Part shown: piece after piece, positions 1 to 53,638 of the stretch | Layout of the letters: every line of letters starts with the position of its first letter | Numbering within the stretch: the stretch's first letter is position 1 | Origin: a virus | Reading direction: 5' to 3' (one strand) | Length of the DNA: 53,638 bases | Virus record (IMG/VR): IMGVR_UViG_3300023174_000219 | Location: 1 to 53,638 of that record | The notes under the pieces: model-generated | The model's input: the letters and a program-made list of their open reading frames with translations, nothing else | Database searches by the model: none | Told to the model about the DNA's origin: nothing | Made by a program: the position numbers and the translations under genes

Positions 1-2
1 CA

Positions 3-356
3 GATGGTGATGACAACTGGCTTGTATATAAATATGAGACTGCTTGGTCACCTGCTGTAACTATTCTAACTAAACTATCTAATCTTGTTCCTAACTGCTT
101 GCTCACATTAGAGTATGAAGAAGAAACAGGCTGGGGTGGGGAATATGAGATTGTCCGTGGTGAAGTAAAAGAAATCATGGACTATGAGAATCGTTGCTAT
201 GCATGTCAGTCATTTAATACATTAGATTATTGTGAAGATGGATGTGGTGAATTCTGCTCTGAATGTAACCAAGGCTCTTGGCAAGATGAAGAGGCAATGG
301 CAAAATGTCAGACCCACATGGTACTATTGGAAACTACAGAAAAGGTGGAAGCATAA
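3..356 (+). CDS. Api92-like (DUF1281-type) protein, 5' truncated
   Basis: The reading frame is open from the left edge, so the N-terminus is missing. The visible 117 residues contain a YETAWSP segment, then LTLEYEEETGWGGEY, which match the core pattern of the ferredoxin-like domain of Api92/DUF1281 phage and plasmid proteins. A later Cys-rich stretch (CYACQ, YCEDGCGEFCSEC) looks like a zinc ribbon. A TTG at 99 lies in frame but falls inside the conserved domain and is not the start. The molecular function of this family is unknown. It overlaps the next gene by one base. Confidence 0.7.
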   Translation, partial: DGDDNWLVYKYETAWSPAVTILTKLSNLVPNCLLTLEYEEETGWGGEYEIVRGEVKEIMDYENRCYACQSFNTLDYCEDGCGEFCSECNQGSWQDEEAMAKCQTHMVLLETTEKVEA

Positions 357-574
357 TGGCTAGTTTTTTAGAAGATGTAAATCAAATGGTTATAGATGCT
401 GTTATCTCAGATATAAGCGAAGCGCTATTTGACGATTGGATGAATGCTAATTTAGACGAAGGTCAATATTATGCAGACAAACGATTTGCTGAAATGTCAG
501 GAGATAAATTCATTATGGATGAATTTAATAAGTTTTATAATCTTAAAGAGGAAGATGAGGATTACCAATGCTAG
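356..574 (+). CDS. Hypothetical acidic protein, 72 aa
   Basis: Starts at the ATG inside the TAATG junction with the preceding gene, with an AAGGTGG ribosome-binding site upstream. An in-frame ATG at 305 would lie inside the preceding gene and is not used. The product is short, acidic and probably helical, with no recognised domain. It is part of a chain of overlapping plus-strand genes. Confidence 0.7.
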   Translation: MASFLEDVNQMVIDAVISDISEALFDDWMNANLDEGQYYADKRFAEMSGDKFIMDEFNKFYNLKEEDEDYQC

Positions 575-741
575 GTTATACAGTAGATGATTTAGATAGA
601 ATGATTAATGCTATACATGATGCTAAGTTATTCTATCTCCGTTCCCCGTCCGATTTAATGGACAAGGCACCATTAAAGAAAGACCTTGAAGATGCAGTTA
701 GTTTCATGCAAGGCTTATGGGCGGAGGGTTATTTTGACTAA
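568..741 (+). CDS. Hypothetical protein, 57 aa
   Basis: Starts at ATG 568, overlapping the end of the preceding gene by 7 bases. It begins MLGYTVDDLDRMINAIHDAK and ends GLWAEGYFD. No known family was recognised. It is supported by its tight packing between two neighbours and by the following gene's ribosome site lying in its last codons. Confidence 0.6.
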   Translation: MLGYTVDDLDRMINAIHDAKLFYLRSPSDLMDKAPLKKDLEDAVSFMQGLWAEGYFD

Positions 742-964
742 ATCCTCAGCTTTCCTAGAGTATATGAAGATACACAAGATTAGTTTAGAACAAGATAAGT
801 TTAAGGTATTTGACCAAATGCTAGAATACGAGGAGGAGGAGTCAAATGAATTTAGGGCTCTTGACTATGAGTATAATAATTTAGCAGGACAAATTGAGGC
901 AACAGAACATTTGTTGTCAGTGGCTACTGATATAATGAACTCTTCTAACGAAAGGTATGAATAA
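734..964 (+). CDS. Hypothetical protein, 76 aa, TTG start
   Basis: The TTG at 734 is preceded by GGAGGG at 723-728 with ideal spacing, and the gene overlaps the preceding one by 8 bases. The frame is open further upstream, but that part lies inside the previous gene. The product is a charged, helical, probably coiled-coil protein rich in Glu and Asn. No family recognised. Confidence 0.6.
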   Translation: MTKSSAFLEYMKIHKISLEQDKFKVFDQMLEYEEEESNEFRALDYEYNNLAGQIEATEHLLSVATDIMNSSNERYE

Positions 965-1242
965 TGAATGCAGAAGATATTGGGCTACCGCCCCATTTGC
1001 AACGTATGGTTAATGCAGGTTGTACTGGATTAGATATAATGCACGGAGAACTAAAGAATCTAATGTTAATTGCTGAGCAAGAACTGACACATGCCCAAGA
1101 AGTTGAAGATGAAACTGAAGAAGCAATAGATTCAATGGAACGCAAGTACTGGGAAGGTGTCCTAGATACTTATGGACAATTATATAAACTAACATATGAT
1201 TTATCATTTGCGATTGACGAAAAGGAGAAGCAAAATGTATAA
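964..1242 (+). CDS. Hypothetical acidic helical protein, 92 aa
   Basis: Starts at the ATG 3' of the previous stop (TAATG) with AAAGG upstream. The product begins MNAEDIGLPPHLQRMVNAGC and continues as an acidic helical segment. No family was recognised. Confidence 0.65.
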   Translation: MNAEDIGLPPHLQRMVNAGCTGLDIMHGELKNLMLIAEQELTHAQEVEDETEEAIDSMERKYWEGVLDTYGQLYKLTYDLSFAIDEKEKQNV

Positions 1243-1453
1243 TCCTAGTCTAGAAATTCTAGAAGTAAATTATTCAGTATCCCCAGGAGGTGTTGATGAG
1301 TTTGAAGTCTATAGTCTTGATGAACGTGATAGTTTTGACCCTCCGATTTTTAGTACTACCAGTCTTCACGAAGCCGTCCAGTACTGCTACGACCTCGGAA
1401 GAGACTTTGTCGTCAGAACATTTGCGGAATGGGAAGCGAGAGAATTAGCATGA
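1235..1453 (+). CDS. Hypothetical protein, 72 aa
   Basis: The start is ATG 1235, which has AAAGGAGAAG directly upstream and overlaps the previous gene by 8 bases. The frame is open back to 1196, but that part lies inside the upstream gene. The product is a mixed alpha/beta acidic protein ending FAEWEARELA. No family recognised. Confidence 0.65.
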   Translation: MYNPSLEILEVNYSVSPGGVDEFEVYSLDERDSFDPPIFSTTSLHEAVQYCYDLGRDFVVRTFAEWEARELA

Positions 1454-1764
1454 AACCACAAGATAAAGAGAAGTTGAATGCATGTTTAGAAATTTTAGAT
1501 TCAACAGATCTAGGACTGTCCATGGTCTGGCTATGGACATGGAGCACAATTAAAAATTTTATGAGTGATGAGACATTCATAATGAAATGCTCTGAGCAAG
1601 ACATGTGGGACCACCTGTGTGAGGCTGTAGAAGCAGGTCACGGGTTCTCTCTGGAGTACGGGGCAGAACAACATCATGATGATGTTATGGAGTGGATGTT
1701 AAATAGAGATTATATGGTCGACTCTATGTTTGAAGAAGAGGAAGACGAAGATGAAGATGAGTGA
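1450..1764 (+). CDS. Hypothetical protein with acidic tail, 104 aa
   Basis: ATG 1450 overlaps the preceding TGA (ATGA). An alternative in-frame ATG at 1429 would lie within the previous gene. The product begins MKPQDKEKLNACLEILDSTD and ends in a run of Glu and Asp of about 12 residues. Acidic tails occur in protein-interaction or DNA-mimic proteins, but that role is not shown here. Confidence 0.65.
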   Translation: MKPQDKEKLNACLEILDSTDLGLSMVWLWTWSTIKNFMSDETFIMKCSEQDMWDHLCEAVEAGHGFSLEYGAEQHHDDVMEWMLNRDYMVDSMFEEEEDEDEDE

Positions 1765-1903
1765 TCAGTACGTAGACTCAGTCCTCGCAGAGGCCCAACG
1801 GCTTCTGTGGGGTGGGTCCGAAACAGAGAACATCCAAGCTCACAATCTTATATCTAAACTAATTAGAGATAGGATGCAGGATTCCGAACCAGGGGCAGAA
1901 TGA
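1751..1903 (+). CDS. Small hypothetical protein, about 50 aa
   Basis: Two in-frame starts exist, ATG 1751 and ATG 1757, giving 50 or 48 residues. Both overlap the previous gene's Glu/Asp-coding tail, whose GAAGAGGAAG sequence could serve as the ribosome site. The product contains SVLAEAQRLLWGG, which weakly recalls the N-terminus of a family of phage deoxynucleotide-modification-associated proteins, but most of that family's domain is absent. Confidence 0.5.
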   Translation: MKMSDQYVDSVLAEAQRLLWGGSETENIQAHNLISKLIRDRMQDSEPGAE

Positions 1904-1910
1904 CCTGGTT
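1887..1910 (+). repeat. Inverted repeat across the stop codon
   Basis: AACCAGG (1887-1893) and CCTGGTT (1904-1910) form a 7-bp stem with a 10-nt loop that contains the stop of the preceding gene. No T-tract follows, so it may be a weak terminator or an mRNA 3' end structure. Confidence 0.35.
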
Positions 1911-1937
1911 ACGGGGACAATTAAATATAGGCGGAAC

Positions 1938-1969
1938 CTATTTACAAATCCGTAAATAGTTGATATAAT
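1938..1969 (+). promoter_or_regulatory. Consensus promoter with overlapping inverted repeat
   Basis: -35 TTTACA (1941-1946), a 17-bp spacer and extended -10 TGA-TATAAT (1961-1969). The 8-bp inverted repeat CTATTTAC (1938-1945) and GTAAATAG (1952-1959) covers the -35 element, a typical place for an operator. It reads into the Lsr2-like gene at 1996. The start of transcription is predicted near 1976. Confidence 0.7.
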
Positions 1970-1995
1970 AAATATGATCATCGAAAGGATCTAAA

Positions 1996-2145
1996 ATGAC
2001 AACAAAGCGTGAATATCTAAAGCAGCAAGGCATCACAGTAGGTGCCCGTGGACGTTTCTCAGGTGCAGCTAAGACAGCTCTCCAGGAGGCGGTAAATAAG
2101 GGTGTAGTCTTCACACCAGAAAAGCCTGCACAAAAGGCTAAGTAA
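1996..2145 (+). CDS. Lsr2-like small DNA-binding protein, 49 aa
   Basis: The product begins MTTKREYLKQQGITVGARGR and continues FSGAAKTALQEA. The REYLKxxG...RGR pattern resembles the C-terminal AT-tract DNA-binding domain of actinobacterial Lsr2, where the RGR motif inserts in the minor groove; the dimerisation domain of Lsr2 is absent. The tail is Lys/Pro/Ala rich. A GAAAGGAT ribosome site precedes the ATG. It has its own strong, possibly repressible promoter and a stable hairpin follows it. Likely roles are nucleoid-like silencing or interference with host Lsr2; this is inference. Confidence 0.6.
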   Translation: MTTKREYLKQQGITVGARGRFSGAAKTALQEAVNKGVVFTPEKPAQKAK

Positions 2146-2155
2146 ATAGATCGGA

Positions 2156-2183
2156 GGGGCTGGCAGGGGAACTTGCCAGCCTT
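2156..2183 (+). terminator. Stem-loop after the Lsr2-like gene
   Basis: GGCTGGCA (2158-2165) and TGCCAGCC (2174-2181) form an 8-bp GC-rich stem, extended by two possible G-U pairs. The trailing sequence is CTTCTCCCC rather than a T-run, so it may be a weak terminator or a processing/stability element before the next gene. Confidence 0.45.
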
Positions 2184-2227
2184 CTCCCCAATGTGGTAGA
2201 ATTCAAGGTTACAGAAAGGCGGAGACC

Positions 2228-2509
2228 ATGAGTAAAGAACTAAAAGTAGGCGAAGCCATTGCAAATGCAGTTGAGGACCATTGGTTCAATCCAGCAACAA
2301 TTGGTAGATATCTAGCAGAACAACCATATTATACCATTGACAGAGTTTTGGAAATGGTTACATGGATTATTGAGAAGCAAGCACGGCGACATGAATTGGA
2401 GTCGGCAGCGGGGAACTCCTCAGAAGGCCTATTCCTTGCATATGAACTAGATAAACATATAGACAAACTCAAGAAACAATATATCTTGGATAACATCAAG
2501 TTACCATAG
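2228..2509 (+). CDS. Hypothetical protein, 93 aa
   Basis: Last plus-strand gene before the convergent junction. ATG 2228 is preceded by AAGGCGGAG. The product starts MSKELKVGEAIANAVEDHWF and includes a helical IIEKQARRHELESAAGNSSE segment. It has the look of a soluble alpha-helical actinophage protein, but no family is recognised. A terminator hairpin lies about 80 bases downstream. Confidence 0.65.
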   Translation: MSKELKVGEAIANAVEDHWFNPATIGRYLAEQPYYTIDRVLEMVTWIIEKQARRHELESAAGNSSEGLFLAYELDKHIDKLKKQYILDNIKLP

Positions 2510-2574
2510 ATTGAATATAATATATCAAACCGAACAGATTTAACTATCTTAGTATTACTTTGATATAGCCCAAA

Positions 2575-2618
2575 TTATCCACAGGTTTATCCACAGCCTG
2601 TGGATTTTTTGTGGAAAA
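2575..2618. other. Cluster of DnaA-box-like 9-mers
   Basis: Two perfect TTATCCACA words lie in the same direction at 2575-2583 and 2587-2595. Inverted near-matches occur at 2599-2605 (TGTGGAT) and 2610-2618 (TGTGGAAAA). TTATCCACA is the canonical bacterial DnaA box. Part of the cluster coincides with a terminator stem, so the inverted copy could exist for RNA folding rather than DnaA binding. Confidence 0.5.
2589..2610 (+). terminator. Rho-independent terminator of the plus-strand operon
   Basis: ATCCACA (2589-2595), loop GCC, TGTGGAT (2599-2605), followed by five more T (2606-2610). The geometry and T-tract are standard, and it lies downstream of the last plus-strand gene. Confidence 0.65.
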
Positions 2619-2621
2619 ATT

Positions 2622-2640
2622 AAGGGCAGGATTCGCCCTT
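2622..2640. repeat. Inverted repeat AAGGGC / GCCCTT
   Basis: A 6-bp stem with a 7-nt loop (2622-2627 with 2635-2640). A related word, CCCCTTTACGGGG, lies at 2758-2770, so CCCTTTACG occurs twice in the region. Confidence 0.4.
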
Positions 2641-2710
2641 TACGACAGCATGTAAAAAATCCCTGAAATTTCTGCAGAATGCAGTATATTTAATCTATTA
2701 TTATATAGAA

Positions 2711-2920
2711 ATGTCGACAAATCTATATATATCTATGTCGAATTGTGGGCAAATTTTCCCCTTTACGGGGACATATTTTAAATCCTGGAAGCTCCAAAAT
2801 GTCGACAAAATGCTTGACAAATCCGCATGTATATGCATGCATATTAAATTGGCGCAAATGGTTGACATTACGTCTCATATAATGGTATGCTCAATTACAC
2901 ATATAACTATTTATCGACAA
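2711..2920. repeat. Dispersed TCGACAAA-type repeats
   Basis: ATGTCGACAAATC (2711-2723), ATGTCGAATT (2735-2744), ATGTCGACAAAA (2799-2810) and TTATCGACAAATC (2911-2923) lie in the same orientation, with a shortened CTTGACAAATCC at 2813. Direct repeats of this size are typical of iterons or repressor sites. Confidence 0.45.
2831..2844. repeat. 14-bp perfect palindrome ATATGCATGCATAT
   Basis: The palindrome lies within a 21-nt run of strictly alternating pyrimidine and purine (2824-2844). It could extrude as a cruciform, or serve as a dimeric protein site. Confidence 0.5.
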
Positions 2921-2957
2921 ATCAATAATTAATTGAATAGTATCTATAGTATAAATT

Positions 2958-2985
2958 CTCCACTTTGCTCCACTTTACTCCATAG
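2958..2985. repeat. Tandem 10-bp repeats CTCCACTTTG/A
   Basis: Two full copies (2958-2967, 2968-2977) and a partial third (CTCCATAG, 2978-2985). Confidence 0.5.
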
Positions 2986-3039
2986 AATAAGCCTTCTAAG
3001 GGGGTTTTAAGCCATGTTTATGGGAGGGGGGATACTAGG

Positions 3040-3072
3040 ATATGGCTCCATATATGTAGGCTTGGCCTACAT
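3040..3072. repeat. Two adjacent hairpins at the 3' end of the minus-strand operon
   Basis: ATATGG-CT-CCATAT (3040-3053) and ATGTAGGC-TTG-GCCTACAT (3054-3072). The second contains the stop codon of the minus-strand gene ending at 3067. No T-tract follows on the minus strand, so termination here is uncertain. Confidence 0.45.
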
Positions 3073-3333
3073 AACTCCGTATCGGTCATCATCTTGCAGT
3101 ATTTCTTGAAGCAAGTTAGTAGGCATATCATGACCTTGTTTGGAGTGAGCTTTCAAATGTCTGGCAAGATCGATATCATTGTCTATTTTAACATTATCCA
3201 AGAATAGGGAATACGCAGTATCCTTGGAATACTCCTCTTTGTTCTCATTTAGCCAGCATGCACAACATTCTATATATCCATCTATATGGGGATATATGTA
3301 TATATCGCTATTGGTAAATCTGCTATATGCCAT
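3067..3333 (-). CDS. Conserved actinophage protein with C-C...H-H cluster, 88 aa
   Basis: The N-terminal SDIYIYPHIDGYIECCACWL and the central ARHLKAHSKQGHDMPTNLL match a common small actinophage family with a CxxC-like pair and an HxxxH pair, suggesting a zinc-finger fold. Function is unknown. It is the most distal gene of the leftmost minus-strand operon; GGGGAACC precedes the ATG. Confidence 0.7.
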   Translation of the reverse strand: MAYSRFTNSDIYIYPHIDGYIECCACWLNENKEEYSKDTAYSLFLDNVKIDNDIDLARHLKAHSKQGHDMPTNLLQEILQDDDRYGVM

Positions 3334-3345
3334 TGGTTCCCCGCC

Positions 3346-3639
3346 CTATTTGTGGGGATTCTGTATTTGAAGTTCTAAATCAGAATCTGAATATTCTAGT
3401 TGACTAGGATTATGTTTAATTGGATTGACTGGTTCTTTAGACCAATGTATATAAGATCTAATATAAACTGCTGCATAGGCAAGGGCAGAGAATATGAAGC
3501 CATATTGGTCTGTAATTAGGGCATATGTTATCCATAGACACTCATTAAATAATAGGACAAACCATCCCCATTTATCTTTTCTTCCGACAAAATATATTCC
3601 TGCTACGCCGATTATAGCAAGGATCCAGGACCACATCAT
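3346..3639 (-). CDS. Small membrane protein with about three TM helices, 97 aa
   Basis: Hydrophobic segments at about residues 4-18, 24-44 and 48-64 with RKDKWGW between the first two. The pattern MMWSWILAIIGVAGIYFVGR...WGWFVLLFNECLWITYALITDQYGF resembles small actinophage membrane proteins that align with part of PnuC/SWEET-like half-transporters. The C-terminal 30 residues are hydrophilic. Role unknown; a holin role is possible but it is far from the endolysin. Confidence 0.65.
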   Translation of the reverse strand: MMWSWILAIIGVAGIYFVGRKDKWGWFVLLFNECLWITYALITDQYGFIFSALAYAAVYIRSYIHWSKEPVNPIKHNPSQLEYSDSDLELQIQNPHK

Positions 3640-3905
3640 TTATACATCAATCCCCACTCCATATCTCTAGTCCACAAATTGTCCCAGAGATCAGTTAAGC
3701 TTTCTTCTCCCACATCATCAAATAGGTAGGTTCTGTGCATCTCATTATAGGTATATCCATACCATAGCCCATTTTCCTGCCATGAAAGATTAGTTGTAGG
3801 CTCATTCATTGCCCTATCCACTTCATCATAAAAGTGGACTTCGGCAAAGATTGCCTCTCTTAATCTATCTGACTTAAATAACACATTTACTAGCCAATCG
3901 ATCAT
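3636..3905 (-). CDS. Hypothetical protein, 89 aa
   Basis: Overlaps the membrane-protein gene by 4 bases (ATGA) and is preceded by AAGGAGAAG. Acidic and aromatic, with the N-terminus MIDWLVNVLFKSDRLREAIF. No family recognised. Confidence 0.65.
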   Translation of the reverse strand: MIDWLVNVLFKSDRLREAIFAEVHFYDEVDRAMNEPTTNLSWQENGLWYGYTYNEMHRTYLFDDVGEESLTDLWDNLWTRDMEWGLMYK

Positions 3906-3963
3906 TTCTTCTCCTTATTGTCAGGTACTGACTGGGTGTCTCTACCGCCGCACTTTTTTCGCA

Positions 3964-4137
3964 CTAATTGCGATCAATATGTACTAGATTTAGTCTACTC
4001 TTAATATCTGACATGGTCTCATCTAATGTATCAAAATTTCCTATAATGAATCTCCAGTTAGATTCTTGTTTCTCCCATGCTGACCAAAGATATCCATCTG
4101 TGTAGGTATCTTCTACCTGTAATCCCATAATATCCAT
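3964..4137 (-). CDS. Hypothetical protein, 57 aa
   Basis: ATG 4137 shares one base with the upstream stop (TAATG). The product starts MDIMGLQVEDTYTDGYLWSA and ends RLNLVHIDRN. Too short for family recognition, but the overlap supports it. Confidence 0.6.
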   Translation of the reverse strand: MDIMGLQVEDTYTDGYLWSAWEKQESNWRFIIGNFDTLDETMSDIKSRLNLVHIDRN

Positions 4138-4619
4138 TATAACTCCGCAACATTTCCATATGTATCGCCCAGATACACCTTACCTACAGTAATTGTAGTT
4201 GTGCTAGATGTATCTTGGTTTAAAAGTACACCGTCTAGTTTTGTATAGTATTGAAAGTCATACTTGCACAATACATCTTGCCACCTGCCAAAATATACTG
4301 CACCAAAGGTTATCTCGTCTTTAATGTACAGAGTCCAGTAATCAGATCCTGGCGTCTTAAATGCAACTCTTTCCTTGAAGCTTGGGTCTTTTTCATATCT
4401 GAAGTATGCGACTGACTCTGAGTTTTCATATAGGGTCTCAAGGGTATCTTCTTCTTCATCTACCCGCTCTGCTTTTTCCAGGTCGATAATATCATTGATG
4501 GCTTTAGTATAACCCTGTAGCCAATAGTCTTTATCTATGGAATCTTGATCCCTACCCTCAATACGAGCATCTCTTACTTCTCGTAGTTTACTTAAAATAT
4601 CGCTGCTATGTATTTTCAT
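4137..4619 (-). CDS. Hypothetical protein, 160 aa
   Basis: N-terminal helix with charged residues (MKIHSSDILSKLREVRDARI) and a C-terminal part rich in Tyr, Thr and beta-forming residues. No known domain. It overlaps the upstream gene by 4 bases. Confidence 0.65.
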   Translation of the reverse strand: MKIHSSDILSKLREVRDARIEGRDQDSIDKDYWLQGYTKAINDIIDLEKAERVDEEEDTLETLYENSESVAYFRYEKDPSFKERVAFKTPGSDYWTLYIKDEITFGAVYFGRWQDVLCKYDFQYYTKLDGVLLNQDTSSTTTITVGKVYLGDTYGNVAEL

Positions 4620-4810
4620 GGTCGTGAGCTTCTTTCTAGATAATCAATAACATCACACTCTATATCACAAAGATCCAAGGAAATAATATCTGCAACAATA
4701 TTTGATCTAATTGAGTTCATTATTGCCCTCGTCATTTGCTGATCAATATCTAATTCAAGGTTAATATATTTAACCCAGGGCTTACGTAATGTATATGAGC
4801 CTATTTTCAT
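4616..4810 (-). CDS. Hypothetical protein, 64 aa
   Basis: Begins MKIGSYTLRKPWVKYINLEL. Start codon sits in a TAATG junction with the gene upstream. No family recognised. Confidence 0.6.
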   Translation of the reverse strand: MKIGSYTLRKPWVKYINLELDIDQQMTRAIMNSIRSNIVADIISLDLCDIECDVIDYLERSSRP

Positions 4811-4974
4811 TACAGCCCCTCATTTACATAAGACACGCTTGCAATACTGGTCATAGTAGTTGAAGGGTTAGTCTTCATTAGCTCTGCTTGCTTTCTATAA
4901 TGATCTCCACTATGAATTTCAAAGTTTTGCTTATTGACCTCTTTGTTGCACCAGGTGCATTTGTATTCTGTCAT
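4810..4974 (-). CDS. C2H2-type zinc-finger-like protein, 54 aa
   Basis: The N-terminus MTEYKCTWCNKEVNKQNFEI is followed by HSGDHY, giving a Cys2-His2 arrangement typical of a single classical-type finger. The start overlaps the upstream stop as ATGA and GGAATTGGG precedes it. It probably binds zinc; whether it binds nucleic acid or protein is unknown. Confidence 0.6.
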   Translation of the reverse strand: MTEYKCTWCNKEVNKQNFEIHSGDHYRKQAELMKTNPSTTMTSIASVSYVNEGL

Positions 4975-5219
4975 CCCAATTCCTTTTCAATAGCCTGAAC
5001 TTCTCCACATGGATAAAGTTCATCATCTATCTTACAACGATACCCACGAATAGAATTTTCTGGAGTATGTCTTTTTACTACCGCTTCAAGGGCATTGCTT
5101 TGAAACCAATGCTGTCTTGCTGTATTGATTGTTATGTCACCGTTAATTAGACCATGATTTAAATACTTAGTGATTTCGTGATCTGTTTTTACCTTTTTTA
5201 ATAGTTCATCGTGTGTCAT
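4971..5219 (-). CDS. Conserved actinophage hypothetical protein, 82 aa
   Basis: The C-terminal pattern ALEAVVKRHTPE...C...LYPCGEVQAIEKELG closely follows a widespread actinophage family in which the motif is HKP...C...YPCPTIQAIEKELG. Two Cys are kept. Function unknown. Confidence 0.7.
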   Translation of the reverse strand: MTHDELLKKVKTDHEITKYLNHGLINGDITINTARQHWFQSNALEAVVKRHTPENSIRGYRCKIDDELYPCGEVQAIEKELG

Positions 5220-5376
5220 TATCTAGGCTTTCTAAGTTGTAAATACCTTGAAAAATTGCCCAGGTAAGTGGGAATGCTAATAAAACTATAAAACTAATAC
5301 CAAATAATGGCGAAATAAAAGCAGTCACTGCCATCCCCTTAAGCATTCCTTTTGTTAAATCTTTATCATGTATCAT
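5206..5376 (-). CDS. Small membrane protein, 56 aa
   Basis: Two hydrophobic segments (about MAVTAFISPLFGISFIVLLA and FPLTWAIFQGIY). ATG 5376 is chosen because it overlaps the upstream TGA and has GGAGCAAAG in front; ATG 5388 is in frame but has a poorer ribosome site. Confidence 0.6.
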   Translation of the reverse strand: MIHDKDLTKGMLKGMAVTAFISPLFGISFIVLLAFPLTWAIFQGIYNLESLDNDTR

Positions 5377-5546
5377 TCTTTGCTCCATTCTTCACACTTG
5401 ATTTCATGAAACTGCAAAACTATTGGATCATCAACTAAGATGTTTGCTCCACAGATATTACAGGTCTTACCTGCAATAGGATCATCAAGCATTTGATTTG
5501 TCCAGTTTATTTGTTTATCATTAATCTTTTTCTGTAAACTATCCAT
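5373..5546 (-). CDS. Small zinc-binding-like protein, 57 aa
   Basis: Contains CNICGANI and later FHEIKCEEW, a Cys2-His-Cys arrangement. ATG 5546 overlaps the upstream stop (TAATG) and GGAGGTAAAATA gives a strong ribosome site. Confidence 0.6.
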   Translation of the reverse strand: MDSLQKKINDKQINWTNQMLDDPIAGKTCNICGANILVDDPIVLQFHEIKCEEWSKE

Positions 5547-5923
5547 TATTTTACCTCCGCCTTTAATATGCTAAGAATATCATTTGCTTCCGATTCCGTC
5601 AACCCTGATAGCTCATATGCTGGAAACCCAACTTTATCATCTTCATTCCAATATTCAGTTCTTTCTAAATATCTAATAGCACCATCAATTTCATGCCTTA
5701 GTTTGGCAATTAGCCATAACATGGCATCTTCTTCTGTATCAAACTTTGGGGTATCATAATGATTTCCAATATATCCATGATGGTGAGCAGAATATTTTGG
5801 CGGGTTTCCATAAGACCACATCTTCTCAATCCAAAAATGACAATCTCTATCTTTATGATGCTCTACGCTTACATATGTATACCATTTACGAGTTAAAACA
5901 GTTATTTGTTCTTCAAGCGTCAT
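5546..5923 (-). CDS. Hypothetical protein, 125 aa
   Basis: Aromatic- and His-rich N-terminal half (HHKDRDCHFW, SAHHHGYIGNHYDTP) followed by a helical region DAMLWLIAKLRHEIDGAIRY and a C-terminal LTESEANDILSILK. No family recognised. Confidence 0.65.
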   Translation of the reverse strand: MTLEEQITVLTRKWYTYVSVEHHKDRDCHFWIEKMWSYGNPPKYSAHHHGYIGNHYDTPKFDTEEDAMLWLIAKLRHEIDGAIRYLERTEYWNEDDKVGFPAYELSGLTESEANDILSILKAEVK

Positions 5924-6186
5924 TTAGGTTCCTTAATTGATTGTCTATCTAAACTAAAATAGTTCTCGTGATAGCCGTAAGACATTTTCTTTAGCTTCTT
6001 ATCAATAGCTCTCCACATACCCCATTCAGTATATGCTAAGCCACCTTTACAGGCTCTACTCCAATATCCGCCTTCTGCTCTTTCATACCACTTTTGAATC
6101 TCCCAGAATCTGGCTCTCTTGCCATATCTCCAGTCACGGGTAACTTTAATAATATATTTTGGTCTTTCAATTTTCTTTTTGCTCAT
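5920..6186 (-). CDS. Basic hypothetical protein, 88 aa
   Basis: Strongly basic (MSKKKIERPKYIIKVTRDWR) and rich in Trp and Tyr. Overlaps both neighbours by 4 bases. No family recognised. Confidence 0.6.
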   Translation of the reverse strand: MSKKKIERPKYIIKVTRDWRYGKRARFWEIQKWYERAEGGYWSRACKGGLAYTEWGMWRAIDKKLKKMSYGYHENYFSLDRQSIKEPK

Positions 6187-6659
6187 GCTAAACCCTTAAG
6201 ATGTTTTACCAATGAGGCAAAGGGCCTTCCATTGGTTTTACTAGCTAAATAAAATTTATCTTCATGCTTTCTGTCTCTATCATATTTCACCTCTACCCGC
6301 CATTCGTTGCTTGTATAGGAAGGCACTACAAACATGCCTCCCGTCCTCTGTGAGACCATTACATAGGCAAGGGGCTTGTTGGCCTTACCCTCAAACCCAG
6401 AGACTGTGTCTATGATTAAATCATCATATGGGAATGTTGCGGGATCATCTGTAAAGTAAAGATTTCTAGACTTAACCTCCAGTATATGGTTACCAATTAT
6501 AATATCCTTTTCATTGGCCGTGAAGTCTTTAATCTCTTCTTTAGTTTGAGCAAACTCTAGGTCTGGAACTATGCTTTCAATGCCCTCGCTTTTAAGTCGC
6601 ATTGAAACTACTTTATTATACTTATGCCCTTCTGACATAGCCGTCTTATAATCAAACAT
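6183..6659 (-). CDS. PD-(D/E)XK nuclease-like protein, 158 aa
   Basis: NEKDIIIGNHILEVKSRNLYF supplies a D...ExK core (Asp at about residue 51, Glu-x-Lys at about 61-63) as in restriction-type nucleases, then a beta segment with PLAYVMVSQRTGG. ATG 6659 overlaps the upstream TGA; an upstream in-frame TTG (6662) is less likely. It probably cuts DNA, but substrate and role (host DNA degradation or recombination) are unknown. Confidence 0.55.
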   Translation of the reverse strand: MFDYKTAMSEGHKYNKVVSMRLKSEGIESIVPDLEFAQTKEEIKDFTANEKDIIIGNHILEVKSRNLYFTDDPATFPYDDLIIDTVSGFEGKANKPLAYVMVSQRTGGMFVVPSYTSNEWRVEVKYDRDRKHEDKFYLASKTNGRPFASLVKHLKGLA

Positions 6660-6838
6660 CAATTACGAACCTTTGGCTTTGGCATTCTATCTTTAATTAA
6701 AGATATCGCTATATCCAAATTACCAGTATTTTCAAACAATTCAATGAGTTGCTTACGCTCCCATGCCACCGCTTTTTGACATCCTTGGCATGGACATGCC
6801 CAGTCACCCCTGGCTGGTGTTTGTGTTGGATCCGCCAT
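6659..6838 (-). CDS. Small Cys-rich protein, 59 aa
   Basis: GDWACPCQGCQKAVAWERKQ is a CxCxxC motif followed by a conserved WER segment found in small actinophage proteins. Starts within the previous gene (35-bp overlap, different frame). Likely zinc binding; function unknown. Confidence 0.6.
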   Translation of the reverse strand: MADPTQTPARGDWACPCQGCQKAVAWERKQLIELFENTGNLDIAISLIKDRMPKPKVRN

Positions 6839-6974
6839 AATTATTAAACGCCTCTTCGATCTTTCTTACTAGGACTGGCCCGTTCTTGGATTCCCACTCC
6901 CGTTGTTCAGCTTCACGACGACGCTTCTTTTCTGCGCCATTTATTGTTTTGTATATAGGTACATTGAATGACAT
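6804..6974 (-). CDS. Basic hypothetical protein, 56 aa, leaderless
   Basis: The product MSFNVPIYKTINGAEKKRRR is followed by an acidic/basic helix. No Shine-Dalgarno lies before ATG 6974; instead a consensus promoter ends 6 nt upstream, so the mRNA should begin at or next to the start codon. It heads the operon running left to 3067. Confidence 0.6.
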   Translation of the reverse strand: MSFNVPIYKTINGAEKKRRREAEQREWESKNGPVLVRKIEEAFNNYGGSNTNTSQG

Positions 6975-6980
6975 AATTCA

Positions 6981-7009
6981 ATTATATAATATTTAAATGG
7001 GCGAGTCAA
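6981..7009 (-). promoter_or_regulatory. Leaderless promoter for the 3067-6974 operon
   Basis: -35 TTGACT (7009-7004), 17-bp spacer, -10 TATAAT (6986-6981), then 6 nt to ATG 6974. The predicted transcription start coincides with the ATG. Confidence 0.75.
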
Positions 7010-7079
7010 GGGTTTCGTCTATTGAATCGTCTATAGTTCTTGAATGTTCTTTTGAACAATTCCCGCATTCTTTACACAT
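6993..7079 (-). CDS. Tiny Cys-rich peptide, 28 aa
   Basis: MCKECGNCSKEHSR... carries a CxxCxxC motif. TTAAGGATAAGA before ATG 7079 is a good ribosome site. Its 3' end overlaps the promoter of the next operon. Short, so it could be a chance frame, but the Cys pattern resembles neighbouring peptides. Confidence 0.45.
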   Translation of the reverse strand: MCKECGNCSKEHSRTIDDSIDETLDSPI

Positions 7080-7089
7080 TCTTATCCTT

Positions 7090-7124
7090 AAATAAATATA
7101 GCCCCACTGTTTGTGAGGCTATAT
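7090..7124 (-). terminator. Rho-independent terminator
   Basis: A 12-bp stem (7124-7113 with 7107-7096, one G-T pair) with a 5-nt loop, followed on the minus strand by TTATTT. It closes the small-gene cluster 7136-7890. Confidence 0.75.
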
Positions 7125-7135
7125 CCAGTTTATAA

Positions 7136-7336
7136 TTAAACCTTTTTACGTCCAGTTTTCTTTGGTGGCTTTGGCGTTAGACTTGTTTCTCTACGAATAC
7201 CATGTCTATTTGTATCCACTTTAATACCAGATCTTAATCCCTGAGTAGGTCGCTTTCTTGTAGCTTCCTGACTAGTAACCGCACCAGATGCTGAACCATT
7301 TGGTGGCGGGGTCATACCAGTTCCGTCCATTGACAT
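7136..7336 (-). CDS. Pro/Gly-rich basic small protein, 66 aa
   Basis: N-terminal half low-complexity (MSMDGTGMTPPPNGSASGAV), C-terminal half basic (KPPKKTGRKKV). Start in a TAATG junction with the gene upstream. Probably disordered. Last gene before a strong terminator. Confidence 0.6.
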   Translation of the reverse strand: MSMDGTGMTPPPNGSASGAVTSQEATRKRPTQGLRSGIKVDTNRHGIRRETSLTPKPPKKTGRKKV

Positions 7337-7521
7337 TAATTCATCCCAACTTGAGGAGCACTTGTAAGAGGGAATTCTCTTACTGTGCCTAGTGTGTCTT
7401 CTGACTCTGTGTTAAACATAGCAGGTGACGCAAGTTGCCCTGGAGCAACATCATAAACATTTTGGTTTGGCATTTCTACGCCCATGAAGGCTTCTGAATT
7501 ACATCCACACATAGCGCACAT
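7336..7521 (-). CDS. Small protein with MCAMCGC start, 61 aa
   Basis: ATG 7521 follows the previous stop by 2 nt with GGGGCAGG upstream; an in-frame TTG at 7539 lies inside the upstream gene. The N-terminal MCAMCGCNSE is a Cys cluster reported in short phage peptides; the rest is disordered. Confidence 0.6.
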   Translation of the reverse strand: MCAMCGCNSEAFMGVEMPNQNVYDVAPGQLASPAMFNTESEDTLGTVREFPLTSAPQVGMN

Positions 7522-7522
7522 A

Positions 7523-7675
7523 TTATTTACCTGCCCCAAAATTTCTCATTGATTCAATGGTATTTACCATTGTTGCAGTTGTTCCAGATGGCCCCTGTGA
7601 AGAAACGTCTGTTGCTGGAAATGCTGCTGATAAAGCTTCTGTATATGTAGCCTCTGGCACATTATTTGTAGTCAT
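7523..7675 (-). CDS. Small low-complexity protein, 50 aa
   Basis: Begins MTTNNVPEATYTEALSAAFP. The stretch SAAFPATDVSSQG matches GSAFPAQDVSRQG in the next gene upstream, so the two appear to be paralogous. ATG 7675 sits 2 nt after the upstream stop. Confidence 0.6.
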   Translation of the reverse strand: MTTNNVPEATYTEALSAAFPATDVSSQGPSGTTATMVNTIESMRNFGAGK

Positions 7676-7677
7676 AG

Positions 7678-7890
7678 TTACATATTCTCTGATTCTGGAT
7701 AAGCATTTGATTCTGCACGGTTGCCCATGTCATATGAGCCTTCTGCATTAAATCCTGCGTTACCTTGTCTTGATACATCTTGTGCTGGAAATGCTGATCC
7801 AGGATTTGGAGAGTACTTTCCATCAATTGTGTTTGAGCCAGACTGTTCTCCAGTATTGGCAAATCCGTCTGTATTAATTCCGTTTGTCAT
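7678..7890 (-). CDS. Small Asn/Gly/Ser-rich protein, 70 aa
   Basis: Begins MTNGINTDGFANTGEQSGSN. AGGAGTAATAAA is a strong ribosome site. Shares SA-FPA-DVS-QG with its downstream neighbour. Heads a four-gene cluster of disordered small proteins between a promoter and a terminator. Could be minor virion or anti-host peptides; function unknown. Confidence 0.6.
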   Translation of the reverse strand: MTNGINTDGFANTGEQSGSNTIDGKYSPNPGSAFPAQDVSRQGNAGFNAEGSYDMGNRAESNAYPESENM

Positions 7891-7916
7891 TTTATTACTC
7901 CTATAGGTTTGTTATT

Positions 7917-7940
7917 TAGATGGGTCTAGAAGTCCATCTA
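7917..7940 (-). promoter_or_regulatory. 5' leader hairpin
   Basis: TAGATGG (7940-7934) pairs with CCATCTA (7923-7917), loop 10 nt. It lies at the very start of the transcript predicted from the adjacent promoter and before the ribosome site of the 7890 gene. Likely a 5' stabilising hairpin. Confidence 0.5.
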
Positions 7941-7947
7941 TGAATCT

Positions 7948-7956
7948 ATTATAGCA
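7948..7956 (-). promoter_or_regulatory. Extended -10 promoter for the 7136-7890 cluster
   Basis: TGC-TATAAT (7956-7948), no good -35. Predicted start about 7941. Confidence 0.55.
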
Positions 7957-7965
7957 TTTAGTTGA

Positions 7966-8088
7966 TTAGGATCTATAATGCTTATGCCAACATTCATCGC
8001 AAATATCTATGATTCCGCCCTCTGGTTTTGCTGCAATTCTAGTAGCTTTATTATTACAGCCACCCCATTCACATATATCAGCAAACAC
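7966..8088 (-). CDS. Tiny zinc-ribbon protein, 40 aa, GTG start
   Basis: CEWGGCNNKATR...IDICDECWHKHY gives two Cys pairs in a treble-clef-like spacing. GTG 8088 shares its G with the upstream TAG, and AAAGGATCT is a suitable ribosome site. Confidence 0.6.
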   Translation of the reverse strand: MFADICEWGGCNNKATRIAAKPEGGIIDICDECWHKHYRS

Positions 8089-8231
8089 TACTTAGATCCT
8101 TTGGCTTTTTGGCCACGATATCCTGTCTTCTTCTTATTCATTGACCCTGGCTTCTTGAATGCTGGACCGCTAGGCGTTGCAGCAATTCTTTGCTCTAATG
8201 CTTTTTTAATTTTGTCGTGGTGCTTGCCCAT
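8088..8231 (-). CDS. Small basic protein, 47 aa
   Basis: Begins MGKHHDKIKKALEQRIAATP and continues with PAFKKPGS and KKKTGYRG segments; about a quarter of residues are Lys or Arg. It could bind nucleic acid. It overlaps the upstream gene by 26 bases and the next by one. Confidence 0.6.
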   Translation of the reverse strand: MGKHHDKIKKALEQRIAATPSGPAFKKPGSMNKKKTGYRGQKAKGSK

Positions 8232-8349
8232 GCTCTATCATCCTTAATATATATCTTATTACTTCGTGAGGCTTCCAATCTGGAGGCAACTCTAAATATC
8301 TAATTTCATCCGCTATCTTTTGTCTTACTAGATCTTGAACGTAATCCAT
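8206..8349 (-). CDS. Hypothetical protein, 47 aa
   Basis: Begins MDYVQDLVRQKIADEIRYLE; helical. Only a weak GTGGA precedes ATG 8349. First gene after the terminator of the surface-protein gene. Confidence 0.5.
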   Translation of the reverse strand: MDYVQDLVRQKIADEIRYLELPPDWKPHEVIRYILRMIEHGQAPRQN

Positions 8350-8371
8350 TCCACAATTCTATCATTTAAAT

Positions 8372-8409
8372 ATTAAAGGGGCAAGACCCTGAAGTCCTGC
8401 CCCTTTAAT
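8372..8409 (-). terminator. Strong rho-independent terminator
   Basis: A perfect 12-bp stem (8372-8383 with 8398-8409) and a 14-nt loop, followed on the minus strand by a T/A-rich tail. It lies 9 bases after the stop of the secreted protein gene. Confidence 0.75.
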
Positions 8410-8417
8410 TAGAAGAT

Positions 8418-9434
8418 TTACTTCTTTAGTGTAACCTTTAGCTTAGGGAACTTGGCATTCCACTTTTTTGCTAGAGCGTTATACTCTGCTACATATGTAG
8501 CCTTTGCAAGGTCCGCTGCTGCCTTAGCTGTTGCTGCATCGGTCAACGCCTTTGCTGCTGCAGTTGCTGCTGCTGCCTTTGTTGCGTCATGTGCAGCCTT
8601 TTCTGCTGCAAGGGAAGCGTTTGCTGCTGCAAGCTGAGCTGATACAACCGCAAGTTCTGATGCTAGATCACGAACTACAATTGTTGCATTTACTGCACCA
8701 ACTGGTGCTGATAGACCAGTTACTGCTGATGCTACTGTTGCATATGCTGTAATAGCAACTGAACCTGAAGCAGGAAGTGTTAATGTCTGTTCCTTTGTTC
8801 CTAATGTTGCTACCGCTGAATCTGTTGTAAGCGCTGTTGCTGTTGCAACACCATTTGAAGATACCAAAGTGTTAATTGTTGCGCCACTCTTTAGGTTACC
8901 AAATACATCGTATCCTGATACCTTAAGGGTTGCTACTGTTCCTGCTGCGCCTGATGTAGGTGCATTTAGGATAATTGAGTTCAAAGCACCTGCTGTGCCC
9001 TGTACGTAATATGTAGTTGTGTTTCCACCAACAGTAACTGCTACTGTTCCTACTGCAGTAGTTTTAGTATATACATAAAACTCCGCTGTTGTTCCTGTTC
9101 CAACATTAATTGTTAGAGACGATGATCCGCTTGAAGCGGTTACTGGAGCAGTTGATGTTGCAAGTGCTGGAACAATAGTTGCATTTGTTGCAACTGCTGA
9201 AACAGCTGTTCCAGTGTCAACAGATGTGACAGCAATCTTCAATGCATCTGCTGCATCTACACTGTTGTCTGCTGGTACTGGGAGTGCTACAGGAGCTGTT
9301 GCTGCTGTACCACCTGTTGCTGCACTACCATTTACTGTAAGAGTAATGGTTGCCGCATTAGCTGCAGTTGATACAAGCATTGTGCTAGTCAGGGCTGCAG
9401 CGATGATTAGCGATACTTTCTTGAATGACTTCAT
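8418..9434 (-). CDS. Secreted surface-type protein, 338 aa
   Basis: A classical signal peptide (KKVSLIIAAALTSTMLVS, cleavage near ANA at 25-27) precedes about 220 residues of Thr/Val/Gly-rich beta repeats with Ig-like character, and a C-terminal Ala/Lys-rich helix ending ALAKKWNAKFPKLKVTLKK. This helix and end resemble abundant secreted proteins of freshwater actinobacteria (recalled, not searched). AAGGAGAAAT precedes the ATG and a terminator follows, so it is a one-gene unit. It could remodel or mask the host surface, or be a virion decoration; the signal peptide favours the former. Confidence 0.7.
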   Translation of the reverse strand: MKSFKKVSLIIAAALTSTMLVSTAANAATITLTVNGSAATGGTAATAPVALPVPADNSVDAADALKIAVTSVDTGTAVSAVATNATIVPALATSTAPVTASSGSSSLTINVGTGTTAEFYVYTKTTAVGTVAVTVGGNTTTYYVQGTAGALNSIILNAPTSGAAGTVATLKVSGYDVFGNLKSGATINTLVSSNGVATATALTTDSAVATLGTKEQTLTLPASGSVAITAYATVASAVTGLSAPVGAVNATIVVRDLASELAVVSAQLAAANASLAAEKAAHDATKAAAATAAAKALTDAATAKAAADLAKATYVAEYNALAKKWNAKFPKLKVTLKK

Positions 9435-9484
9435 TCTATTTATTTCTCCTTAAATTAATCTGCCTCTTTAAGAGCACAGAAGTT

Positions 9485-9499
9485 TGTGACATGTTCACA
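9485..9499. promoter_or_regulatory. Operator-like interrupted palindrome
   Basis: TGTGA-CATGT-TCACA, 15 bp, about 50 bp upstream of the secreted-protein gene. Resembles CRP/FNR or repressor half-site geometry; no clear -10/-35 pair was found around it. Confidence 0.4.
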
Positions 9500-9535
9500 C
9501 TATGTAAGACGCTTTTGTAATTAAAATGTCGCTGT

Positions 9536-9736
9536 CTAATGTAACATATTTATTCTTACTTGAAATGAACACGGATCTCCGCCCTCATCCCATTCTTGCA
9601 TTTCTTCTTCGTCCATTGGCGGACCATCATGAGTATTGCAAAATACATCTGATATCCATCCACGATCAAAACCATTCTTAAGCCAAATATCAAACTCTAA
9701 AGCATTAGAGTCCGTGGCATCAAAATCTATAACCAT
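9536..9736 (-). CDS. Conserved actinophage hypothetical protein, 66 aa
   Basis: FDIWLKNGFDRGWISDVFCN, THDGPPM, and GGDPC follow a recurrent small actinophage pattern (FxxWLxxGxxxGW...CxTHDGxPM...GGDPC). Two Cys and His could bind metal. Overlaps thioredoxin by 10 bases. Confidence 0.7.
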   Translation of the reverse strand: MVIDFDATDSNALEFDIWLKNGFDRGWISDVFCNTHDGPPMDEEEMQEWDEGGDPCSFQVRINMLH

Positions 9737-10029
9737 TCTTCTAACTCCTTAAGCATTAAATGCTTTGGTTTAGCTCCAATTATAGTTTTAACTGGTTGAC
9801 CATCCTTAAATAATACCATAGTTGGTATAGAAGATACTGAGAATTCAAGAGGTTTTCCTGTATTCTCATCAACATTTAACTTACCAACCAGTAGGCCAGT
9901 CTCATTTGAAATTTCATCTAAAATTGGTGAAATCTTTTTACATGGACCACACCATTCAGCCCAAAAATCTATCAAGACTATGTTATTATTTTTAATTGTT
10001 TCATCGAATGTGCTATCTGTGACTATCAT
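9727..10029 (-). CDS. trxA: Thioredoxin
   Basis: At 100 residues it has the length of a single thioredoxin domain. The active site WCGPC is at residues 26-30 after IVLIDFWAE, and the cis-proline segment SSIPTMVLF is present. It reduces protein disulfides in the cytoplasm. In phages thioredoxins may feed ribonucleotide reductase or act with DNA polymerase, but neither partner is shown here: no reductase is in the window. Overlaps the next gene by one base. Confidence 0.92.
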   Translation of the reverse strand: MIVTDSTFDETIKNNNIVLIDFWAEWCGPCKKISPILDEISNETGLLVGKLNVDENTGKPLEFSVSSIPTMVLFKDGQPVKTIIGAKPKHLMLKELEEWL

Positions 10030-10499
10030 TATGCCTCCACATGTGTAGGCCAGAAATAGTTACAGGCCTCGCAGCAAGTATATCCCATGTCCTTATAGTC
10101 TGCATAATCACTATAGAAATAATAGTGGTCAGGATCCTTTTCAAACAATCTTCCCTTATGAGTATAGTGCAACTGATGATTATTTAACCACCATGGAGCA
10201 TCTGTCTCAAGACCTAGAAAGTTTTCTTTAAATATCTCATCAAACTGAATATGCGTGGTATTTTTATAACCACGTAGGACTATATCACGAATGATGGCTT
10301 CATTGTATAGGAACAACCAATCTTCATGTCCCCGCCACATTTTAACTGCTGGGTGATTACGCCATGCGCCTGTCTCTCCGTACAGTCCAGCTAATGATTT
10401 AAGTATTTGTAGGTTCTCTACACTTTGTTTAATTAAACGCTTACGATCAAGGTTACGTGCAGTTTCTTGAAAGTCCGCCTCTGGTAAGAATGTTTGCAT
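10029..10499 (-). CDS. Pyrimidine-dimer glycosylase/endonuclease V-type protein, 156 aa
   Basis: MQTFLPEADFQETARNLDRK, then GAWRNHPAVKMWRG, match the family related to T4 DenV (MSMEG_6728-type) that carries an N-terminal LDRKRL...KQ region and a NHPAVKMW motif. ATG 10499 is preferred over the frame start at 10541 because the family begins here and a promoter abuts it. It probably excises UV-induced pyrimidine dimers. The C-terminus has CCEAC. The mRNA should be leaderless. Confidence 0.75.
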   Translation of the reverse strand: MQTFLPEADFQETARNLDRKRLIKQSVENLQILKSLAGLYGETGAWRNHPAVKMWRGHEDWLFLYNEAIIRDIVLRGYKNTTHIQFDEIFKENFLGLETDAPWWLNNHQLHYTHKGRLFEKDPDHYYFYSDYADYKDMGYTCCEACNYFWPTHVEA

Positions 10500-10506
10500 G
10501 TTATCT

Positions 10507-10535
10507 ATTCTACTAAATATGAGAAGATTGGTCAA
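10507..10535 (-). promoter_or_regulatory. Leaderless promoter for the glycosylase gene
   Basis: -35 TTGACC (10535-10530), 17-bp spacer, -10 TAGAAT (10512-10507), 7 nt to ATG 10499. Shares the 15-mer TATTTAGTAGAATAG with the subtilase promoter. Confidence 0.7.
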
Positions 10536-10549
10536 TACCAATCTAATAA

Positions 10550-10759
10550 TTATTTATCTTTAAGTTCGTCTGCTGCTGAATTAAACCTATTCATAAAATT
10601 TTGAATTACAAATATGGTTGTTTCATGAGCATTTTTAGATAATGCCTGAAACGCTAAATCGTTTCTTTCATTTTCTGGCACTGCTGCCGACCATTTGTTG
10701 TAAAGATCTGTTGCAACTTCTTCAATGATAGACTCTAAAACCGTCATCTGTTTATCCAT
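10550..10759 (-). CDS. Hypothetical protein, 69 aa
   Basis: Helical, begins MDKQMTVLESIIEEVATDLY; AAGGAGCTATAA precedes the ATG. Overlaps the subtilase gene by 8 bases, so the two are probably translated together. No family recognised. Confidence 0.6.
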   Translation of the reverse strand: MDKQMTVLESIIEEVATDLYNKWSAAVPENERNDLAFQALSKNAHETTIFVIQNFMNRFNSAADELKDK

Positions 10760-11675
10760 TTATAGCTCCTTGTAGATTAATTAGCTTACCAGTATTTGAT
10801 TTGCTATTTACTGTTACTGATGTTTTTGAAACTAATGAGTATATATCATTCAAAGACATGGTAGGCTTTGCCTGCTTAATGGCAATCCACTGAGATGCTG
10901 CTACCTGAGTAGATACCGATGTACCAGAAGCATTTTTAGTGGTACCGCCTGGTAAAAATACCTTCATGGCACCATTTGCATAAAAATCTAAAAGAGCATT
11001 ATCACCATTTGAATATAACTCAATGCCATATTTAGTTGCAGCACCAATAGAAATAGATTCTGGGATGCATGAAGGCCAATCAATTCTTGTATAATCTCTA
11101 TTGTTTCCTGCTGCAAAAAATGCTGGGATATTAGAAACAGCAAGAGACTGAATCAGTCCTTTAGTTTTAGGCGTAATTGGGCAGTAATCTTTATATAATG
11201 ATAACTCATGGTGACCCTGAGACATTGAAACAGCTTGAATGTTAAATCGATCTTTATTGTCTGAGACCCATTTTAATGCATTAATTACAGTATCTTCATA
11301 AGAGATTTGTCTGTCACCATTAATATTTTGTCCAATAATACGTATAAATACAATCTTCATATTTGGATTAGACTGTACTGCTACTGATGCCATTTGAGTT
11401 CCATGATCAAACCCGCCCTTGGAATACATTTCTTTTTTTAGGGTTGCGGATCCTGGACCCTCCATAAAAGTCTGACCATTTGGACATGAAGCCCATTCAA
11501 GAATGCAAACTTCATAAGCAATCTTGTCTTTAAAAATAGGTAAAGATGTGTCTAGAGCCGTATCAAGTATGGCAAGCGTGGGTAGGTCTGTTGTTTGATT
11601 TTTAAGGGCAGCATTAGCTGTTGTAGGTATTAGTAGTGTTAGGGCAATTAAGGCCGCTGTTATTTTTTTATTCAT
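10752..11675 (-). CDS. Secreted subtilisin-like serine protease (S8), 307 aa
   Basis: Signal peptide MNKKITAALIALTLLIPTTA, cleavage near residue 22. Catalytic Asp38 in LAILDTALD, His91 in GFDHGTQMA and Ser253 in NASGTSVST, with the oxyanion region FFAAGNNRD at 187-194, so the triad is complete. There is no long pro-region. The start at 11675 is set by the signal peptide and a promoter 7 nt upstream; the frame is open to 11711. It should be exported and act at or outside the host envelope: receptor shaving, activation of lysis, or attack on competitors are possible. Confidence 0.85.
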   Translation of the reverse strand: MNKKITAALIALTLLIPTTANAALKNQTTDLPTLAILDTALDTSLPIFKDKIAYEVCILEWASCPNGQTFMEGPGSATLKKEMYSKGGFDHGTQMASVAVQSNPNMKIVFIRIIGQNINGDRQISYEDTVINALKWVSDNKDRFNIQAVSMSQGHHELSLYKDYCPITPKTKGLIQSLAVSNIPAFFAAGNNRDYTRIDWPSCIPESISIGAATKYGIELYSNGDNALLDFYANGAMKVFLPGGTTKNASGTSVSTQVAASQWIAIKQAKPTMSLNDIYSLVSKTSVTVNSKSNTGKLINLQGAING

Positions 11676-11682
11676 ACAACCT

Positions 11683-11711
11683 ATTCTACTAAATAGGTTG
11701 GGATACGTCAA
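11683..11711 (-). promoter_or_regulatory. Leaderless promoter with palindrome, subtilase gene
   Basis: -35 TTGACG (11711-11706), 17 bp, -10 TAGAAT (11688-11683), 7 nt to ATG 11675. A palindrome with 9-bp arms (CAACCTATT and AATAGGTTG, 6-nt centre) covers the -10. The -35 contains the stop codon of the upstream gene. Confidence 0.7.
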
Positions 11712-11887
11712 GACTTATCTTTAAGATCTTTTAGTTTTTTTGCATACCATTTTCCAGCGTCCATCTCTGGTGCTTTTAGGCTTTCTTTGTCTAAAATAAG
11801 CCCAACGGATGCTCGCAGAATCTCAATTTCAAATTGAGTTCTAAGAAGTTCCATTTCAAGTAATCTGATTCTTTCTGACTTTCTCAT
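11708..11887 (-). CDS. Hypothetical coiled-coil-like protein, 59 aa
   Basis: MRKSERIRLLEMELLRTQFE... then MDAGKWYAKKLKDLK. Start overlaps the upstream TGA (ATGA). A similar N-terminal helix with KWYAKKL end is seen in actinophage small proteins. Confidence 0.6.
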   Translation of the reverse strand: MRKSERIRLLEMELLRTQFEIEILRASVGLILDKESLKAPEMDAGKWYAKKLKDLKDKS

Positions 11888-12192
11888 TCCATTTTCTCTC
11901 TATCTACTGGGGTTGGAGCAGTTGCTAAATTTCCGCATTCTGCACACAACATGTCTAAGAAATATGTTGCTATTTCGTAGTCTTCAAAAACTGTTCTGAC
12001 ATACCATTGGCTTGAGCCACAGGTGCAGACATGCGTAGGTGTTCCACGAAGGTCTAGCGCTGTAGGTGCTTCGTCTTCACCTAGATCATTTTTATCAAAA
12101 ACAAGTAGCTCGTACTTGCTAAAGAAATTTCTGATCGCTCCAACTGATAACAAACCAAGAAGGAGGGCAGCTAATCTATTTAGCCACTTCAT
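11884..12192 (-). CDS. Membrane-anchored zinc-ribbon protein, 102 aa
   Basis: One hydrophobic segment (LAALLLGLLSVGAI, residues 7-20) anchors a C-terminal domain with PTHVCTCGSSQWYVRTVFED and LCAECGNLATAPTPVD, four Cys as a zinc ribbon. Starts directly after a leaderless promoter. Confidence 0.65.
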   Translation of the reverse strand: MKWLNRLAALLLGLLSVGAIRNFFSKYELLVFDKNDLGEDEAPTALDLRGTPTHVCTCGSSQWYVRTVFEDYEIATYFLDMLCAECGNLATAPTPVDREKME

Positions 12193-12198
12193 GTATCT

Positions 12199-12227
12199 AT
12201 TATACTCTATACCTGAATGTATGTAAA
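12199..12227 (-). promoter_or_regulatory. Leaderless promoter of the 12192 gene
   Basis: -35 TTTACA (12227-12222), 17 bp, -10 TATAAT (12204-12199), 6 nt to ATG. Confidence 0.75.
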
Positions 12228-12764
12228 GGGAGGCGCAACGCTCATAGAAAATTCTGCTGCAGCCTCTAAAGCTGCTTTTATTCTTAACTTAGGGTTTTTT
12301 TGATTCTTTGTTGTGTGTAAAGAGCCTAGCGCAAAGAATGCTCCACTTCCCTCTGCCATGTAGTTAACTATATTTTCTCCGACATGGAAGTCTTCATCTA
12401 TTGTAAAGATTCTACCCTCTAGTCCAACTATGAATACTCCGCCTGAATCCTCATCAGAATTCTGCCCTATTGCTCCATACCCACCGTCTTTAAATGCAGA
12501 TTTAACTGAATCAATAAACTTAGTTCTCATAAACTTATCTAAGCCAGAATTGGTTTTAGTTGGAGTATATTTTGGAGGTGTCCAAGAGTACTGAAGGATT
12601 TGTCCCATGCGAAATGAATCAGTAAATGCAACAGCATACTGACCAACTTTAAAACATTTTGGTTCTTTTCTGGACAATATCCATCCGCTTTTGTCGTCTG
12701 ATGCAGCATGATCTGAACCCATATAAACGGTCCCGTTTTGAGCAATAGCAACTATGCAGGTCAT
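12207..12764 (-). CDS. Proteasome-beta/HslV-like Ntn hydrolase, 185 aa
   Basis: Begins MTCIVAIAQNGTVYMGSDHA. If Met1 is removed, Thr1 becomes N-terminal and Asp falls at position 17 (GSD), as in proteasome beta and HslV subunits; a Lys near the expected position 33 exists at 32 or 35 (RKEPK). Length and the later EGSGAFFALGSL segment fit the fold, including the conserved loop near the active site. It may be a self-assembling peptidase or an enzyme of unrelated substrate sharing the fold. A TATACT -10 lies 6 nt before the ATG. Confidence 0.75.
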   Translation of the reverse strand: MTCIVAIAQNGTVYMGSDHAASDDKSGWILSRKEPKCFKVGQYAVAFTDSFRMGQILQYSWTPPKYTPTKTNSGLDKFMRTKFIDSVKSAFKDGGYGAIGQNSDEDSGGVFIVGLEGRIFTIDEDFHVGENIVNYMAEGSGAFFALGSLHTTKNQKNPKLRIKAALEAAAEFSMSVAPPFTYIQV

Positions 12765-12770
12765 AATACT

Positions 12771-12776
12771 AGTATA
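12771..12776 (-). promoter_or_regulatory. -10 element of leaderless type before the Ntn hydrolase gene
   Basis: TATACT, 6 nt before ATG 12764. No -35 consensus. The same word TATACTAGT precedes the start of the 15345 gene at equal distance. Confidence 0.5.
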
Positions 12777-12796
12777 CTATTTTTAAATTCGAAGGG

Positions 12797-13111
12797 CTAG
12801 TCTATTTTTGAGTTAAATTCCATATCAATTAATGATAATTTAATTAAAGTTTCCTCAAGCTCAGACTTTACGCTTATTAGTTCCTGTATGGCAGAATAAT
12901 ATTTATCTTTCCATTCAGTAAGATCTCTTTCAACTTGATATAATTGAATTTTTAGATCTTTTAATTCCATCTTAAGATGGTCCTGCTCACGCTCACGCTG
13001 GCGAGTTTTTTCATTTTTATTTTCTTTTATGCCAGCAATTATTGCCGTACCCATGCCAGATAATACGGCTGCAGAAATAGCAATAATAATAGAGGTATAA
13101 TCTAAACTCAT
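12797..13111 (-). CDS. Membrane-anchored coiled-coil protein, 104 aa
   Basis: One N-terminal TM helix (IIIAISAAVLSGMGTAIIAG, residues 7-26) and a long charged coiled coil. The layout fits an inner-membrane spanin-like or holin-accessory protein, but actinobacteria lack a typical outer membrane and the gene lies 7 kb from the endolysin. Function unassigned. Confidence 0.6.
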   Translation of the reverse strand: MSLDYTSIIIAISAAVLSGMGTAIIAGIKENKNEKTRQREREQDHLKMELKDLKIQLYQVERDLTEWKDKYYSAIQELISVKSELEETLIKLSLIDMEFNSKID

Positions 13112-13120
13112 AATAGTTTA

Positions 13121-13126
13121 ATTATA
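13121..13126 (-). promoter_or_regulatory. -10 element before the 13111 gene
   Basis: TATAAT, 9 nt before ATG 13111; no Shine-Dalgarno in between. Would give a leader of only 2-3 nt. Confidence 0.45.
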
Positions 13127-13139
13127 CCGTGAAATAGTA

Positions 13140-13376
13140 CTAAATTAACAGCTCAGATGCAGCAATCTCATTGCCAATATATTTCTTTTTCAATACAAAT
13201 TCTCTAACATGCTCTGGGCCCATAGATCTTCCTGCTAATATAACAACCCATCGTGGCTCAATTTTAGAAGTTATGCATGTCTCGCACATAAGCAAATTAA
13301 TCGGCAATAAGCTGGACTTTTTTACGTTAAGCTTATTCTTAGACTTATTACAAGAATAGCACAATATTTTTTCCAT
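13140..13376 (-). CDS. Zinc-binding conserved actinophage protein, 78 aa
   Basis: CYSCNKSKNKLNVKKSSLLP then LMCETCITSKIEPRWVVILA: two CxxC pairs and the EPRW segment recur in actinophage proteins. Start overlaps upstream stop as TAATG. Unknown function. Confidence 0.65.
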   Translation of the reverse strand: MEKILCYSCNKSKNKLNVKKSSLLPINLLMCETCITSKIEPRWVVILAGRSMGPEHVREFVLKKKYIGNEIAASELLI

Positions 13377-13573
13377 TATTTTTCTTCCTCAGCGTGTTCA
13401 AATACGATTTCGTCAACTATGGCGAATTCGTCGTTCTCAATCATTTCTTTATAATCAATACCATCTTTAGTATATTTTACCACAGATGCATAAGTTCCCA
13501 TTTTTTCTATTGTTCCATATACACGAAGATCGTGTATGTATACAACATTGATAATCTCATAGTACTCTTTCAC
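13376..13573 (-). CDS. Hypothetical protein, about 65 aa, GTG start
   Basis: No ATG lies in frame near the 5' end. GTG 13573 with GGGG upstream is preferred; TTG 13585 is the alternative. The product is an acidic beta-rich protein (VYGTIEKMGTYASVVKY). It overlaps the next upstream gene by 17 bases. Confidence 0.5.
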   Translation of the reverse strand: MKEYYEIINVVYIHDLRVYGTIEKMGTYASVVKYTKDGIDYKEMIENDEFAIVDEIVFEHAEEEK

Positions 13574-13877
13574 TTGGCACCCCAACCAGTTCGCATCTTA
13601 CTCCAAACGATTCAATTACCTTCTTAACTTTTCCAACATAATCAATAACCATTTCCTTTTGAGTACCTTGGTACTGGATAAAGTTATCTTCATATAGCTT
13701 AATAGCTAAGAAATCTGGATATTTGGCAATATCCATTTGTAATCCCATGACTGGCGCTTTGATCTCTTTGATCTTCTTGGCCATCGCTTGACTATAAAAT
13801 ACTGGCTTGTTAGGTTCTCCTGTAAATTGATTAATGCCATACTTAAAATGCTTGTTGTCAAACATGCTAGATGCCAT
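13557..13877 (-). CDS. Hypothetical protein, 106 aa
   Basis: Begins MASSMFDNKHFKYGINQFTG after AAGGAGAAAAA. No family recognised. A central helix KKIKEIKAPVMGLQMDIAK and the end ESFGVRCELVGVPSERVL are visible. Confidence 0.65.
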   Translation of the reverse strand: MASSMFDNKHFKYGINQFTGEPNKPVFYSQAMAKKIKEIKAPVMGLQMDIAKYPDFLAIKLYEDNFIQYQGTQKEMVIDYVGKVKKVIESFGVRCELVGVPSERVL

Positions 13878-14178
13878 TTTTTCTCCTTATTTTTTTCCAG
13901 GTTTCCTGTGTTTTATGAATATTCCTTGCTTTATCAATTGAACCTGCATTCAAGTATATCCCGCCCCAAATACCGTGTTCATTATTTTCAACTCCTGCTT
14001 CGTAGCACATTTTAGAAACTGGACAGCTCAAACAAGCCTCGTCTATGTTCTTTGCAATGTTTATATCTGACTCATACTTTTCGTAAAATAAATTTGTATC
14101 CATACCACGACATATTGCTAAGTGGTACCAATCAAAATCGTCTTCGTCTACGCCTAGATCATTTAAAATGCTTGACAT
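13867..14178 (-). CDS. whiB: WhiB-family iron-sulfur regulator, 103 aa
   Basis: Four conserved Cys (23, 49, 52, 58) in AICRGM and CLSCPVSKMC bind a 4Fe-4S cluster. EHGIWGGI (68-74) is the WhiB turn, followed by a basic C-terminal tail for DNA contact. WhiB proteins are confined to actinobacteria and their phages and bind the primary sigma factor. Phage copies can redirect host transcription or confer superinfection exclusion. Overlaps neighbours on both sides. Confidence 0.93.
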   Translation of the reverse strand: MSSILNDLGVDEDDFDWYHLAICRGMDTNLFYEKYESDINIAKNIDEACLSCPVSKMCYEAGVENNEHGIWGGIYLNAGSIDKARNIHKTQETWKKIRRKNGI

Positions 14179-14392
14179 ATTTTGTCGGTAACTTCCAAAT
14201 TCCTTCGTCGCTTACAGATATTCTTTCTGCAATCCCCCAAGTATCTTTTCTAAATAAACCTTTTATATTAGTAAATCCGTTATGATCTTTTTTCCAAATC
14301 ATTAAGTCATAGTTATCCCAGTATGAATCTTGATTTTTATTCTTAGATCTTTCTATAAAAACTTCTACACCTTTTAGTGTAAGATTAAGCAC
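14159..14392 (-). CDS. Hypothetical protein, 77 aa, GTG start
   Basis: GTG 14392 with AGGAAACAAA upstream. Product rich in Lys and Trp (SYWDNYDLMIWKKDHNGFTN). No family recognised. It follows tRNA-Asn. Confidence 0.55.
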   Translation of the reverse strand: MLNLTLKGVEVFIERSKNKNQDSYWDNYDLMIWKKDHNGFTNIKGLFRKDTWGIAERISVSDEGIWKLPTKYVKHFK

Positions 14393-14426
14393 TTTGTTTC
14401 CTATCTAGTAAGTCCGCCTAGATTTG

Positions 14427-14499
14427 CTGGCCCACTAGGATTCGAACCTAGGACCTAGAAGTTAACAGCTTCCCGCTCTGCCTGCTGAGCTATGGGCCA
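14427..14499 (-). tRNA. tRNA-Asn (GTT)
   Basis: Acceptor stem TGGCCCA/TGGGCCA, discriminator G, anticodon loop CTGTTAA with anticodon GTT, T-arm CTAGG-TTCGAAT-CCTAG. The U1/G73 pair is typical of tRNA-Asn. CCA is not encoded. Confidence 0.93.
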
Positions 14500-14527
14500 A
14501 AAGCAGAAACCGCAGTCTCTATGTATT

Positions 14528-14557
14528 ATTATACAGTAAAAACTACGGCCCTGTCAA
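14528..14557 (-). promoter_or_regulatory. Consensus promoter for tRNA-Asn
   Basis: -35 TTGACA (14557-14552), 18-bp spacer, -10 TATAAT (14533-14528). Predicted start about 22 nt before the tRNA 5' end. Confidence 0.75.
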
Positions 14558-14564
14558 CGATTAT

Positions 14565-15200
14565 TTAGTACTTCTTTTTTGTAAAAATTCCATCCCATAT
14601 TGATTTATTTACAGACTTTTCAACAGGAACACAATTAGGAACCATTCTGCCATCCTTTTCCTTCATACCACGTTGAGTATATCCAGTCCAGCATTTCTGC
14701 ATTTCGTTATCCCATTTATCTTCGTCTTCATTTTCTGATTTATAAATTTCTTTTTCATTATCCATTTTTTCAACCAAATCATCTTCAATTTCTATTTCAT
14801 TAGTAATTGGATCAATGGCGTCTTCTAAAATAGATTTAATTTCTTCTACAATTTCGTTGCTTTTTATCATTTTTTCAGCATTCTTCTCTCTTTGAACAAT
14901 TTTTCTGGACCATGAGAATCCTGCATCGCCACCCCATGCAAGCCACATAATCTTTCCGTTAGATGGATTTTCTGCGTTATCCCAGTCTTTACCCTTTTTA
15001 TCTACTTCATGACGTGAAAAAAAAGAATACATTCTTTTTACTGTATCAAGGCTTAGTGTTTCACCTCTAGCAAGTTGCCCAGCCCTTGTCCAACCAACAG
15101 CAGTTCCTGCGCCTTTAGCCTTACCCTGCTCTTTTAATTTAAGAGCTCTACGTGCAGCAGATTGCATGCCCGATGTTGGTTTATATCCATCTTTAGCCAT
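14565..15200 (-). CDS. Conserved phage protein with WGGDAG motif, 211 aa
   Basis: ATG 15200 with GGAGAAGTAAT upstream is preferred over ATGs at 15251/15248. AVGWTRAGQLARGETLSLDT, FFSRHEVDKKGKDW and IMWLAWGGDAGFSWSRKIV form a module found in phage structural or protease-linked proteins. The C-terminal KCWTGYTQRGMKEKDGRMVP segment is a second conserved phage motif. The middle is acidic. Function not established; a virion or maturation role is plausible. Confidence 0.6.
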   Translation of the reverse strand: MAKDGYKPTSGMQSAARRALKLKEQGKAKGAGTAVGWTRAGQLARGETLSLDTVKRMYSFFSRHEVDKKGKDWDNAENPSNGKIMWLAWGGDAGFSWSRKIVQREKNAEKMIKSNEIVEEIKSILEDAIDPITNEIEIEDDLVEKMDNEKEIYKSENEDEDKWDNEMQKCWTGYTQRGMKEKDGRMVPNCVPVEKSVNKSIWDGIFTKKKY

Positions 15201-15201
15201 A

Positions 15202-15345
15202 TTACTTCTCCAAAATCTTGACGATATTAACGTGCTTAATTTCGTCATCAATATTAAATATGTCTCCTACGTAGTCTCTAGCATCAGCCTCATTAAAAGC
15301 TTCTACTTCAACCTCAACACTTAATTTAACTTTGTAGGTATTCAT
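15202..15345 (-). CDS. Small hypothetical protein, 47 aa, leaderless
   Basis: MNTYKVKLSVEVEVEAFNEA... alternates like a beta-alpha-beta fold (ferredoxin-like DUF with YxVxVxxxVxAxxxxEA). No ribosome site; an extended -10 abuts the ATG. Confidence 0.6.
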   Translation of the reverse strand: MNTYKVKLSVEVEVEAFNEADARDYVGDIFNIDDEIKHVNIVKILEK

Positions 15346-15351
15346 ATAACT

Positions 15352-15360
15352 AGTATATCA
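15352..15360 (-). promoter_or_regulatory. Extended -10 leaderless promoter
   Basis: TGA-TATACT (15360-15352), 6 nt to ATG 15345. Confidence 0.6.
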
Positions 15361-15371
15361 TTTTCTTGACT

Positions 15372-15722
15372 TTAATTATAGTTTGGGTCATCTTCAGGCG
15401 ATACTTGTGTAATTGTACCTGAATTTGCTGAAATTAATATATCTTGTCCAGACTGCTTAGCCTCAACCTTAAGGTCTGCTTCGCTCTTAGCCTTTGTGTC
15501 TACTGATGCAAATGCTGCATTAATTTCATCTAGATCCAACTTGCCATCGTTCATAAATCCACGAGCAAGTTTTTCTACAACAGCCGCAACTGCCGTTAGT
15601 CCAGCCACAGTTACTGCTTTTACTACTGAGATACCAGCAACTGCGCCAGCACCTATTACTCCCAAACCGCTAGCTGCAAACACAGCAACAATTCTCAATA
15701 AAATATTTCCAATTGATTTCAT
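15372..15722 (-). CDS. Holin-like membrane protein, 116 aa
   Basis: Two hydrophobic segments (about residues 8-27 and 28-49, AVFAASGLGVIGAGAVAGIS and onward) followed by an acidic soluble tail (DGKLDLDEINAAFASVD). GGGAGG precedes the ATG. Lies in the segment with the endolysin 5 kb away. Holin is a reasonable guess from topology only. Confidence 0.55.
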   Translation of the reverse strand: MKSIGNILLRIVAVFAASGLGVIGAGAVAGISVVKAVTVAGLTAVAAVVEKLARGFMNDGKLDLDEINAAFASVDTKAKSEADLKVEAKQSGQDILISANSGTITQVSPEDDPNYN

Positions 15723-15724
15723 AT

Positions 15725-15922
15725 TTATTCCTCCCCGCTAAAATCTTTTATTCTGTTACGAATAATCCATACGATAAAACCTATCATTATGACTTTTCCA
15801 ATAACTACCTTTGCTGACCCTGTAAGAACTAGCCATCCAGCAAATAGACCGATTAGCGTGTATATCTCATCAATTATATCAGAGATAGTTCCCTTGATAA
15901 TTCTCCAAAGATTGTTAATCAT
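15725..15922 (-). CDS. Small membrane protein, 65 aa
   Basis: One or two TM segments (IYTLIGLFAGWLVLTG and VVIGKVIMIGFIVWII) and a short basic end. AAGGAGG is the ribosome site. Next to the holin-like gene and translated right after the 999-aa protein; could be a second holin component. Confidence 0.55.
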   Translation of the reverse strand: MINNLWRIIKGTISDIIDEIYTLIGLFAGWLVLTGSAKVVIGKVIMIGFIVWIIRNRIKDFSGEE

Positions 15923-18914
15923 TTCCGAACCTCCTTCTGAAAGCCACTATAGCTGCTGTAAGTACCAGCACCTTTTTAGCCTTCTTTCTTGTTACTGGAC
16001 TCATATCGTTTCCAATGTTAGCCATAGCAGCATATGCTGCCCCTACTGCCTGTATTGCCTCACCAGCGCCTGGAATGGCATCTAGGGCCGCTGGAAGAAA
16101 TGTACACTGCTCTATTGGGTGTTCATTACCATCTATATCTATATGAATTTCCTTATCGTTTCTAACTTCTGTTTTACATACGTATGTCATAAGTACTGGA
16201 ACCGCAATATCTGGTGAATTAAATGATGTTCCTCCAGGCTGTCCAATGAATGTATCTTGTGTTGTAATTGCTTCTGCAGGAATTGGAAGTCCAGATCCTG
16301 GAGGTGGAGGAGGAGGAGTTAATTTACCGTCTTCTCCTATAACTTGTGGAGCAGACTTTGTGCCAAAGAATTGAATTCCACCATTTTCAATACCTGGCTT
16401 ATCAACTTGAACTTTTGCAACTAAGTCTTGAGGATCTGGTAGCTTTGGCTTATCTGTTGGTAATTGATCTGGGTTATTTGACTTTACACCAATAGCATCT
16501 TCTAATTTCTTTGCTTCCGCCGCTTTTTCTGCAGCTATTTTAGATGCCTCTGCTTTAGCAGCATCTGATTTTGCTTGTGCATCTTTTGCTGCCTGAGCTG
16601 CCGCTTTTTCTTCTGCTAACTTGTTTGCTTGATCTTGTGCTTCTTTTGCTGCTGCATCCGCTGCTGCTTTATCCGCTGCTGCTTTATCCGCTGCTGCTTT
16701 ATCTGCTTCTGCCTGTGCAGCTGCTGCTGCTTCTGCAGCGGCTTTGTCTGCTTCTGCCTTTGCTGCAGCTTCGGCCTGTGCCTGTGCCTCTGCTTCTGCT
16801 TTTGCTGCAGCTTCCGCTGCTGCTTTATCTGCTTCTGCCTGTGCAGCTGCTGCTGCTTCTGCAGCGGCTTTGTCTGCTTCTGCCTTTGCTGCAGCTTCCG
16901 CTGCTGCTTTAGCTTCTGCTTCTGCTTTAGCCGCAGCTTCTGCGGCTACCTTAGCTTCCGCTTCTGCCTTTGCTGCAGCTTCCGCTGCTGCCTTAGCTTC
17001 TGCAGCGGCTTGAGCAGCTGCTTGTTCCGCTGCAGCTGCTGCTGCTTCTGCGGCTGCTTGTGCTGATGCAGCTGCAGCTGCCTGAGCTGCCGCTACTCTA
17101 GCAGACTCTTCTGCAGTTTTTTGTTCAATAATTGAAGTTAAATTAGATTGTATGCTTTCAATATTAGATGATTGTACAGTTACTGTTCCCACTGCTTGTG
17201 AGACTGCAACAAGGCTCTCTGTTTTTGTTTGCAATGTAGCTGTTGCTGTTTCTACTGTAGATGCATTAATAGCAAGGGTTGTGCTTGCTTGAGCCAATGT
17301 ATTAGAGGCTGAATTTAATGTGCTTGTCTGTAATGTAGTTTGTAATGGTCTTGGTGCAGTTACAGATACTGCATTATTAGCATTATTATTTGCCACCACA
17401 TTGGTTATGGCAGCATTTAATGTTGCAATTTGAGCATTGGCATTATCAATTGCTGTCTGAATTGCTGCTGTTGATGGATCTGGAGTAGGTGTAAAAGATG
17501 CACCCTGACTTAATGTTCCATTAAATCCAGGTCCTGAATTTGTATCTGCTATTGCAGTAACTGTGCCATTTGTGGTCTCTCTATAATTAAATCTTGCCCC
17601 ATTAGGAATTGGGCCAGTCACACTTACATCCGCCATCCAAGCACCATCTGCTGGATTAACATCAGCATTGAATCTAATTTGTGTCATTTGAGTTTCTGCG
17701 GTTGTAAGTGGATATACTCTAACATCCCACGCAACATTTAAAGTATTTGTAGTTGTTGAGTATGTAATACCAGATCCTGAAGACCAGGTGGTCCAGTCAT
17801 ATCCAGCAATAGAAATTGACGGGGCAGAAGGTGTTGAATAATAGTTTGATCCTTCATTAACTCCAAATGTTATTGTGCCGTTTGAACCAACATAGACATT
17901 TGTATAAACAGTATTTCCCATACGTAAATTAAATGGAAGATTCATTCTAACGCCAGCATCATCTACTCCAGCAAGTACGTTTGTTGATGCTCCAATTGTT
18001 GCTGCTAATGCATTAACCGCATCCTGAGCATTATTAATTGCAACGTTAGCTTCTGTTAATTGGGTTTGAGCATTTGTTCTAGCAGTAGATATTGCTGCTA
18101 CCGCAGTATTAGCATTTGTAATTGCTGTAGCAGTATTTGTTGCTGTAGCAGTAGCAGATTCAACTGCTGTATTTGCTGCAGTAATTGCAGTTTGAGCAGA
18201 CTCAACTGCTGTAGAAGCATTTGTAATTGTAGTATTTGCTGTTTCTATAGCTGCTTGAGCGGTTGCAACAGATGTCGATGCATCAGATACTACCTGTGAA
18301 ACTTGAGCAAGTGTGGTGGGGTCTGGATTTACTTGAGTTGCAACGCTAGAAATTATTGTAGCTGTAGAAGACTCAACTGCTGTTATCGCAGATGTAACTA
18401 CTGATTGAGCGGCATTTGCTGATTCTAATGTATTTGCATTTGTTACAGCAGTTTCTGCTGAATTTACTGCTTGAGTTGCTTGTGTAGCAGATTCAGTAAC
18501 TGTGGAGACTACTGGTGTTAAATTTGTAACTTGACTTACAGCAGTATTAACATTTGTTGTTGCTGTAGTTGCATCTGATACCGCAGTATTTGCTGTGGAC
18601 ACAGCTGTTGATGCTGCTTGAATTGCTGTATTTGCTGTTGCAACTGCAGTAGACTGTTGTTGAATAGCTGTGTTTGCTATTGCAACTGTTGCTGTTGCAG
18701 TATCTATTACTGCAGTTGTATTAATTGAAGCAGCAACAGCTTGGTTTACTTCAGATGTAGCTGTTGATAATGCTGTATTAACAGCCTGTTGTGCTGGGCT
18801 TACAACAACTTGTTCAACTGGTGCTGGATCATCTGCATACGCATAAGTTGGTCCAACAAAAAGCAACCAGCCCATAACAAATAGGCTGGCAAAAGTTAAT
18901 TTAATTCTAGTCAA
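15915..18914 (-). CDS. Large secreted Ala-rich protein with TolA-like helix, 999 aa
   Basis: TTG start at 18914 with GAGGAG nine bases upstream. Signal peptide (LTFASLFVMGWLLFVGPTYAY) is followed by about 300 residues of Ala/Thr/Val/Asn-rich heptad-like repeats, a beta domain at about 325-470 (MGNTVYTNVYVGSNGTITFG), a second repeat part, then about 180 residues of AEAAAKAEADK-type helix. The C-terminus has a Pro segment (PPPPPPGSGLP) and a hydrophobic stretch near VLVLTAAIVAF followed by RRR, like a membrane anchor. Possibly a wall-spanning surface protein or adhesin. Function unknown. Confidence 0.65.
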   Translation of the reverse strand: MTRIKLTFASLFVMGWLLFVGPTYAYADDPAPVEQVVVSPAQQAVNTALSTATSEVNQAVAASINTTAVIDTATATVAIANTAIQQQSTAVATANTAIQAASTAVSTANTAVSDATTATTNVNTAVSQVTNLTPVVSTVTESATQATQAVNSAETAVTNANTLESANAAQSVVTSAITAVESSTATIISSVATQVNPDPTTLAQVSQVVSDASTSVATAQAAIETANTTITNASTAVESAQTAITAANTAVESATATATNTATAITNANTAVAAISTARTNAQTQLTEANVAINNAQDAVNALAATIGASTNVLAGVDDAGVRMNLPFNLRMGNTVYTNVYVGSNGTITFGVNEGSNYYSTPSAPSISIAGYDWTTWSSGSGITYSTTTNTLNVAWDVRVYPLTTAETQMTQIRFNADVNPADGAWMADVSVTGPIPNGARFNYRETTNGTVTAIADTNSGPGFNGTLSQGASFTPTPDPSTAAIQTAIDNANAQIATLNAAITNVVANNNANNAVSVTAPRPLQTTLQTSTLNSASNTLAQASTTLAINASTVETATATLQTKTESLVAVSQAVGTVTVQSSNIESIQSNLTSIIEQKTAEESARVAAAQAAAAASAQAAAEAAAAAAEQAAAQAAAEAKAAAEAAAKAEAEAKVAAEAAAKAEAEAKAAAEAAAKAEADKAAAEAAAAAQAEADKAAAEAAAKAEAEAQAQAEAAAKAEADKAAAEAAAAAQAEADKAAADKAAADKAAADAAAKEAQDQANKLAEEKAAAQAAKDAQAKSDAAKAEASKIAAEKAAEAKKLEDAIGVKSNNPDQLPTDKPKLPDPQDLVAKVQVDKPGIENGGIQFFGTKSAPQVIGEDGKLTPPPPPPGSGLPIPAEAITTQDTFIGQPGGTSFNSPDIAVPVLMTYVCKTEVRNDKEIHIDIDGNEHPIEQCTFLPAALDAIPGAGEAIQAVGAAYAAMANIGNDMSPVTRKKAKKVLVLTAAIVAFRRRFGND

Positions 18915-18957
18915 TTAAGACTCTCCTCAGTAAAACAATATTTTTGTTTACTTAAGG

Positions 18958-18966
18958 ATTATATCA
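18958..18966 (-). promoter_or_regulatory. Extended -10 promoter for the large secreted protein
   Basis: TGA-TATAAT (18966-18958), about 45 nt before the TTG start. The leader includes an AAACAA/TTGTTT hairpin. Confidence 0.55.
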
Positions 18967-18995
18967 GACTAATTATAATAATTTAAATTAGTTAA

Positions 18996-19181
18996 CTATT
19001 TTGGGTTATCTGTTTTGTAAAAACCAGTACCGTTAAACTGTATTCCGAACGATCCGTAGTGTCTTGTAAGGTTTGCATTACACTTTTCACAGCCATAAGT
19101 TGGCTCATCTTCACTAATGCTACGCTCAAACTGTACAATGTCTTCTGGAGAACACTCACACTTATATTCGTAAATAGGCAT
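18996..19181 (-). CDS. FmdB-type zinc-ribbon protein, 61 aa
   Basis: MPIYEYKCECSPEDIVQFER, then YGCEKCNANLTRHYG: N-terminal MPxYEYxC and two Cys pairs are diagnostic of the FmdB putative regulatory family. The end FNGTGFYKTDNPK is also typical. Start shares one base with the nuclease stop. Role in phages unknown. Confidence 0.85.
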   Translation of the reverse strand: MPIYEYKCECSPEDIVQFERSISEDEPTYGCEKCNANLTRHYGSFGIQFNGTGFYKTDNPK

Positions 19182-19588
19182 TACTTACCGCTTTTCTTCC
19201 TCGCTTTTGCTAAGGCATCAAAGTCCTTGACCTTAGTATCTCCTAAATAACCCCATGCATATCCATCTTCAATCATCTTTTCATTCAATGATACTTTAGC
19301 ATCATCAAGGTAAACCCACCCTAAAATTCTTCCATACTTTTCTGAGCTGTCCATCTTTTCTGTCTTAATTACAACAGTCTTAGCAGCTTCAATTTCATGC
19401 TTCAGATAAGCTTTTGCCTCAAGCCCAAGAGCTTTCTCCATCTTATCTGCAGTTCTGCTTTCTGGTGTATCAATACCAGCTAAACGAACTCTAGAGCTAA
19501 ATGAGATATCAAATCCGAGATCAATATCTACATCAATTGTGTCTCCGTCCACAACTTTTGTAACCTTCTTTACATAATACTCAAACAT
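19181..19588 (-). CDS. Staphylococcal-type nuclease (thermonuclease), 135 aa
   Basis: KVVDGDTIDVDIDLGF, VRLAGIDTPESR and SEKYGRILGWVYL match the SNase fold, with catalytic Arg35, Glu43 and Arg87 present. Calcium-dependent DNA/RNA hydrolysis is the family activity. No signal peptide, so it would act in the cytoplasm, perhaps on host nucleic acids. ATG 19588 has AAGGAG four bases upstream. The frame is open for 16 more codons (ATG 19636) into the structured leader, but the conserved domain and ribosome site favour 19588. Confidence 0.88.
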   Translation of the reverse strand: MFEYYVKKVTKVVDGDTIDVDIDLGFDISFSSRVRLAGIDTPESRTADKMEKALGLEAKAYLKHEIEAAKTVVIKTEKMDSSEKYGRILGWVYLDDAKVSLNEKMIEDGYAWGYLGDTKVKDFDALAKARKKSGK

Positions 19589-19686
19589 GATTCTCCTTAA
19601 TATTAAGGAGCAGTTTATCGACATGCTCAGGTCCATCCTCGGGTAGCGCCCGAATGGTCTGCGACTCCCCAGTGACGGGGTGCAGA
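19589..19686 (-). ncRNA. Structured 5' leader of the nuclease gene (candidate cis-regulatory RNA)
   Basis: From the 5' end: TCTGC/GCAGA closing stem (19686-19682 with 19662-19658) enclosing CCCC/GGGG (19680-19677 with 19670-19667). Then CCAT/ATGG plus TCGGG/CCCGA (19657-19649 with 19643-19633, CC bulge). Then CTCCTT/AAGGAG (19610-19605 with 19598-19593), part of an 18-bp perfect palindrome, which hides the ribosome site AAGGAG. The arrangement of two upstream stems and an SD-sequestering hairpin is that of a translational switch. Ligand or signal unknown. Confidence 0.6.
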
Positions 19687-19691
19687 TCTTT

Positions 19692-19697
19692 ATTATA
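19692..19697 (-). promoter_or_regulatory. -10 element for the nuclease leader
   Basis: TATAAT (19697-19692) preceded by TAG; no good -35. It lies just beyond the Hsp20 stop codon, giving a leader of about 97 nt that begins with the first stem. Confidence 0.55.
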
Positions 19698-19701
19698 CTA
19701 T

Positions 19702-20121
19702 TTATTTTATCTTGATGGTCTTTGGCTTCTTTTCTTCAGGCACAATGCGCTCTACTAATACAGATAGCATACCATTCTTAAATTCAGCCGAAATTACTTC
19801 CATATACTCACCAAGCGCAAATGTGCGTGTGAATTTACGTGTAGCAATTCCCTTATGCAGTACTTCTTCTGTTGTTTCTGATCCAACTTCTCCCTTAATA
19901 ATCAGAGTTCCGTTATCTACAGATACATCTACGTCCTTCTTATCGAATCCAGCAACTGCTAGATCTACACGATACGAGTCTTCGTCAATCTTTACGATAT
20001 CGTAAGGTGGATATGATTGATGCACTGATGCATTATGAATTGAATTTAAGCGGTCCAATGTGTGATTGAAACCAATAAAAAATGGATCCTTAAAAAGATC
20101 CAATGTGTATGATGTTACCAT
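19702..20121 (-). CDS. hsp20: Hsp20/alpha-crystallin small heat-shock protein, 139 aa
   Basis: The alpha-crystallin domain spans about residues 45-130 with YRVDLAVAGFDKKDVDVSVD, GTLIIKGE, KFTRTFALGE and AEFKNGMLSVLV. The C-terminal KPKTIKIK carries the I-x-I anchor of the oligomer. ATP-independent chaperone that holds unfolding proteins. AAAGGAGAAATAAA precedes the ATG. Phage Hsp20 genes are known in cyanophages and related phages. Confidence 0.93.
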   Translation of the reverse strand: MVTSYTLDLFKDPFFIGFNHTLDRLNSIHNASVHQSYPPYDIVKIDEDSYRVDLAVAGFDKKDVDVSVDNGTLIIKGEVGSETTEEVLHKGIATRKFTRTFALGEYMEVISAEFKNGMLSVLVERIVPEEKKPKTIKIK

Positions 20122-20147
20122 TTTATTTCTCCTTTAAGCAAATAAAT

Positions 20148-20182
20148 TAATATACGGGCCCCTAATGGCGACCCGTATATTA
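20148..20182 (-). terminator. Terminator between endolysin and Hsp20 genes
   Basis: TAATATACGGG and CCCGTATATTA form an 11-bp stem with a 13-nt loop; a T/A-rich ATTTATTT follows on the minus strand. It could also sit in the Hsp20 leader. Confidence 0.6.
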
Positions 20183-20196
20183 TTATAGCAAATGTT

Positions 20197-20940
20197 TTAT
20201 AAAAACTTAATAAGTTCTGCCCAAGTTTTTGGACCAATAATTCCGTTTGAATCTACTAAGTCATGATTATCTTGGAATGCAATTACAGCCTTCTTTGTTG
20301 CTGGGCCGTAATCTCCGTCTGCAAGTAGTCCGAGTGCCTTCTGTACTACCTTAACTCCCTCACCCTTAGCGCCAGGCTTAATCTGTCCTGGGAATGCTGG
20401 TGCTTCTGGTGCTGGAACTTTTGCTGTTACGTCGTTACCCTTATAATTTGGGCGACCCCATCCAACAATTGAAACCATAACTTTCTTTTTATTAGACTTA
20501 TATGCACGAACCTGCTCACAAACTTCTCCACCATTACGCTGTGATCCAGATTTCTTTGAAGATGTATTACCTTCTAGTGCTGTTACTGTTCCGTCTCCGT
20601 TATCTTTTACGCAAATTCCAACATGGGAAATTCTATCGACACCATCTCCTGGAAAATCAAAATAAAGAATATCTCCTGGCTGAGGAGCTGTTCCATTATC
20701 TGCCTCAAACCATGTGCCCATCTTTTTAAATGCTGCTGCTCCTGCAACAGTTGAAACTGTATTTGGAACCTTTACTCCAGCCTGATTAGCGCACCACATT
20801 ACATAGCTTCCGCACCATGGCAAAAAGTTAGCCTTTGTAAATGCACCGTATTTTGTTTCATTATCCTTCGGGCCTTCAATAACCCCTACTTCTTTATATG
20901 CAACTTCAATTATAGCTGCAGCTGTTCCTTTATCTGCCAT
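20197..20940 (-). CDS. Endolysin: CHAP amidase/endopeptidase plus peptidoglycan-binding domain, 247 aa
   Basis: The CHAP domain is residues 1-155, with catalytic Cys43 (PWCGSYVMW), His106 (RISHVGICV) and Glu123/Asn125 (ALEGNTS). A linker PAPEAPAFPG joins to a PG_binding_1 domain (about 185-247: GEGVKVVQKALGLLADGDYG ... GIIGPKTWAELIKFL). It cuts peptide bonds in the host cell wall at lysis. No signal peptide, so a holin must release it. Strong AAAGGAGAATAAA ribosome site. Confidence 0.92.
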   Translation of the reverse strand: MADKGTAAAIIEVAYKEVGVIEGPKDNETKYGAFTKANFLPWCGSYVMWCANQAGVKVPNTVSTVAGAAAFKKMGTWFEADNGTAPQPGDILYFDFPGDGVDRISHVGICVKDNGDGTVTALEGNTSSKKSGSQRNGGEVCEQVRAYKSNKKKVMVSIVGWGRPNYKGNDVTAKVPAPEAPAFPGQIKPGAKGEGVKVVQKALGLLADGDYGPATKKAVIAFQDNHDLVDSNGIIGPKTWAELIKFL

Positions 20941-20941
20941 T

Positions 20942-21121
20942 TTATTCTCCTTTTAAAATTGATTTTTTAATTTTTTTATTATCCGCTTCAGATGCGTACA
21001 GTGCTCTCATGTGAGCAACTGCACGAGACTTGCTTGGATGGCACCCTACAAGCTCTCCTGTTTCTTTAACAACTGCGAATCCTTTACAGCCAGCAGCACC
21101 CTGCTTTACTTTCCAAGGCAT
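20942..21121 (-). CDS. Small conserved hypothetical protein, 59 aa
   Basis: MPWKVKQGAAGCKGFAVVKE... GCHPSKSRAVAHMRALYAS has a short two-stranded motif followed by an AxxHxxAL helix found in phage and actinobacterial capsid-linked or regulatory proteins. It sits between Dps and endolysin and shares junctions with both. Confidence 0.6.
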   Translation of the reverse strand: MPWKVKQGAAGCKGFAVVKETGELVGCHPSKSRAVAHMRALYASEADNKKIKKSILKGE

Positions 21122-21576
21122 TAGAAATTCACCATGCTTTTAAGAGATGCTGTAATTTTCCATCTCCATTTTTCATGAGATGTAATTCTATCTGCAAAGA
21201 AGTTTGCAACTCCCTGCTCGTTTGCATCATTTGCAATTATAAATCCAGCCTTTAAATCTGTAATAATTTGCTCATTAGAAGAAAGCAATGACTGAAGCAT
21301 CTCAATAGGGCTTGTTACATTCATATCTAAATCATACTTAACATTAGATGTCTCATAAATCTTTACTGTATCAAACTCTGCCTTCCCGCCAAAAGATCTG
21401 ATCCATTCTGCAAACGTATCCACGGCTCCGTCTGCATCCTCGTAGATTTCCCCAAACATCTCATGAAACTGATCAAACAAGATGCCTTCCACATTCCAGT
21501 GGTATCCGTGTGCCTTTGTCCCATAAATAAATGAATTTGACTGAAGTACTCTTAGTGCTTGAATTAAAGATTCCAT
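21121..21576 (-). CDS. dps: Dps-family ferritin-like protein, 151 aa
   Basis: KAHGYHWNVEG at residues 21-31 and the D-x3-E segment of AVDTFAEWIR contain the full ferroxidase set His26, His38, Asp53, Glu57 with the same spacing as bacterial Dps (12, 15 and 4). Dps forms a 12-mer that oxidises and stores iron and protects DNA. ATG 21576 with GGGGG upstream is chosen; the frame extends to 21603 but lacks a ribosome site. Its short N-terminus lacks the Lys-rich DNA-binding tail of E. coli Dps. Confidence 0.88.
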   Translation of the reverse strand: MESLIQALRVLQSNSFIYGTKAHGYHWNVEGILFDQFHEMFGEIYEDADGAVDTFAEWIRSFGGKAEFDTVKIYETSNVKYDLDMNVTSPIEMLQSLLSSNEQIITDLKAGFIIANDANEQGVANFFADRITSHEKWRWKITASLKSMVNF

Positions 21577-21602
21577 TTGTCCCCCTAAAATTATATATAT
21601 CA

Positions 21603-21611
21603 ATTATAGCA
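21603..21611 (-). promoter_or_regulatory. Extended -10 promoter for dps
   Basis: TGC-TATAAT (21611-21603), between tRNA-Arg and the dps start. Confidence 0.5.
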
Positions 21612-21629
21612 TTTGTACCGTTACACAAG

Positions 21630-21702
21630 CGCCCTCGGCAGGGATCGAACCTGCGACGCAGACCTTAGAAGAGTCTCGCTCTGTCCACTGAGCTACGAAG
21701 GC
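21630..21702 (-). tRNA. tRNA-Arg (TCT)
   Basis: Acceptor GCCTTCG/CGAGGGC with one G-U pair, D-stem GCTC/GAGC, anticodon loop CTTCTAA (anticodon TCT), T-arm GCAGG-TTCGATC-CCTGC, discriminator G. Reads AGA, a frequent codon in this AT-rich genome. CCA is not encoded. Confidence 0.93.
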
Positions 21703-21708
21703 TTAAAA

Positions 21709-22020
21709 TCAATTGTTTGGCATATCTGGTATATCCATTTGAACTATACCAAACTCCTTAGCCATGGCCTTTCCTTCTTCTGTTAACTCTAGGGTTGCTT
21801 CTAAATTTTCGTTATATGAAACAGATACTAATCCCATATCATATAGCGACATGAGCGACTCGTCTACATGCTTTTCGTGAGCCTCCCATAAATCTGGAGC
21901 TAATTTTTTAGCTGCTTCTGTAATAGCATATATAAATTCACCATCTTCAGATATACCAGCCACTTCTACTGCGCCTATTTCAATATAATAATTTAAAATA
22001 TCATCTGCATCGTCTTTCAT
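21709..22020 (-). CDS. Hypothetical acidic protein, 103 aa
   Basis: YYIEIGAVEVAGISEDGEFI and DLWEAHEKHVDESLMSLYDM look like a winged-helix-like alpha/beta fold seen in a widespread small phage family. Negatively charged, so DNA binding is unlikely. Lies between two tRNA genes; GAAAGGTG precedes the ATG. Confidence 0.6.
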   Translation of the reverse strand: MKDDADDILNYYIEIGAVEVAGISEDGEFIYAITEAAKKLAPDLWEAHEKHVDESLMSLYDMGLVSVSYNENLEATLELTEEGKAMAKEFGIVQMDIPDMPNN

Positions 22021-22034
22021 ATAACACCTTTCTG

Positions 22035-22109
22035 TGCAACAGGTAGGACTTGAACCTACGAATAACCGAATTATGAGTTCGGGGCCTTAACCAACTTGGC
22101 TACTGTTGC
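22035..22109 (-). tRNA. tRNA-Met (CAT)
   Basis: Acceptor GCAACAG/CTGTTGC, D-stem GCC/GGC, anticodon loop CTCATAA (anticodon CAT), T-arm GTAGG-TTCAAGT-CCTAC, discriminator A. The G1-C72 pair argues against an initiator. It could also be tRNA-Ile decoding AUA if C34 is modified to lysidine. Confidence 0.9.
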
Positions 22110-22116
22110 CAAGTGT

Positions 22117-22368
22117 CTATTGTAACGTGCCGTCTTCGTTTTTGTCAATAGTTTCTTCAACTATTTGTTGTACATATTCAGAAAAATGTTTTCTAATATT
22201 GCCCATTGGCCTAGACCCAGATGCTTTCCATATTCTTTTATATTCAATTACATTTGCAAATGTGGTAGGGCATAACATTGTTCCATTATACTCTTTAAGT
22301 ACAGTTGGTAGCGGAACATGTTTACCGCAACATTTGCATTCTTTAGCTTTTTCTTGATATAGGCTCAT
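22117..22368 (-). CDS. Small zinc-binding phage protein next to TerL, 83 aa
   Basis: CKCCGKHVPLPTVLKEYNGT then MLCPTTFANVIEYKRIW: a CxxC...H...C pattern and a basic IRKHFSEYVQQIVEETI helix. The start overlaps the TerL stop as ATGA. This family often lies next to phage terminases; role unknown. Confidence 0.65.
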   Translation of the reverse strand: MSLYQEKAKECKCCGKHVPLPTVLKEYNGTMLCPTTFANVIEYKRIWKASGSRPMGNIRKHFSEYVQQIVEETIDKNEDGTLQ

Positions 22369-24170
22369 AGTATCATCATTCTTTCCATCGATTCTCTTAG
22401 GTCTTCTGGCATTCTAGGTGCACGAATCATATTTTGAACATACTCCTTCTCGCCATCTGCGTCAGTATTAAAGTCATTATCAAAACTCATAGACTCGTAT
22501 GTATGAATTTTAATTTCTTCATTTGTATCAAACTTACTTCTACTTATTGAATTAAAAATTGATCCGCATACAGCATCCGCCAAGTCCTTTGAACCCTTTC
22601 TTGGGTGGTCAACTCTATCACGCATAATTTTTAACTGAAGTAATTCATCTATAAGTAATTTAATATGTGGTCCAGTTAATCTTTCTTCTGCAACTACCAT
22701 TGCCATATCATCGTAATGTTTTTTAGCAACAGACAGAATCTCTGTGTTGATGCCATATTGTTTTAGTTGCTGCATCATATCATGAGAATTCCATCTGTCA
22801 AAAGTACAGACACGTATCTTAAATCCACGAGTTCTTAAAGACAGAATGTAGTCTTTAACTTCTGTAAAGTCTACAGATTTATCTGCAGTCGGCGTCCAAT
22901 ATCTAACTGCATCTACTTCAACCATTGGAGCTGGTTGAGAATAAGTATCTGTAACTTTTATGTTAACCCATTTATTAACGTGTGACATTGCTACAGCACA
23001 ATGGTCATGCTTCTGTGCAAGGTCTACGTGTATGAAATACTCTTTGTCTGGGTCTGGAATAAACCACTCTTCAAGTCTTCCAAAATTATCTACAGCAAGG
23101 TGCGCCTTATTAAATGCTTTTTCAATCTTTTCTCTTGACTTAAAGAAAGCATCTACTGCATCTGGTGGCATACATGCAAATCTGGATAGGGCATCTAGAG
23201 GGTTTGTAAAGAAAGCAACTTTAAAATCATCAATCTTTCTAACTGGATTGATCTCCCATGTAGGTCTCTTTAGAGCATATACTTTAGGAATCTTGTATGA
23301 AACAATATGATCTTCTTCCCACTCAACACTAAATTCATTGCCTTCCGTTCCATCTGGAAGATCCTCATCCATTTTAAATTTATGATCACGAATAATTGTT
23401 TGCTTCTCTGCCACAACAGCGTCGTAGCGCTGTTGGATATAATCATTCTTATATCTTGGGAATGAAAGCAATATGACTTTACCAAAGTCTGGGAAACGTG
23501 AGTCTACTGACGCCCTGTACATATCATATATAGCCGCACCAGTCTTTGCCTGTTCATGACCAGTTGTATTTTCAATGGCAAAACCTGAAATCTCATCAAG
23601 GATGACAACAATAACGTTATACCCTTCCCATGCTTCACGCTCAGAGTGTCCAGAGTGTACGGTTATAGCTTTATCAAATTTAATTTCCGCTGCTTTATCG
23701 CTATACTTTCCAGCAAACCACGGTGACTTTTCAATACGTGTTTTAAATCCTTTAAAGAAAACATTGCTTGCCTGTTGAGAGTTGATAGCGATATTAATAA
23801 TATCAATTGAGTCTCCAGGTGGCTTGCCATAATATGTTGCTGGATCTTTTAGACACAATAGCAAATAAACTATATAGGCAACTGCGATTGTAGAACAGTA
23901 GTCTTTACCGCTACCTTTACCTAATTGTGCGACAACTTCGTTTGCAGTCTGCTTAAACCTAACCTTGCCTTCTTGTTCCCCAAATAATTTAATTAAAGTA
24001 GATTCTTTATATATCTGTGAGCTTTTTTCAATTAATGTATATTGGTAATCTGAAAGAGGTGGTAGCCCTAAGTAGTCTGGATGATTTACAAATGTTTTTA
24101 AATCGACTGGCTTTTCATCAAACTCTTCACCGTCAAGTAAATCAATTAGATCACCAAAATTAAGATCCAC
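22365..24170 (-). CDS. terL: Terminase large subunit, 601 aa
   Basis: ATPase domain: Walker A GKGSGKD (84-90), Walker B VIVVILDEIS (186-195). Nuclease domain: Asp383 (HVDLAQKHDH), Asp458 (TFDRWNSHD) and Asp532 (KDLADAVCG), the metal ligands of the RNase H-like fold. It translocates DNA into the prohead and cuts concatemers. GTG start with AGAGGA upstream, overlapping the previous gene by 11 bases. Confidence 0.93.
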   Translation of the reverse strand: MDLNFGDLIDLLDGEEFDEKPVDLKTFVNHPDYLGLPPLSDYQYTLIEKSSQIYKESTLIKLFGEQEGKVRFKQTANEVVAQLGKGSGKDYCSTIAVAYIVYLLLCLKDPATYYGKPPGDSIDIINIAINSQQASNVFFKGFKTRIEKSPWFAGKYSDKAAEIKFDKAITVHSGHSEREAWEGYNVIVVILDEISGFAIENTTGHEQAKTGAAIYDMYRASVDSRFPDFGKVILLSFPRYKNDYIQQRYDAVVAEKQTIIRDHKFKMDEDLPDGTEGNEFSVEWEEDHIVSYKIPKVYALKRPTWEINPVRKIDDFKVAFFTNPLDALSRFACMPPDAVDAFFKSREKIEKAFNKAHLAVDNFGRLEEWFIPDPDKEYFIHVDLAQKHDHCAVAMSHVNKWVNIKVTDTYSQPAPMVEVDAVRYWTPTADKSVDFTEVKDYILSLRTRGFKIRVCTFDRWNSHDMMQQLKQYGINTEILSVAKKHYDDMAMVVAEERLTGPHIKLLIDELLQLKIMRDRVDHPRKGSKDLADAVCGSIFNSISRSKFDTNEEIKIHTYESMSFDNDFNTDADGEKEYVQNMIRAPRMPEDLRESMERMMIL

Positions 24171-24696
24171 TAGCGTCCTCTACTACAATAGCCTCTACTA
24201 CTCCAGTAATTTGGGACAATCTTTTAGCAACATCCATTTTGCATTTAGGGCAGGTAGATGTAACTTCTTTTAATATCTTAACTAAAACTTCTTGTTTACG
24301 TTCTGCCTCAGCAATTTGAGAAGCTATTTCATTATTTTCAAGTACGCCAACAGATTGAAGCATTCCAATTCTCTTAGCTTCAATATCTGCAATTAATTTT
24401 AATGTTCCAGACTTAACATTAAGTTGACCCTGTGTATCGGCATCCTCAACTGTTTTCCAGGCCTCTTTAATCAGCATGGCATAATGTTGATCAGCACCAG
24501 AGATCGCCTCTTTAGCACGGTCTCTAAGGCTTGTATCGTTATGGATTACAGACTTCCACTCATCAATAAATTCAATTACCTCCTTACGGGTAAAACCCGT
24601 AAGGGTGGCAATTTGAGTTGGGCTGTTACCCTTAAGTAATTCTTCTACAACCTTATTCATTCGGTCATAATGTATAGCTGGCTCTAATTCAGTCAT
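24160..24696 (-). CDS. Putative terminase small subunit, 178 aa
   Basis: An N-terminal helix-turn-helix (NSPTQIATLTGFTRKEVIEF, about residues 24-43) precedes a helical middle (YAMLIKEAWKTVEDADTQGQ) and a Cys pair (TCPKCKMDV). Its location directly before TerL and HTH plus oligomerisation-type helices fit TerS. Leaderless: a TATAAT lies 6 nt before the ATG. Confidence 0.65.
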   Translation of the reverse strand: MTELEPAIHYDRMNKVVEELLKGNSPTQIATLTGFTRKEVIEFIDEWKSVIHNDTSLRDRAKEAISGADQHYAMLIKEAWKTVEDADTQGQLNVKSGTLKLIADIEAKRIGMLQSVGVLENNEIASQIAEAERKQEVLVKILKEVTSTCPKCKMDVAKRLSQITGVVEAIVVEDASGS

Positions 24697-24702
24697 ACAT
24701 AT

Positions 24703-24731
24703 ATTATACTTCTAGTCGACTGAAATAGCAA
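24703..24731 (-). promoter_or_regulatory. Leaderless promoter for the terminase operon
   Basis: -35 TTGCTA (24731-24726), 17-bp spacer, -10 TATAAT (24708-24703), 6 nt to ATG 24696. It lies in the end of the 25053-24712 gene. Confidence 0.65.
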
Positions 24732-25053
24732 GTCGCTTAGCAATTTTAAGAAGTATTAAATAACCAATCATATCGTCAATATCGTTATCTCCTGCAAATC
24801 CTGAGCCATTTTTAATTCTATTTATTTTGTCGTCAATACGAATTTTAATTTGCTCTTGATTATCTGCTTGAGAAAATATACGAATTGGGCTTAATGCCGA
24901 ATCTCCGTATGATATATTTTTTTGAATTAACATTTCTGCAATTTCAAGACACTCTCTAATAATTCTATGACCAGAAGGAGCGTCTGTTGCTATTAATTGT
25001 AGATCTGTAATCCAAGTTTGATAACCGCTATCCTTATTTGGATACCCCGCCAT
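24712..25053 (-). CDS. DUF1599-type (nucleotide-modification-associated) protein, 113 aa
   Basis: NISYGDSALSPIRIFSQADN, then RIDDKINRIKNGSG and DNDIDDMIGYLILLKIA match the DUF1599 pattern of YGxS...RIxDKxxRI...DxxxDxxxYLxLL. The domain occurs in phages and in nucleotide-modification loci. ATAGGAGAAAAA precedes the ATG. Confidence 0.65.
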   Translation of the reverse strand: MAGYPNKDSGYQTWITDLQLIATDAPSGHRIIRECLEIAEMLIQKNISYGDSALSPIRIFSQADNQEQIKIRIDDKINRIKNGSGFAGDNDIDDMIGYLILLKIAKRLAISVD

Positions 25054-25061
25054 TTTTTCTC

Positions 25062-25679
25062 CTATTCGTGAATATGCTCTGGTCGTACGTAATCTGGATT
25101 CTTACGTACCCAAACCTGCCATCCCTTTTCAATAACTGTAAGATGTTCTGAATACATGCTAACAAACATATCTATGGCTGGTCCTGGATTATATCTGGCT
25201 CCTCGTGGATGTGTCCATGCATAATCATCAATAGCCATAATTCCACCTGGCTTTAAAAGCTCCCAGGATAGTAGGGCATCCATCATAAATGCTTGAGGCA
25301 TGTGGTCACCATCAATATAGATAAAATCATATTGGGTTGATCTATTTTTCATCAACCATTCATCACTGTATGCCTTATGTTTAATTAACTGATCTTTAAA
25401 TGGTTCAAGTTGTTCATCAAATGCTGACTCTACATCTGAAAAATCAAATGCCTCGTGTGCAACATTTCCATTCCACGGATCAACACAAGTTAACTTGGAT
25501 GTCTTGTTTGTCAAAATATTTTCAATTGTCCATGCAGCACTATTGCCACAGAATGAACCAATTTCTAAAAACTTTAGGTTTGGCTTTCCCCTAAACTCAT
25601 CAAGTAGACGATCAAAGTCGTCCTGTGTTTTATTTCCTAAAAACCAATTAGGTAATTTTTCTGCTAGTTCTCTGCTCAT
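25062..25679 (-). CDS. Class I SAM-dependent methyltransferase, 205 aa
   Basis: LKFLEIGSFCGNSAAWTIEN is the SAM-binding motif I; KLTCVDPWNG is motif II; QYDFIYIDGDHMPQAFMMDA and LLKPGGIMAIDDYAW follow as in the Methyltransf_24 family. Most members act on sugars or small molecules. It is co-transcribed with the glycosyltransferase, so both may modify a glycan, either on host surface or virion. Confidence 0.8.
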   Translation of the reverse strand: MSRELAEKLPNWFLGNKTQDDFDRLLDEFRGKPNLKFLEIGSFCGNSAAWTIENILTNKTSKLTCVDPWNGNVAHEAFDFSDVESAFDEQLEPFKDQLIKHKAYSDEWLMKNRSTQYDFIYIDGDHMPQAFMMDALLSWELLKPGGIMAIDDYAWTHPRGARYNPGPAIDMFVSMYSEHLTVIEKGWQVWVRKNPDYVRPEHIHE

Positions 25680-26389
25680 GTGTTTCTCTTTTCTGGCACT
25701 GGATGGCCTATTTCTCTAGTTTGAAATGTCGATACCATATCATACAATTTACATCCAATTTCCGCAAGGGGGTGGATGGTGTAGCTTTTAAATAAGTCTG
25801 GCTGCCTATAAATATACCAATCGATAGGCATTGTCAACCCAGTATGTTTAACTAAGTTTAACATTTTTTTTGCTGATTTTCTATTTAATACGTAGCATAG
25901 CATTGACCAGTCTTGGTATGCTTTAACTATGTATGTATTGCTTTCTATGCCATGATTAGCCTGACTAAACCTAGGCAATTGATCATCATGTACAAAATAA
26001 CTAAATACGTCCCAATCTTCTGGCAACCCGCCCATATATTTTTCTAAAAGATATATAAATCCTATTTGATCTGGTACATGAATATCGTCTTCCATAAGCA
26101 TCAGGTATTCTTTGTCTGTATTTAAAAAGTTCTTAATTGCCAATAAGTTACTGGCCCATATTCCTAGTTCGCCCCATTTAAATTCACGTTCAGTTTTAAT
26201 TAAATTATGCTTTTCATTAAAATCAAAATACTGTTCCTCATTGCTTATTAATACAGTCTCTGTATCCAGCCTACTCATTTTATTAGAAAGAAATTCATCT
26301 AATGTATTAAATAGCTCTTCCCTTTTTTCATGAGATTCTCCATATCCTGGAATATGAAAAATTTTGTAACACATTTTGTTAGCTATCAT
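25676..26389 (-). CDS. Glycosyltransferase family 25-like, 237 aa
   Basis: KIFHIPGYGESHEKREELFN at the N-terminus, KWGELGIWASNLLAIKNFLN and LMLMEDDIHVP carry the GT25-type EDD metal-binding motif. C-terminal MPIDWYIYRQPDLFKSYTIH completes the fold. Transfers a hexose to a surface glycan or protein; target unknown. Starts with an ATGA overlap. Confidence 0.75.
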   Translation of the reverse strand: MIANKMCYKIFHIPGYGESHEKREELFNTLDEFLSNKMSRLDTETVLISNEEQYFDFNEKHNLIKTEREFKWGELGIWASNLLAIKNFLNTDKEYLMLMEDDIHVPDQIGFIYLLEKYMGGLPEDWDVFSYFVHDDQLPRFSQANHGIESNTYIVKAYQDWSMLCYVLNRKSAKKMLNLVKHTGLTMPIDWYIYRQPDLFKSYTIHPLAEIGCKLYDMVSTFQTREIGHPVPEKRNT

Positions 26390-26532
26390 CTTTTTTTAAT
26401 TAGCCCAAACTGTTCTAAATATCTCTGTATGGTCATAGCAGAGACACCACACTCTTTACCAATTTCTGTTACTGTTTTTTTCTGTATTACATATCTTCTA
26501 TGTAACCACTCTTTACTTTGATAAAGTTTCAT
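26386..26532 (-). CDS. HTH-only DNA-binding peptide, 48 aa
   Basis: YQSKEWLHRRYVIQKKTVTE then IGKECGVSAMTIQRYLEQFG is a helix-turn-helix of the type found at ends of homing endonucleases and recombinases. Here it stands alone. ATG 26532 overlaps the RuvC gene end. It may be a small regulator or a remnant of a larger gene. Confidence 0.6.
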   Translation of the reverse strand: MKLYQSKEWLHRRYVIQKKTVTEIGKECGVSAMTIQRYLEQFGLIKKR

Positions 26533-27095
26533 CGTTCCGTCAACACCGTATTAGAATAATGTGCAATGCCGAATGCATCTGCCACATCAAAATCATCTAG
26601 GGAAAGACTATATTTAGAATTAAAGTAGTCTACTGTTCTTTGCTTACGCATATTCCTTAATTGATTTTTATACCATGAGTCTGCATAACCTGGATTCTCA
26701 AATCTTATTTTATCTTTTTCAAACTTTGTAGGATTTTTATTTCCAATATGTGCTTGCCAAGCAGTGGGTGATATTGTTATAACCTTAGCCCCTGTCGACA
26801 TTAACTCTGCAATAACAACACCATATACATATGATAGTTTAATTACAGCATCTGGAGACCTAACTAAAATAGCACCCTCAACAACGATATAATCTGATTT
26901 TAATTCATCAAGCATTAGAGCCATCTTCTTTTTTGCATCAAATATCTTATCATATATATCTGATCCAACTAAGTTTATCTTTCCCCATTTTAACGGTTGA
27001 TCATCTTCCATTAGGCAGAATGCTATAGAGTTAGTGGACGCATCTATGCCAAGAACTCTGTGCGCTTTTGTTTTAACTAGGTCAGCTAATTTCAT
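26529..27095 (-). CDS. RuvC-like Holliday junction resolvase, 188 aa
   Basis: RVLGIDASTNSIAFCLME holds the first Asp (18), YIVVEGAI Glu73, and FDVADAFGIAHY Asp170/Asp173: the acidic metal-binding set of RuvC. It resolves four-way junctions during recombination and packaging. Start overlaps the upstream zinc-protein gene by 14 bases with AGGA upstream. Confidence 0.85.
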   Translation of the reverse strand: MKLADLVKTKAHRVLGIDASTNSIAFCLMEDDQPLKWGKINLVGSDIYDKIFDAKKKMALMLDELKSDYIVVEGAILVRSPDAVIKLSYVYGVVIAELMSTGAKVITISPTAWQAHIGNKNPTKFEKDKIRFENPGYADSWYKNQLRNMRKQRTVDYFNSKYSLSLDDFDVADAFGIAHYSNTVLTER

Positions 27096-27360
27096 TTATC
27101 ATTCCTAGCAGGTTACTTTTAGTTTTTAAATTAATATTTTTTTCGCATGTTGCACAAAAGTTTGACTGATTGTATCTGCTAAGCTGAGCACCACATTTTT
27201 TACATGGTCTTAACGCACCATTTCTAATAGCCTTCTTCTCATAATACTTTTCCATGATCCTACGATTTGTAGCAATACGGCAGCACTCATCAGTACAATA
27301 TTTTTGATTATGTGTTTTAGGCTCAAAGTCTTTTGCACACTCTTTATTCCCACAGATCAT
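27082..27360 (-). CDS. Zinc-finger actinophage protein, 92 aa
   Basis: Eight Cys in two sets: CGNKECAKDF...YCTDECC and RPCKKCGAQL...FCATCEK. An RRIMEKYYEKK helix separates them. The pattern with a QKYCxxxC core recurs in actinophages. Placed in the recombination block; might bind DNA. Confidence 0.65.
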   Translation of the reverse strand: MICGNKECAKDFEPKTHNQKYCTDECCRIATNRRIMEKYYEKKAIRNGALRPCKKCGAQLSRYNQSNFCATCEKNINLKTKSNLLGMINEIS

Positions 27361-28148
27361 ACTTTTGGAACCTCAAATGATTCTATCTGTACAGTTCCAA
27401 GTTGTGCTGATTTATCCCAACATTCTTTTTTAATTGGGCAGTATGTACACGGCATCTTGGACTTTGTTGCTCCAGCTGGTCTCATTGGGAGATCTCCGTC
27501 TTTAAAATTATCCCAGACTTCGCACATCCATAGAAAAGCATCCTCAATTATCTTAGTATTCTTTTCATTCATAGAGATAGGAATAACAAGGATCTCTTGA
27601 GTATTCTTATTTTCATATAAGAAAAAGCCTTCTTTAGCATTTTTAAGCTTCATGTATGTAAGTAATTGAAGCATGTGGTTTGCTGTTGGTTTCATTTCAG
27701 CCTGTCTAGAATCCCAGACCTCTTGCTTAGCCGTTTTGATTTCACCAATTACGGTTTCTCCATCATACTCCATAATTAAATCTATAAAGCCACGGATAGG
27801 TGGATATTCATTAACAATCTCTTCTTCTTCTGCCTTAAATTGTGGCATAGTTGAAATAAGTTTTTGAAGTCTTTCATGAGCTTGCGTTCCCTGCGCCATA
27901 TTAGCTACCGCAACCGCATCATTGTCATCGATAAACATTGCTCCGCTAAATGCCATATACCAATATCTTGGGCATGTTCCATGACCATACCCCAAAGAAC
28001 TCGGGCTAAATGACTTCTTTGTCATTTCTCCATCTGCACGTTTAGTATTTCTGTATGATTCGTCAAGAAGCTGAGCAAATAACTCTGGGTCAAAGTGCTT
28101 GCCTGTATGCTTTTTAAACTTAAGGTTCTTTACTATATCTCTACCCAT
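27357..28148 (-). CDS. Cas4/RecB-like exonuclease, 263 aa
   Basis: Catalytic His91 (GTQAHERLQ), Asp123 (IRGFIDLIM), Glu136 and Lys138 (GEIKTAK), and Gln161 (HMLQLLTY). Cys59 plus Cys234, 237 and 243 form the iron-sulfur site of Cas4. Cas4 and phage relatives give 5'-3' exonuclease for recombination; no CRISPR array lies nearby, so this is a phage recombination enzyme. Confidence 0.85.
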   Translation of the reverse strand: MGRDIVKNLKFKKHTGKHFDPELFAQLLDESYRNTKRADGEMTKKSFSPSSLGYGHGTCPRYWYMAFSGAMFIDDNDAVAVANMAQGTQAHERLQKLISTMPQFKAEEEEIVNEYPPIRGFIDLIMEYDGETVIGEIKTAKQEVWDSRQAEMKPTANHMLQLLTYMKLKNAKEGFFLYENKNTQEILVIPISMNEKNTKIIEDAFLWMCEVWDNFKDGDLPMRPAGATKSKMPCTYCPIKKECWDKSAQLGTVQIESFEVPKV

Positions 28149-28486
28149 TATGAATTGTACCTAACGACATACTTAAGTGCATCTACAAGCTTGTCTATGG
28201 ACTCCTTTACTGAATAATAAATGTTCTTCTTATTGTTATTGACAGTACCAGCCTTGTCCTTTGCAACTGTTGAGTAAACAGAAGCTAGAACGGCAAATTT
28301 AGTAGACATAGCCTGTAGTTCCATAATTAAATGCGGTGCCTTTGCCGAAGGAACATCTGGATTCATTAATAATTTTACCACAATAGCCAGCGCTTTATCT
28401 AGATGCTCATCTTTCATGAAATCATGTAGATCATTAAACTCTGTAATGGTGCTAATTAATTCTAGAGTATTCTTATCGTCCGCCAT
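28148..28486 (-). CDS. Conserved phage recombination-block protein, 112 aa
   Basis: Helical; DKALAIVVKLLMNPDVPSAK and LIMELQAMSTKFAVLASVYS are visible, a pattern of small proteins beside Cas4-like nucleases in phages. Ends KYVVRYNS. No enzyme motif. Confidence 0.6.
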   Translation of the reverse strand: MADDKNTLELISTITEFNDLHDFMKDEHLDKALAIVVKLLMNPDVPSAKAPHLIMELQAMSTKFAVLASVYSTVAKDKAGTVNNNKKNIYYSVKESIDKLVDALKYVVRYNS

Positions 28487-28577
28487 TTTTAATTTCCTTA
28501 TCTAACTTATCTATAAATAATCCTAACCCATAGCCGATAACTAGGCCAAGGCCAAAACCGCAGAGGAATGTAATCAT
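28473..28577 (-). CDS. Tiny single-TM peptide, 34 aa
   Basis: MITFLCGFGLGLVIGYGLGL is one Gly-rich TM helix, then a charged tail. ATG 28577 shares a base with the previous stop (TAATG). Overlaps the next gene by 14 bases. Confidence 0.5.
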   Translation of the reverse strand: MITFLCGFGLGLVIGYGLGLFIDKLDKEIKNGGR

Positions 28578-28735
28578 TAGAATAACCTTTGCACTATTCC
28601 ATATCCAAGCCAAAGCCCAAATATTCCCATAAGCCCAGCAAATACTGGTGGTGCTGGAACTGGAAGTTTAAATATGCTAAATACAGCACCAACTCCCATG
28701 CCAGTAAGCGTAGTTAAAAACACTTCTCTAATCAT
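28577..28735 (-). CDS. XapX-domain membrane protein, 52 aa
   Basis: LTGMGVGAVFSIFKLPVPAP and VFAGLMGIFGLWLGYG match the XapX signature (GxxxGxxFxxxxxPxPAPP...GxxGIxGxWLGY). Two TM helices. GGAGGAGAATC is the ribosome site. Function of XapX unknown. Confidence 0.75.
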   Translation of the reverse strand: MIREVFLTTLTGMGVGAVFSIFKLPVPAPPVFAGLMGIFGLWLGYGIVQRLF

Positions 28736-29033
28736 GATTCTCCTCCCAAAACTGAATTAGATCTTCCAATACAGTCCATTCAATAATTCCTAATCTAACT
28801 TTAGACTCAGTACCAATTATAATTTTTAATGCTGGATGCATGTCTCTACTAACTTTAAATGTATCAGTACAGATCTTTGACCATACTGGTTTATTTAAAG
28901 TAAAAGATGCAGACGCTTCTTTATAATCTACCAAAAACTGATTCCATTTGGCATCACCTTTTTGATAATCTCCACGGCCACTATTTTTTTGAGCCTTAGC
29001 GCCATCTCTTTTAACTTCAGATCTTTCTGACAC
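28728..29033 (-). CDS. PD-(D/E)XK nuclease-like protein, 101 aa
   Basis: NSGRGDYQKGDAKWNQFLVD followed by YKEASASFTL: a D...D-x-K-like core (KGDA, VDYKE) at residues 26-38, as in small phage Holliday-junction or restriction-type nucleases of this size. A homologous GRGxxxKGDA...VDYKE pattern occurs in cyanophages. Likely resolvase or repair nuclease. Confidence 0.6.
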   Translation of the reverse strand: MSERSEVKRDGAKAQKNSGRGDYQKGDAKWNQFLVDYKEASASFTLNKPVWSKICTDTFKVSRDMHPALKIIIGTESKVRLGIIEWTVLEDLIQFWEENHD

Positions 29034-29221
29034 TATTCAACCTTAACCTGATTTTTATGACCGTTTGGGCACTCCCAAGCTAATATTAATGTGGCTGGAT
29101 CCCAAAAAGCTTCTTCAACATCCGCATTACACTTTCCGCATGGCTTAATTCCATGAATTTTTTGTAATTCAGCTTTATGAATTATCTCTGGCTTATGAAA
29201 AAATTCATTAAGATTTGGCAT
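29033..29221 (-). CDS. Zinc-ribbon protein, 62 aa
   Basis: PCGKCNADVEEAFWDP and WECPNGHKNQVKV give Cys-x2-Cys and Cys-x3-His. Located directly after RecA with a 14-base overlap. Unknown. Confidence 0.6.
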   Translation of the reverse strand: MPNLNEFFHKPEIIHKAELQKIHGIKPCGKCNADVEEAFWDPATLILAWECPNGHKNQVKVE

Positions 29222-30212
29222 TTATCTCTCCAACTAAGCTGTCTACAACATCTGGATTTTCTCTTAAATATGCGACAGCCTTTGCACGTCCTTGAAAACG
29301 TTCTCCATTTACTGTATACCATGCTCCACCCTTTTCTACGACGCCACACATTTCTGCAACATCTAATGTTTCACCGACACGATCTACACCAAGAGTTTCC
29401 CCTTGGTAGTAAAAGTCGTATTGTCCCGATAAATTTGGGGGGCCAAGTTTGTTGTAATCAATAATCCAGTTAACTGGCCGTCCAACTCTTTGTTCAATGA
29501 TCTTGTCGCCAACCTTAATCCCAGCCTTAATAGCATTCGCCTCAGCTTCAGACGACCAGAGTTTAATGACAGTGGAAGAAAAGAACTTGACTGCCATGCC
29601 ACCTGTGGGGATGTGACTAGCATGCATAGATCCAAATTGATTTCGTTGTTGTGAGATGAGAACAAGTAGTGTGTTTTTGTTTGCATAGTTTAACATCTTG
29701 ACTGCGTGGGTCATATCCTTTGCTTCTGCGCCGATTTGCTTAGTATCTTGCAAATCCTTCATTTCATTACCATCTTTTTCAAAATAGATGGCTGGTAGCA
29801 ATGCTGAAATAGAATCAACTACAATCATGTCAACTCCAGCATCCATAAGTTTTGTTGCAACGTCAACCATATCGTTAACTGTTTTTGCTGGTGAATAAAT
29901 TAATTTGCTTGAATCAACACCTAAAGACTCAGCCCATGATTGGTCATAGGATGCTTCTGCATCAATCCATGCACAAGTTTTACCTTCCTTCTGTGCCATT
30001 GCTATCATTTGTAGGCAGAAAGAAGATTTTCCAGCAGACTTATTTCCCCATACCAGAACCTGTCGTCCATATCCAAGCCCACCCTTCAAAGCCATATTCA
30101 GGCCAATTGATGGTGTTAGTTGTTTTTCAACCTTAACATCTTGTGCTGATTGAACTCTTGCTCTTGTTTTTGGGTCTAACTTTGCTAATATATCATCTAA
30201 TACAATTGTCAT
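29208..30212 (-). CDS. recA: RecA/UvsX-type recombinase, 334 aa
   Basis: Walker A GNKSAGKSS (56-64), Walker B MIVVDSISALLP, then QQRNQFGSMHASHIPTGGMA, which is the L2-type region, and TVIKLWSS. It lacks the C-terminal acidic tail of bacterial RecA. Catalyses strand exchange; placed with Cas4-like nuclease, SSB and RuvC. Confidence 0.92.
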   Translation of the reverse strand: MTIVLDDILAKLDPKTRARVQSAQDVKVEKQLTPSIGLNMALKGGLGYGRQVLVWGNKSAGKSSFCLQMIAMAQKEGKTCAWIDAEASYDQSWAESLGVDSSKLIYSPAKTVNDMVDVATKLMDAGVDMIVVDSISALLPAIYFEKDGNEMKDLQDTKQIGAEAKDMTHAVKMLNYANKNTLLVLISQQRNQFGSMHASHIPTGGMAVKFFSSTVIKLWSSEAEANAIKAGIKVGDKIIEQRVGRPVNWIIDYNKLGPPNLSGQYDFYYQGETLGVDRVGETLDVAEMCGVVEKGGAWYTVNGERFQGRAKAVAYLRENPDVVDSLVGEINAKS

Positions 30213-30245
30213 TATTTATCTTTTCTCTATCTACTAAGTATAGCA

Positions 30246-30593
30246 TTAAAATGCGTTTCCGTGAAGCCTTGGTCTTTCTTTATTAATATTAATTTTATTT
30301 TCTAGAACTTCATCTAGACTATGAAGAACTGCCTCTTCATTTCTCATTGCTGCATAAATATCTAATAGCCTAATAATTACATCAGCCATTTCTTCTACAA
30401 CTGCCTCAGATCCTTTATTTTTTCTAATTGCCTCAAGAACTTCTGTTACTTCTGAATGCACTAATGCAAGTTTGTTGCCAACCTTATCGTATGTGTATTC
30501 TCCGTCCCAAAAACCTTTTCCCCTAGCAATTTCATGCAGCACTGCAGACAATGCATCTAATCCATACTCAGTTAGAACTTGATTCGTTTCCAT
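30246..30593 (-). CDS. mazG: MazG-like nucleotide pyrophosphohydrolase, 115 aa
   Basis: LALVHSEVTEVLEAIRKNKG and VEEMADVIIRLLDIYAAM carry the ExxE...ExxD metal sites of MazG. KGFWDGEYT at residues 27-35 is typical of phage copies. Hydrolyses NTPs or ppGpp-like alarmone precursors; proposed to alter host stringent signalling. Good AAGAGAGCAAA ribosome site. Confidence 0.88.
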   Translation of the reverse strand: METNQVLTEYGLDALSAVLHEIARGKGFWDGEYTYDKVGNKLALVHSEVTEVLEAIRKNKGSEAVVEEMADVIIRLLDIYAAMRNEEAVLHSLDEVLENKININKERPRLHGNAF

Positions 30594-30783
30594 TTTGCTC
30601 TCTTAAACTAAAAGTAAATGATGGGATTGTCTCATCATAATCAATAACTAATTCTTTATTATTAGTATTAGCATCTAAAAATCTTAATGTTGGAACAGTA
30701 ATCTTTTTATGCTCTTCTAATATTGCAACCAATATCTGGTTCATACTAATAGAAGTAACTAAACCCTCTATATCTTCTGTCAT
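30568..30783 (-). CDS. Hypothetical protein, 71 aa
   Basis: Begins MTEDIEGLVTSISMNQILVA; acidic. Overlaps MazG by 26 bases and DnaE by 4, in its own frame. No family recognised. Confidence 0.6.
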   Translation of the reverse strand: MTEDIEGLVTSISMNQILVAILEEHKKITVPTLRFLDANTNNKELVIDYDETIPSFTFSLREQNGNESSSN

Positions 30784-33700
30784 TTTATTTCCTTAACCAT
30801 CAACGTTCCGTCATCTAATTTAGATAGGACTGGCTTACACTTCATACCCTCACGCATTTTTGCTAAGGACATTTTATACATTGTAGGGAAAACAATAACT
30901 CTAGTAAGCTCTTTATCACGATTTGCCAAAACTATATGGCTCATTGTTTTACCAGCCTTAGTTGTATATGGAGTAAAGTTTACTACAATATATTCATCTT
31001 CTTCTAAATCATATTCTTTTTTATAAAGATAATCAACAAACAGATCTGAGCCACTAGCGTCTATATCGCTTACTTTAATATACCTTGCAATACGGTTATC
31101 TCCGACAAGGATGAAGTACATCTGTCCAGTTTCAATCTGTGTTTGTTCTGTGTGAAATAGACCAATAGACCCAGTTTCATCTACTAATTCTACTCTGGCC
31201 CAGCCATTGCCACGCTTAATTCCCTTTACCATTCCAAACATTACAAATGAACCAAGGTCTTCAAACTCCTCAATTGGACGTGCTTGTGCTTTAATACGTG
31301 GTGGTATTCCTTCTAAATTAAATGTAGGAATGCCTAGGTATTCGTAGTAGTTGTCTTTTTCTGATCCCGACCTAGGATTATCTTCGAAGGCAGCGCCACC
31401 AATCGAATTAAGGGCAGCAATAGCCCTACTGTTAATACCGCTACCTTTCGCAGATGCTTTTTCAATGAACTCGGCATAATTTTTAAACGGCCTTCTTTCC
31501 ATTATTTTATTTGCAATGCTATCTGAAATAAACTTTACTTCTGCAAGTCCAAATCGAATAGAATCTTCCTGCAACGAGAAGTATATATCAGACTCATTAA
31601 TATGAGGAAGCTTAATCTTAAGCCCTAGTCTTTTAGCCTCAATTAAATATTCTGTTCTTGCGTCCTTGTCATTTTCGTTTTTAAGAATCGAAAACATGAA
31701 TTCCAAAGGATAAAAAGTCTTAAGCCAAGCAGTGTAATAAGATAGCATGGAGTAAGCAACAGCATGAGAGCGATTAAAGGAATACCCAGCGTGAGCCTCA
31801 AAAGTATGCCAGAGATCTTCGGCCTGCTTCTTAGAAATGTGTTTTGAAGCCCCATCAATAAAGCGATCCTTGAACTGGTCGAATTCTTTTGCATCCTTTT
31901 TCTTTCCGATAATCTTGCGAACTTTATCAGCCTCTGACCAAGACATACCACCTAAATGTACGCAGGCCTGCATAACCTGCTCTTGATATATGATAACACC
32001 ATATGTATTTTCTGTAAAAGGACGTGTAATTGGGTGCGTATACTGAACCGCTTCACGACCATGCTTACGATTAATATATAAAGCACCCACCGTATTCATG
32101 GCACCTGGACGAACTAAAGCATTCGATGCAACAAGGTCTTCAAACTTATCTACACCCATCTTCATAAGAAGATTGGTATATGGCGTAGCTTCTGCTTGGA
32201 AAACACCCTTTGTATATCCTTCGCTCAACATCTGATAAACCTTTGGATCATCAAGTGGGAGCTCAGAAAGATTGATATCTTTTTTATGTCGCCTCTTAAT
32301 TGAATCTAATGTATCAGATATAACAGATAAAGTCTTTAGACCCAATGCATCAAGCTTGATAAGACCAATATCTGCAACTGTGTCCATATCATATGCTACA
32401 ACTGGAATACGACCAGAAACCTTATCCTGTGCATCCTCACGAGATTCTACTGGAGCAAATTTTCTAATATCATCTTTTGCTACAACAACACCCGCTGCGT
32501 GTACGCCAACAGAACGAATACGACCACGTAATCTTTCGGCTAGCCATACTACTTCTGGATATCGCTGTCTAAACTCTTTTGTATTTGGTGACTCTATAAA
32601 GTCTTCAAACGTATCGATAGACTTCATTGCACGGTTAACTTCTTGAAGTGGAACCATAAATACACGAGCAGCATCACGCACAACACCCTTATCTTTAAAA
32701 TAAGTATAAGTTGAAATAGATGCTACATGCTTAAATCTTTTCTTTAAATAATCTTTAACTTCTTTACGACGACGATCTTCAAAGTCTGTATCAATATCTG
32801 GAAAATCGTTACGTTCTGGGTTGATGAAACGGAAGAATAGCAAATCGTATTTGATTGGATCTACGTCTGTAATTCCAAGGGCGTAGCAAACTAGGGAGCC
32901 TGCTGCAGAACCACGTCCAGGACCAACTTTAATATTATTATCTTTAGCCCAATTAATCATATCTGCTACAACTAGGAAGTATGAGGCAAAATTCTTAGAT
33001 GCGATAACAGACAATTCTTCCTCTAGGCGCTCCTTATAAATAGGATCTGAAGCCTTCTGAAGGCCCTCTAAGCCCTTTTCAGCCAGTTCCCGTAGTCTTT
33101 CATCGGCATCCGTCTTTGGAACGGGCAGAAGGTCTAGCCCCTGATAAAAGTCATATTCTCCAACCTTATCTGCAATCTCCATAGTATTATCATATATATC
33201 TGTACGAGTTATATTAGATTTATTAAAGTCTGCCTGAATTTCATCACGAGTTTGGATAAATAGATTATAGTTCTGGAAAGAAATTCTACGATCTGGATAT
33301 AAATAGTTTAATCTATCATTAATATCTTTAATCTGTCTAGACATATCAAAATCAGCATCCTTATCCATCTTAGGGGATGTTGATAGAATAAGCATTGCTT
33401 CTTCTAAAACTCTATCTTCTTCTTTAGCAAAGTGGGCATCTCCAGTTGCAACCGCCTTAATTTTAAGCTCATCGGCAAATTCTAGGAGCTTTGAATTTAT
33501 TTCTTGCGGATTGTGAGATTGAACCTCAATATAAAAATCATCACCGAAAGTTTTCTTAAAATCTTTGAGAACCATTTTAGCTTCGGAGAACTCATTCTTT
33601 TCGATAGCCTTAGAGATGAGCCCATTAAGGCATCCAGAAAGGACAATAATACCTTCAGCATATTCTTTAAGCACCTCTCTATCAATACGTGGCTTATGAT

Positions 33701-34049
33701 AAAAACCTTCGTTCCAAGCAAGTTCCTGTAACTTATTTATATTCTCTAGGCCCTTTTTATTTTTGGCCAATAAGATAATATGATTATACGCCTGAATTGA
33801 TTTATCTGTTTTAGAGGAGCGGTCAAATCTATCTGTGGGAGATATGTACGCTTCTACTCCAAGGATGGGCTTTACGCCCTGCTCTTTACATGCAATTTGC
33901 ATTTCACGATGTGATGATAATGTTCCATGATCTGTAATTGCTAACGCTGTCTGACCAGCGTCTTTTGCTGCCTTTACAAGTTCGGCAGGAGAATTAAGGC
34001 CATCCATTAACGAATAATATGAATGAACGTGTAAGTGTGTGAATGACAT
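30780..34049 (-). CDS. dnaE: DNA polymerase III alpha subunit, 1089 aa
   Basis: The PHP domain opens the protein (FTHLHVHSYYSLMDGLNSPA). The polymerase core holds NPERNDFPDIDTDFEDRRR with catalytic Asp pair, GSAAGSLVCYALGI, and RGRIRSVGVHAAGVVVA. A C-terminal OB-type region follows (GSFVMFGMVKGIKR). The replicative polymerase of the phage. Compared with bacterial DnaE (about 1160) it is slightly short at the C-terminus, lacking a clear clamp-binding end. Confidence 0.95.
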   Translation of the reverse strand: MSFTHLHVHSYYSLMDGLNSPAELVKAAKDAGQTALAITDHGTLSSHREMQIACKEQGVKPILGVEAYISPTDRFDRSSKTDKSIQAYNHIILLAKNKKGLENINKLQELAWNEGFYHKPRIDREVLKEYAEGIIVLSGCLNGLISKAIEKNEFSEAKMVLKDFKKTFGDDFYIEVQSHNPQEINSKLLEFADELKIKAVATGDAHFAKEEDRVLEEAMLILSTSPKMDKDADFDMSRQIKDINDRLNYLYPDRRISFQNYNLFIQTRDEIQADFNKSNITRTDIYDNTMEIADKVGEYDFYQGLDLLPVPKTDADERLRELAEKGLEGLQKASDPIYKERLEEELSVIASKNFASYFLVVADMINWAKDNNIKVGPGRGSAAGSLVCYALGITDVDPIKYDLLFFRFINPERNDFPDIDTDFEDRRRKEVKDYLKKRFKHVASISTYTYFKDKGVVRDAARVFMVPLQEVNRAMKSIDTFEDFIESPNTKEFRQRYPEVVWLAERLRGRIRSVGVHAAGVVVAKDDIRKFAPVESREDAQDKVSGRIPVVAYDMDTVADIGLIKLDALGLKTLSVISDTLDSIKRRHKKDINLSELPLDDPKVYQMLSEGYTKGVFQAEATPYTNLLMKMGVDKFEDLVASNALVRPGAMNTVGALYINRKHGREAVQYTHPITRPFTENTYGVIIYQEQVMQACVHLGGMSWSEADKVRKIIGKKKDAKEFDQFKDRFIDGASKHISKKQAEDLWHTFEAHAGYSFNRSHAVAYSMLSYYTAWLKTFYPLEFMFSILKNENDKDARTEYLIEAKRLGLKIKLPHINESDIYFSLQEDSIRFGLAEVKFISDSIANKIMERRPFKNYAEFIEKASAKGSGINSRAIAALNSIGGAAFEDNPRSGSEKDNYYEYLGIPTFNLEGIPPRIKAQARPIEEFEDLGSFVMFGMVKGIKRGNGWARVELVDETGSIGLFHTEQTQIETGQMYFILVGDNRIARYIKVSDIDASGSDLFVDYLYKKEYDLEEDEYIVVNFTPYTTKAGKTMSHIVLANRDKELTRVIVFPTMYKMSLAKMREGMKCKPVLSKLDDGTLMVKEIK

Positions 34050-34073
34050 TAATTCTCCGCCTTTAACCTTGTA

Positions 34074-34745
34074 TTACCAGTCTACACTGCTAGATGATGC
34101 AGAAGACTCTTCTTGCCCGCCATTTTCACCTGCGAAAAAGGCTTCCTGCTCTGTGTAAGGTAGGTCACGTACAGCAGTTTCTTCAAGTTTAAACAATTCA
34201 AGAGCTGAGGAATCAAATGGTGCCTCGTCCTTCGCCAATGGGATAATTGTATAACTTGTGTCAGTCTTGGTACCAGTACGCTTAATGCGCCACATCAAAT
34301 TAGTGATGCTTCCCATTTCGCCTGCATACTCAATTAGTGTTGGGGTTACAGTCTTTCCGCTTGAACCCTGTGAAAGAATTGCGACATATGGATCTTCTTT
34401 ACCATCGTCAACAAGCACGTTGATATAGAGTCGTGAACGACCCTTCCAGCCTGCCTTATAATCTTTGCGATGTTGCTCACAACCATAGCACTTACCTTGG
34501 TCTTCCATTGAGCAGAGAGCCTTACGGCGATAATCCTTTGGATTAGTATGTTCTACGGCAATAAATCCTAAGCCGTTTTTTTCATTGTATGTTGGTGAAT
34601 CTGGATCTAGTTCCTGAAGGAATCGAACCTTTACGCTCTCTCCATCTTCTAGCTTTACCCAGCGACCTTTGCTTCCGTCTCCGCCTGAAGCCTGCGGTTT
34701 ATCCATTACTTTGTTGAGGTCTTTAAGACCTTTCACGATACCCAT
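34074..34745 (-). CDS. ssb: T4 gp32-like single-stranded DNA-binding protein, 223 aa
   Basis: A zinc site formed by His66 and Cys78, 86 and 89 (CSMEDQGKCYGCE) sits in an OB-like core, and the C-terminus is an acidic/Ser tail (EESSASSSSVDW) like that of gp32. Binds exposed ssDNA and recruits replication partners. AAGGAGATATAA precedes the ATG, and an extended -10 promoter lies upstream at 34793. Confidence 0.85.
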   Translation of the reverse strand: MGIVKGLKDLNKVMDKPQASGGDGSKGRWVKLEDGESVKVRFLQELDPDSPTYNEKNGLGFIAVEHTNPKDYRRKALCSMEDQGKCYGCEQHRKDYKAGWKGRSRLYINVLVDDGKEDPYVAILSQGSSGKTVTPTLIEYAGEMGSITNLMWRIKRTGTKTDTSYTIIPLAKDEAPFDSSALELFKLEETAVRDLPYTEQEAFFAGENGGQEESSASSSSVDW

Positions 34746-34792
34746 TTATATCTCCTTAGTATAGTTGATGGTATAGATCCATCTGTATTTCT

Positions 34793-34801
34793 ATTATATC
34801 A
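34793..34801 (-). promoter_or_regulatory. Extended -10 promoter for SSB sharing the primase stop
   Basis: TGA-TATAAT (34801-34793). The TGA is also the stop codon of the primase gene. Confidence 0.55.
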
Positions 34802-35797
34802 CGAGTTCCAAGACCTATATTCGATATCAGATACTGCATTTTTAATACAGTCTTTAATCTCTTCATCAGTCATGTCGCCTGCATCTTTTGCATCATGTGG
34901 ATATATCTTACCATATTGGTAGGAAGACCACAAGAGGTCTTTCATTCTTAATTTATTGGCTATGCTAAATCCAAGTTCTCTGCCAGCCAAATCTGCGTCT
35001 GTCATTATTGTTATTCTATTGAAATGTCTATTTAATAAAGACTGCTGTTCTTTAGATAAAAATCCTCCGAGAGTGGCGACAACGTTTGGGAATCCAGCCT
35101 GATGAACACGAATTGCATCAAAGCTTGATTCTACAACTATGACATGATCTCCAACCTTTTTAGCACGGTGGATATTAAATAATGTTTTGCTCTTAGGCAA
35201 GTTTGTACTATTCTTAAATGCCTTTCCTTCAATAGATCTTCCAACAAGTCCAATAGGCATACCGTCTGGACTATGTACTGGAACTGTTACCATTCCCATA
35301 TTTTTAGAGTAACCTAATTCAAAATCTTTAATTGACTGCTGGTTAATGCCTCTAGACTTAAAATACTCTATTCCAATATCATTAGATACTAATTCTGAAT
35401 GTAATTTAAAAAGAGTTTCACTAGAAAATTCTTCAAACATAGGCTTATCTTCCATAGTATCTGCAAGCAGCTCATCAAAGTTTTCTAATGCTTCTGTTTC
35501 TTTGGTGGAAACAAATCTCATAGCTTCAAAATCATTCTTGTGCATGGTGCGCTTAACTAGCTCTAATAAGGTACCAGCTTCTCCGCATGAAGGATTAAAA
35601 CAAATAAATGCGCCCTTCTCACGGCTTACGCTAAAACTTGATGTATGTCTATTAGAATGAAAAGGGCAGTAGCATAGAAAGTCATTTGAAGTCTCACCAA
35701 CAATCTCAAGCCCTATGGACTTTAAGACTGACTTGATATGCGCTGGGGCATACTGCGTGGTATCAACTTGCTTTGTATTATACCCTCTGATTGCCAT
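34799..35797 (-). CDS. dnaG: DnaG-like primase, 332 aa
   Basis: Zinc-binding Cys44, His47, Cys66 and Cys71 (CPFH, CFNPSC) and a TOPRIM domain (VVESSFDAIRVHQAGFPN, then MTDADLAGRELGF). Makes RNA primers at the fork. ATG 35797 with GAAGAAGG upstream gives the shown length; the frame extends to 35848 in the preceding gene. Compared with bacterial DnaG it lacks the helicase-binding C-terminal domain. Confidence 0.88.
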   Translation of the reverse strand: MAIRGYNTKQVDTTQYAPAHIKSVLKSIGLEIVGETSNDFLCYCPFHSNRHTSSFSVSREKGAFICFNPSCGEAGTLLELVKRTMHKNDFEAMRFVSTKETEALENFDELLADTMEDKPMFEEFSSETLFKLHSELVSNDIGIEYFKSRGINQQSIKDFELGYSKNMGMVTVPVHSPDGMPIGLVGRSIEGKAFKNSTNLPKSKTLFNIHRAKKVGDHVIVVESSFDAIRVHQAGFPNVVATLGGFLSKEQQSLLNRHFNRITIMTDADLAGRELGFSIANKLRMKDLLWSSYQYGKIYPHDAKDAGDMTDEEIKDCIKNAVSDIEYRSWNS

Positions 35798-36042
35798 GCC
35801 TTCTTCTTTCCAACATATACACCGTGAAGAGTCATTAAGAACTTCCACGTCTCGCCCGTAAATTCTACAGAAAACGCTGGGTCTATGTCAAGTACCCTGA
35901 CGTATCCTTTAGATCTCATATCATGTGTTAGCAGTGTTTCGTATTGTGGACGAAGACTAATCAGCTGACTGTTATCATGAAACTCTACGTTTATTTGAAA
36001 TCTTTTAATTCTTTTGTGCGTCATTCTGGAAAGGATTTTCAT
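35722..36042 (-). CDS. Hypothetical protein overlapping primase and DnaB genes, 106 aa
   Basis: Start ATG 36042 with AAAGAG upstream, or ATG 36024. It overlaps the DnaB end by about 38 bases and the primase start by 76. Product RIKRFQINVEFHDNSQLISL and SVEFTGETWKFLMTLHGVYV has beta character. Function unknown; long two-sided overlap is unusual. Confidence 0.5.
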   Translation of the reverse strand: MKILSRMTHKRIKRFQINVEFHDNSQLISLRPQYETLLTHDMRSKGYVRVLDIDPAFSVEFTGETWKFLMTLHGVYVGKKKAWQSEGIIQSKLIPRSMPQRISSQS

Positions 36043-37252
36043 AAATCTCTTTAACGATACCACGGTTGATATCCCAGTCTAGGAAGAAATTAAACTCCGT
36101 TCCGTGACGATTCTTTCTTGAAACAACTTCGATCATATTTGTATTCGGATACCTATGGATAGCCATAGCCATATCAGCATCATATTCAATAGCCTTAGAC
36201 CAAGCAACCTGGCTCATCATTGGCGGGTTATCTTGATCTGATACATCATCTGCAGTTGCAGCAGTAATATCAATAATAGGGATATTGTTTGCAACAGCAA
36301 GCAGCTTAAACTCACGGGAAATATTTCTATTTCGCTCAACTTCCGACATGCTTCGCTTATTATCATTAAATAATTGATGGTAATCAAGGATAACTAGGTC
36401 AGGCTTATGCTGATCAATCTTGCCCTGAATAGTTGCTGGAGTAACTTCTGTATTACCCTCATTAGAGATAAGAATAAAACTATTCTTATTTTCAAACTTC
36501 TTTGTAGACCATGATCTAAAATCATCTACATTTACCGCACCCTTTGAAAAGTCGCTGGCCTTAAACATTCCAGAACCCATCATTGTATAGATACGATCAC
36601 GCATATTTTCTGGTGACATTTCAAGTGATACAATCATTGGCTTGAATCCTTGCTCCCATGCCTTGCATGCAAGATAAGATGTAAACCATGTCTTACCACG
36701 TCCTGGCCAACCAATAGCAACAATTAAATGTCCTGGTGCCATGCCAGTTGGATATGCTTTATCAATAGCATCGAACCCAGTTGTAATTCCTGGAGCTCCG
36801 CCCATCATAGCAGAACGTGCCTGAACCGCTTCAAAGTGTCTGATAGCAGACTCTGCATCAATTACATCTAGGTCACGCACATTGTTTGTATATCGACTTA
36901 GATTTGCTAACTGAGATTGCATTTCTGCAAGGACTCTTGATGCCGCATCTTCTTTCAACATAGATCCGCCCTTAAGAATAATATTTTTAAGTCTATTGGT
37001 AAGGTATTCGTTCTTAAGCTTATCTAAGTAATACCCAGTCTCTGCTTTTGGCGTAGGGTCTGGTTCAAAATCTTTAAATTTTTCCTGCAAGATTCCAACT
37101 TCTGGAACTGCTTTAAACTTATAGTAATATGACTTTAAGCCTTCCCATATATCTCTATGAGAAGTAAATAACTCATCTACGTTATCGGCAAGTAGGGTGC
37201 TGATATCCTTATTCTTACATACAGCAGAAATTAATGTTGCTTCTGTATTCAC
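36005..37252 (-). CDS. dnaB: DnaB-like replicative helicase, 415 aa
   Basis: Walker A GWPGRGKTW (181-189), DLVILDYHQLF Walker B, an N-terminal DnaB domain and a C-terminal DnaB motif (EVERNRNISREFKLLAVANN). Unwinds DNA ahead of DnaE and works with the adjacent primase. Slightly shorter than bacterial DnaB (about 470). Confidence 0.92.
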   Translation of the reverse strand: MNTEATLISAVCKNKDISTLLADNVDELFTSHRDIWEGLKSYYYKFKAVPEVGILQEKFKDFEPDPTPKAETGYYLDKLKNEYLTNRLKNIILKGGSMLKEDAASRVLAEMQSQLANLSRYTNNVRDLDVIDAESAIRHFEAVQARSAMMGGAPGITTGFDAIDKAYPTGMAPGHLIVAIGWPGRGKTWFTSYLACKAWEQGFKPMIVSLEMSPENMRDRIYTMMGSGMFKASDFSKGAVNVDDFRSWSTKKFENKNSFILISNEGNTEVTPATIQGKIDQHKPDLVILDYHQLFNDNKRSMSEVERNRNISREFKLLAVANNIPIIDITAATADDVSDQDNPPMMSQVAWSKAIEYDADMAMAIHRYPNTNMIEVVSRKNRHGTEFNFFLDWDINRGIVKEIYENPFQNDAQKN

Positions 37253-37572
37253 GCTATGCCGCCTTCTTCAACCATCTTCTTCGTTTGTTCTAGTAATAAA
37301 CGACGCTTTTCTTTATCTCTTTCAATCTCAATATTTAATGCATCCATCTTATCAAAGTTATAGAAAAAGAACTGTAATGGATGCCCGTTTTTATTTAGGC
37401 TAAAGTAGTATATCAAAAGGTCCTTGGCTCGGTCAAACCCAACGCTATCGATAACATCTTGCATGGCCCATTTTTCACGGAACTTATTCATAGTAGGAAC
37501 ACGCCCATACTTTTCTTTATATAAAGACTGGTACAGACTAATTAGAATATACGGTTGCTTATCACTTGCCAC
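37249..37572 (-). CDS. Putative helicase-loader-like protein, 107 aa
   Basis: YKEKYGRVPTMNKFREKWAM and LIYYFSLNKNGHPLQFFFYN define a small phage family always next to DnaB. The all-alpha pattern recalls loaders of the gp59 type. No ATPase motif. Named from context and pattern only. Confidence 0.5.
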   Translation of the reverse strand: MASDKQPYILISLYQSLYKEKYGRVPTMNKFREKWAMQDVIDSVGFDRAKDLLIYYFSLNKNGHPLQFFFYNFDKMDALNIEIERDKEKRRLLLEQTKKMVEEGGIA

Positions 37573-37768
37573 GCTTTAGCTCTTCTTCTACTTCACGAGT
37601 TTTTTCAATGAGCTTATTCTCTACAAATGCATATACTCTTTCTGTTGCAGTATCTACATTTTCGCCCTGCCTAACATTATCTTCAACGCCAATACCGATC
37701 TTAATGCTCTCATAGTTACCTAGATTGCGTGTAAAAGATAGGTCAACCTTAACCTTAGTCTCTGACAT
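37562..37768 (-). CDS. Conserved phage protein, 68 aa
   Basis: VDLSFTRNLGNYESIKIGIG and ATERVYAFVENKLIEKTREV recur in phage replication clusters. Overlaps the loader-like gene by 11 bases. Unknown function. Confidence 0.65.
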   Translation of the reverse strand: MSETKVKVDLSFTRNLGNYESIKIGIGVEDNVRQGENVDTATERVYAFVENKLIEKTREVEEELKRGK

Positions 37769-37896
37769 TATTTATGCTCCGCCTTCTTGTGTCTTGATAA
37801 TGTATCGTTAGCGAAAATACCCCAACGAACTTCTATTCCCTTTTTACATATATCACAAATTACTACTCTGCCTTTTTCCACTATTCCGCCTTCCAT
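37768..37896 (-). CDS. C2H2 zinc-finger peptide, 42 aa
   Basis: ICDICKKGIEVRWGIF and LSRHKKAEHK form a Cys2-His2 finger. Start 37896 lies in the previous gene; stop shares a base with the next start (TAATG). Confidence 0.6.
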   Translation of the reverse strand: MEGGIVEKGRVVICDICKKGIEVRWGIFANDTLSRHKKAEHK

Positions 37897-38366
37897 ACTG
37901 GAACAAACCTTCCCTCTTCTGTCTTAGTATACAATATTAAATTGTGTTTGAGAAGAGCCTGCAATTCGGTTCTAGACGGAAGGGCGCTGGAATGTCCAGA
38001 ATCTAATATATATTGATGTAAATCTAATATATCAGATTCCTTAAACATATACTTGTGCCAATTTTCATGGTCTGGATTGCTAATAGGATAAACTTTTTGC
38101 GGCGACTTAATCTTACCCTGAATTATATATTCCTGTATTGTAACCCTATGCTTATTCAACATAGATGCAACTTCTACAAGGGTAAAAGCGTTTTCCATAT
38201 ACTTATTAACCTGAGAATAAGAATATAAAACTCTTTTTCTATCTGGGTAGCACCAAGCAACCAGCTCATCTTTAGATCTAGAAGATCTAATTACCTTATG
38301 TATTTTATCGTTTAAGAAGAAATACCGTAATTTTTTGAGTTTATTGTCTCTTTGTTTTCTAGCCAT
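37881..38366 (-). CDS. Helix-turn-helix DNA-binding protein, 161 aa
   Basis: KLRYFFLNDKIHKVIRSSRS and ELVAWCYPDRKRVLYSY open the protein; AFTLVEVASMLNKHRVTIQE with YIIQGKIKSPQKVYPI is an excisionase/MerR-type winged HTH. Known from phage genomes as an HTH protein beside replication genes. Possible regulator or origin-binding protein. Confidence 0.65.
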   Translation of the reverse strand: MARKQRDNKLKKLRYFFLNDKIHKVIRSSRSKDELVAWCYPDRKRVLYSYSQVNKYMENAFTLVEVASMLNKHRVTIQEYIIQGKIKSPQKVYPISNPDHENWHKYMFKESDILDLHQYILDSGHSSALPSRTELQALLKHNLILYTKTEEGRFVPVWKAE

Positions 38367-38497
38367 TTACCGAAAGCACTCGTTTCCTTGTTGATCATAC
38401 TTCTTTTACCACACAGAATACAAAATACTTCTACGTGAAGCTTTTGTGAAAATACTCTATCGACAAATACTCTGCCTCCACATTTTCTGCACCACAT
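38312..38497 (-). CDS. Zinc-ribbon protein, 61 aa
   Basis: MWCRKCGGRVFVDRVFSQKL and VEVFCILCGKR give two CxxC pairs. ATG 38497 overlaps the upstream stop; the frame extends to 38530. The C-terminal part overlaps the HTH gene by 55 bases. Confidence 0.6.
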   Translation of the reverse strand: MWCRKCGGRVFVDRVFSQKLHVEVFCILCGKRSMINKETSAFGKWLENKETINSKNYGISS

Positions 38498-39297
38498 TAT
38501 AAAGTAAATACCTTTCCGTCTACTACGCATGAGTAGTCTGGAGATACGTGAATCATTTGAATATGAGGATAATCATTTACAATATGTGCAATGGCAAAGC
38601 CCTTTTGCCAGTCATGGTGCTGGGTATACTTCATACCTGGACCCTTTTCATCGCACATGTGACCGATTTCATATCCACGAAGCGTTTCTCCTTCGCCATT
38701 ATTTCTAAGTTCATATGTTACCATATGTGAAGCAATTCTGTGTGAATGTCCACGAATTAAAGAAACCTGTAGGTCTTCCATATCTTTTCTAACTGATCCA
38801 GTTGCAGATATTGATATACCATGGTGTACATGAACATCTCCGAATCGACGCTTAGGCAATGAGTCATAATAAATATATTCATATCCCAATGAGTCTAGAT
38901 TCCATAATGTTTCTGGAGTTACATCATTTAAATAATCTGGAAGCTTTGCATCCATGTAATTAAAAATTCTAATGTCGTGATTTCCTAGAGCGGAAAAAAG
39001 TTGAGCATCTGGAAGCATCTCACGAGTCTTTGTATAAAAATCTCTTGCACCCTTTGCTTCATGTCTCATCATTGGAACAATAAGATCCTTGCTGTCTGTT
39101 TTATGTAGCGCAAGGAATTCTGAAGACAATCCCTCGTTATACTTGCTGTAGCAAGCTTGATCGTCTGTATCTCCAAGATAGTCTACGACGTCTGGCTTAA
39201 ACCATTTCATGACCTTAAACCATAAAGCAATCATCTTATCATCCTGATATGGGAATTGCTGATCGGATGATAGCATCCACTTTAAATCGTTACTCAT
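38497..39297 (-). CDS. Calcineurin-like metallophosphoesterase, 266 aa
   Basis: Metal-binding motifs in order: SSDQQFP, DYLGDTDDQ, LGNHDIR, HVHHGIS and RGHSHR. The family in phages acts as DNA repair-type exonuclease or phosphodiesterase. AAGGTAAAAA precedes ATG. It opens the DNA-metabolism block, downstream of a promoter and terminator. Confidence 0.82.
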   Translation of the reverse strand: MSNDLKWMLSSDQQFPYQDDKMIALWFKVMKWFKPDVVDYLGDTDDQACYSKYNEGLSSEFLALHKTDSKDLIVPMMRHEAKGARDFYTKTREMLPDAQLFSALGNHDIRIFNYMDAKLPDYLNDVTPETLWNLDSLGYEYIYYDSLPKRRFGDVHVHHGISISATGSVRKDMEDLQVSLIRGHSHRIASHMVTYELRNNGEGETLRGYEIGHMCDEKGPGMKYTQHHDWQKGFAIAHIVNDYPHIQMIHVSPDYSCVVDGKVFTL

Positions 39298-39313
39298 TTT
39301 TTACCTTAATACG

Positions 39314-39338
39314 AAAAAAGTCACGGGTGCGTGACTTT
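39314..39338 (-). terminator. Rho-independent terminator or attenuator
   Basis: AAAGTCACG (39317-39325) with CGTGACTTT (39330-39338), loop 4 nt, and TTTTTT on the minus strand overlapping the stem base. It lies between tail genes and the phosphoesterase, and also downstream of the promoter at 39353. Confidence 0.8.
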
Positions 39339-39339
39339 G

Positions 39340-39380
39340 ATGTTACACCGTAAGTGTAACATATATTACTGGGTTGTCAA
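39340..39380 (-). promoter_or_regulatory. Promoter with overlapping palindromic operator
   Basis: -35 TTGACA (39380-39375), 16-bp spacer and a weak -10 TACACT (39358-39353). A palindrome ATGTTACAC-CGTAA-GTGTAACAT (39340-39362) covers the -10 and start region. It would drive the DNA-metabolism block, but the hairpin terminator follows within about 10-30 nt. Confidence 0.6.
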
Positions 39381-39382
39381 TA

Positions 39383-39820
39383 CTATACTATATCTCTCAT
39401 GCAGATTGCTATTACATCCACATATATACTTGCACGAGTTCCGTCTCCGCTAAAATTAACAAATAGGGTTGGTGTTGTTGTAACACCACCCACTGTAGCG
39501 GTAATAACGTCTTTATCGCTTACTGAGGTTTTAACACCAGTAGCAACATATACTTTACCTCCAGAAATTTCAGCCTGGGTAAATTTACCGCCGAAGCTGA
39601 ATGTTGTATTCTGTGGCTTACCAGCAACTACATTTTCAAATTTATGTCTAAATGTAAATATTACTGGTGTCTGCAGGGTAGTACCATCTGAATTTGTTGA
39701 ATTTGCTAATGCTGCTGATTGATATACATTATTTACATTCTTAACTAAATTGTTAAGCTTTGTAGGATCTAGGGGCTCTCCGTCGTTAAATACAACGGGA
39801 ATGAATTCATTTGTTGTCAT
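39383..39820 (-). CDS. Tail-region structural protein, 145 aa
   Basis: MTTNEFIPVVFNDGEPLDPT resembles the N-terminus of tail-fibre-associated phage proteins; the rest is beta-rich (VYVATGVKTSVSDKDVITAT). Last gene of the structural module before the terminator. Confidence 0.6.
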   Translation of the reverse strand: MTTNEFIPVVFNDGEPLDPTKLNNLVKNVNNVYQSAALANSTNSDGTTLQTPVIFTFRHKFENVVAGKPQNTTFSFGGKFTQAEISGGKVYVATGVKTSVSDKDVITATVGGVTTTPTLFVNFSGDGTRASIYVDVIAICMRDIV

Positions 39821-40224
39821 TATAAATCTTCTCCTAAATCGTGCATATTTGCCTCAACATCGCTTACTTCAATAACCAAAGACCTGTCTAGCCCGTACTT
39901 ATTAAATGTATCTGGGTCAACTATATGCCTACGCTTATTCTGCGAGATTAAATACAGTTTACCATCTGCTATGTTTTTAATCAAGGTGCCGTCTCTAAAA
40001 CCGAGCTTACCTACAATCTTCATAGCAGAAACAGCATTTTCGGTTGCATGTACAGTAGGAAAAGACCATGAGGTCTCCGCCCTATCTGATATCAACCTAA
40101 AACGTTTTCCGTCTTTAATCCAATAAGTGGCCTTTTCCGTTTTTACTGCAAGGCCCGTAGGGAAATTAGTTGGTGATGTTATTAAGATGTTCTGAATAGG
40201 CTTCAACCGCTTCAACTTTAGCAT
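39820..40224 (-). CDS. Tail-region protein with DGK-YLI repeats, 134 aa
   Basis: TYWIKDGKRFRLISDRA and GTLIKNIADGKLYLISQNKR with RHIVDPDTFNKYGL hold two repeats of a KDGKxxxLI motif seen in actinobacterial surface and peptidoglycan-linked proteins. Suggests cell-wall contact. Start 40224 lies in the previous gene with GGAAG upstream. Confidence 0.55.
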   Translation of the reverse strand: MLKLKRLKPIQNILITSPTNFPTGLAVKTEKATYWIKDGKRFRLISDRAETSWSFPTVHATENAVSAMKIVGKLGFRDGTLIKNIADGKLYLISQNKRRHIVDPDTFNKYGLDRSLVIEVSDVEANMHDLGEDL

Positions 40225-40348
40225 CTTTTTCTTCCATTAGTTTAGTAATTTCTGCTCTTAGAATTGCAATTTGAGTCTCATAATTTGAGACAATTTCTCC
40301 AATGCGCTGTTGTAGAGCCGTAATAACTAATTCTGCTTTATCTGCCAT
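40166..40348 (-). CDS. Coiled-coil protein, 60 aa
   Basis: Continuous heptad-like helix (RIGEIVSNYETQIAILRAEI). Phage fibre-tip or chaperone-like. Overlaps next gene by 59 bases. Confidence 0.55.
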   Translation of the reverse strand: MADKAELVITALQQRIGEIVSNYETQIAILRAEITKLMEEKDAKVEAVEAYSEHLNNITN

Positions 40349-40366
40349 TTTATTTCCTTTAATCTA

Positions 40367-40579
40367 TTAAGCTGTAAGAGTAGCCTTCTCAGCAAGTAGT
40401 GCGTCCTTCTTTGCATTTTGATCATCAAGTCTAGCATTTAAACCAGAGATTAATGTTTCATCTTGAATCGATACAGAGTTTGCTTCAATTAAATCAAGCT
40501 CTATGCCGTAGATTGAATATTCAACATTCTTTAGGTGTTGATCCAATACTGCCAGTTTTTCTTCATTTGTTAGAATCAT
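40367..40579 (-). CDS. Coiled-coil protein, 70 aa
   Basis: NEEKLAVLDQHLKNVEYSIY... similar in layout to the following 69-aa protein (xEEKLxxLxxxLxxxxxxI). AAAGGAGGAAAACA is a strong ribosome site. It has its own consensus promoter, unusual within the tail block. Confidence 0.6.
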   Translation of the reverse strand: MILTNEEKLAVLDQHLKNVEYSIYGIELDLIEANSVSIQDETLISGLNARLDDQNAKKDALLAEKATLTA

Positions 40580-40596
40580 TGTTTTCCTCCTTTCCT

Positions 40597-40624
40597 ATTA
40601 TATCATTTAACCCTGATTAGTCAA
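40597..40624 (-). promoter_or_regulatory. Consensus promoter inside the tail block
   Basis: -35 TTGACT (40624-40619), 16-bp spacer, extended -10 TGA-TATAAT (40605-40597), reading to the 40579 gene. It lies in the end of the 40607-40816 gene. Confidence 0.7.
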
Positions 40625-40816
40625 GGATAATTTTTCCTGTTCCAAGGCCGCTATTTTATTAGTATAGTTTTCTATATTTAATAAATTACTATCTATTTTA
40701 ATTTGATTTCCCAAATCATTAAGCATAGATATAGCGTCATTACTTTCTTGTAGGCGCTGTCTCCAGAAATCTAATTTTAAATTAACTAAATATAACTTTT
40801 CTTCATAGTTTATCAT
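40607..40816 (-). CDS. Coiled-coil protein, 69 aa
   Basis: MINYEEKLYLVNLKLDFWRQ and EQEKLSLTNQG: same helical plan as the downstream 70-aa protein, probably a duplicated pair. Lies directly after the large fibre gene and may be its assembly partner. Confidence 0.6.
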   Translation of the reverse strand: MINYEEKLYLVNLKLDFWRQRLQESNDAISMLNDLGNQIKIDSNLLNIENYTNKIAALEQEKLSLTNQG

Positions 40817-40823
40817 ATTATCA

Positions 40824-43800
40824 CTAATTCATAAACGTAGTTTGACTTGACACCACGCTAGACCCTCCAGAGTTTGTAGCGGAAACATAAATTGTATAGT
40901 TTCCAGCACCTTGCCATCCAGTTCCATCATATCCTGGCCTAAATGATGTTCCAGTATATGTATAAGCATTATTTGTGGTAAACACCGTACCAGTAGGCCC
41001 CTGACAGAAAATAGAATAACCTGTAGGTGAGTTTGTGTAGCTCCAAGAGAATGTTCCACCTAATGAAAGTGAATTGTTTCCAGATATGCTAGATAGCACT
41101 GGTGCAGGTACGCTAGGTGCAGATGGAGTTGCTGATCCCCTTGGACTTGAAGAATATGCTGTCCATACGTTATTCGTATTAGATGCAGAAACCCAAAAAT
41201 AGTATGTAGTGCCATTACTTAATCCGCTAAATGTATATGGCGAACTTGTTGTTTCTGCGTCATAAGAGCTAGCTGGATCTACTCCGTTTCCAGTAGAACT
41301 TGTACTCCACCAAATTCTATACTTAACAGCATTTGTTGCACCAGACCAACTTACTGTAGCAGAACCATTTCCTCCGCTTGCACTAACAGAAGTAGGGGCC
41401 GTAGCATTTGATATCGGGGCTACTCTTGTTCCAGTTATACCATTTGTTTGATAAGGATACCAATCTGAAACACCTCCAGAATTTTTTCCTCTAACCCAGT
41501 AATATCTTGTACCGCCAGAAGAAATGGTTGTGTCCAAATATGGAGAAGAAACACCAGAAAAATCTGGAGTTGCGGTAGGAGCAGGATATGCTGATATAGA
41601 TGTATTCCAAAATAGGTCGTAACTTGTGGCATTAGTTGATCCACTGAATGTTAAATTTACACCATCTGTTCTAGTAGTTGTTGCTGACAGAGATGTTGGT
41701 ATTCCTGGCAATGTCAAAGACCATCTTGCCGACATTGTTAAATTATTTTCAGGAACTAGCCAATAATAATTAGCTGGTATTGGTCCATAAGTATAATCTC
41801 CAGCCGTAGTATTGTACCAACCCAAGAAAGTGTATCCGCTTCTTGTTGGCGTAGGAGTTGTAACATATCCAGACGAATCTGTAGTTGATGACGGGATAGA
41901 GACCGTTCCTGAATTTCCATTCCAGTAAACTGTATAGGTTTGACGGGGTGTTGTGACAGATCTTACTAAGCTCCAGTCTCCTAATGTTCCACCAGAACTA
42001 ACTCCTCTAACCCACCAATAGAAAGTCGTATTATATGCAAATGCATATGGGGTTGTAAATGATGTTGATGTTAAATCTTTATAGTCAGCATATGTCTGAC
42101 CATTAGTTGGAGCAGTATTATTTGAATTAAAATAAAGCTGATATGTTGCGGCATCTGTTGCTGCATTCCAAGATAAGGATATATAGGCAGTTGAATTTGA
42201 TGAACTAGAAACCCATGTAGGAGTACTTGGCTTTGAGACCAATCTTGTTCCAGAAATACCACTTAATGATGGTCCTGGATACCAATCTGAAGCATTTGAA
42301 CCAGAAGATGTTATTTCGTTTCTAGCTCTTACACGATAGTATCTAGTAGCCCCTTCTGCAATTGTTGTATCTAAATAAGAATTTGTTGTTATAGAATTAT
42401 CTGAACCAAAATCTGCAAATGTGGACTGATTTATTGGCCCAGTCCCAGAGGAAGATTGCCAATAAATTTCATAATAATTTGCTCCAGTATTTGTCCACTG
42501 CAAATAAACTCCGTCTTTTCTATTTGAAGTGGCAGTAAGAGATGTGGGTGCGCCCAATGTAATAATTGGGTTTGCATATGTTGTTGTATAATATGGAGTT
42601 GTTGTTATTGATGCTGTATAGGTTCCAGCAGAAGAATATGTATGACTTATTCCACTAAATGTAGGATTTGGTGTGTTATATGAAAATGTACCAGTATATG
42701 GAGTAGATCCATCGCCAAAATTTATCGTATATGATTTTGGATACGCTTTATAGCCAGAAGGATATCCTGAAATAGAACCAGAAAAGGTTACAGTTAATGG
42801 TGGGCTTCCGCCAGTGACATTTGAAGTTAAAGTAGGATTTGATGCAGCATGTATATCATATATTAAATTATTTGTTGTTGTAATCCCATTTCGAATAGCA
42901 GCAACTTCCATTTCAATTCCCCACCTTGCTGCATTTGTAACATATGCATCAGTATATGTAGAACCGTTATATGTTCCAGAATCTATGGCAAAGCTATCAG
43001 ATATTGTGGCTGTTCCATTACTTATGGATACGCTACTTATTGATCCAACTCCAGTAGAATTTGCAGTATATGTTGTCCAACTTGTTATTGCGCTAGTTTG
43101 CCAGTTATAATATCTATAGCGAACCCTATATGTAGTACTTGAATTAACTCCACTAATTGTAGATCTAAATCTTAAAGATGTTGCAGTTGGTAGGCCAAAG
43201 TAGTTATCCACTGCAGAATTATCTCTGGTGTCCTCCACCCTCACATTTGAAATAGAAATTGGTGCAGTTACTGTACCAGTAGTTGGATCGCTGGCATAAT
43301 AATTAGTATCATTATAATATCTTGTCCATGAGTTAACAACCTTTATTTTTGCAACAACGTAGTATCCAGCATCAGCATTTGTTAAAGTATATGTATCTGT
43401 ACCTTGTAAACTTGTACTATTATTTGTTGTAATGTTTGTATTTGATACTAAGGTAGATTTTATGAGAGTTCCTTGTGGATCGGTTGTAGTAGATCTCCAC
43501 CATTCTATTACAGAATTAGACCTTTCAATACTATTGTAATAGTAGTTTTCTAAATTATATACCGCAGTTAATGTGTTTCCTACAGTTGGATCAGTTGTTC
43601 CTGTAGTAAAACTAGTAAATATTGGATAATCTTTAATAAGAAAAATTGGTCCAGCCGAAGCTGTAACCGTATCGCCATAGTTAGTAACTGATATTTTATA
43701 ATATAAATACGATTCGTCCGCTTGAGATTTAATAGTACTGCTTGCTGTACTTAGATCAAATATGTCGTTACTATCTATTGTAAATCTTACTGACCCATCT

Positions 43801-44183
43801 GGAATATCTGAAGCCATAAAGCTTCTTGAAACAGATATTTCATTTCTTGGTGTCCAAATGCCATCTTTTCCATAAAGAACGGCATTTAATTTTCTTGGAC
43901 TTGATACTGTTATGCCATCATTTGGACCATATGGATTTGATGCTCCGCCATATGTATGAATAGCTGGTCCAGTTGTAAATACAACACCAGTTGAAGTTTT
44001 AGTATGTACTCTTACCCAGGTTCCATTTCCTTTTCTATAATAAAAGGCAGAATGTCTTCTCCACTCCTTGGATGAATCTGTAAAATTTGAGGCAGCTAAA
44101 TTTGGGTATGACGCTGGATCTGTTTTTCTATAAACATTTTTTATTTTTTTCCATGATGTACCAGTATATCTATATAGAGCCAT
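40824..44183 (-). CDS. Large tail fibre/adhesin with PKD, FN3 and InlB-type repeats, 1119 aa
   Basis: The N-terminus is a virion-binding part (MALYRYTGTSWKKIKNVYRK). From about residue 448 a PKD domain (INFGDGSTPYTGTFSY). Then several fibronectin-type III repeats (LTATSNRKDGVYLQWTNTGA; WVSSSSNSTAYISLSWNAAT). At about 748-822 an InlB/Listeria-Bacteroides repeat (TPTRSGYTFLGWYNTTAGDY). The C-terminus is another Ig-like domain. Likely host-binding fibre. Confidence 0.8.
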   Translation of the reverse strand: MALYRYTGTSWKKIKNVYRKTDPASYPNLAASNFTDSSKEWRRHSAFYYRKGNGTWVRVHTKTSTGVVFTTGPAIHTYGGASNPYGPNDGITVSSPRKLNAVLYGKDGIWTPRNEISVSRSFMASDIPDGSVRFTIDSNDIFDLSTASSTIKSQADESYLYYKISVTNYGDTVTASAGPIFLIKDYPIFTSFTTGTTDPTVGNTLTAVYNLENYYYNSIERSNSVIEWWRSTTTDPQGTLIKSTLVSNTNITTNNSTSLQGTDTYTLTNADAGYYVVAKIKVVNSWTRYYNDTNYYASDPTTGTVTAPISISNVRVEDTRDNSAVDNYFGLPTATSLRFRSTISGVNSSTTYRVRYRYYNWQTSAITSWTTYTANSTGVGSISSVSISNGTATISDSFAIDSGTYNGSTYTDAYVTNAARWGIEMEVAAIRNGITTTNNLIYDIHAASNPTLTSNVTGGSPPLTVTFSGSISGYPSGYKAYPKSYTINFGDGSTPYTGTFSYNTPNPTFSGISHTYSSAGTYTASITTTPYYTTTYANPIITLGAPTSLTATSNRKDGVYLQWTNTGANYYEIYWQSSSGTGPINQSTFADFGSDNSITTNSYLDTTIAEGATRYYRVRARNEITSSGSNASDWYPGPSLSGISGTRLVSKPSTPTWVSSSSNSTAYISLSWNAATDAATYQLYFNSNNTAPTNGQTYADYKDLTSTSFTTPYAFAYNTTFYWWVRGVSSGGTLGDWSLVRSVTTPRQTYTVYWNGNSGTVSIPSSTTDSSGYVTTPTPTRSGYTFLGWYNTTAGDYTYGPIPANYYWLVPENNLTMSARWSLTLPGIPTSLSATTTRTDGVNLTFSGSTNATSYDLFWNTSISAYPAPTATPDFSGVSSPYLDTTISSGGTRYYWVRGKNSGGVSDWYPYQTNGITGTRVAPISNATAPTSVSASGGNGSATVSWSGATNAVKYRIWWSTSSTGNGVDPASSYDAETTSSPYTFSGLSNGTTYYFWVSASNTNNVWTAYSSSPRGSATPSAPSVPAPVLSSISGNNSLSLGGTFSWSYTNSPTGYSIFCQGPTGTVFTTNNAYTYTGTSFRPGYDGTGWQGAGNYTIYVSATNSGGSSVVSSQTTFMN

Positions 44184-44184
44184 A

Positions 44185-46977
44185 TTAGTCCACCGTCATC
44201 CATATATCTCCACTTGAAAAAGGCATATAAACAAAAGTTGATGGGTTCGATGGGTTTCTGACATATCTTCCAGTATTTGAGCTACTTGGAATATCTGTAC
44301 TTCCATAATGAAATGCTCTACCTCTTGTTAATTGATTATTATAATTTAATACTGCTGTTGGGTCTCCGCCATAATTATTATCATCACCACTTACCGCTAC
44401 TGATGTTCCAGTAAATCTAAATGAAGCTCCATTTACGCTAACGTCTCCGCTTCCACTCCATGTCATTACTCCGTTGCCAAGTCTAAATGTTCCGTCTGAT
44501 TTCAAATAATCTGTTCCCGCTGTAAACTCAAATGACGAGGCCACAATTCTAGTACCAGTAATTAGTCCGCCAGATATTTTACCATTCTCTCCGTCTAAGA
44601 TAATTTTTCCATACCCAGATCCTTGCCCAGTTGATTCTAAAGTTGCAGATGAAATAGTCCAACCTTTAGATAGTACGCCATCTGTATATGTTCCAAATCC
44701 TCCGCTTGATGCATCTATCTTTCCTAAAATTGTTGCTCCAGTTGCAGTCAGAGCACCAGCGCTACTTACAGTAAATTGACCGCTTGTTCCAGCTGTAATT
44801 GAACCATCAGAATTTAACGATGTATAATTTTTTGATATTGTTGTTGTGTTAACAGTCCATCCACCAATTGTTCCTTTGTTAACTAAAATACCATTTATTG
44901 TATCTAATTGAAAATATTTACTAGCTCCGTTTGTTCCCTGGATTCCAATATCATTCATCCAGTTTCCATCAATGTCTTTTAATCTTCCTATTTCAAACTT
45001 ATTTGAACCAGCATAAAGGGCCAGTTGGCCATTTACTGTTGAACTACCAATACTAACTGTTCCAGTAAATGTTCCTGCTGTAGCATTAACTGTTCCAGTT
45101 ATTGTTGCATCTGTAGCTTTAAATGTTCCGCTTGTATTTACTGCAAATGGTGACCCAGCATATGTTCCATTTCCGCCAACTGTAAGTTCTCCGCCAACTA
45201 TTTTAATGTCTCTTGCTGTTAATTGACCTAATTGATCTACTGTAAATTTTGCAGTTGAGTCTCCACCTGCAGTTGTACTTCCAGCCCAAAAAGCATAAGT
45301 TCCAGCTGGTGATAGTCCAGCATACTTTGTTATGCTACCAGGTATTAAAGTGTTTTCAATTTTATTTGTATAGATATTCCAATTAGCAATTTTAGCATTT
45401 GTAGTAATAAATGTTGGCATGCCATTACCAGCATTACCTAAAATTTGAGTAGACGGTCCAGTGCCAACTGTTGCTGATGCATCATAAAGATACATTCCAG
45501 TTTCATTTAAAAGTAATCTTGCACCAGATGTAAGGGTATCTCCAGCAAGGATTGAACCGCCTGTTTGGATCTCTACTGGATTGTCAATAACAGAAAGCAT
45601 TCCAGCATCTATTGGTGTTACTGGATACCCAGTAGAAGCATTTGAAGCCCCTCCAAAATTACTGAAATATTTAATCTTTACATAAACTTGTGAATACACT
45701 GTATTGATAACAATTGCTGGACTTGTACCAGAATAAACTAAATTTGTTGAATCGCTTGGCGTAAACCCAGAAGTAGAACCCTCATAAACTTTTGCATAGT
45801 CTGCACCAGATGGCAATGTCCATGTTACTGTATATCCATTAGATATAGCAGTAACTGATGCTGTCGGAGTTACATTGGAAAGAGGGTTAGATCTTTGTGG
45901 AACGCTAAATGCAACGCCATTAGATTTATTTTCATATTCATCTACACTTGATAAAATTCCAGTATATGAAGTATAATATTCTCCAAAAGCTCCGTATAGG
46001 TCTGCGGCCAGTATCTTTGTAGATACTGGATTTTCTGTAGAATTTATGTACTTATCAAAAAATACTGTTTGCCCAGAGCTTGTTAAGAAAATTCTAAATC
46101 TTTTTCCAGCATCAGAATTAGGAAGATAAAAAGAAATATTTATATCGTTCCCAGACCATGAAGCAGATACATTTGTTACTTCTTGTGGCGGAGTTATATC
46201 TGTCACAATTGGATCATAAGCTGCAACGGTTCGTACATTTGATTCTTCAGATGCACAACCAGATTCAGAAAGATGTTTTATTTTAACATAAACAGTTGCT
46301 AGTGTAGTTACTTTAATTGTAGCTGGCCCCACACCAGAATACTCTTTTGTAAACGGTCCTGTTGCAGATTCTGATATGTATACTTCTGTATATTTATATG
46401 TTGGAAATATAATTGGATTTGCTTTCCATGCAACAGTAAATCCATTTGCAACTGGTGTTAATGTCCAATCTAAATCAGAAATAGTAGCAGAGCATAATGA
46501 ATCTGAATATGCTGGTATTGTAAATGCCGATCCAGAAGTTGTATTATCTATATAAGTTGTTTTAAGTACACCAGTTAAGGATCCCCTAAAAATACCGTTA
46601 AAGTTTGCTATGTTATTTTCTTTTGTTAATATAAACGTTTGTTGTGTTTGAGACTTATCAATTGCGCTTGACCATGACATGGTTGTATTATCTGCAGTTA
46701 AATATATCTGAAAAGATGTTGCCAATGGCGGAGCATCCCAAGTTACTTTTAAATTAGACCCTACCCATGTTGCTACGATATTGGTAGCCTCTGGTCTTGC
46801 AACATCAGGGGTATTTAATAGTTTAGATACTGACCATTCGCCAACTGTTTTATCAGCAAATTGCCATCTAAATTGAATAGGATATGCGGTATTTGGATCA
46901 AGATCTGGAATGACTACATCAAACGTATCGCTGCCTGCAGCGCCTACGCTATAATCGTCTAGATCTTCATATGCCAT
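44185..46977 (-). CDS. Tail fibre/tip protein with FN3 domains, 930 aa
   Basis: N-terminal FN3-like domains (ATNIVATWVGSNLKVTWDAP; EVTNVSASWSGNDINISFYL) and a long Gly/Thr-rich beta part with repeats of GTFTGTVSIG and GGWTVNTTTIS type, as in trimeric fibres. Ends PFSSGDIWMTVD. One base separates it from the previous gene. Likely spike or fibre shaft. Confidence 0.75.
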   Translation of the reverse strand: MAYEDLDDYSVGAAGSDTFDVVIPDLDPNTAYPIQFRWQFADKTVGEWSVSKLLNTPDVARPEATNIVATWVGSNLKVTWDAPPLATSFQIYLTADNTTMSWSSAIDKSQTQQTFILTKENNIANFNGIFRGSLTGVLKTTYIDNTTSGSAFTIPAYSDSLCSATISDLDWTLTPVANGFTVAWKANPIIFPTYKYTEVYISESATGPFTKEYSGVGPATIKVTTLATVYVKIKHLSESGCASEESNVRTVAAYDPIVTDITPPQEVTNVSASWSGNDINISFYLPNSDAGKRFRIFLTSSGQTVFFDKYINSTENPVSTKILAADLYGAFGEYYTSYTGILSSVDEYENKSNGVAFSVPQRSNPLSNVTPTASVTAISNGYTVTWTLPSGADYAKVYEGSTSGFTPSDSTNLVYSGTSPAIVINTVYSQVYVKIKYFSNFGGASNASTGYPVTPIDAGMLSVIDNPVEIQTGGSILAGDTLTSGARLLLNETGMYLYDASATVGTGPSTQILGNAGNGMPTFITTNAKIANWNIYTNKIENTLIPGSITKYAGLSPAGTYAFWAGSTTAGGDSTAKFTVDQLGQLTARDIKIVGGELTVGGNGTYAGSPFAVNTSGTFKATDATITGTVNATAGTFTGTVSIGSSTVNGQLALYAGSNKFEIGRLKDIDGNWMNDIGIQGTNGASKYFQLDTINGILVNKGTIGGWTVNTTTISKNYTSLNSDGSITAGTSGQFTVSSAGALTATGATILGKIDASSGGFGTYTDGVLSKGWTISSATLESTGQGSGYGKIILDGENGKISGGLITGTRIVASSFEFTAGTDYLKSDGTFRLGNGVMTWSGSGDVSVNGASFRFTGTSVAVSGDDNNYGGDPTAVLNYNNQLTRGRAFHYGSTDIPSSSNTGRYVRNPSNPSTFVYMPFSSGDIWMTVD

Positions 46978-46978
46978 A

Positions 46979-47902
46979 TTAGAATCCTAGGTCCAATCTG
47001 TATTCTACATCTACCTGTCTTCCAGCCAATTTTACTAAAGGTGTTGACAAAACTGATCTACTAATTAGACCAAAGTCTGGGCTAAACGTATCTTCATCAT
47101 TCACTCTTAATGCATCTAAACCAACTGAAGTTGATTGTCCTGTAGTAGGAGTAATAACTATTCCAATTTGATTAATATTAGAAGCATCAACATTTGATGT
47201 GCTAGCATTTGAAAATAAGTTATCTAAAGTTATATCATCAGATATTTTATATCCAGTTCCAGATGCTGGTATAATTGTAACTGAATAATAGTCTAATGCT
47301 GAACTATAGAACTTAATAGTAATGCTTGCCAAATTTGCATCATTTTTAATGTAGGCAAGTCTAAGTGTATCATTTATGCTATAGCCAGACAAGTCTATCG
47401 ATTGCACAGAGTTTTTATATTCTTTTGCGGATGTGCCATTTGATGACATATTTAAAAGGTATTGTCCTACACGTACACCGTTGGAAGTAATTAGTGGAGT
47501 ATTTGTCCAGTCTAATTGATTATCAAAATCTCCTAAGAATTTACTATCATATGAGCTTATTGATTGTTTAAATTCTGGATAAATTCCAACCTCTGTAATA
47601 TATCCAGCCACATCTTGTGGAATTGTAGCCTTATATACTACGGCATAAGTTGTTATATCATTTGATGTCTGTATATCTGTGCTTCCAAAAGATACTGGAA
47701 CTCTATAAAATTCAAAACCAAGTCTTGTATCTGTATCTGCCGCCGCTGTTGAATCAATACCAAATGCCATAGACTTTGAGCTAAAAGAGTCTCTGCCAGC
47801 CAAAAAGCTAGTTAAAAAACGCTTGCCATATTTAGTTATGACGTTTGAAGAACGGTATATCTCTTTACCGTTTTCGTAATATATATATGTTCCTTTTAGC
47901 AT
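46979..47902 (-). CDS. Tail protein, 307 aa
   Basis: SNVITKYGKRFLTSFLAGRD and ATIPQDVAGYITEVGIYPEF match an N-terminal tail-collar/tip pattern seen in phage baseplate-proximal proteins. A carbohydrate-binding-like beta sandwich may follow (DYYSVTIIPASGTGYKISDD). TTAAGGAGAAGC precedes the ATG. Confidence 0.65.
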   Translation of the reverse strand: MLKGTYIYYENGKEIYRSSNVITKYGKRFLTSFLAGRDSFSSKSMAFGIDSTAAADTDTRLGFEFYRVPVSFGSTDIQTSNDITTYAVVYKATIPQDVAGYITEVGIYPEFKQSISSYDSKFLGDFDNQLDWTNTPLITSNGVRVGQYLLNMSSNGTSAKEYKNSVQSIDLSGYSINDTLRLAYIKNDANLASITIKFYSSALDYYSVTIIPASGTGYKISDDITLDNLFSNASTSNVDASNINQIGIVITPTTGQSTSVGLDALRVNDEDTFSPDFGLISRSVLSTPLVKLAGRQVDVEYRLDLGF

Positions 47903-47910
47903 GCTTCTCC

Positions 47911-48672
47911 TTAAATTGGTACTGAATACCCTGAATAATATATTTTACCATCTGTAGCAACAACTACTGTTCTTACACGCAACCATCTTTCTGAGGCTGT
48001 TGCTGGCGTGTCGCCCTGTGCTGAGCTAATACGATAATCTTTATAAACCCCGCTATCGCCAACCTGTAGGTTTCCATCTGAAGTATAAGTCTTTGCTCCA
48101 GAACTGATTTTTGTGCTTGTTATGCTTGATGAAGATCTAATTTCCCACTCATATGATACGGACTGATAGGATCCGAGTCCAGTTACGTTATCCCATCCCC
48201 ACGCAATTGCTGTCCCAGTTCTATCAAACTTTACACTCGGTATAGCTGGTGAAGGCATAATAAATCCAGAAGGTGTTGCGGTAGCAGTTGCTGAAGCCTG
48301 ACCCTTTGGCTCATTTCTAGCATCTACTCCAACTACGTTGGGTTTATTTTTACTTGAATTTCTAATTTTAATTATTGCTTTAATTCTTATTGAATTAAAT
48401 GTATCATAATACTGTTGATAAGTTATATTTTCAATATCGGTTAATTGTGGAATGTCCGTAACTGGTCCTGGAAGATTGGGATCTTCAGGTGTTGTTCCGC
48501 CTCCTGAACCACCCAAATAAAACGGTGTGGCTAATTGTGAAGATGAACCCTCTTCAATATCAAGACCCACTGTTTTTCTAACAAATACACGGTCAGGAGA
48601 ATTTTTTGGCAAGACAATTGGAGGGCCTACAACAATTGATTTGCCGTCAATTCTATTTTCGTCTATTGTCAT
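47911..48672 (-). CDS. Tail-tip protein, 253 aa, leaderless
   Basis: N-terminal ESRID-like start MTIDENRIDGKSIVVGPPIV, a Gly/Pro linker (GGSGGGTTPEDPNLPGPVTD) and an FN3-like C-terminal half (SVKFDRTGTAIAWGWDNVTG). No ribosome site; a -10 lies 6 nt before the ATG. Confidence 0.6.
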   Translation of the reverse strand: MTIDENRIDGKSIVVGPPIVLPKNSPDRVFVRKTVGLDIEEGSSSQLATPFYLGGSGGGTTPEDPNLPGPVTDIPQLTDIENITYQQYYDTFNSIRIKAIIKIRNSSKNKPNVVGVDARNEPKGQASATATATPSGFIMPSPAIPSVKFDRTGTAIAWGWDNVTGLGSYQSVSYEWEIRSSSSITSTKISSGAKTYTSDGNLQVGDSGVYKDYRISSAQGDTPATASERWLRVRTVVVATDGKIYYSGYSVPI

Positions 48673-48678
48673 TTTATT

Positions 48679-48687
48679 ATTATATCA
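48679..48687 (-). promoter_or_regulatory. Extended -10 leaderless promoter in the tail block
   Basis: TGA-TATAAT (48687-48679), 6 nt before ATG 48672. No -35 consensus. Confidence 0.55.
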
Positions 48688-48696
48688 TTTAGTCGA

Positions 48697-50409
48697 CTAC
48701 AAGGATCGACATGTGATCTCCGTATCTAAGCCTTGATTAAAACTATGTCTTACATTTGTAACAATAAATTTTTGAGTTCCGTCTAAGCCCTGATATGAAT
48801 ACTTAACAGAAACAATGTCTCCTACTGCAATAAATGGGTTTCCAAATACTGAAAGATTAATTAATTTTCCTTTATTAACAATATTATTTTTAATCCATTT
48901 TCCAAGAGCCTCAACGTCAGATAAGTTTTGCAACCAGGATGACTCAAAGACTACTGGCTCCTGATTTATATATTCTGAAAGAATATCTGTTTTATATTCA
49001 AGAGTTCCAGATGGTGCAATTGTATCTCCATACAGATAAAAAGTTGCTGACTGTTCATCATTTAATGGTGTTAGGGCTGCGCTATTATTTAATACATAGG
49101 CCTCGCCTCCAAAATTACTTAACTTAGATCCTAGTACCTTTACTGATGTATTTACACCCGTTGAGAATTTAATCGGATATGCTGGTGCACTATTATATCT
49201 TAATGATACTTTTCTAATTTCTCTTACAGATGTTCCAAACTCATCCAATGCACTTGGCTTTGCTTGGTTATCCTGTTCTGAAGAATTATTATAGACAATA
49301 TCTCCAAATCCTAAATTTAAATAATCATTAGAGAATGTACCCTGATACATATTTTTTACAAACTCTGAATCATTGTATGCTTTTTCAAGTATGTCTGTAC
49401 CATATACGTAATCAAACATGGCCTCGCCATATTTACAAACAACGGCTATGGTTTTTGTAGGTTTAATGATTTGATTAAGTACATCTTTCCCATTATCGTC
49501 TTCTATTAATCCGCTACTATCTGTTGCAGTAATTAAAAATCCATTTATATAAGCATTTATTTTAATACTTGTTAGATTTATTTGAACCTTTATATCAATA
49601 TCATATGATCTTCCGCCATAAACTCCGTTAAGGGTTGTAACAGTGCTTTTTTGTGTATCATTTAAAACACGAATATCCCCTCCCTTTACCTTACATATTC
49701 TAACTTCTTTTTTATTTATAGCGCCTGCTGTTTCTGTGCTATCAATTAAAATATAATATCCGTCGTTTCCTTGGCCGTCTACAAAGAATCCGAAGCCAGC
49801 TGATTGTCTAGTCCTATCAATAATTGAATCTAAAAATAGCTTGGTGCCAAAGGCATAGTATTTTGTTGAATATGAATTTAAATTTTCTTGAATATATGAT
49901 GGCAACCCATAGGATGAAGATGTAACGGCTGGAAGTGTAATTGCATCAAATGTTCTATAGGCTACCGAATATTCTTTTGGGCTTGTTGAGCTATTTGCCA
50001 TTCTTAAAAATGATTTAGCCGCAGCCGCTTTTGTTGGATCTATAAAAACACCAGCATATCCAGCCACATTATATTCTATTGGTGTTGTAAATGTTCTATA
50101 AACAGAGTTACCAAATCTTGTTCCGTCCCAGGCTTTTACTGAAATTCCATAGGATTGATTTGAAGTAAGCCCGTCTATGGTAAATGGATTAGTTGTTTTT
50201 GTAACAGTCTGGGATGTTCCATTTATCATAACTCCAGAAGAATCTATTTTATAATAAGTTACAGAATAATTTACTGGTTCCGTTGTCATATTAACCTTTG
50301 AAATTTTTACAGAAATGGATGTTGTTGATTCAAAGGTAACCTCTGGGATACTGCTAATGTTTGTTGTGGCAGCACTTACATACGGATCATTTTTATAATA
50401 TGCAGCCAT
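48697..50409 (-). CDS. Tail tip/hub protein with lectin-like domain, 570 aa
   Basis: Start 50409 is in a TAATG junction; the frame is open 10 codons further. An N-terminal FN3 region (YSVTYYKIDSSGVMINGTSQ) is followed by a concanavalin-like domain (STKYYAFGTKLFLDSIIDRT) and a C-terminal hub motif (FIVTNVRHSFNQGLDTEITC). The end pattern is that of tail hub proteins. May bind glycans. Confidence 0.65.
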   Translation of the reverse strand: MAAYYKNDPYVSAATTNISSIPEVTFESTTSISVKISKVNMTTEPVNYSVTYYKIDSSGVMINGTSQTVTKTTNPFTIDGLTSNQSYGISVKAWDGTRFGNSVYRTFTTPIEYNVAGYAGVFIDPTKAAAAKSFLRMANSSTSPKEYSVAYRTFDAITLPAVTSSSYGLPSYIQENLNSYSTKYYAFGTKLFLDSIIDRTRQSAGFGFFVDGQGNDGYYILIDSTETAGAINKKEVRICKVKGGDIRVLNDTQKSTVTTLNGVYGGRSYDIDIKVQINLTSIKINAYINGFLITATDSSGLIEDDNGKDVLNQIIKPTKTIAVVCKYGEAMFDYVYGTDILEKAYNDSEFVKNMYQGTFSNDYLNLGFGDIVYNNSSEQDNQAKPSALDEFGTSVREIRKVSLRYNSAPAYPIKFSTGVNTSVKVLGSKLSNFGGEAYVLNNSAALTPLNDEQSATFYLYGDTIAPSGTLEYKTDILSEYINQEPVVFESSWLQNLSDVEALGKWIKNNIVNKGKLINLSVFGNPFIAVGDIVSVKYSYQGLDGTQKFIVTNVRHSFNQGLDTEITCRSL

Positions 50410-52652
50410 TATTCCCACGTAGCCTTTCTTTGTGACCAATTTGCTAAACCAGTAAGTGCTGATGCTGGATGATATGCTGGAGTTGTGCCAAAAGCTCCTC
50501 TAGTTTTTACACGATATAATCCTGTGGGCCTAAAGAAAGCATCCTTTGTTATAGTATCATATCCTGGTTTTGCAAGATATCTGTATTTATTTACATCTGA
50601 CGAAGATTCTATCCATACATTAATATACGAACTTCCGCCAATTGGCATATACTGATATTGAATAGCATCATATTCAATAATTTCAGAATCAATCATAACA
50701 TATCCAGCATAATTGTAAAGTGTAGAAGAAGGACTATACTGGTCCAATGTTTCTACATCTATTGCAAGAGTGGTATTCTGTGGAGAAGTATCTGCTGCAA
50801 TATCTGATCTTAGTCCGCCAGCACTTAAATAGGAAACCTCGTCTGTCCATAGGTCTCCAGAGTTTCCAGCATAGTTAGATGTCAGCTGGCTTTGCCATAA
50901 AATTTTAACTTGATTTGCTGATGGAATTTCTTGTTTCTCAAATGATATTATATTTGGAAGAGTAGTTCCATCTGCATCATATGTAAATGACCAGTCTATT
51001 CCAGCTTTTTGATAAATATAGTCACGGCTTGTAAACTGAAGAATATTGCTCTCATCAAAGAAAGCGTTCATCTGAATATCACGGCATAGCTCCTGTAAAG
51101 ATTGCCATACTGTCTTTGAACCATTTGTCCACCAATAATTAATTACTGGAATTGATTTGTCATCAGTAGCAATTCTTATTTCATAATTAGTAAATCCAAC
51201 AGAGTCAAGAAGTCTTCTAATAATACTAGTAACGGGATATGATTCACATAGCATATCTGGAGCAATTGTTTCCATCAAGTATTTTGCACCATCTAGAGCA
51301 TTTAAAGTAACCTCTCCCATTTCTCCTATCGACCATGAATCAATATAATATGATCCCTGCGGCACTTTATCATAAAGGCTACCAGATGATCCATATGTAC
51401 CAGCAGAATGGTACACAGAGAAATATGGCTTTAGTTCTGCATTTTTAACCATATATGTTTTTGTAATATCAAAATTTTGTGATCTATTATATGGTAAATA
51501 TTCTAATGCTGACTCATTATACTTTACAAGCTCAATGTTAATATTGTTTGCAGTTATTTTACCAACTGGCAAGATATCTTCTGAGCTTGCCGACGATTCT
51601 TTTTGAATATCAAACGATACTATGTCTGAAGAAATATCTTTAATCCATCTGGCTGAAACTTCTATAACTCCTATTACCTTACCCCCGCCTGGGTTTGATG
51701 CCTGTAGCCTTATTGATTTAATTAATTTAGGTGAAGAATATGATGATGGTTCTGTTGCTGACCAGGCGGTTCCGTTGTAGAAAAGCGTAATCTGTCCAGA
51801 AGAAGATACCGATGTGGGACCTACAGAATCGGTTGTTGAATCTGAATAAGTTATTGTCATAGTATAGGTACTTGGCAAAGCATGTGTTTTTTCAAATCTG
51901 GCCACTATTTTATTTGCAACTGCTGGTTTTGTTGCAGATGATAGTGTTGCTGTACCCGACTGTTCCCTTGCCCATGATCCTGTTGCAGAATTAGCAATTG
52001 TAAATGATGTAGGTGTTGGAGTAGAAGCAATTATTGCTGAAGAAAGATTAAAAGCAGATGTAGATAATCCAGTTATAGTCACAGTTTGTCCAGATGTAAA
52101 TCCATGATTATTTAAAGTATTATATGTGACAAGTGAGCCTGAGCTAGATGCTTCTTTGATTGTTGCCGATGTAACCGAATATGTAACCGTAAGATCGGCA
52201 TTTTGATTTATTGGTGTAACCCAATATTTATATGAAGTTGTCACGCCAGGGTAATAAAGTCTTGGATAAAGCGTAGATACCGCTGACTCATACCCATCTG
52301 TTTGTGGAGAAGTTGCTCTAGGATATGTCAAGGTGCGTGGTGAATAAAAACTATTTGTTGGAGTATCTGTCATTGCAGTTGTCCAAATTAAATATTTAAT
52401 TCCTGGGTATAGCGGTCTAAATGGCTTTATAATAGAATCAATTGGAAAAAGCTTTTTATAAGTATTTATTTTTCCATCTTCTGACTTAGCATAATACTGA
52501 TCCATTGAGGATGGATAGCTAACAACAATATTGTCAAGCATTGAGTTCATATTATATTCGATGGTGCAGCCTACATTAATCTTTACAGATGATTGCTGTT
52601 TAAATAAATTTTGAACTGTAGTATTATTTGATGATGGAACTGAGGTAATCAT
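50409..52652 (-). CDS. Minor tail/hub protein, 747 aa
   Basis: VGCTIEYNMNSMLDNIVVSY opens the protein. The region VWQSLQELCRDIQMNAFFDE with LQFTSRDYIYQKAGIDWSF resembles tail-hub (late control D/gp27-like) domains. The C-terminus has KTRGAFGTTPAYHPASALTG. Adjacent to tape measure and distal-tail-like gene, the usual place of the tail tip. Confidence 0.65.
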   Translation of the reverse strand: MITSVPSSNNTTVQNLFKQQSSVKINVGCTIEYNMNSMLDNIVVSYPSSMDQYYAKSEDGKINTYKKLFPIDSIIKPFRPLYPGIKYLIWTTAMTDTPTNSFYSPRTLTYPRATSPQTDGYESAVSTLYPRLYYPGVTTSYKYWVTPINQNADLTVTYSVTSATIKEASSSGSLVTYNTLNNHGFTSGQTVTITGLSTSAFNLSSAIIASTPTPTSFTIANSATGSWAREQSGTATLSSATKPAVANKIVARFEKTHALPSTYTMTITYSDSTTDSVGPTSVSSSGQITLFYNGTAWSATEPSSYSSPKLIKSIRLQASNPGGGKVIGVIEVSARWIKDISSDIVSFDIQKESSASSEDILPVGKITANNINIELVKYNESALEYLPYNRSQNFDITKTYMVKNAELKPYFSVYHSAGTYGSSGSLYDKVPQGSYYIDSWSIGEMGEVTLNALDGAKYLMETIAPDMLCESYPVTSIIRRLLDSVGFTNYEIRIATDDKSIPVINYWWTNGSKTVWQSLQELCRDIQMNAFFDESNILQFTSRDYIYQKAGIDWSFTYDADGTTLPNIISFEKQEIPSANQVKILWQSQLTSNYAGNSGDLWTDEVSYLSAGGLRSDIAADTSPQNTTLAIDVETLDQYSPSSTLYNYAGYVMIDSEIIEYDAIQYQYMPIGGSSYINVWIESSSDVNKYRYLAKPGYDTITKDAFFRPTGLYRVKTRGAFGTTPAYHPASALTGLANWSQRKATWE

Positions 52653-53134
52653 TATACCTCTTCCATTGCGATAGATACATTCCAGAATTCTTGAGCTGGA
52701 TTGCCTACGACATCTTTAACATTTCGTTTTACTATCTCAAAACTGCATGAGGTAAAGGATACTGTAAATATCTCTTCTCTGTCTGCAAACGGTGATGTTT
52801 GATTCTTGCCATATACTACCTTGAGCTTAAAAACTCCCTGTCCTTTACTTCCTTCAAAATAGGTCTTTAGGTCTACTGCACCGTACCCGCCGTCTAATGT
52901 CATATTTGAAAATGACGGCAACATATTCCACGATGTGCTAAATTCTTTTTTATCTGCAATAAAGAACTTTCTAAGAGTTCCGTTGCTCATTCTAGTTACT
53001 TTTTGAATACGGTTTTGTCCAATTGATACTGGCTGTCTATTATGTTCTGTAAGCTTAACCCATGTTGGAGTATCTGTATCTGATGTGTCAACAAATAGGA
53101 GGGAGCCTACTGGTAAATATACTGTGTGTGCCAT
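52652..53134 (-). CDS. Distal-tail-like protein, 160 aa
   Basis: MAHTVYLPVGSLLFVDTSDT then KEFSTSWNMLPSFSNMTLDG: a beta-rich protein directly following tape measure, fitting Dit-type or minor tail position. Overlaps both neighbours by one base. Confidence 0.6.
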   Translation of the reverse strand: MAHTVYLPVGSLLFVDTSDTDTPTWVKLTEHNRQPVSIGQNRIQKVTRMSNGTLRKFFIADKKEFSTSWNMLPSFSNMTLDGGYGAVDLKTYFEGSKGQGVFKLKVVYGKNQTSPFADREEIFTVSFTSCSFEIVKRNVKDVVGNPAQEFWNVSIAMEEV

Positions 53135-53638
53135 TATCTTGATCCTCCCATTACAATATTTTCTCCAATTTTTGCACCTTCTGCACGAGCCATATTCTTA
53201 AATTCTTTCCATAGCTCTCTACCATTTTTAGGTGCTTCCGCAAAATTAAGTGTAGCATTAATTGTAACATTTGATTGGCCAAATGCTGCTCCACCTGTTT
53301 CATACTTCATTCTTCCACCAGTAGAATATGCTGGAACATCAAATCGTGTTGCTAGTCCACCAGCAGCCATTCTATTAATTTTATCTAAGTTGCCGTATCC
53401 AAATGCTGACGCTGATCTTGCATTGACTACATACTCTCCATTTGAAAGGTATGCTGGAATAGAGTCTGACGTTCCAGTTCCTGGACCATATATTGTACCT
53501 CCGTCTGCCTTTTGTAAAATAGCTGGAAGGAAGTCGTTGGCGCCGCCACTATTACCCTTATATGTTTTTCCTTCATATGTAAAGTATTGTCCAGATCCTA
53601 GTTTAAATTTTTTCATAATTGCACTTCGACCTTGTGCG
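53134..53638 (-). CDS. Tape-measure protein, C-terminal end (5' truncated)
   Basis: The frame is open to the right edge with no stop, so ATG 53616 is internal and the N-terminus is outside. GPGTGTSDSIPAYLSNGEYV and VNARSASAFGYGNLDKINRM are the standard end motif of phage tape-measure proteins. The protein sets tail length. The visible part is about 167 residues. Confidence 0.8.
   Translation of the reverse strand, partial: AQGRSAIMKKFKLGSGQYFTYEGKTYKGNSGGANDFLPAILQKADGGTIYGPGTGTSDSIPAYLSNGEYVVNARSASAFGYGNLDKINRMAAGGLATRFDVPAYSTGGRMKYETGGAAFGQSNVTINATLNFAEAPKNGRELWKEFKNMARAEGAKIGENIVMGGSR

Follow-up and report, generated by a model that had tools for sequence, protein, structure and literature searches.

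A small covarying RNA pseudoknot in phages of distant hosts as a possible boundary mark between RNA units

The leader analysed here lies in a 53,638-nt window, i.e. the whole stretch of viral DNA under study, between an hsp20 gene upstream (19702–20121; Pfam HSP20, 3.8e-19) and a gene for a 135-aa SNase-family nuclease downstream (19181–19588; Pfam SNase, 7.8e-18; ATG at 19588–19586), with all three on the minus strand. On the same strand, the SNase gene is followed by an FmdB-like zinc-ribbon gene (18996–19181), whose match stays below the Pfam cutoff, and further on by a gene for an alanine-rich repetitive protein of 999 aa without Pfam match (15915–18914), while on the other side of hsp20 a CHAP and peptidoglycan-binding protein, likely the endolysin (20197–20940), and a ferritin/Dps-like protein (21121–21603; Pfam Ferritin, 1.8e-19) are encoded in this phage. 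Ahead of the leader, a -10-like TATAAT at 19697–19692, within a TAGTATAAT box (19692–19700, minus strand) that is kept in the phage group, constitutes the predicted promoter -10 region and places the predicted transcription start at about 19685. This gives, as a prediction, the leader length of 97 nt that a preliminary description of the locus had claimed. The two upstream stems named there, one of them GC-rich, are both present. D1 (19658–19686, minus strand) is a 5'-terminal hairpin, CUGCACCCCGUCACUGGGGAGUCGCAG, which folds as UCUGC-A-CCCC-GUCACU-GGGG-AGUC-GCAGA with an inner CCCC/GGGG helix and is nearly invariant in the phage group. D2 (19633–19657, minus strand), recognised from the fold and from relatives, is an optional hairpin of the form CCAU-UCGGG-CGCUA-CCCGA-GG-AUGG. 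Compared to shuffled sequences, the fold of the complete leader shows a moderate gain in stability on the minus strand (-38.3 vs -30.6, z -2.1, 2/200), and the plus strand gives a z of -2.6.

What the preliminary description had missed is an H-type pseudoknot of 26 nt at 19608–19633 (minus strand), which emerges from the sequence, a pattern scan and the covariation of its helices P1 and P2. P1 pairs GAC (19633–19631) with GUC (19622–19620) and P2 pairs GAGCA (19628–19624) with UGCUC (19612–19608), and the helices are connected by the loops L1 (CU, 19630–19629), L2 (U, 19623) and L3 (GAUAAAC, 19619–19613). The consensus reads GAC-CU-GAGCA-U-GUC-nnnnAAAC-UGCUC; elsewhere, P1 reaches up to 6 bp, 1–2 nt separate P2 from the second P1 strand, and the A-rich loop ends in AAAC. 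The outer pair of D2 and P1 compete for base 19633. In the pattern scan, the window holds a single copy of the knot. Among 80 viral contigs with close relatives of the nuclease, many leaders keep the knot block, and where it is missing the nuclease gene is located elsewhere.

The search pattern left P1 free except for its C–G closing pair and also left the two outer pairs of P2 free. A complete scan of the viral contigs with this free-pair pattern returned 102 stretches. P1 attained at least 3 bp in 55 of the 71 distinct matches, and nearly all of these 55 retained both free P2 pairs, which took the forms GA/TC, GG/CC, AA/TT, AG/CT, CA/TG and G–U. From a non-redundant set of 54 copies, for which relatives were removed by flank identity, we analysed 45 alignment columns, and the four highest APC-corrected mutual-information pairs were -3/10 and -2/9, both in P1, and 3/22 and 2/23, both in P2. 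Paired cells amounted to 89.7% vs 74.9% in shuffled data, and to 22–36% when the pairing was slid; the covariation score of 0.392 (0.143 shuffled) was reached by none of 500 shuffles. A P1 of at least 3 bp was found in 60 of 73 copies in the set with P1 wholly free (control 14, maximum 21) and in 43 of 54 in the non-redundant set (control 11.5, maximum 19). The two interleaved helices with their covariation identify the element as an H-type pseudoknot, and the covariation rules out that the knot arose by chance. We also rejected a DNA operator or promoter element, since the P1 strands vary yet stay complementary, which points to RNA. The earlier reading of the leader as a structured RNA is borne out in so far as the structure is real, conserved and subject to compensatory changes across relatives, which reside in P1 and P2; its second half, a riboswitch or thermometer for the nuclease gene, found no support. 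The outer P2 pairs are GA/TC in 28 of the 54 copies, and the sequences of P2 and the loops are kept beyond the needs of pairing, which hints at a specific partner.

The exact common form of the knot has at least 120 matches in viral contigs, and its carriers comprise phages of Bacteroidota, Bacillota, Actinomycetota, Alpha- and Gammaproteobacteria and Cyanobacteria. Searching named phage isolates by blastn, we found variants of it in phages of Lactobacillus, Staphylococcus, Roseobacter, Lentibacter, Rhizobium and Vibrio, and further carriers are Cellulosimicrobium and Cylindrospermopsis phages, a Christensenellales phage and crAss-like phages. The weak blastn matches of the leader in unrelated phages consist mostly of the knot block, in regions that are non-coding by annotation in most records. 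Single contigs can harbour multiple copies that differ in P1, as many as six in one contig of 14 kb, and crAss cr7_1 carries two tandem copies that differ in both P1 and P2. In cellular genomes (257 Gb, 85,000 genomes), a similar pattern gave 36 matches, mostly chance, of which 2–3 have a P1. Two copies that look real precede ArdC-like anti-restriction genes and thus possibly belong to mobile elements; plasmids yielded two weak knot matches only. We regard the fold of the knot and its spread over unrelated phages as practically certain. The phage-specific spread across hosts and the tandem copies of crAss cr7_1 are also what might be expected from an RNA decoy or antitoxin mimic with which phages would counter RNA-binding toxins of the host (type III ToxN/CptN, AbiF-like), given that the antitoxins of ToxIN-type systems fold as compact pseudoknots (PMC12373285). 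However, no Rfam antitoxin matches even at E 10, a decoy would have no need for strict placement at gene ends, and, where type III antitoxins combine a toxin gene with repeats, no toxin family was found among the scanned neighbours and the copies are mostly single, so that we consider a decoy very improbable.

Within the phage group of the window, 144 of 145 D1 copies have the pseudoknot behind them, ahead of SNase, FmdB and other genes, and in other contigs an FmdB-like gene lies directly 3' of the D1–knot leader. In related contigs the nearly invariant D1 stands behind the TAGTATAAT box and is possibly part of a small RNA. D2 is absent from relatives or swapped for another module, GUCGGGGGAGACAGCGACNUUAAAUAACUG. 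This module, of which we found 10 distinct copies over several contigs, is located between D1 and the knot and resembles another compact pseudoknot, formed by GUCG/CGAC together with CAG/CUG. By inspection, two contigs apparently have no same-strand coding gene 3' of the D1–knot unit, and in two others another promoter-like sequence follows immediately 3'. These cases, together with the tight succession of D1 and knot, could be understood if the knot marked a site of RNA processing or the terminus of small RNAs, such as the promoter–D1–D2–pseudoknot unit, and did not protect messages as such. D1 is, however, seen in this phage group only and the majority of knot copies occur without a preceding D1, and we judge this explanation improbable. 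In three related contigs, promoter, D1 and D2 are all missing and the knot is placed directly between the hsp20 stop and the SNase Shine-Dalgarno (SD) sequence, starting 6–9 nt past the stop codon.

In the window, the SD sequence AAGGAG of the SNase gene (19593–19598, minus strand) is situated 4 nt before the ATG and constitutes, as described earlier, the 3' arm of the palindrome CTCCTTAATATTAAGGAG (19593–19610, minus strand), which can fold into a hairpin able to hide it. The palindrome is exact, but its size had been overstated: it spans 18 nt with 9-nt arms and forms an RNA hairpin of 7 bp (-8.3 kcal/mol), not 18 bp. Because its 5' arm shares 19608–19610 with the 3' strand of P2, the SD hairpin and the pseudoknot are mutually exclusive in the window. 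A switch could be built on this exclusivity, in which the SD of the SNase gene would be accessible in the pseudoknot form and masked in the palindrome form, the choice being made by ligand or temperature; moreover, GGGCAG beside the SD of Cellulosimicrobium phage DS1 is a possible pairing partner of the P2 strand CUGCCC. Among 67 distinct related leaders, however, a strong SD hairpin (-5 kcal/mol or lower) is present in 26 only and the hairpin has -1.8 kcal/mol or weaker in 28, with a mean of -3.5 vs -2.7 for shuffled linkers, and several knot copies have no coding gene nearby downstream. We hold such a switch for the SNase gene to be improbable. Compensatory changes are not the rule for the palindrome, as relatives mostly just lose its pairs. 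The SD-hiding hairpin is lineage-specific and not a conserved part of the leader, and the proposal that the leader serves to hide the nuclease SD finds no support, since the conserved fold leaves the SD free. For the subset of leaders retaining the palindrome, a local on/off switch is possible, judging from the pairing potential. An RNA thermometer is characterised by a conserved SD-hiding hairpin, which the 26 strong cases do not amount to, and a riboswitch by an aptamer in 5' leaders of one pathway, while the targets here comprise genes unrelated to one another, tRNAs and 3' UTRs set apart by a promoter. A riboswitch or thermometer specific to one gene would not be expected to precede tRNAs, promoters, a terminator and dozens of other, unrelated genes, as the knot does, and a ligand riboswitch or thermometer dedicated to the nuclease is unlikely.

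The gap between stop codon and P1 of the knot measures 4–7 nt in 31 of 69 non-redundant upstream genes and is never below 4 nt, a position just past stop codons as in REP-like 3' stabilisers. This is roughly the point beyond which a terminating ribosome no longer covers the mRNA. On the other side, the end of the knot is separated from the start codon by at least 10 nt, mostly 17–40 nt, in 57 non-redundant downstream genes, which leaves the downstream SD free; start-proximal copies are found 15–30 nt before start codons. A tRNA is the next feature for about 20 of 257 knot copies, mostly at a distance of 3–10 nt. Consensus promoters 3' of the 97 stop-proximal copies were detected in 5 cases with at most one mismatch (0.3 expected from shuffles) and in 10 with at most two (3.3 expected), and a looser scan with 3 mismatches showed no significant excess (25 vs 19.5). 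In one contig a TTGACA-N17-TATAAT promoter follows the knot, and in another a terminator stands right behind it. Upstream families recur in divergent members, namely ribonucleotide reductase, DUF932 and Hsp20 (three times each), with varied downstream neighbours; downstream, FmdB recurs three times and scaffold and ArdC twice each. With families recurring on both sides, the knot may be linked to the upstream or to the downstream gene, and the orientation of neighbours does not separate 3'-UTR from 5'-UTR roles, as short antisense ORFs confound it. A DUF932 gene (phrog_1221) or a look-alike precedes the knot in four contigs, among them the one with six copies, and also in two more, and in several of these a phage tRNA-Asp comes after the knot. 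A readthrough or frameshift signal was discarded, as only 9 of 206 cases show a long frame running across the knot.

The common denominator of these contexts would be the boundary of an RNA unit, with the knot folded just outside the sequence covered by ribosomes. We tentatively propose a model in which the knot is a small, self-sufficient boundary mark that many tailed phages set between RNA units and that acts as a mechanical roadblock, an explanation that we put forward as the best available one while giving it somewhat less than even odds. The knot would remain folded beside a terminating ribosome and halt processive enzymes, above all 3'-to-5' exonucleases after cuts by endonucleases or RNase P, so that the upstream message would outlive the downstream part. 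The upstream products are often ones expected to be abundant, such as Hsp20, ribonucleotide reductase, major capsid protein or ssDNA annealing protein. In the SNase leader, the knot would then terminate both the hsp20 message and a short promoter–D1–D2 RNA, and the SD palindrome would contribute no more than a braking of the nuclease in particular lineages. By extension, and with slightly more reserve, the 26-nt boundary knot may represent an unnamed class of phage RNA in tailed phages of at least five bacterial phyla, which would shield messages and tRNAs against the ribonucleases or ribosomes of the host.

Some observations do not fit a roadblock well. Copies of the D1 group belong to a 5' leader that has a promoter of its own, and those of Lactobacillus phages are found after a terminator-like hairpin and before a scaffold gene; in both situations protection of an upstream 3' end explains little. 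The conservation of P2 and loops beyond pairing and the recurrent downstream families point in the same direction. Given this conservation, the main rival is a protein that binds the knot specifically. The knot would be recognised by a bacterial factor that is itself conserved (ribosomal protein, RNase, RNA polymerase or Rho) or by a phage protein, which, as gp32 does at the T4 gene 32 knot, would regulate translation, processing or antitermination of a neighbouring gene. Besides P2, it is the loop CU and the AAAC stretch whose conservation exceeds pairing needs, and the start-proximal copies are positioned suitably for such an operator. Since the knot occurs in phages of many host phyla, any partner would have to be conserved. 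The position of the knot before tRNA genes, promoters and a terminator, as well as the many copies per genome before unrelated genes, nevertheless speak against an operator, which we consider rather unlikely, if less so than the decoy, switch and processing explanations.

A tiny covarying RNA that is common to phages of distant hosts and nearly absent from cells suggests a general need of phages that their hosts lack. If the roadblock model is true, the knot would provide a compact, host-independent means of setting different protein levels from one transcript and thereby a tool for operon engineering, and if a conserved host factor reads the knot, a new contact point between phage and host would be at hand. 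In both cases, an RNA family that is not yet listed becomes open to searches and to tests in phages that can be cultured, for example Lactobacillus phig1e, Staphylococcus StB12 and Roseobacter SIO1.

While the H-type pseudoknot is a known fold, the phage knot has no Rfam family, nor did we find a description of it in the open-access literature searched. Rfam 15 gave no match to the leader at gathering score, nothing credible at E values up to 10 and no known ribozyme, in agreement with the preliminary description, which had not assigned a named class; in the open-access papers searched, neither a description of such an element nor its motif sequences turned up. The only weak Rfam alignment over the leader, to nhaA-II RNA (RF03038), reaches 13.6 bits vs a gathering score of 70.4 (E 4.4) and was dismissed as chance, and a resemblance between D1 and the beginning of the Mn2+ riboswitch is at chance level. 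The closest phage counterpart known is the T4 gene 32 pseudoknot, which a review describes as perhaps the only one of viral origin to serve translational autoregulation (PMC3014915). Like the phage knot, the gene 32 pseudoknot of T4, T2 and RB69 is of the H-type and resides in a phage mRNA leader, but it is confined to one gene of T-even phages, that of the ssDNA-binding protein, where it is accompanied by A+U-rich repeats and located 67 nt ahead of the start, whereas our knot precedes diverse, unrelated genes and tRNAs and is found at 3' ends. Theta (HDV-like) ribozymes of gut phages are self-cleaving and reside at tRNA 3' ends (PMC10879173). They share with our knot that a small phage RNA adjoins tRNA genes, while our knot is placed 5' of tRNAs, and the majority of its copies have no link to a tRNA. 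Type III antitoxin RNAs (ToxI, CptI) and the abiF motif (RF03085) are likewise short pseudoknots or structured RNAs, sometimes repeated and phage-related; RNAs of the ToxI/CptI type are linked to a toxin gene in arrays, and our knot has no sequence match to them. PreQ1-I and other compact H-type riboswitches have an A-rich third loop and their second helix near the SD. Our knot has topology, small size, the A-rich third loop and the location of the second helix close to the SD in common with preQ1-I and differs from it in the lack of an Rfam match, in its loop sequences and in its targets, which share no pathway and in many cases are not controlled through an SD. REP/BIME elements and RNase III hairpins are intergenic, located past stop codons and thought to shield mRNA from 3'-to-5' exonucleases, and they are hairpins of bacterial chromosomes or T7-like phages. 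Our knot is, in contrast, a 26-nt pseudoknot found in phages, and what it has in common with these elements is the intergenic position after stop codons.
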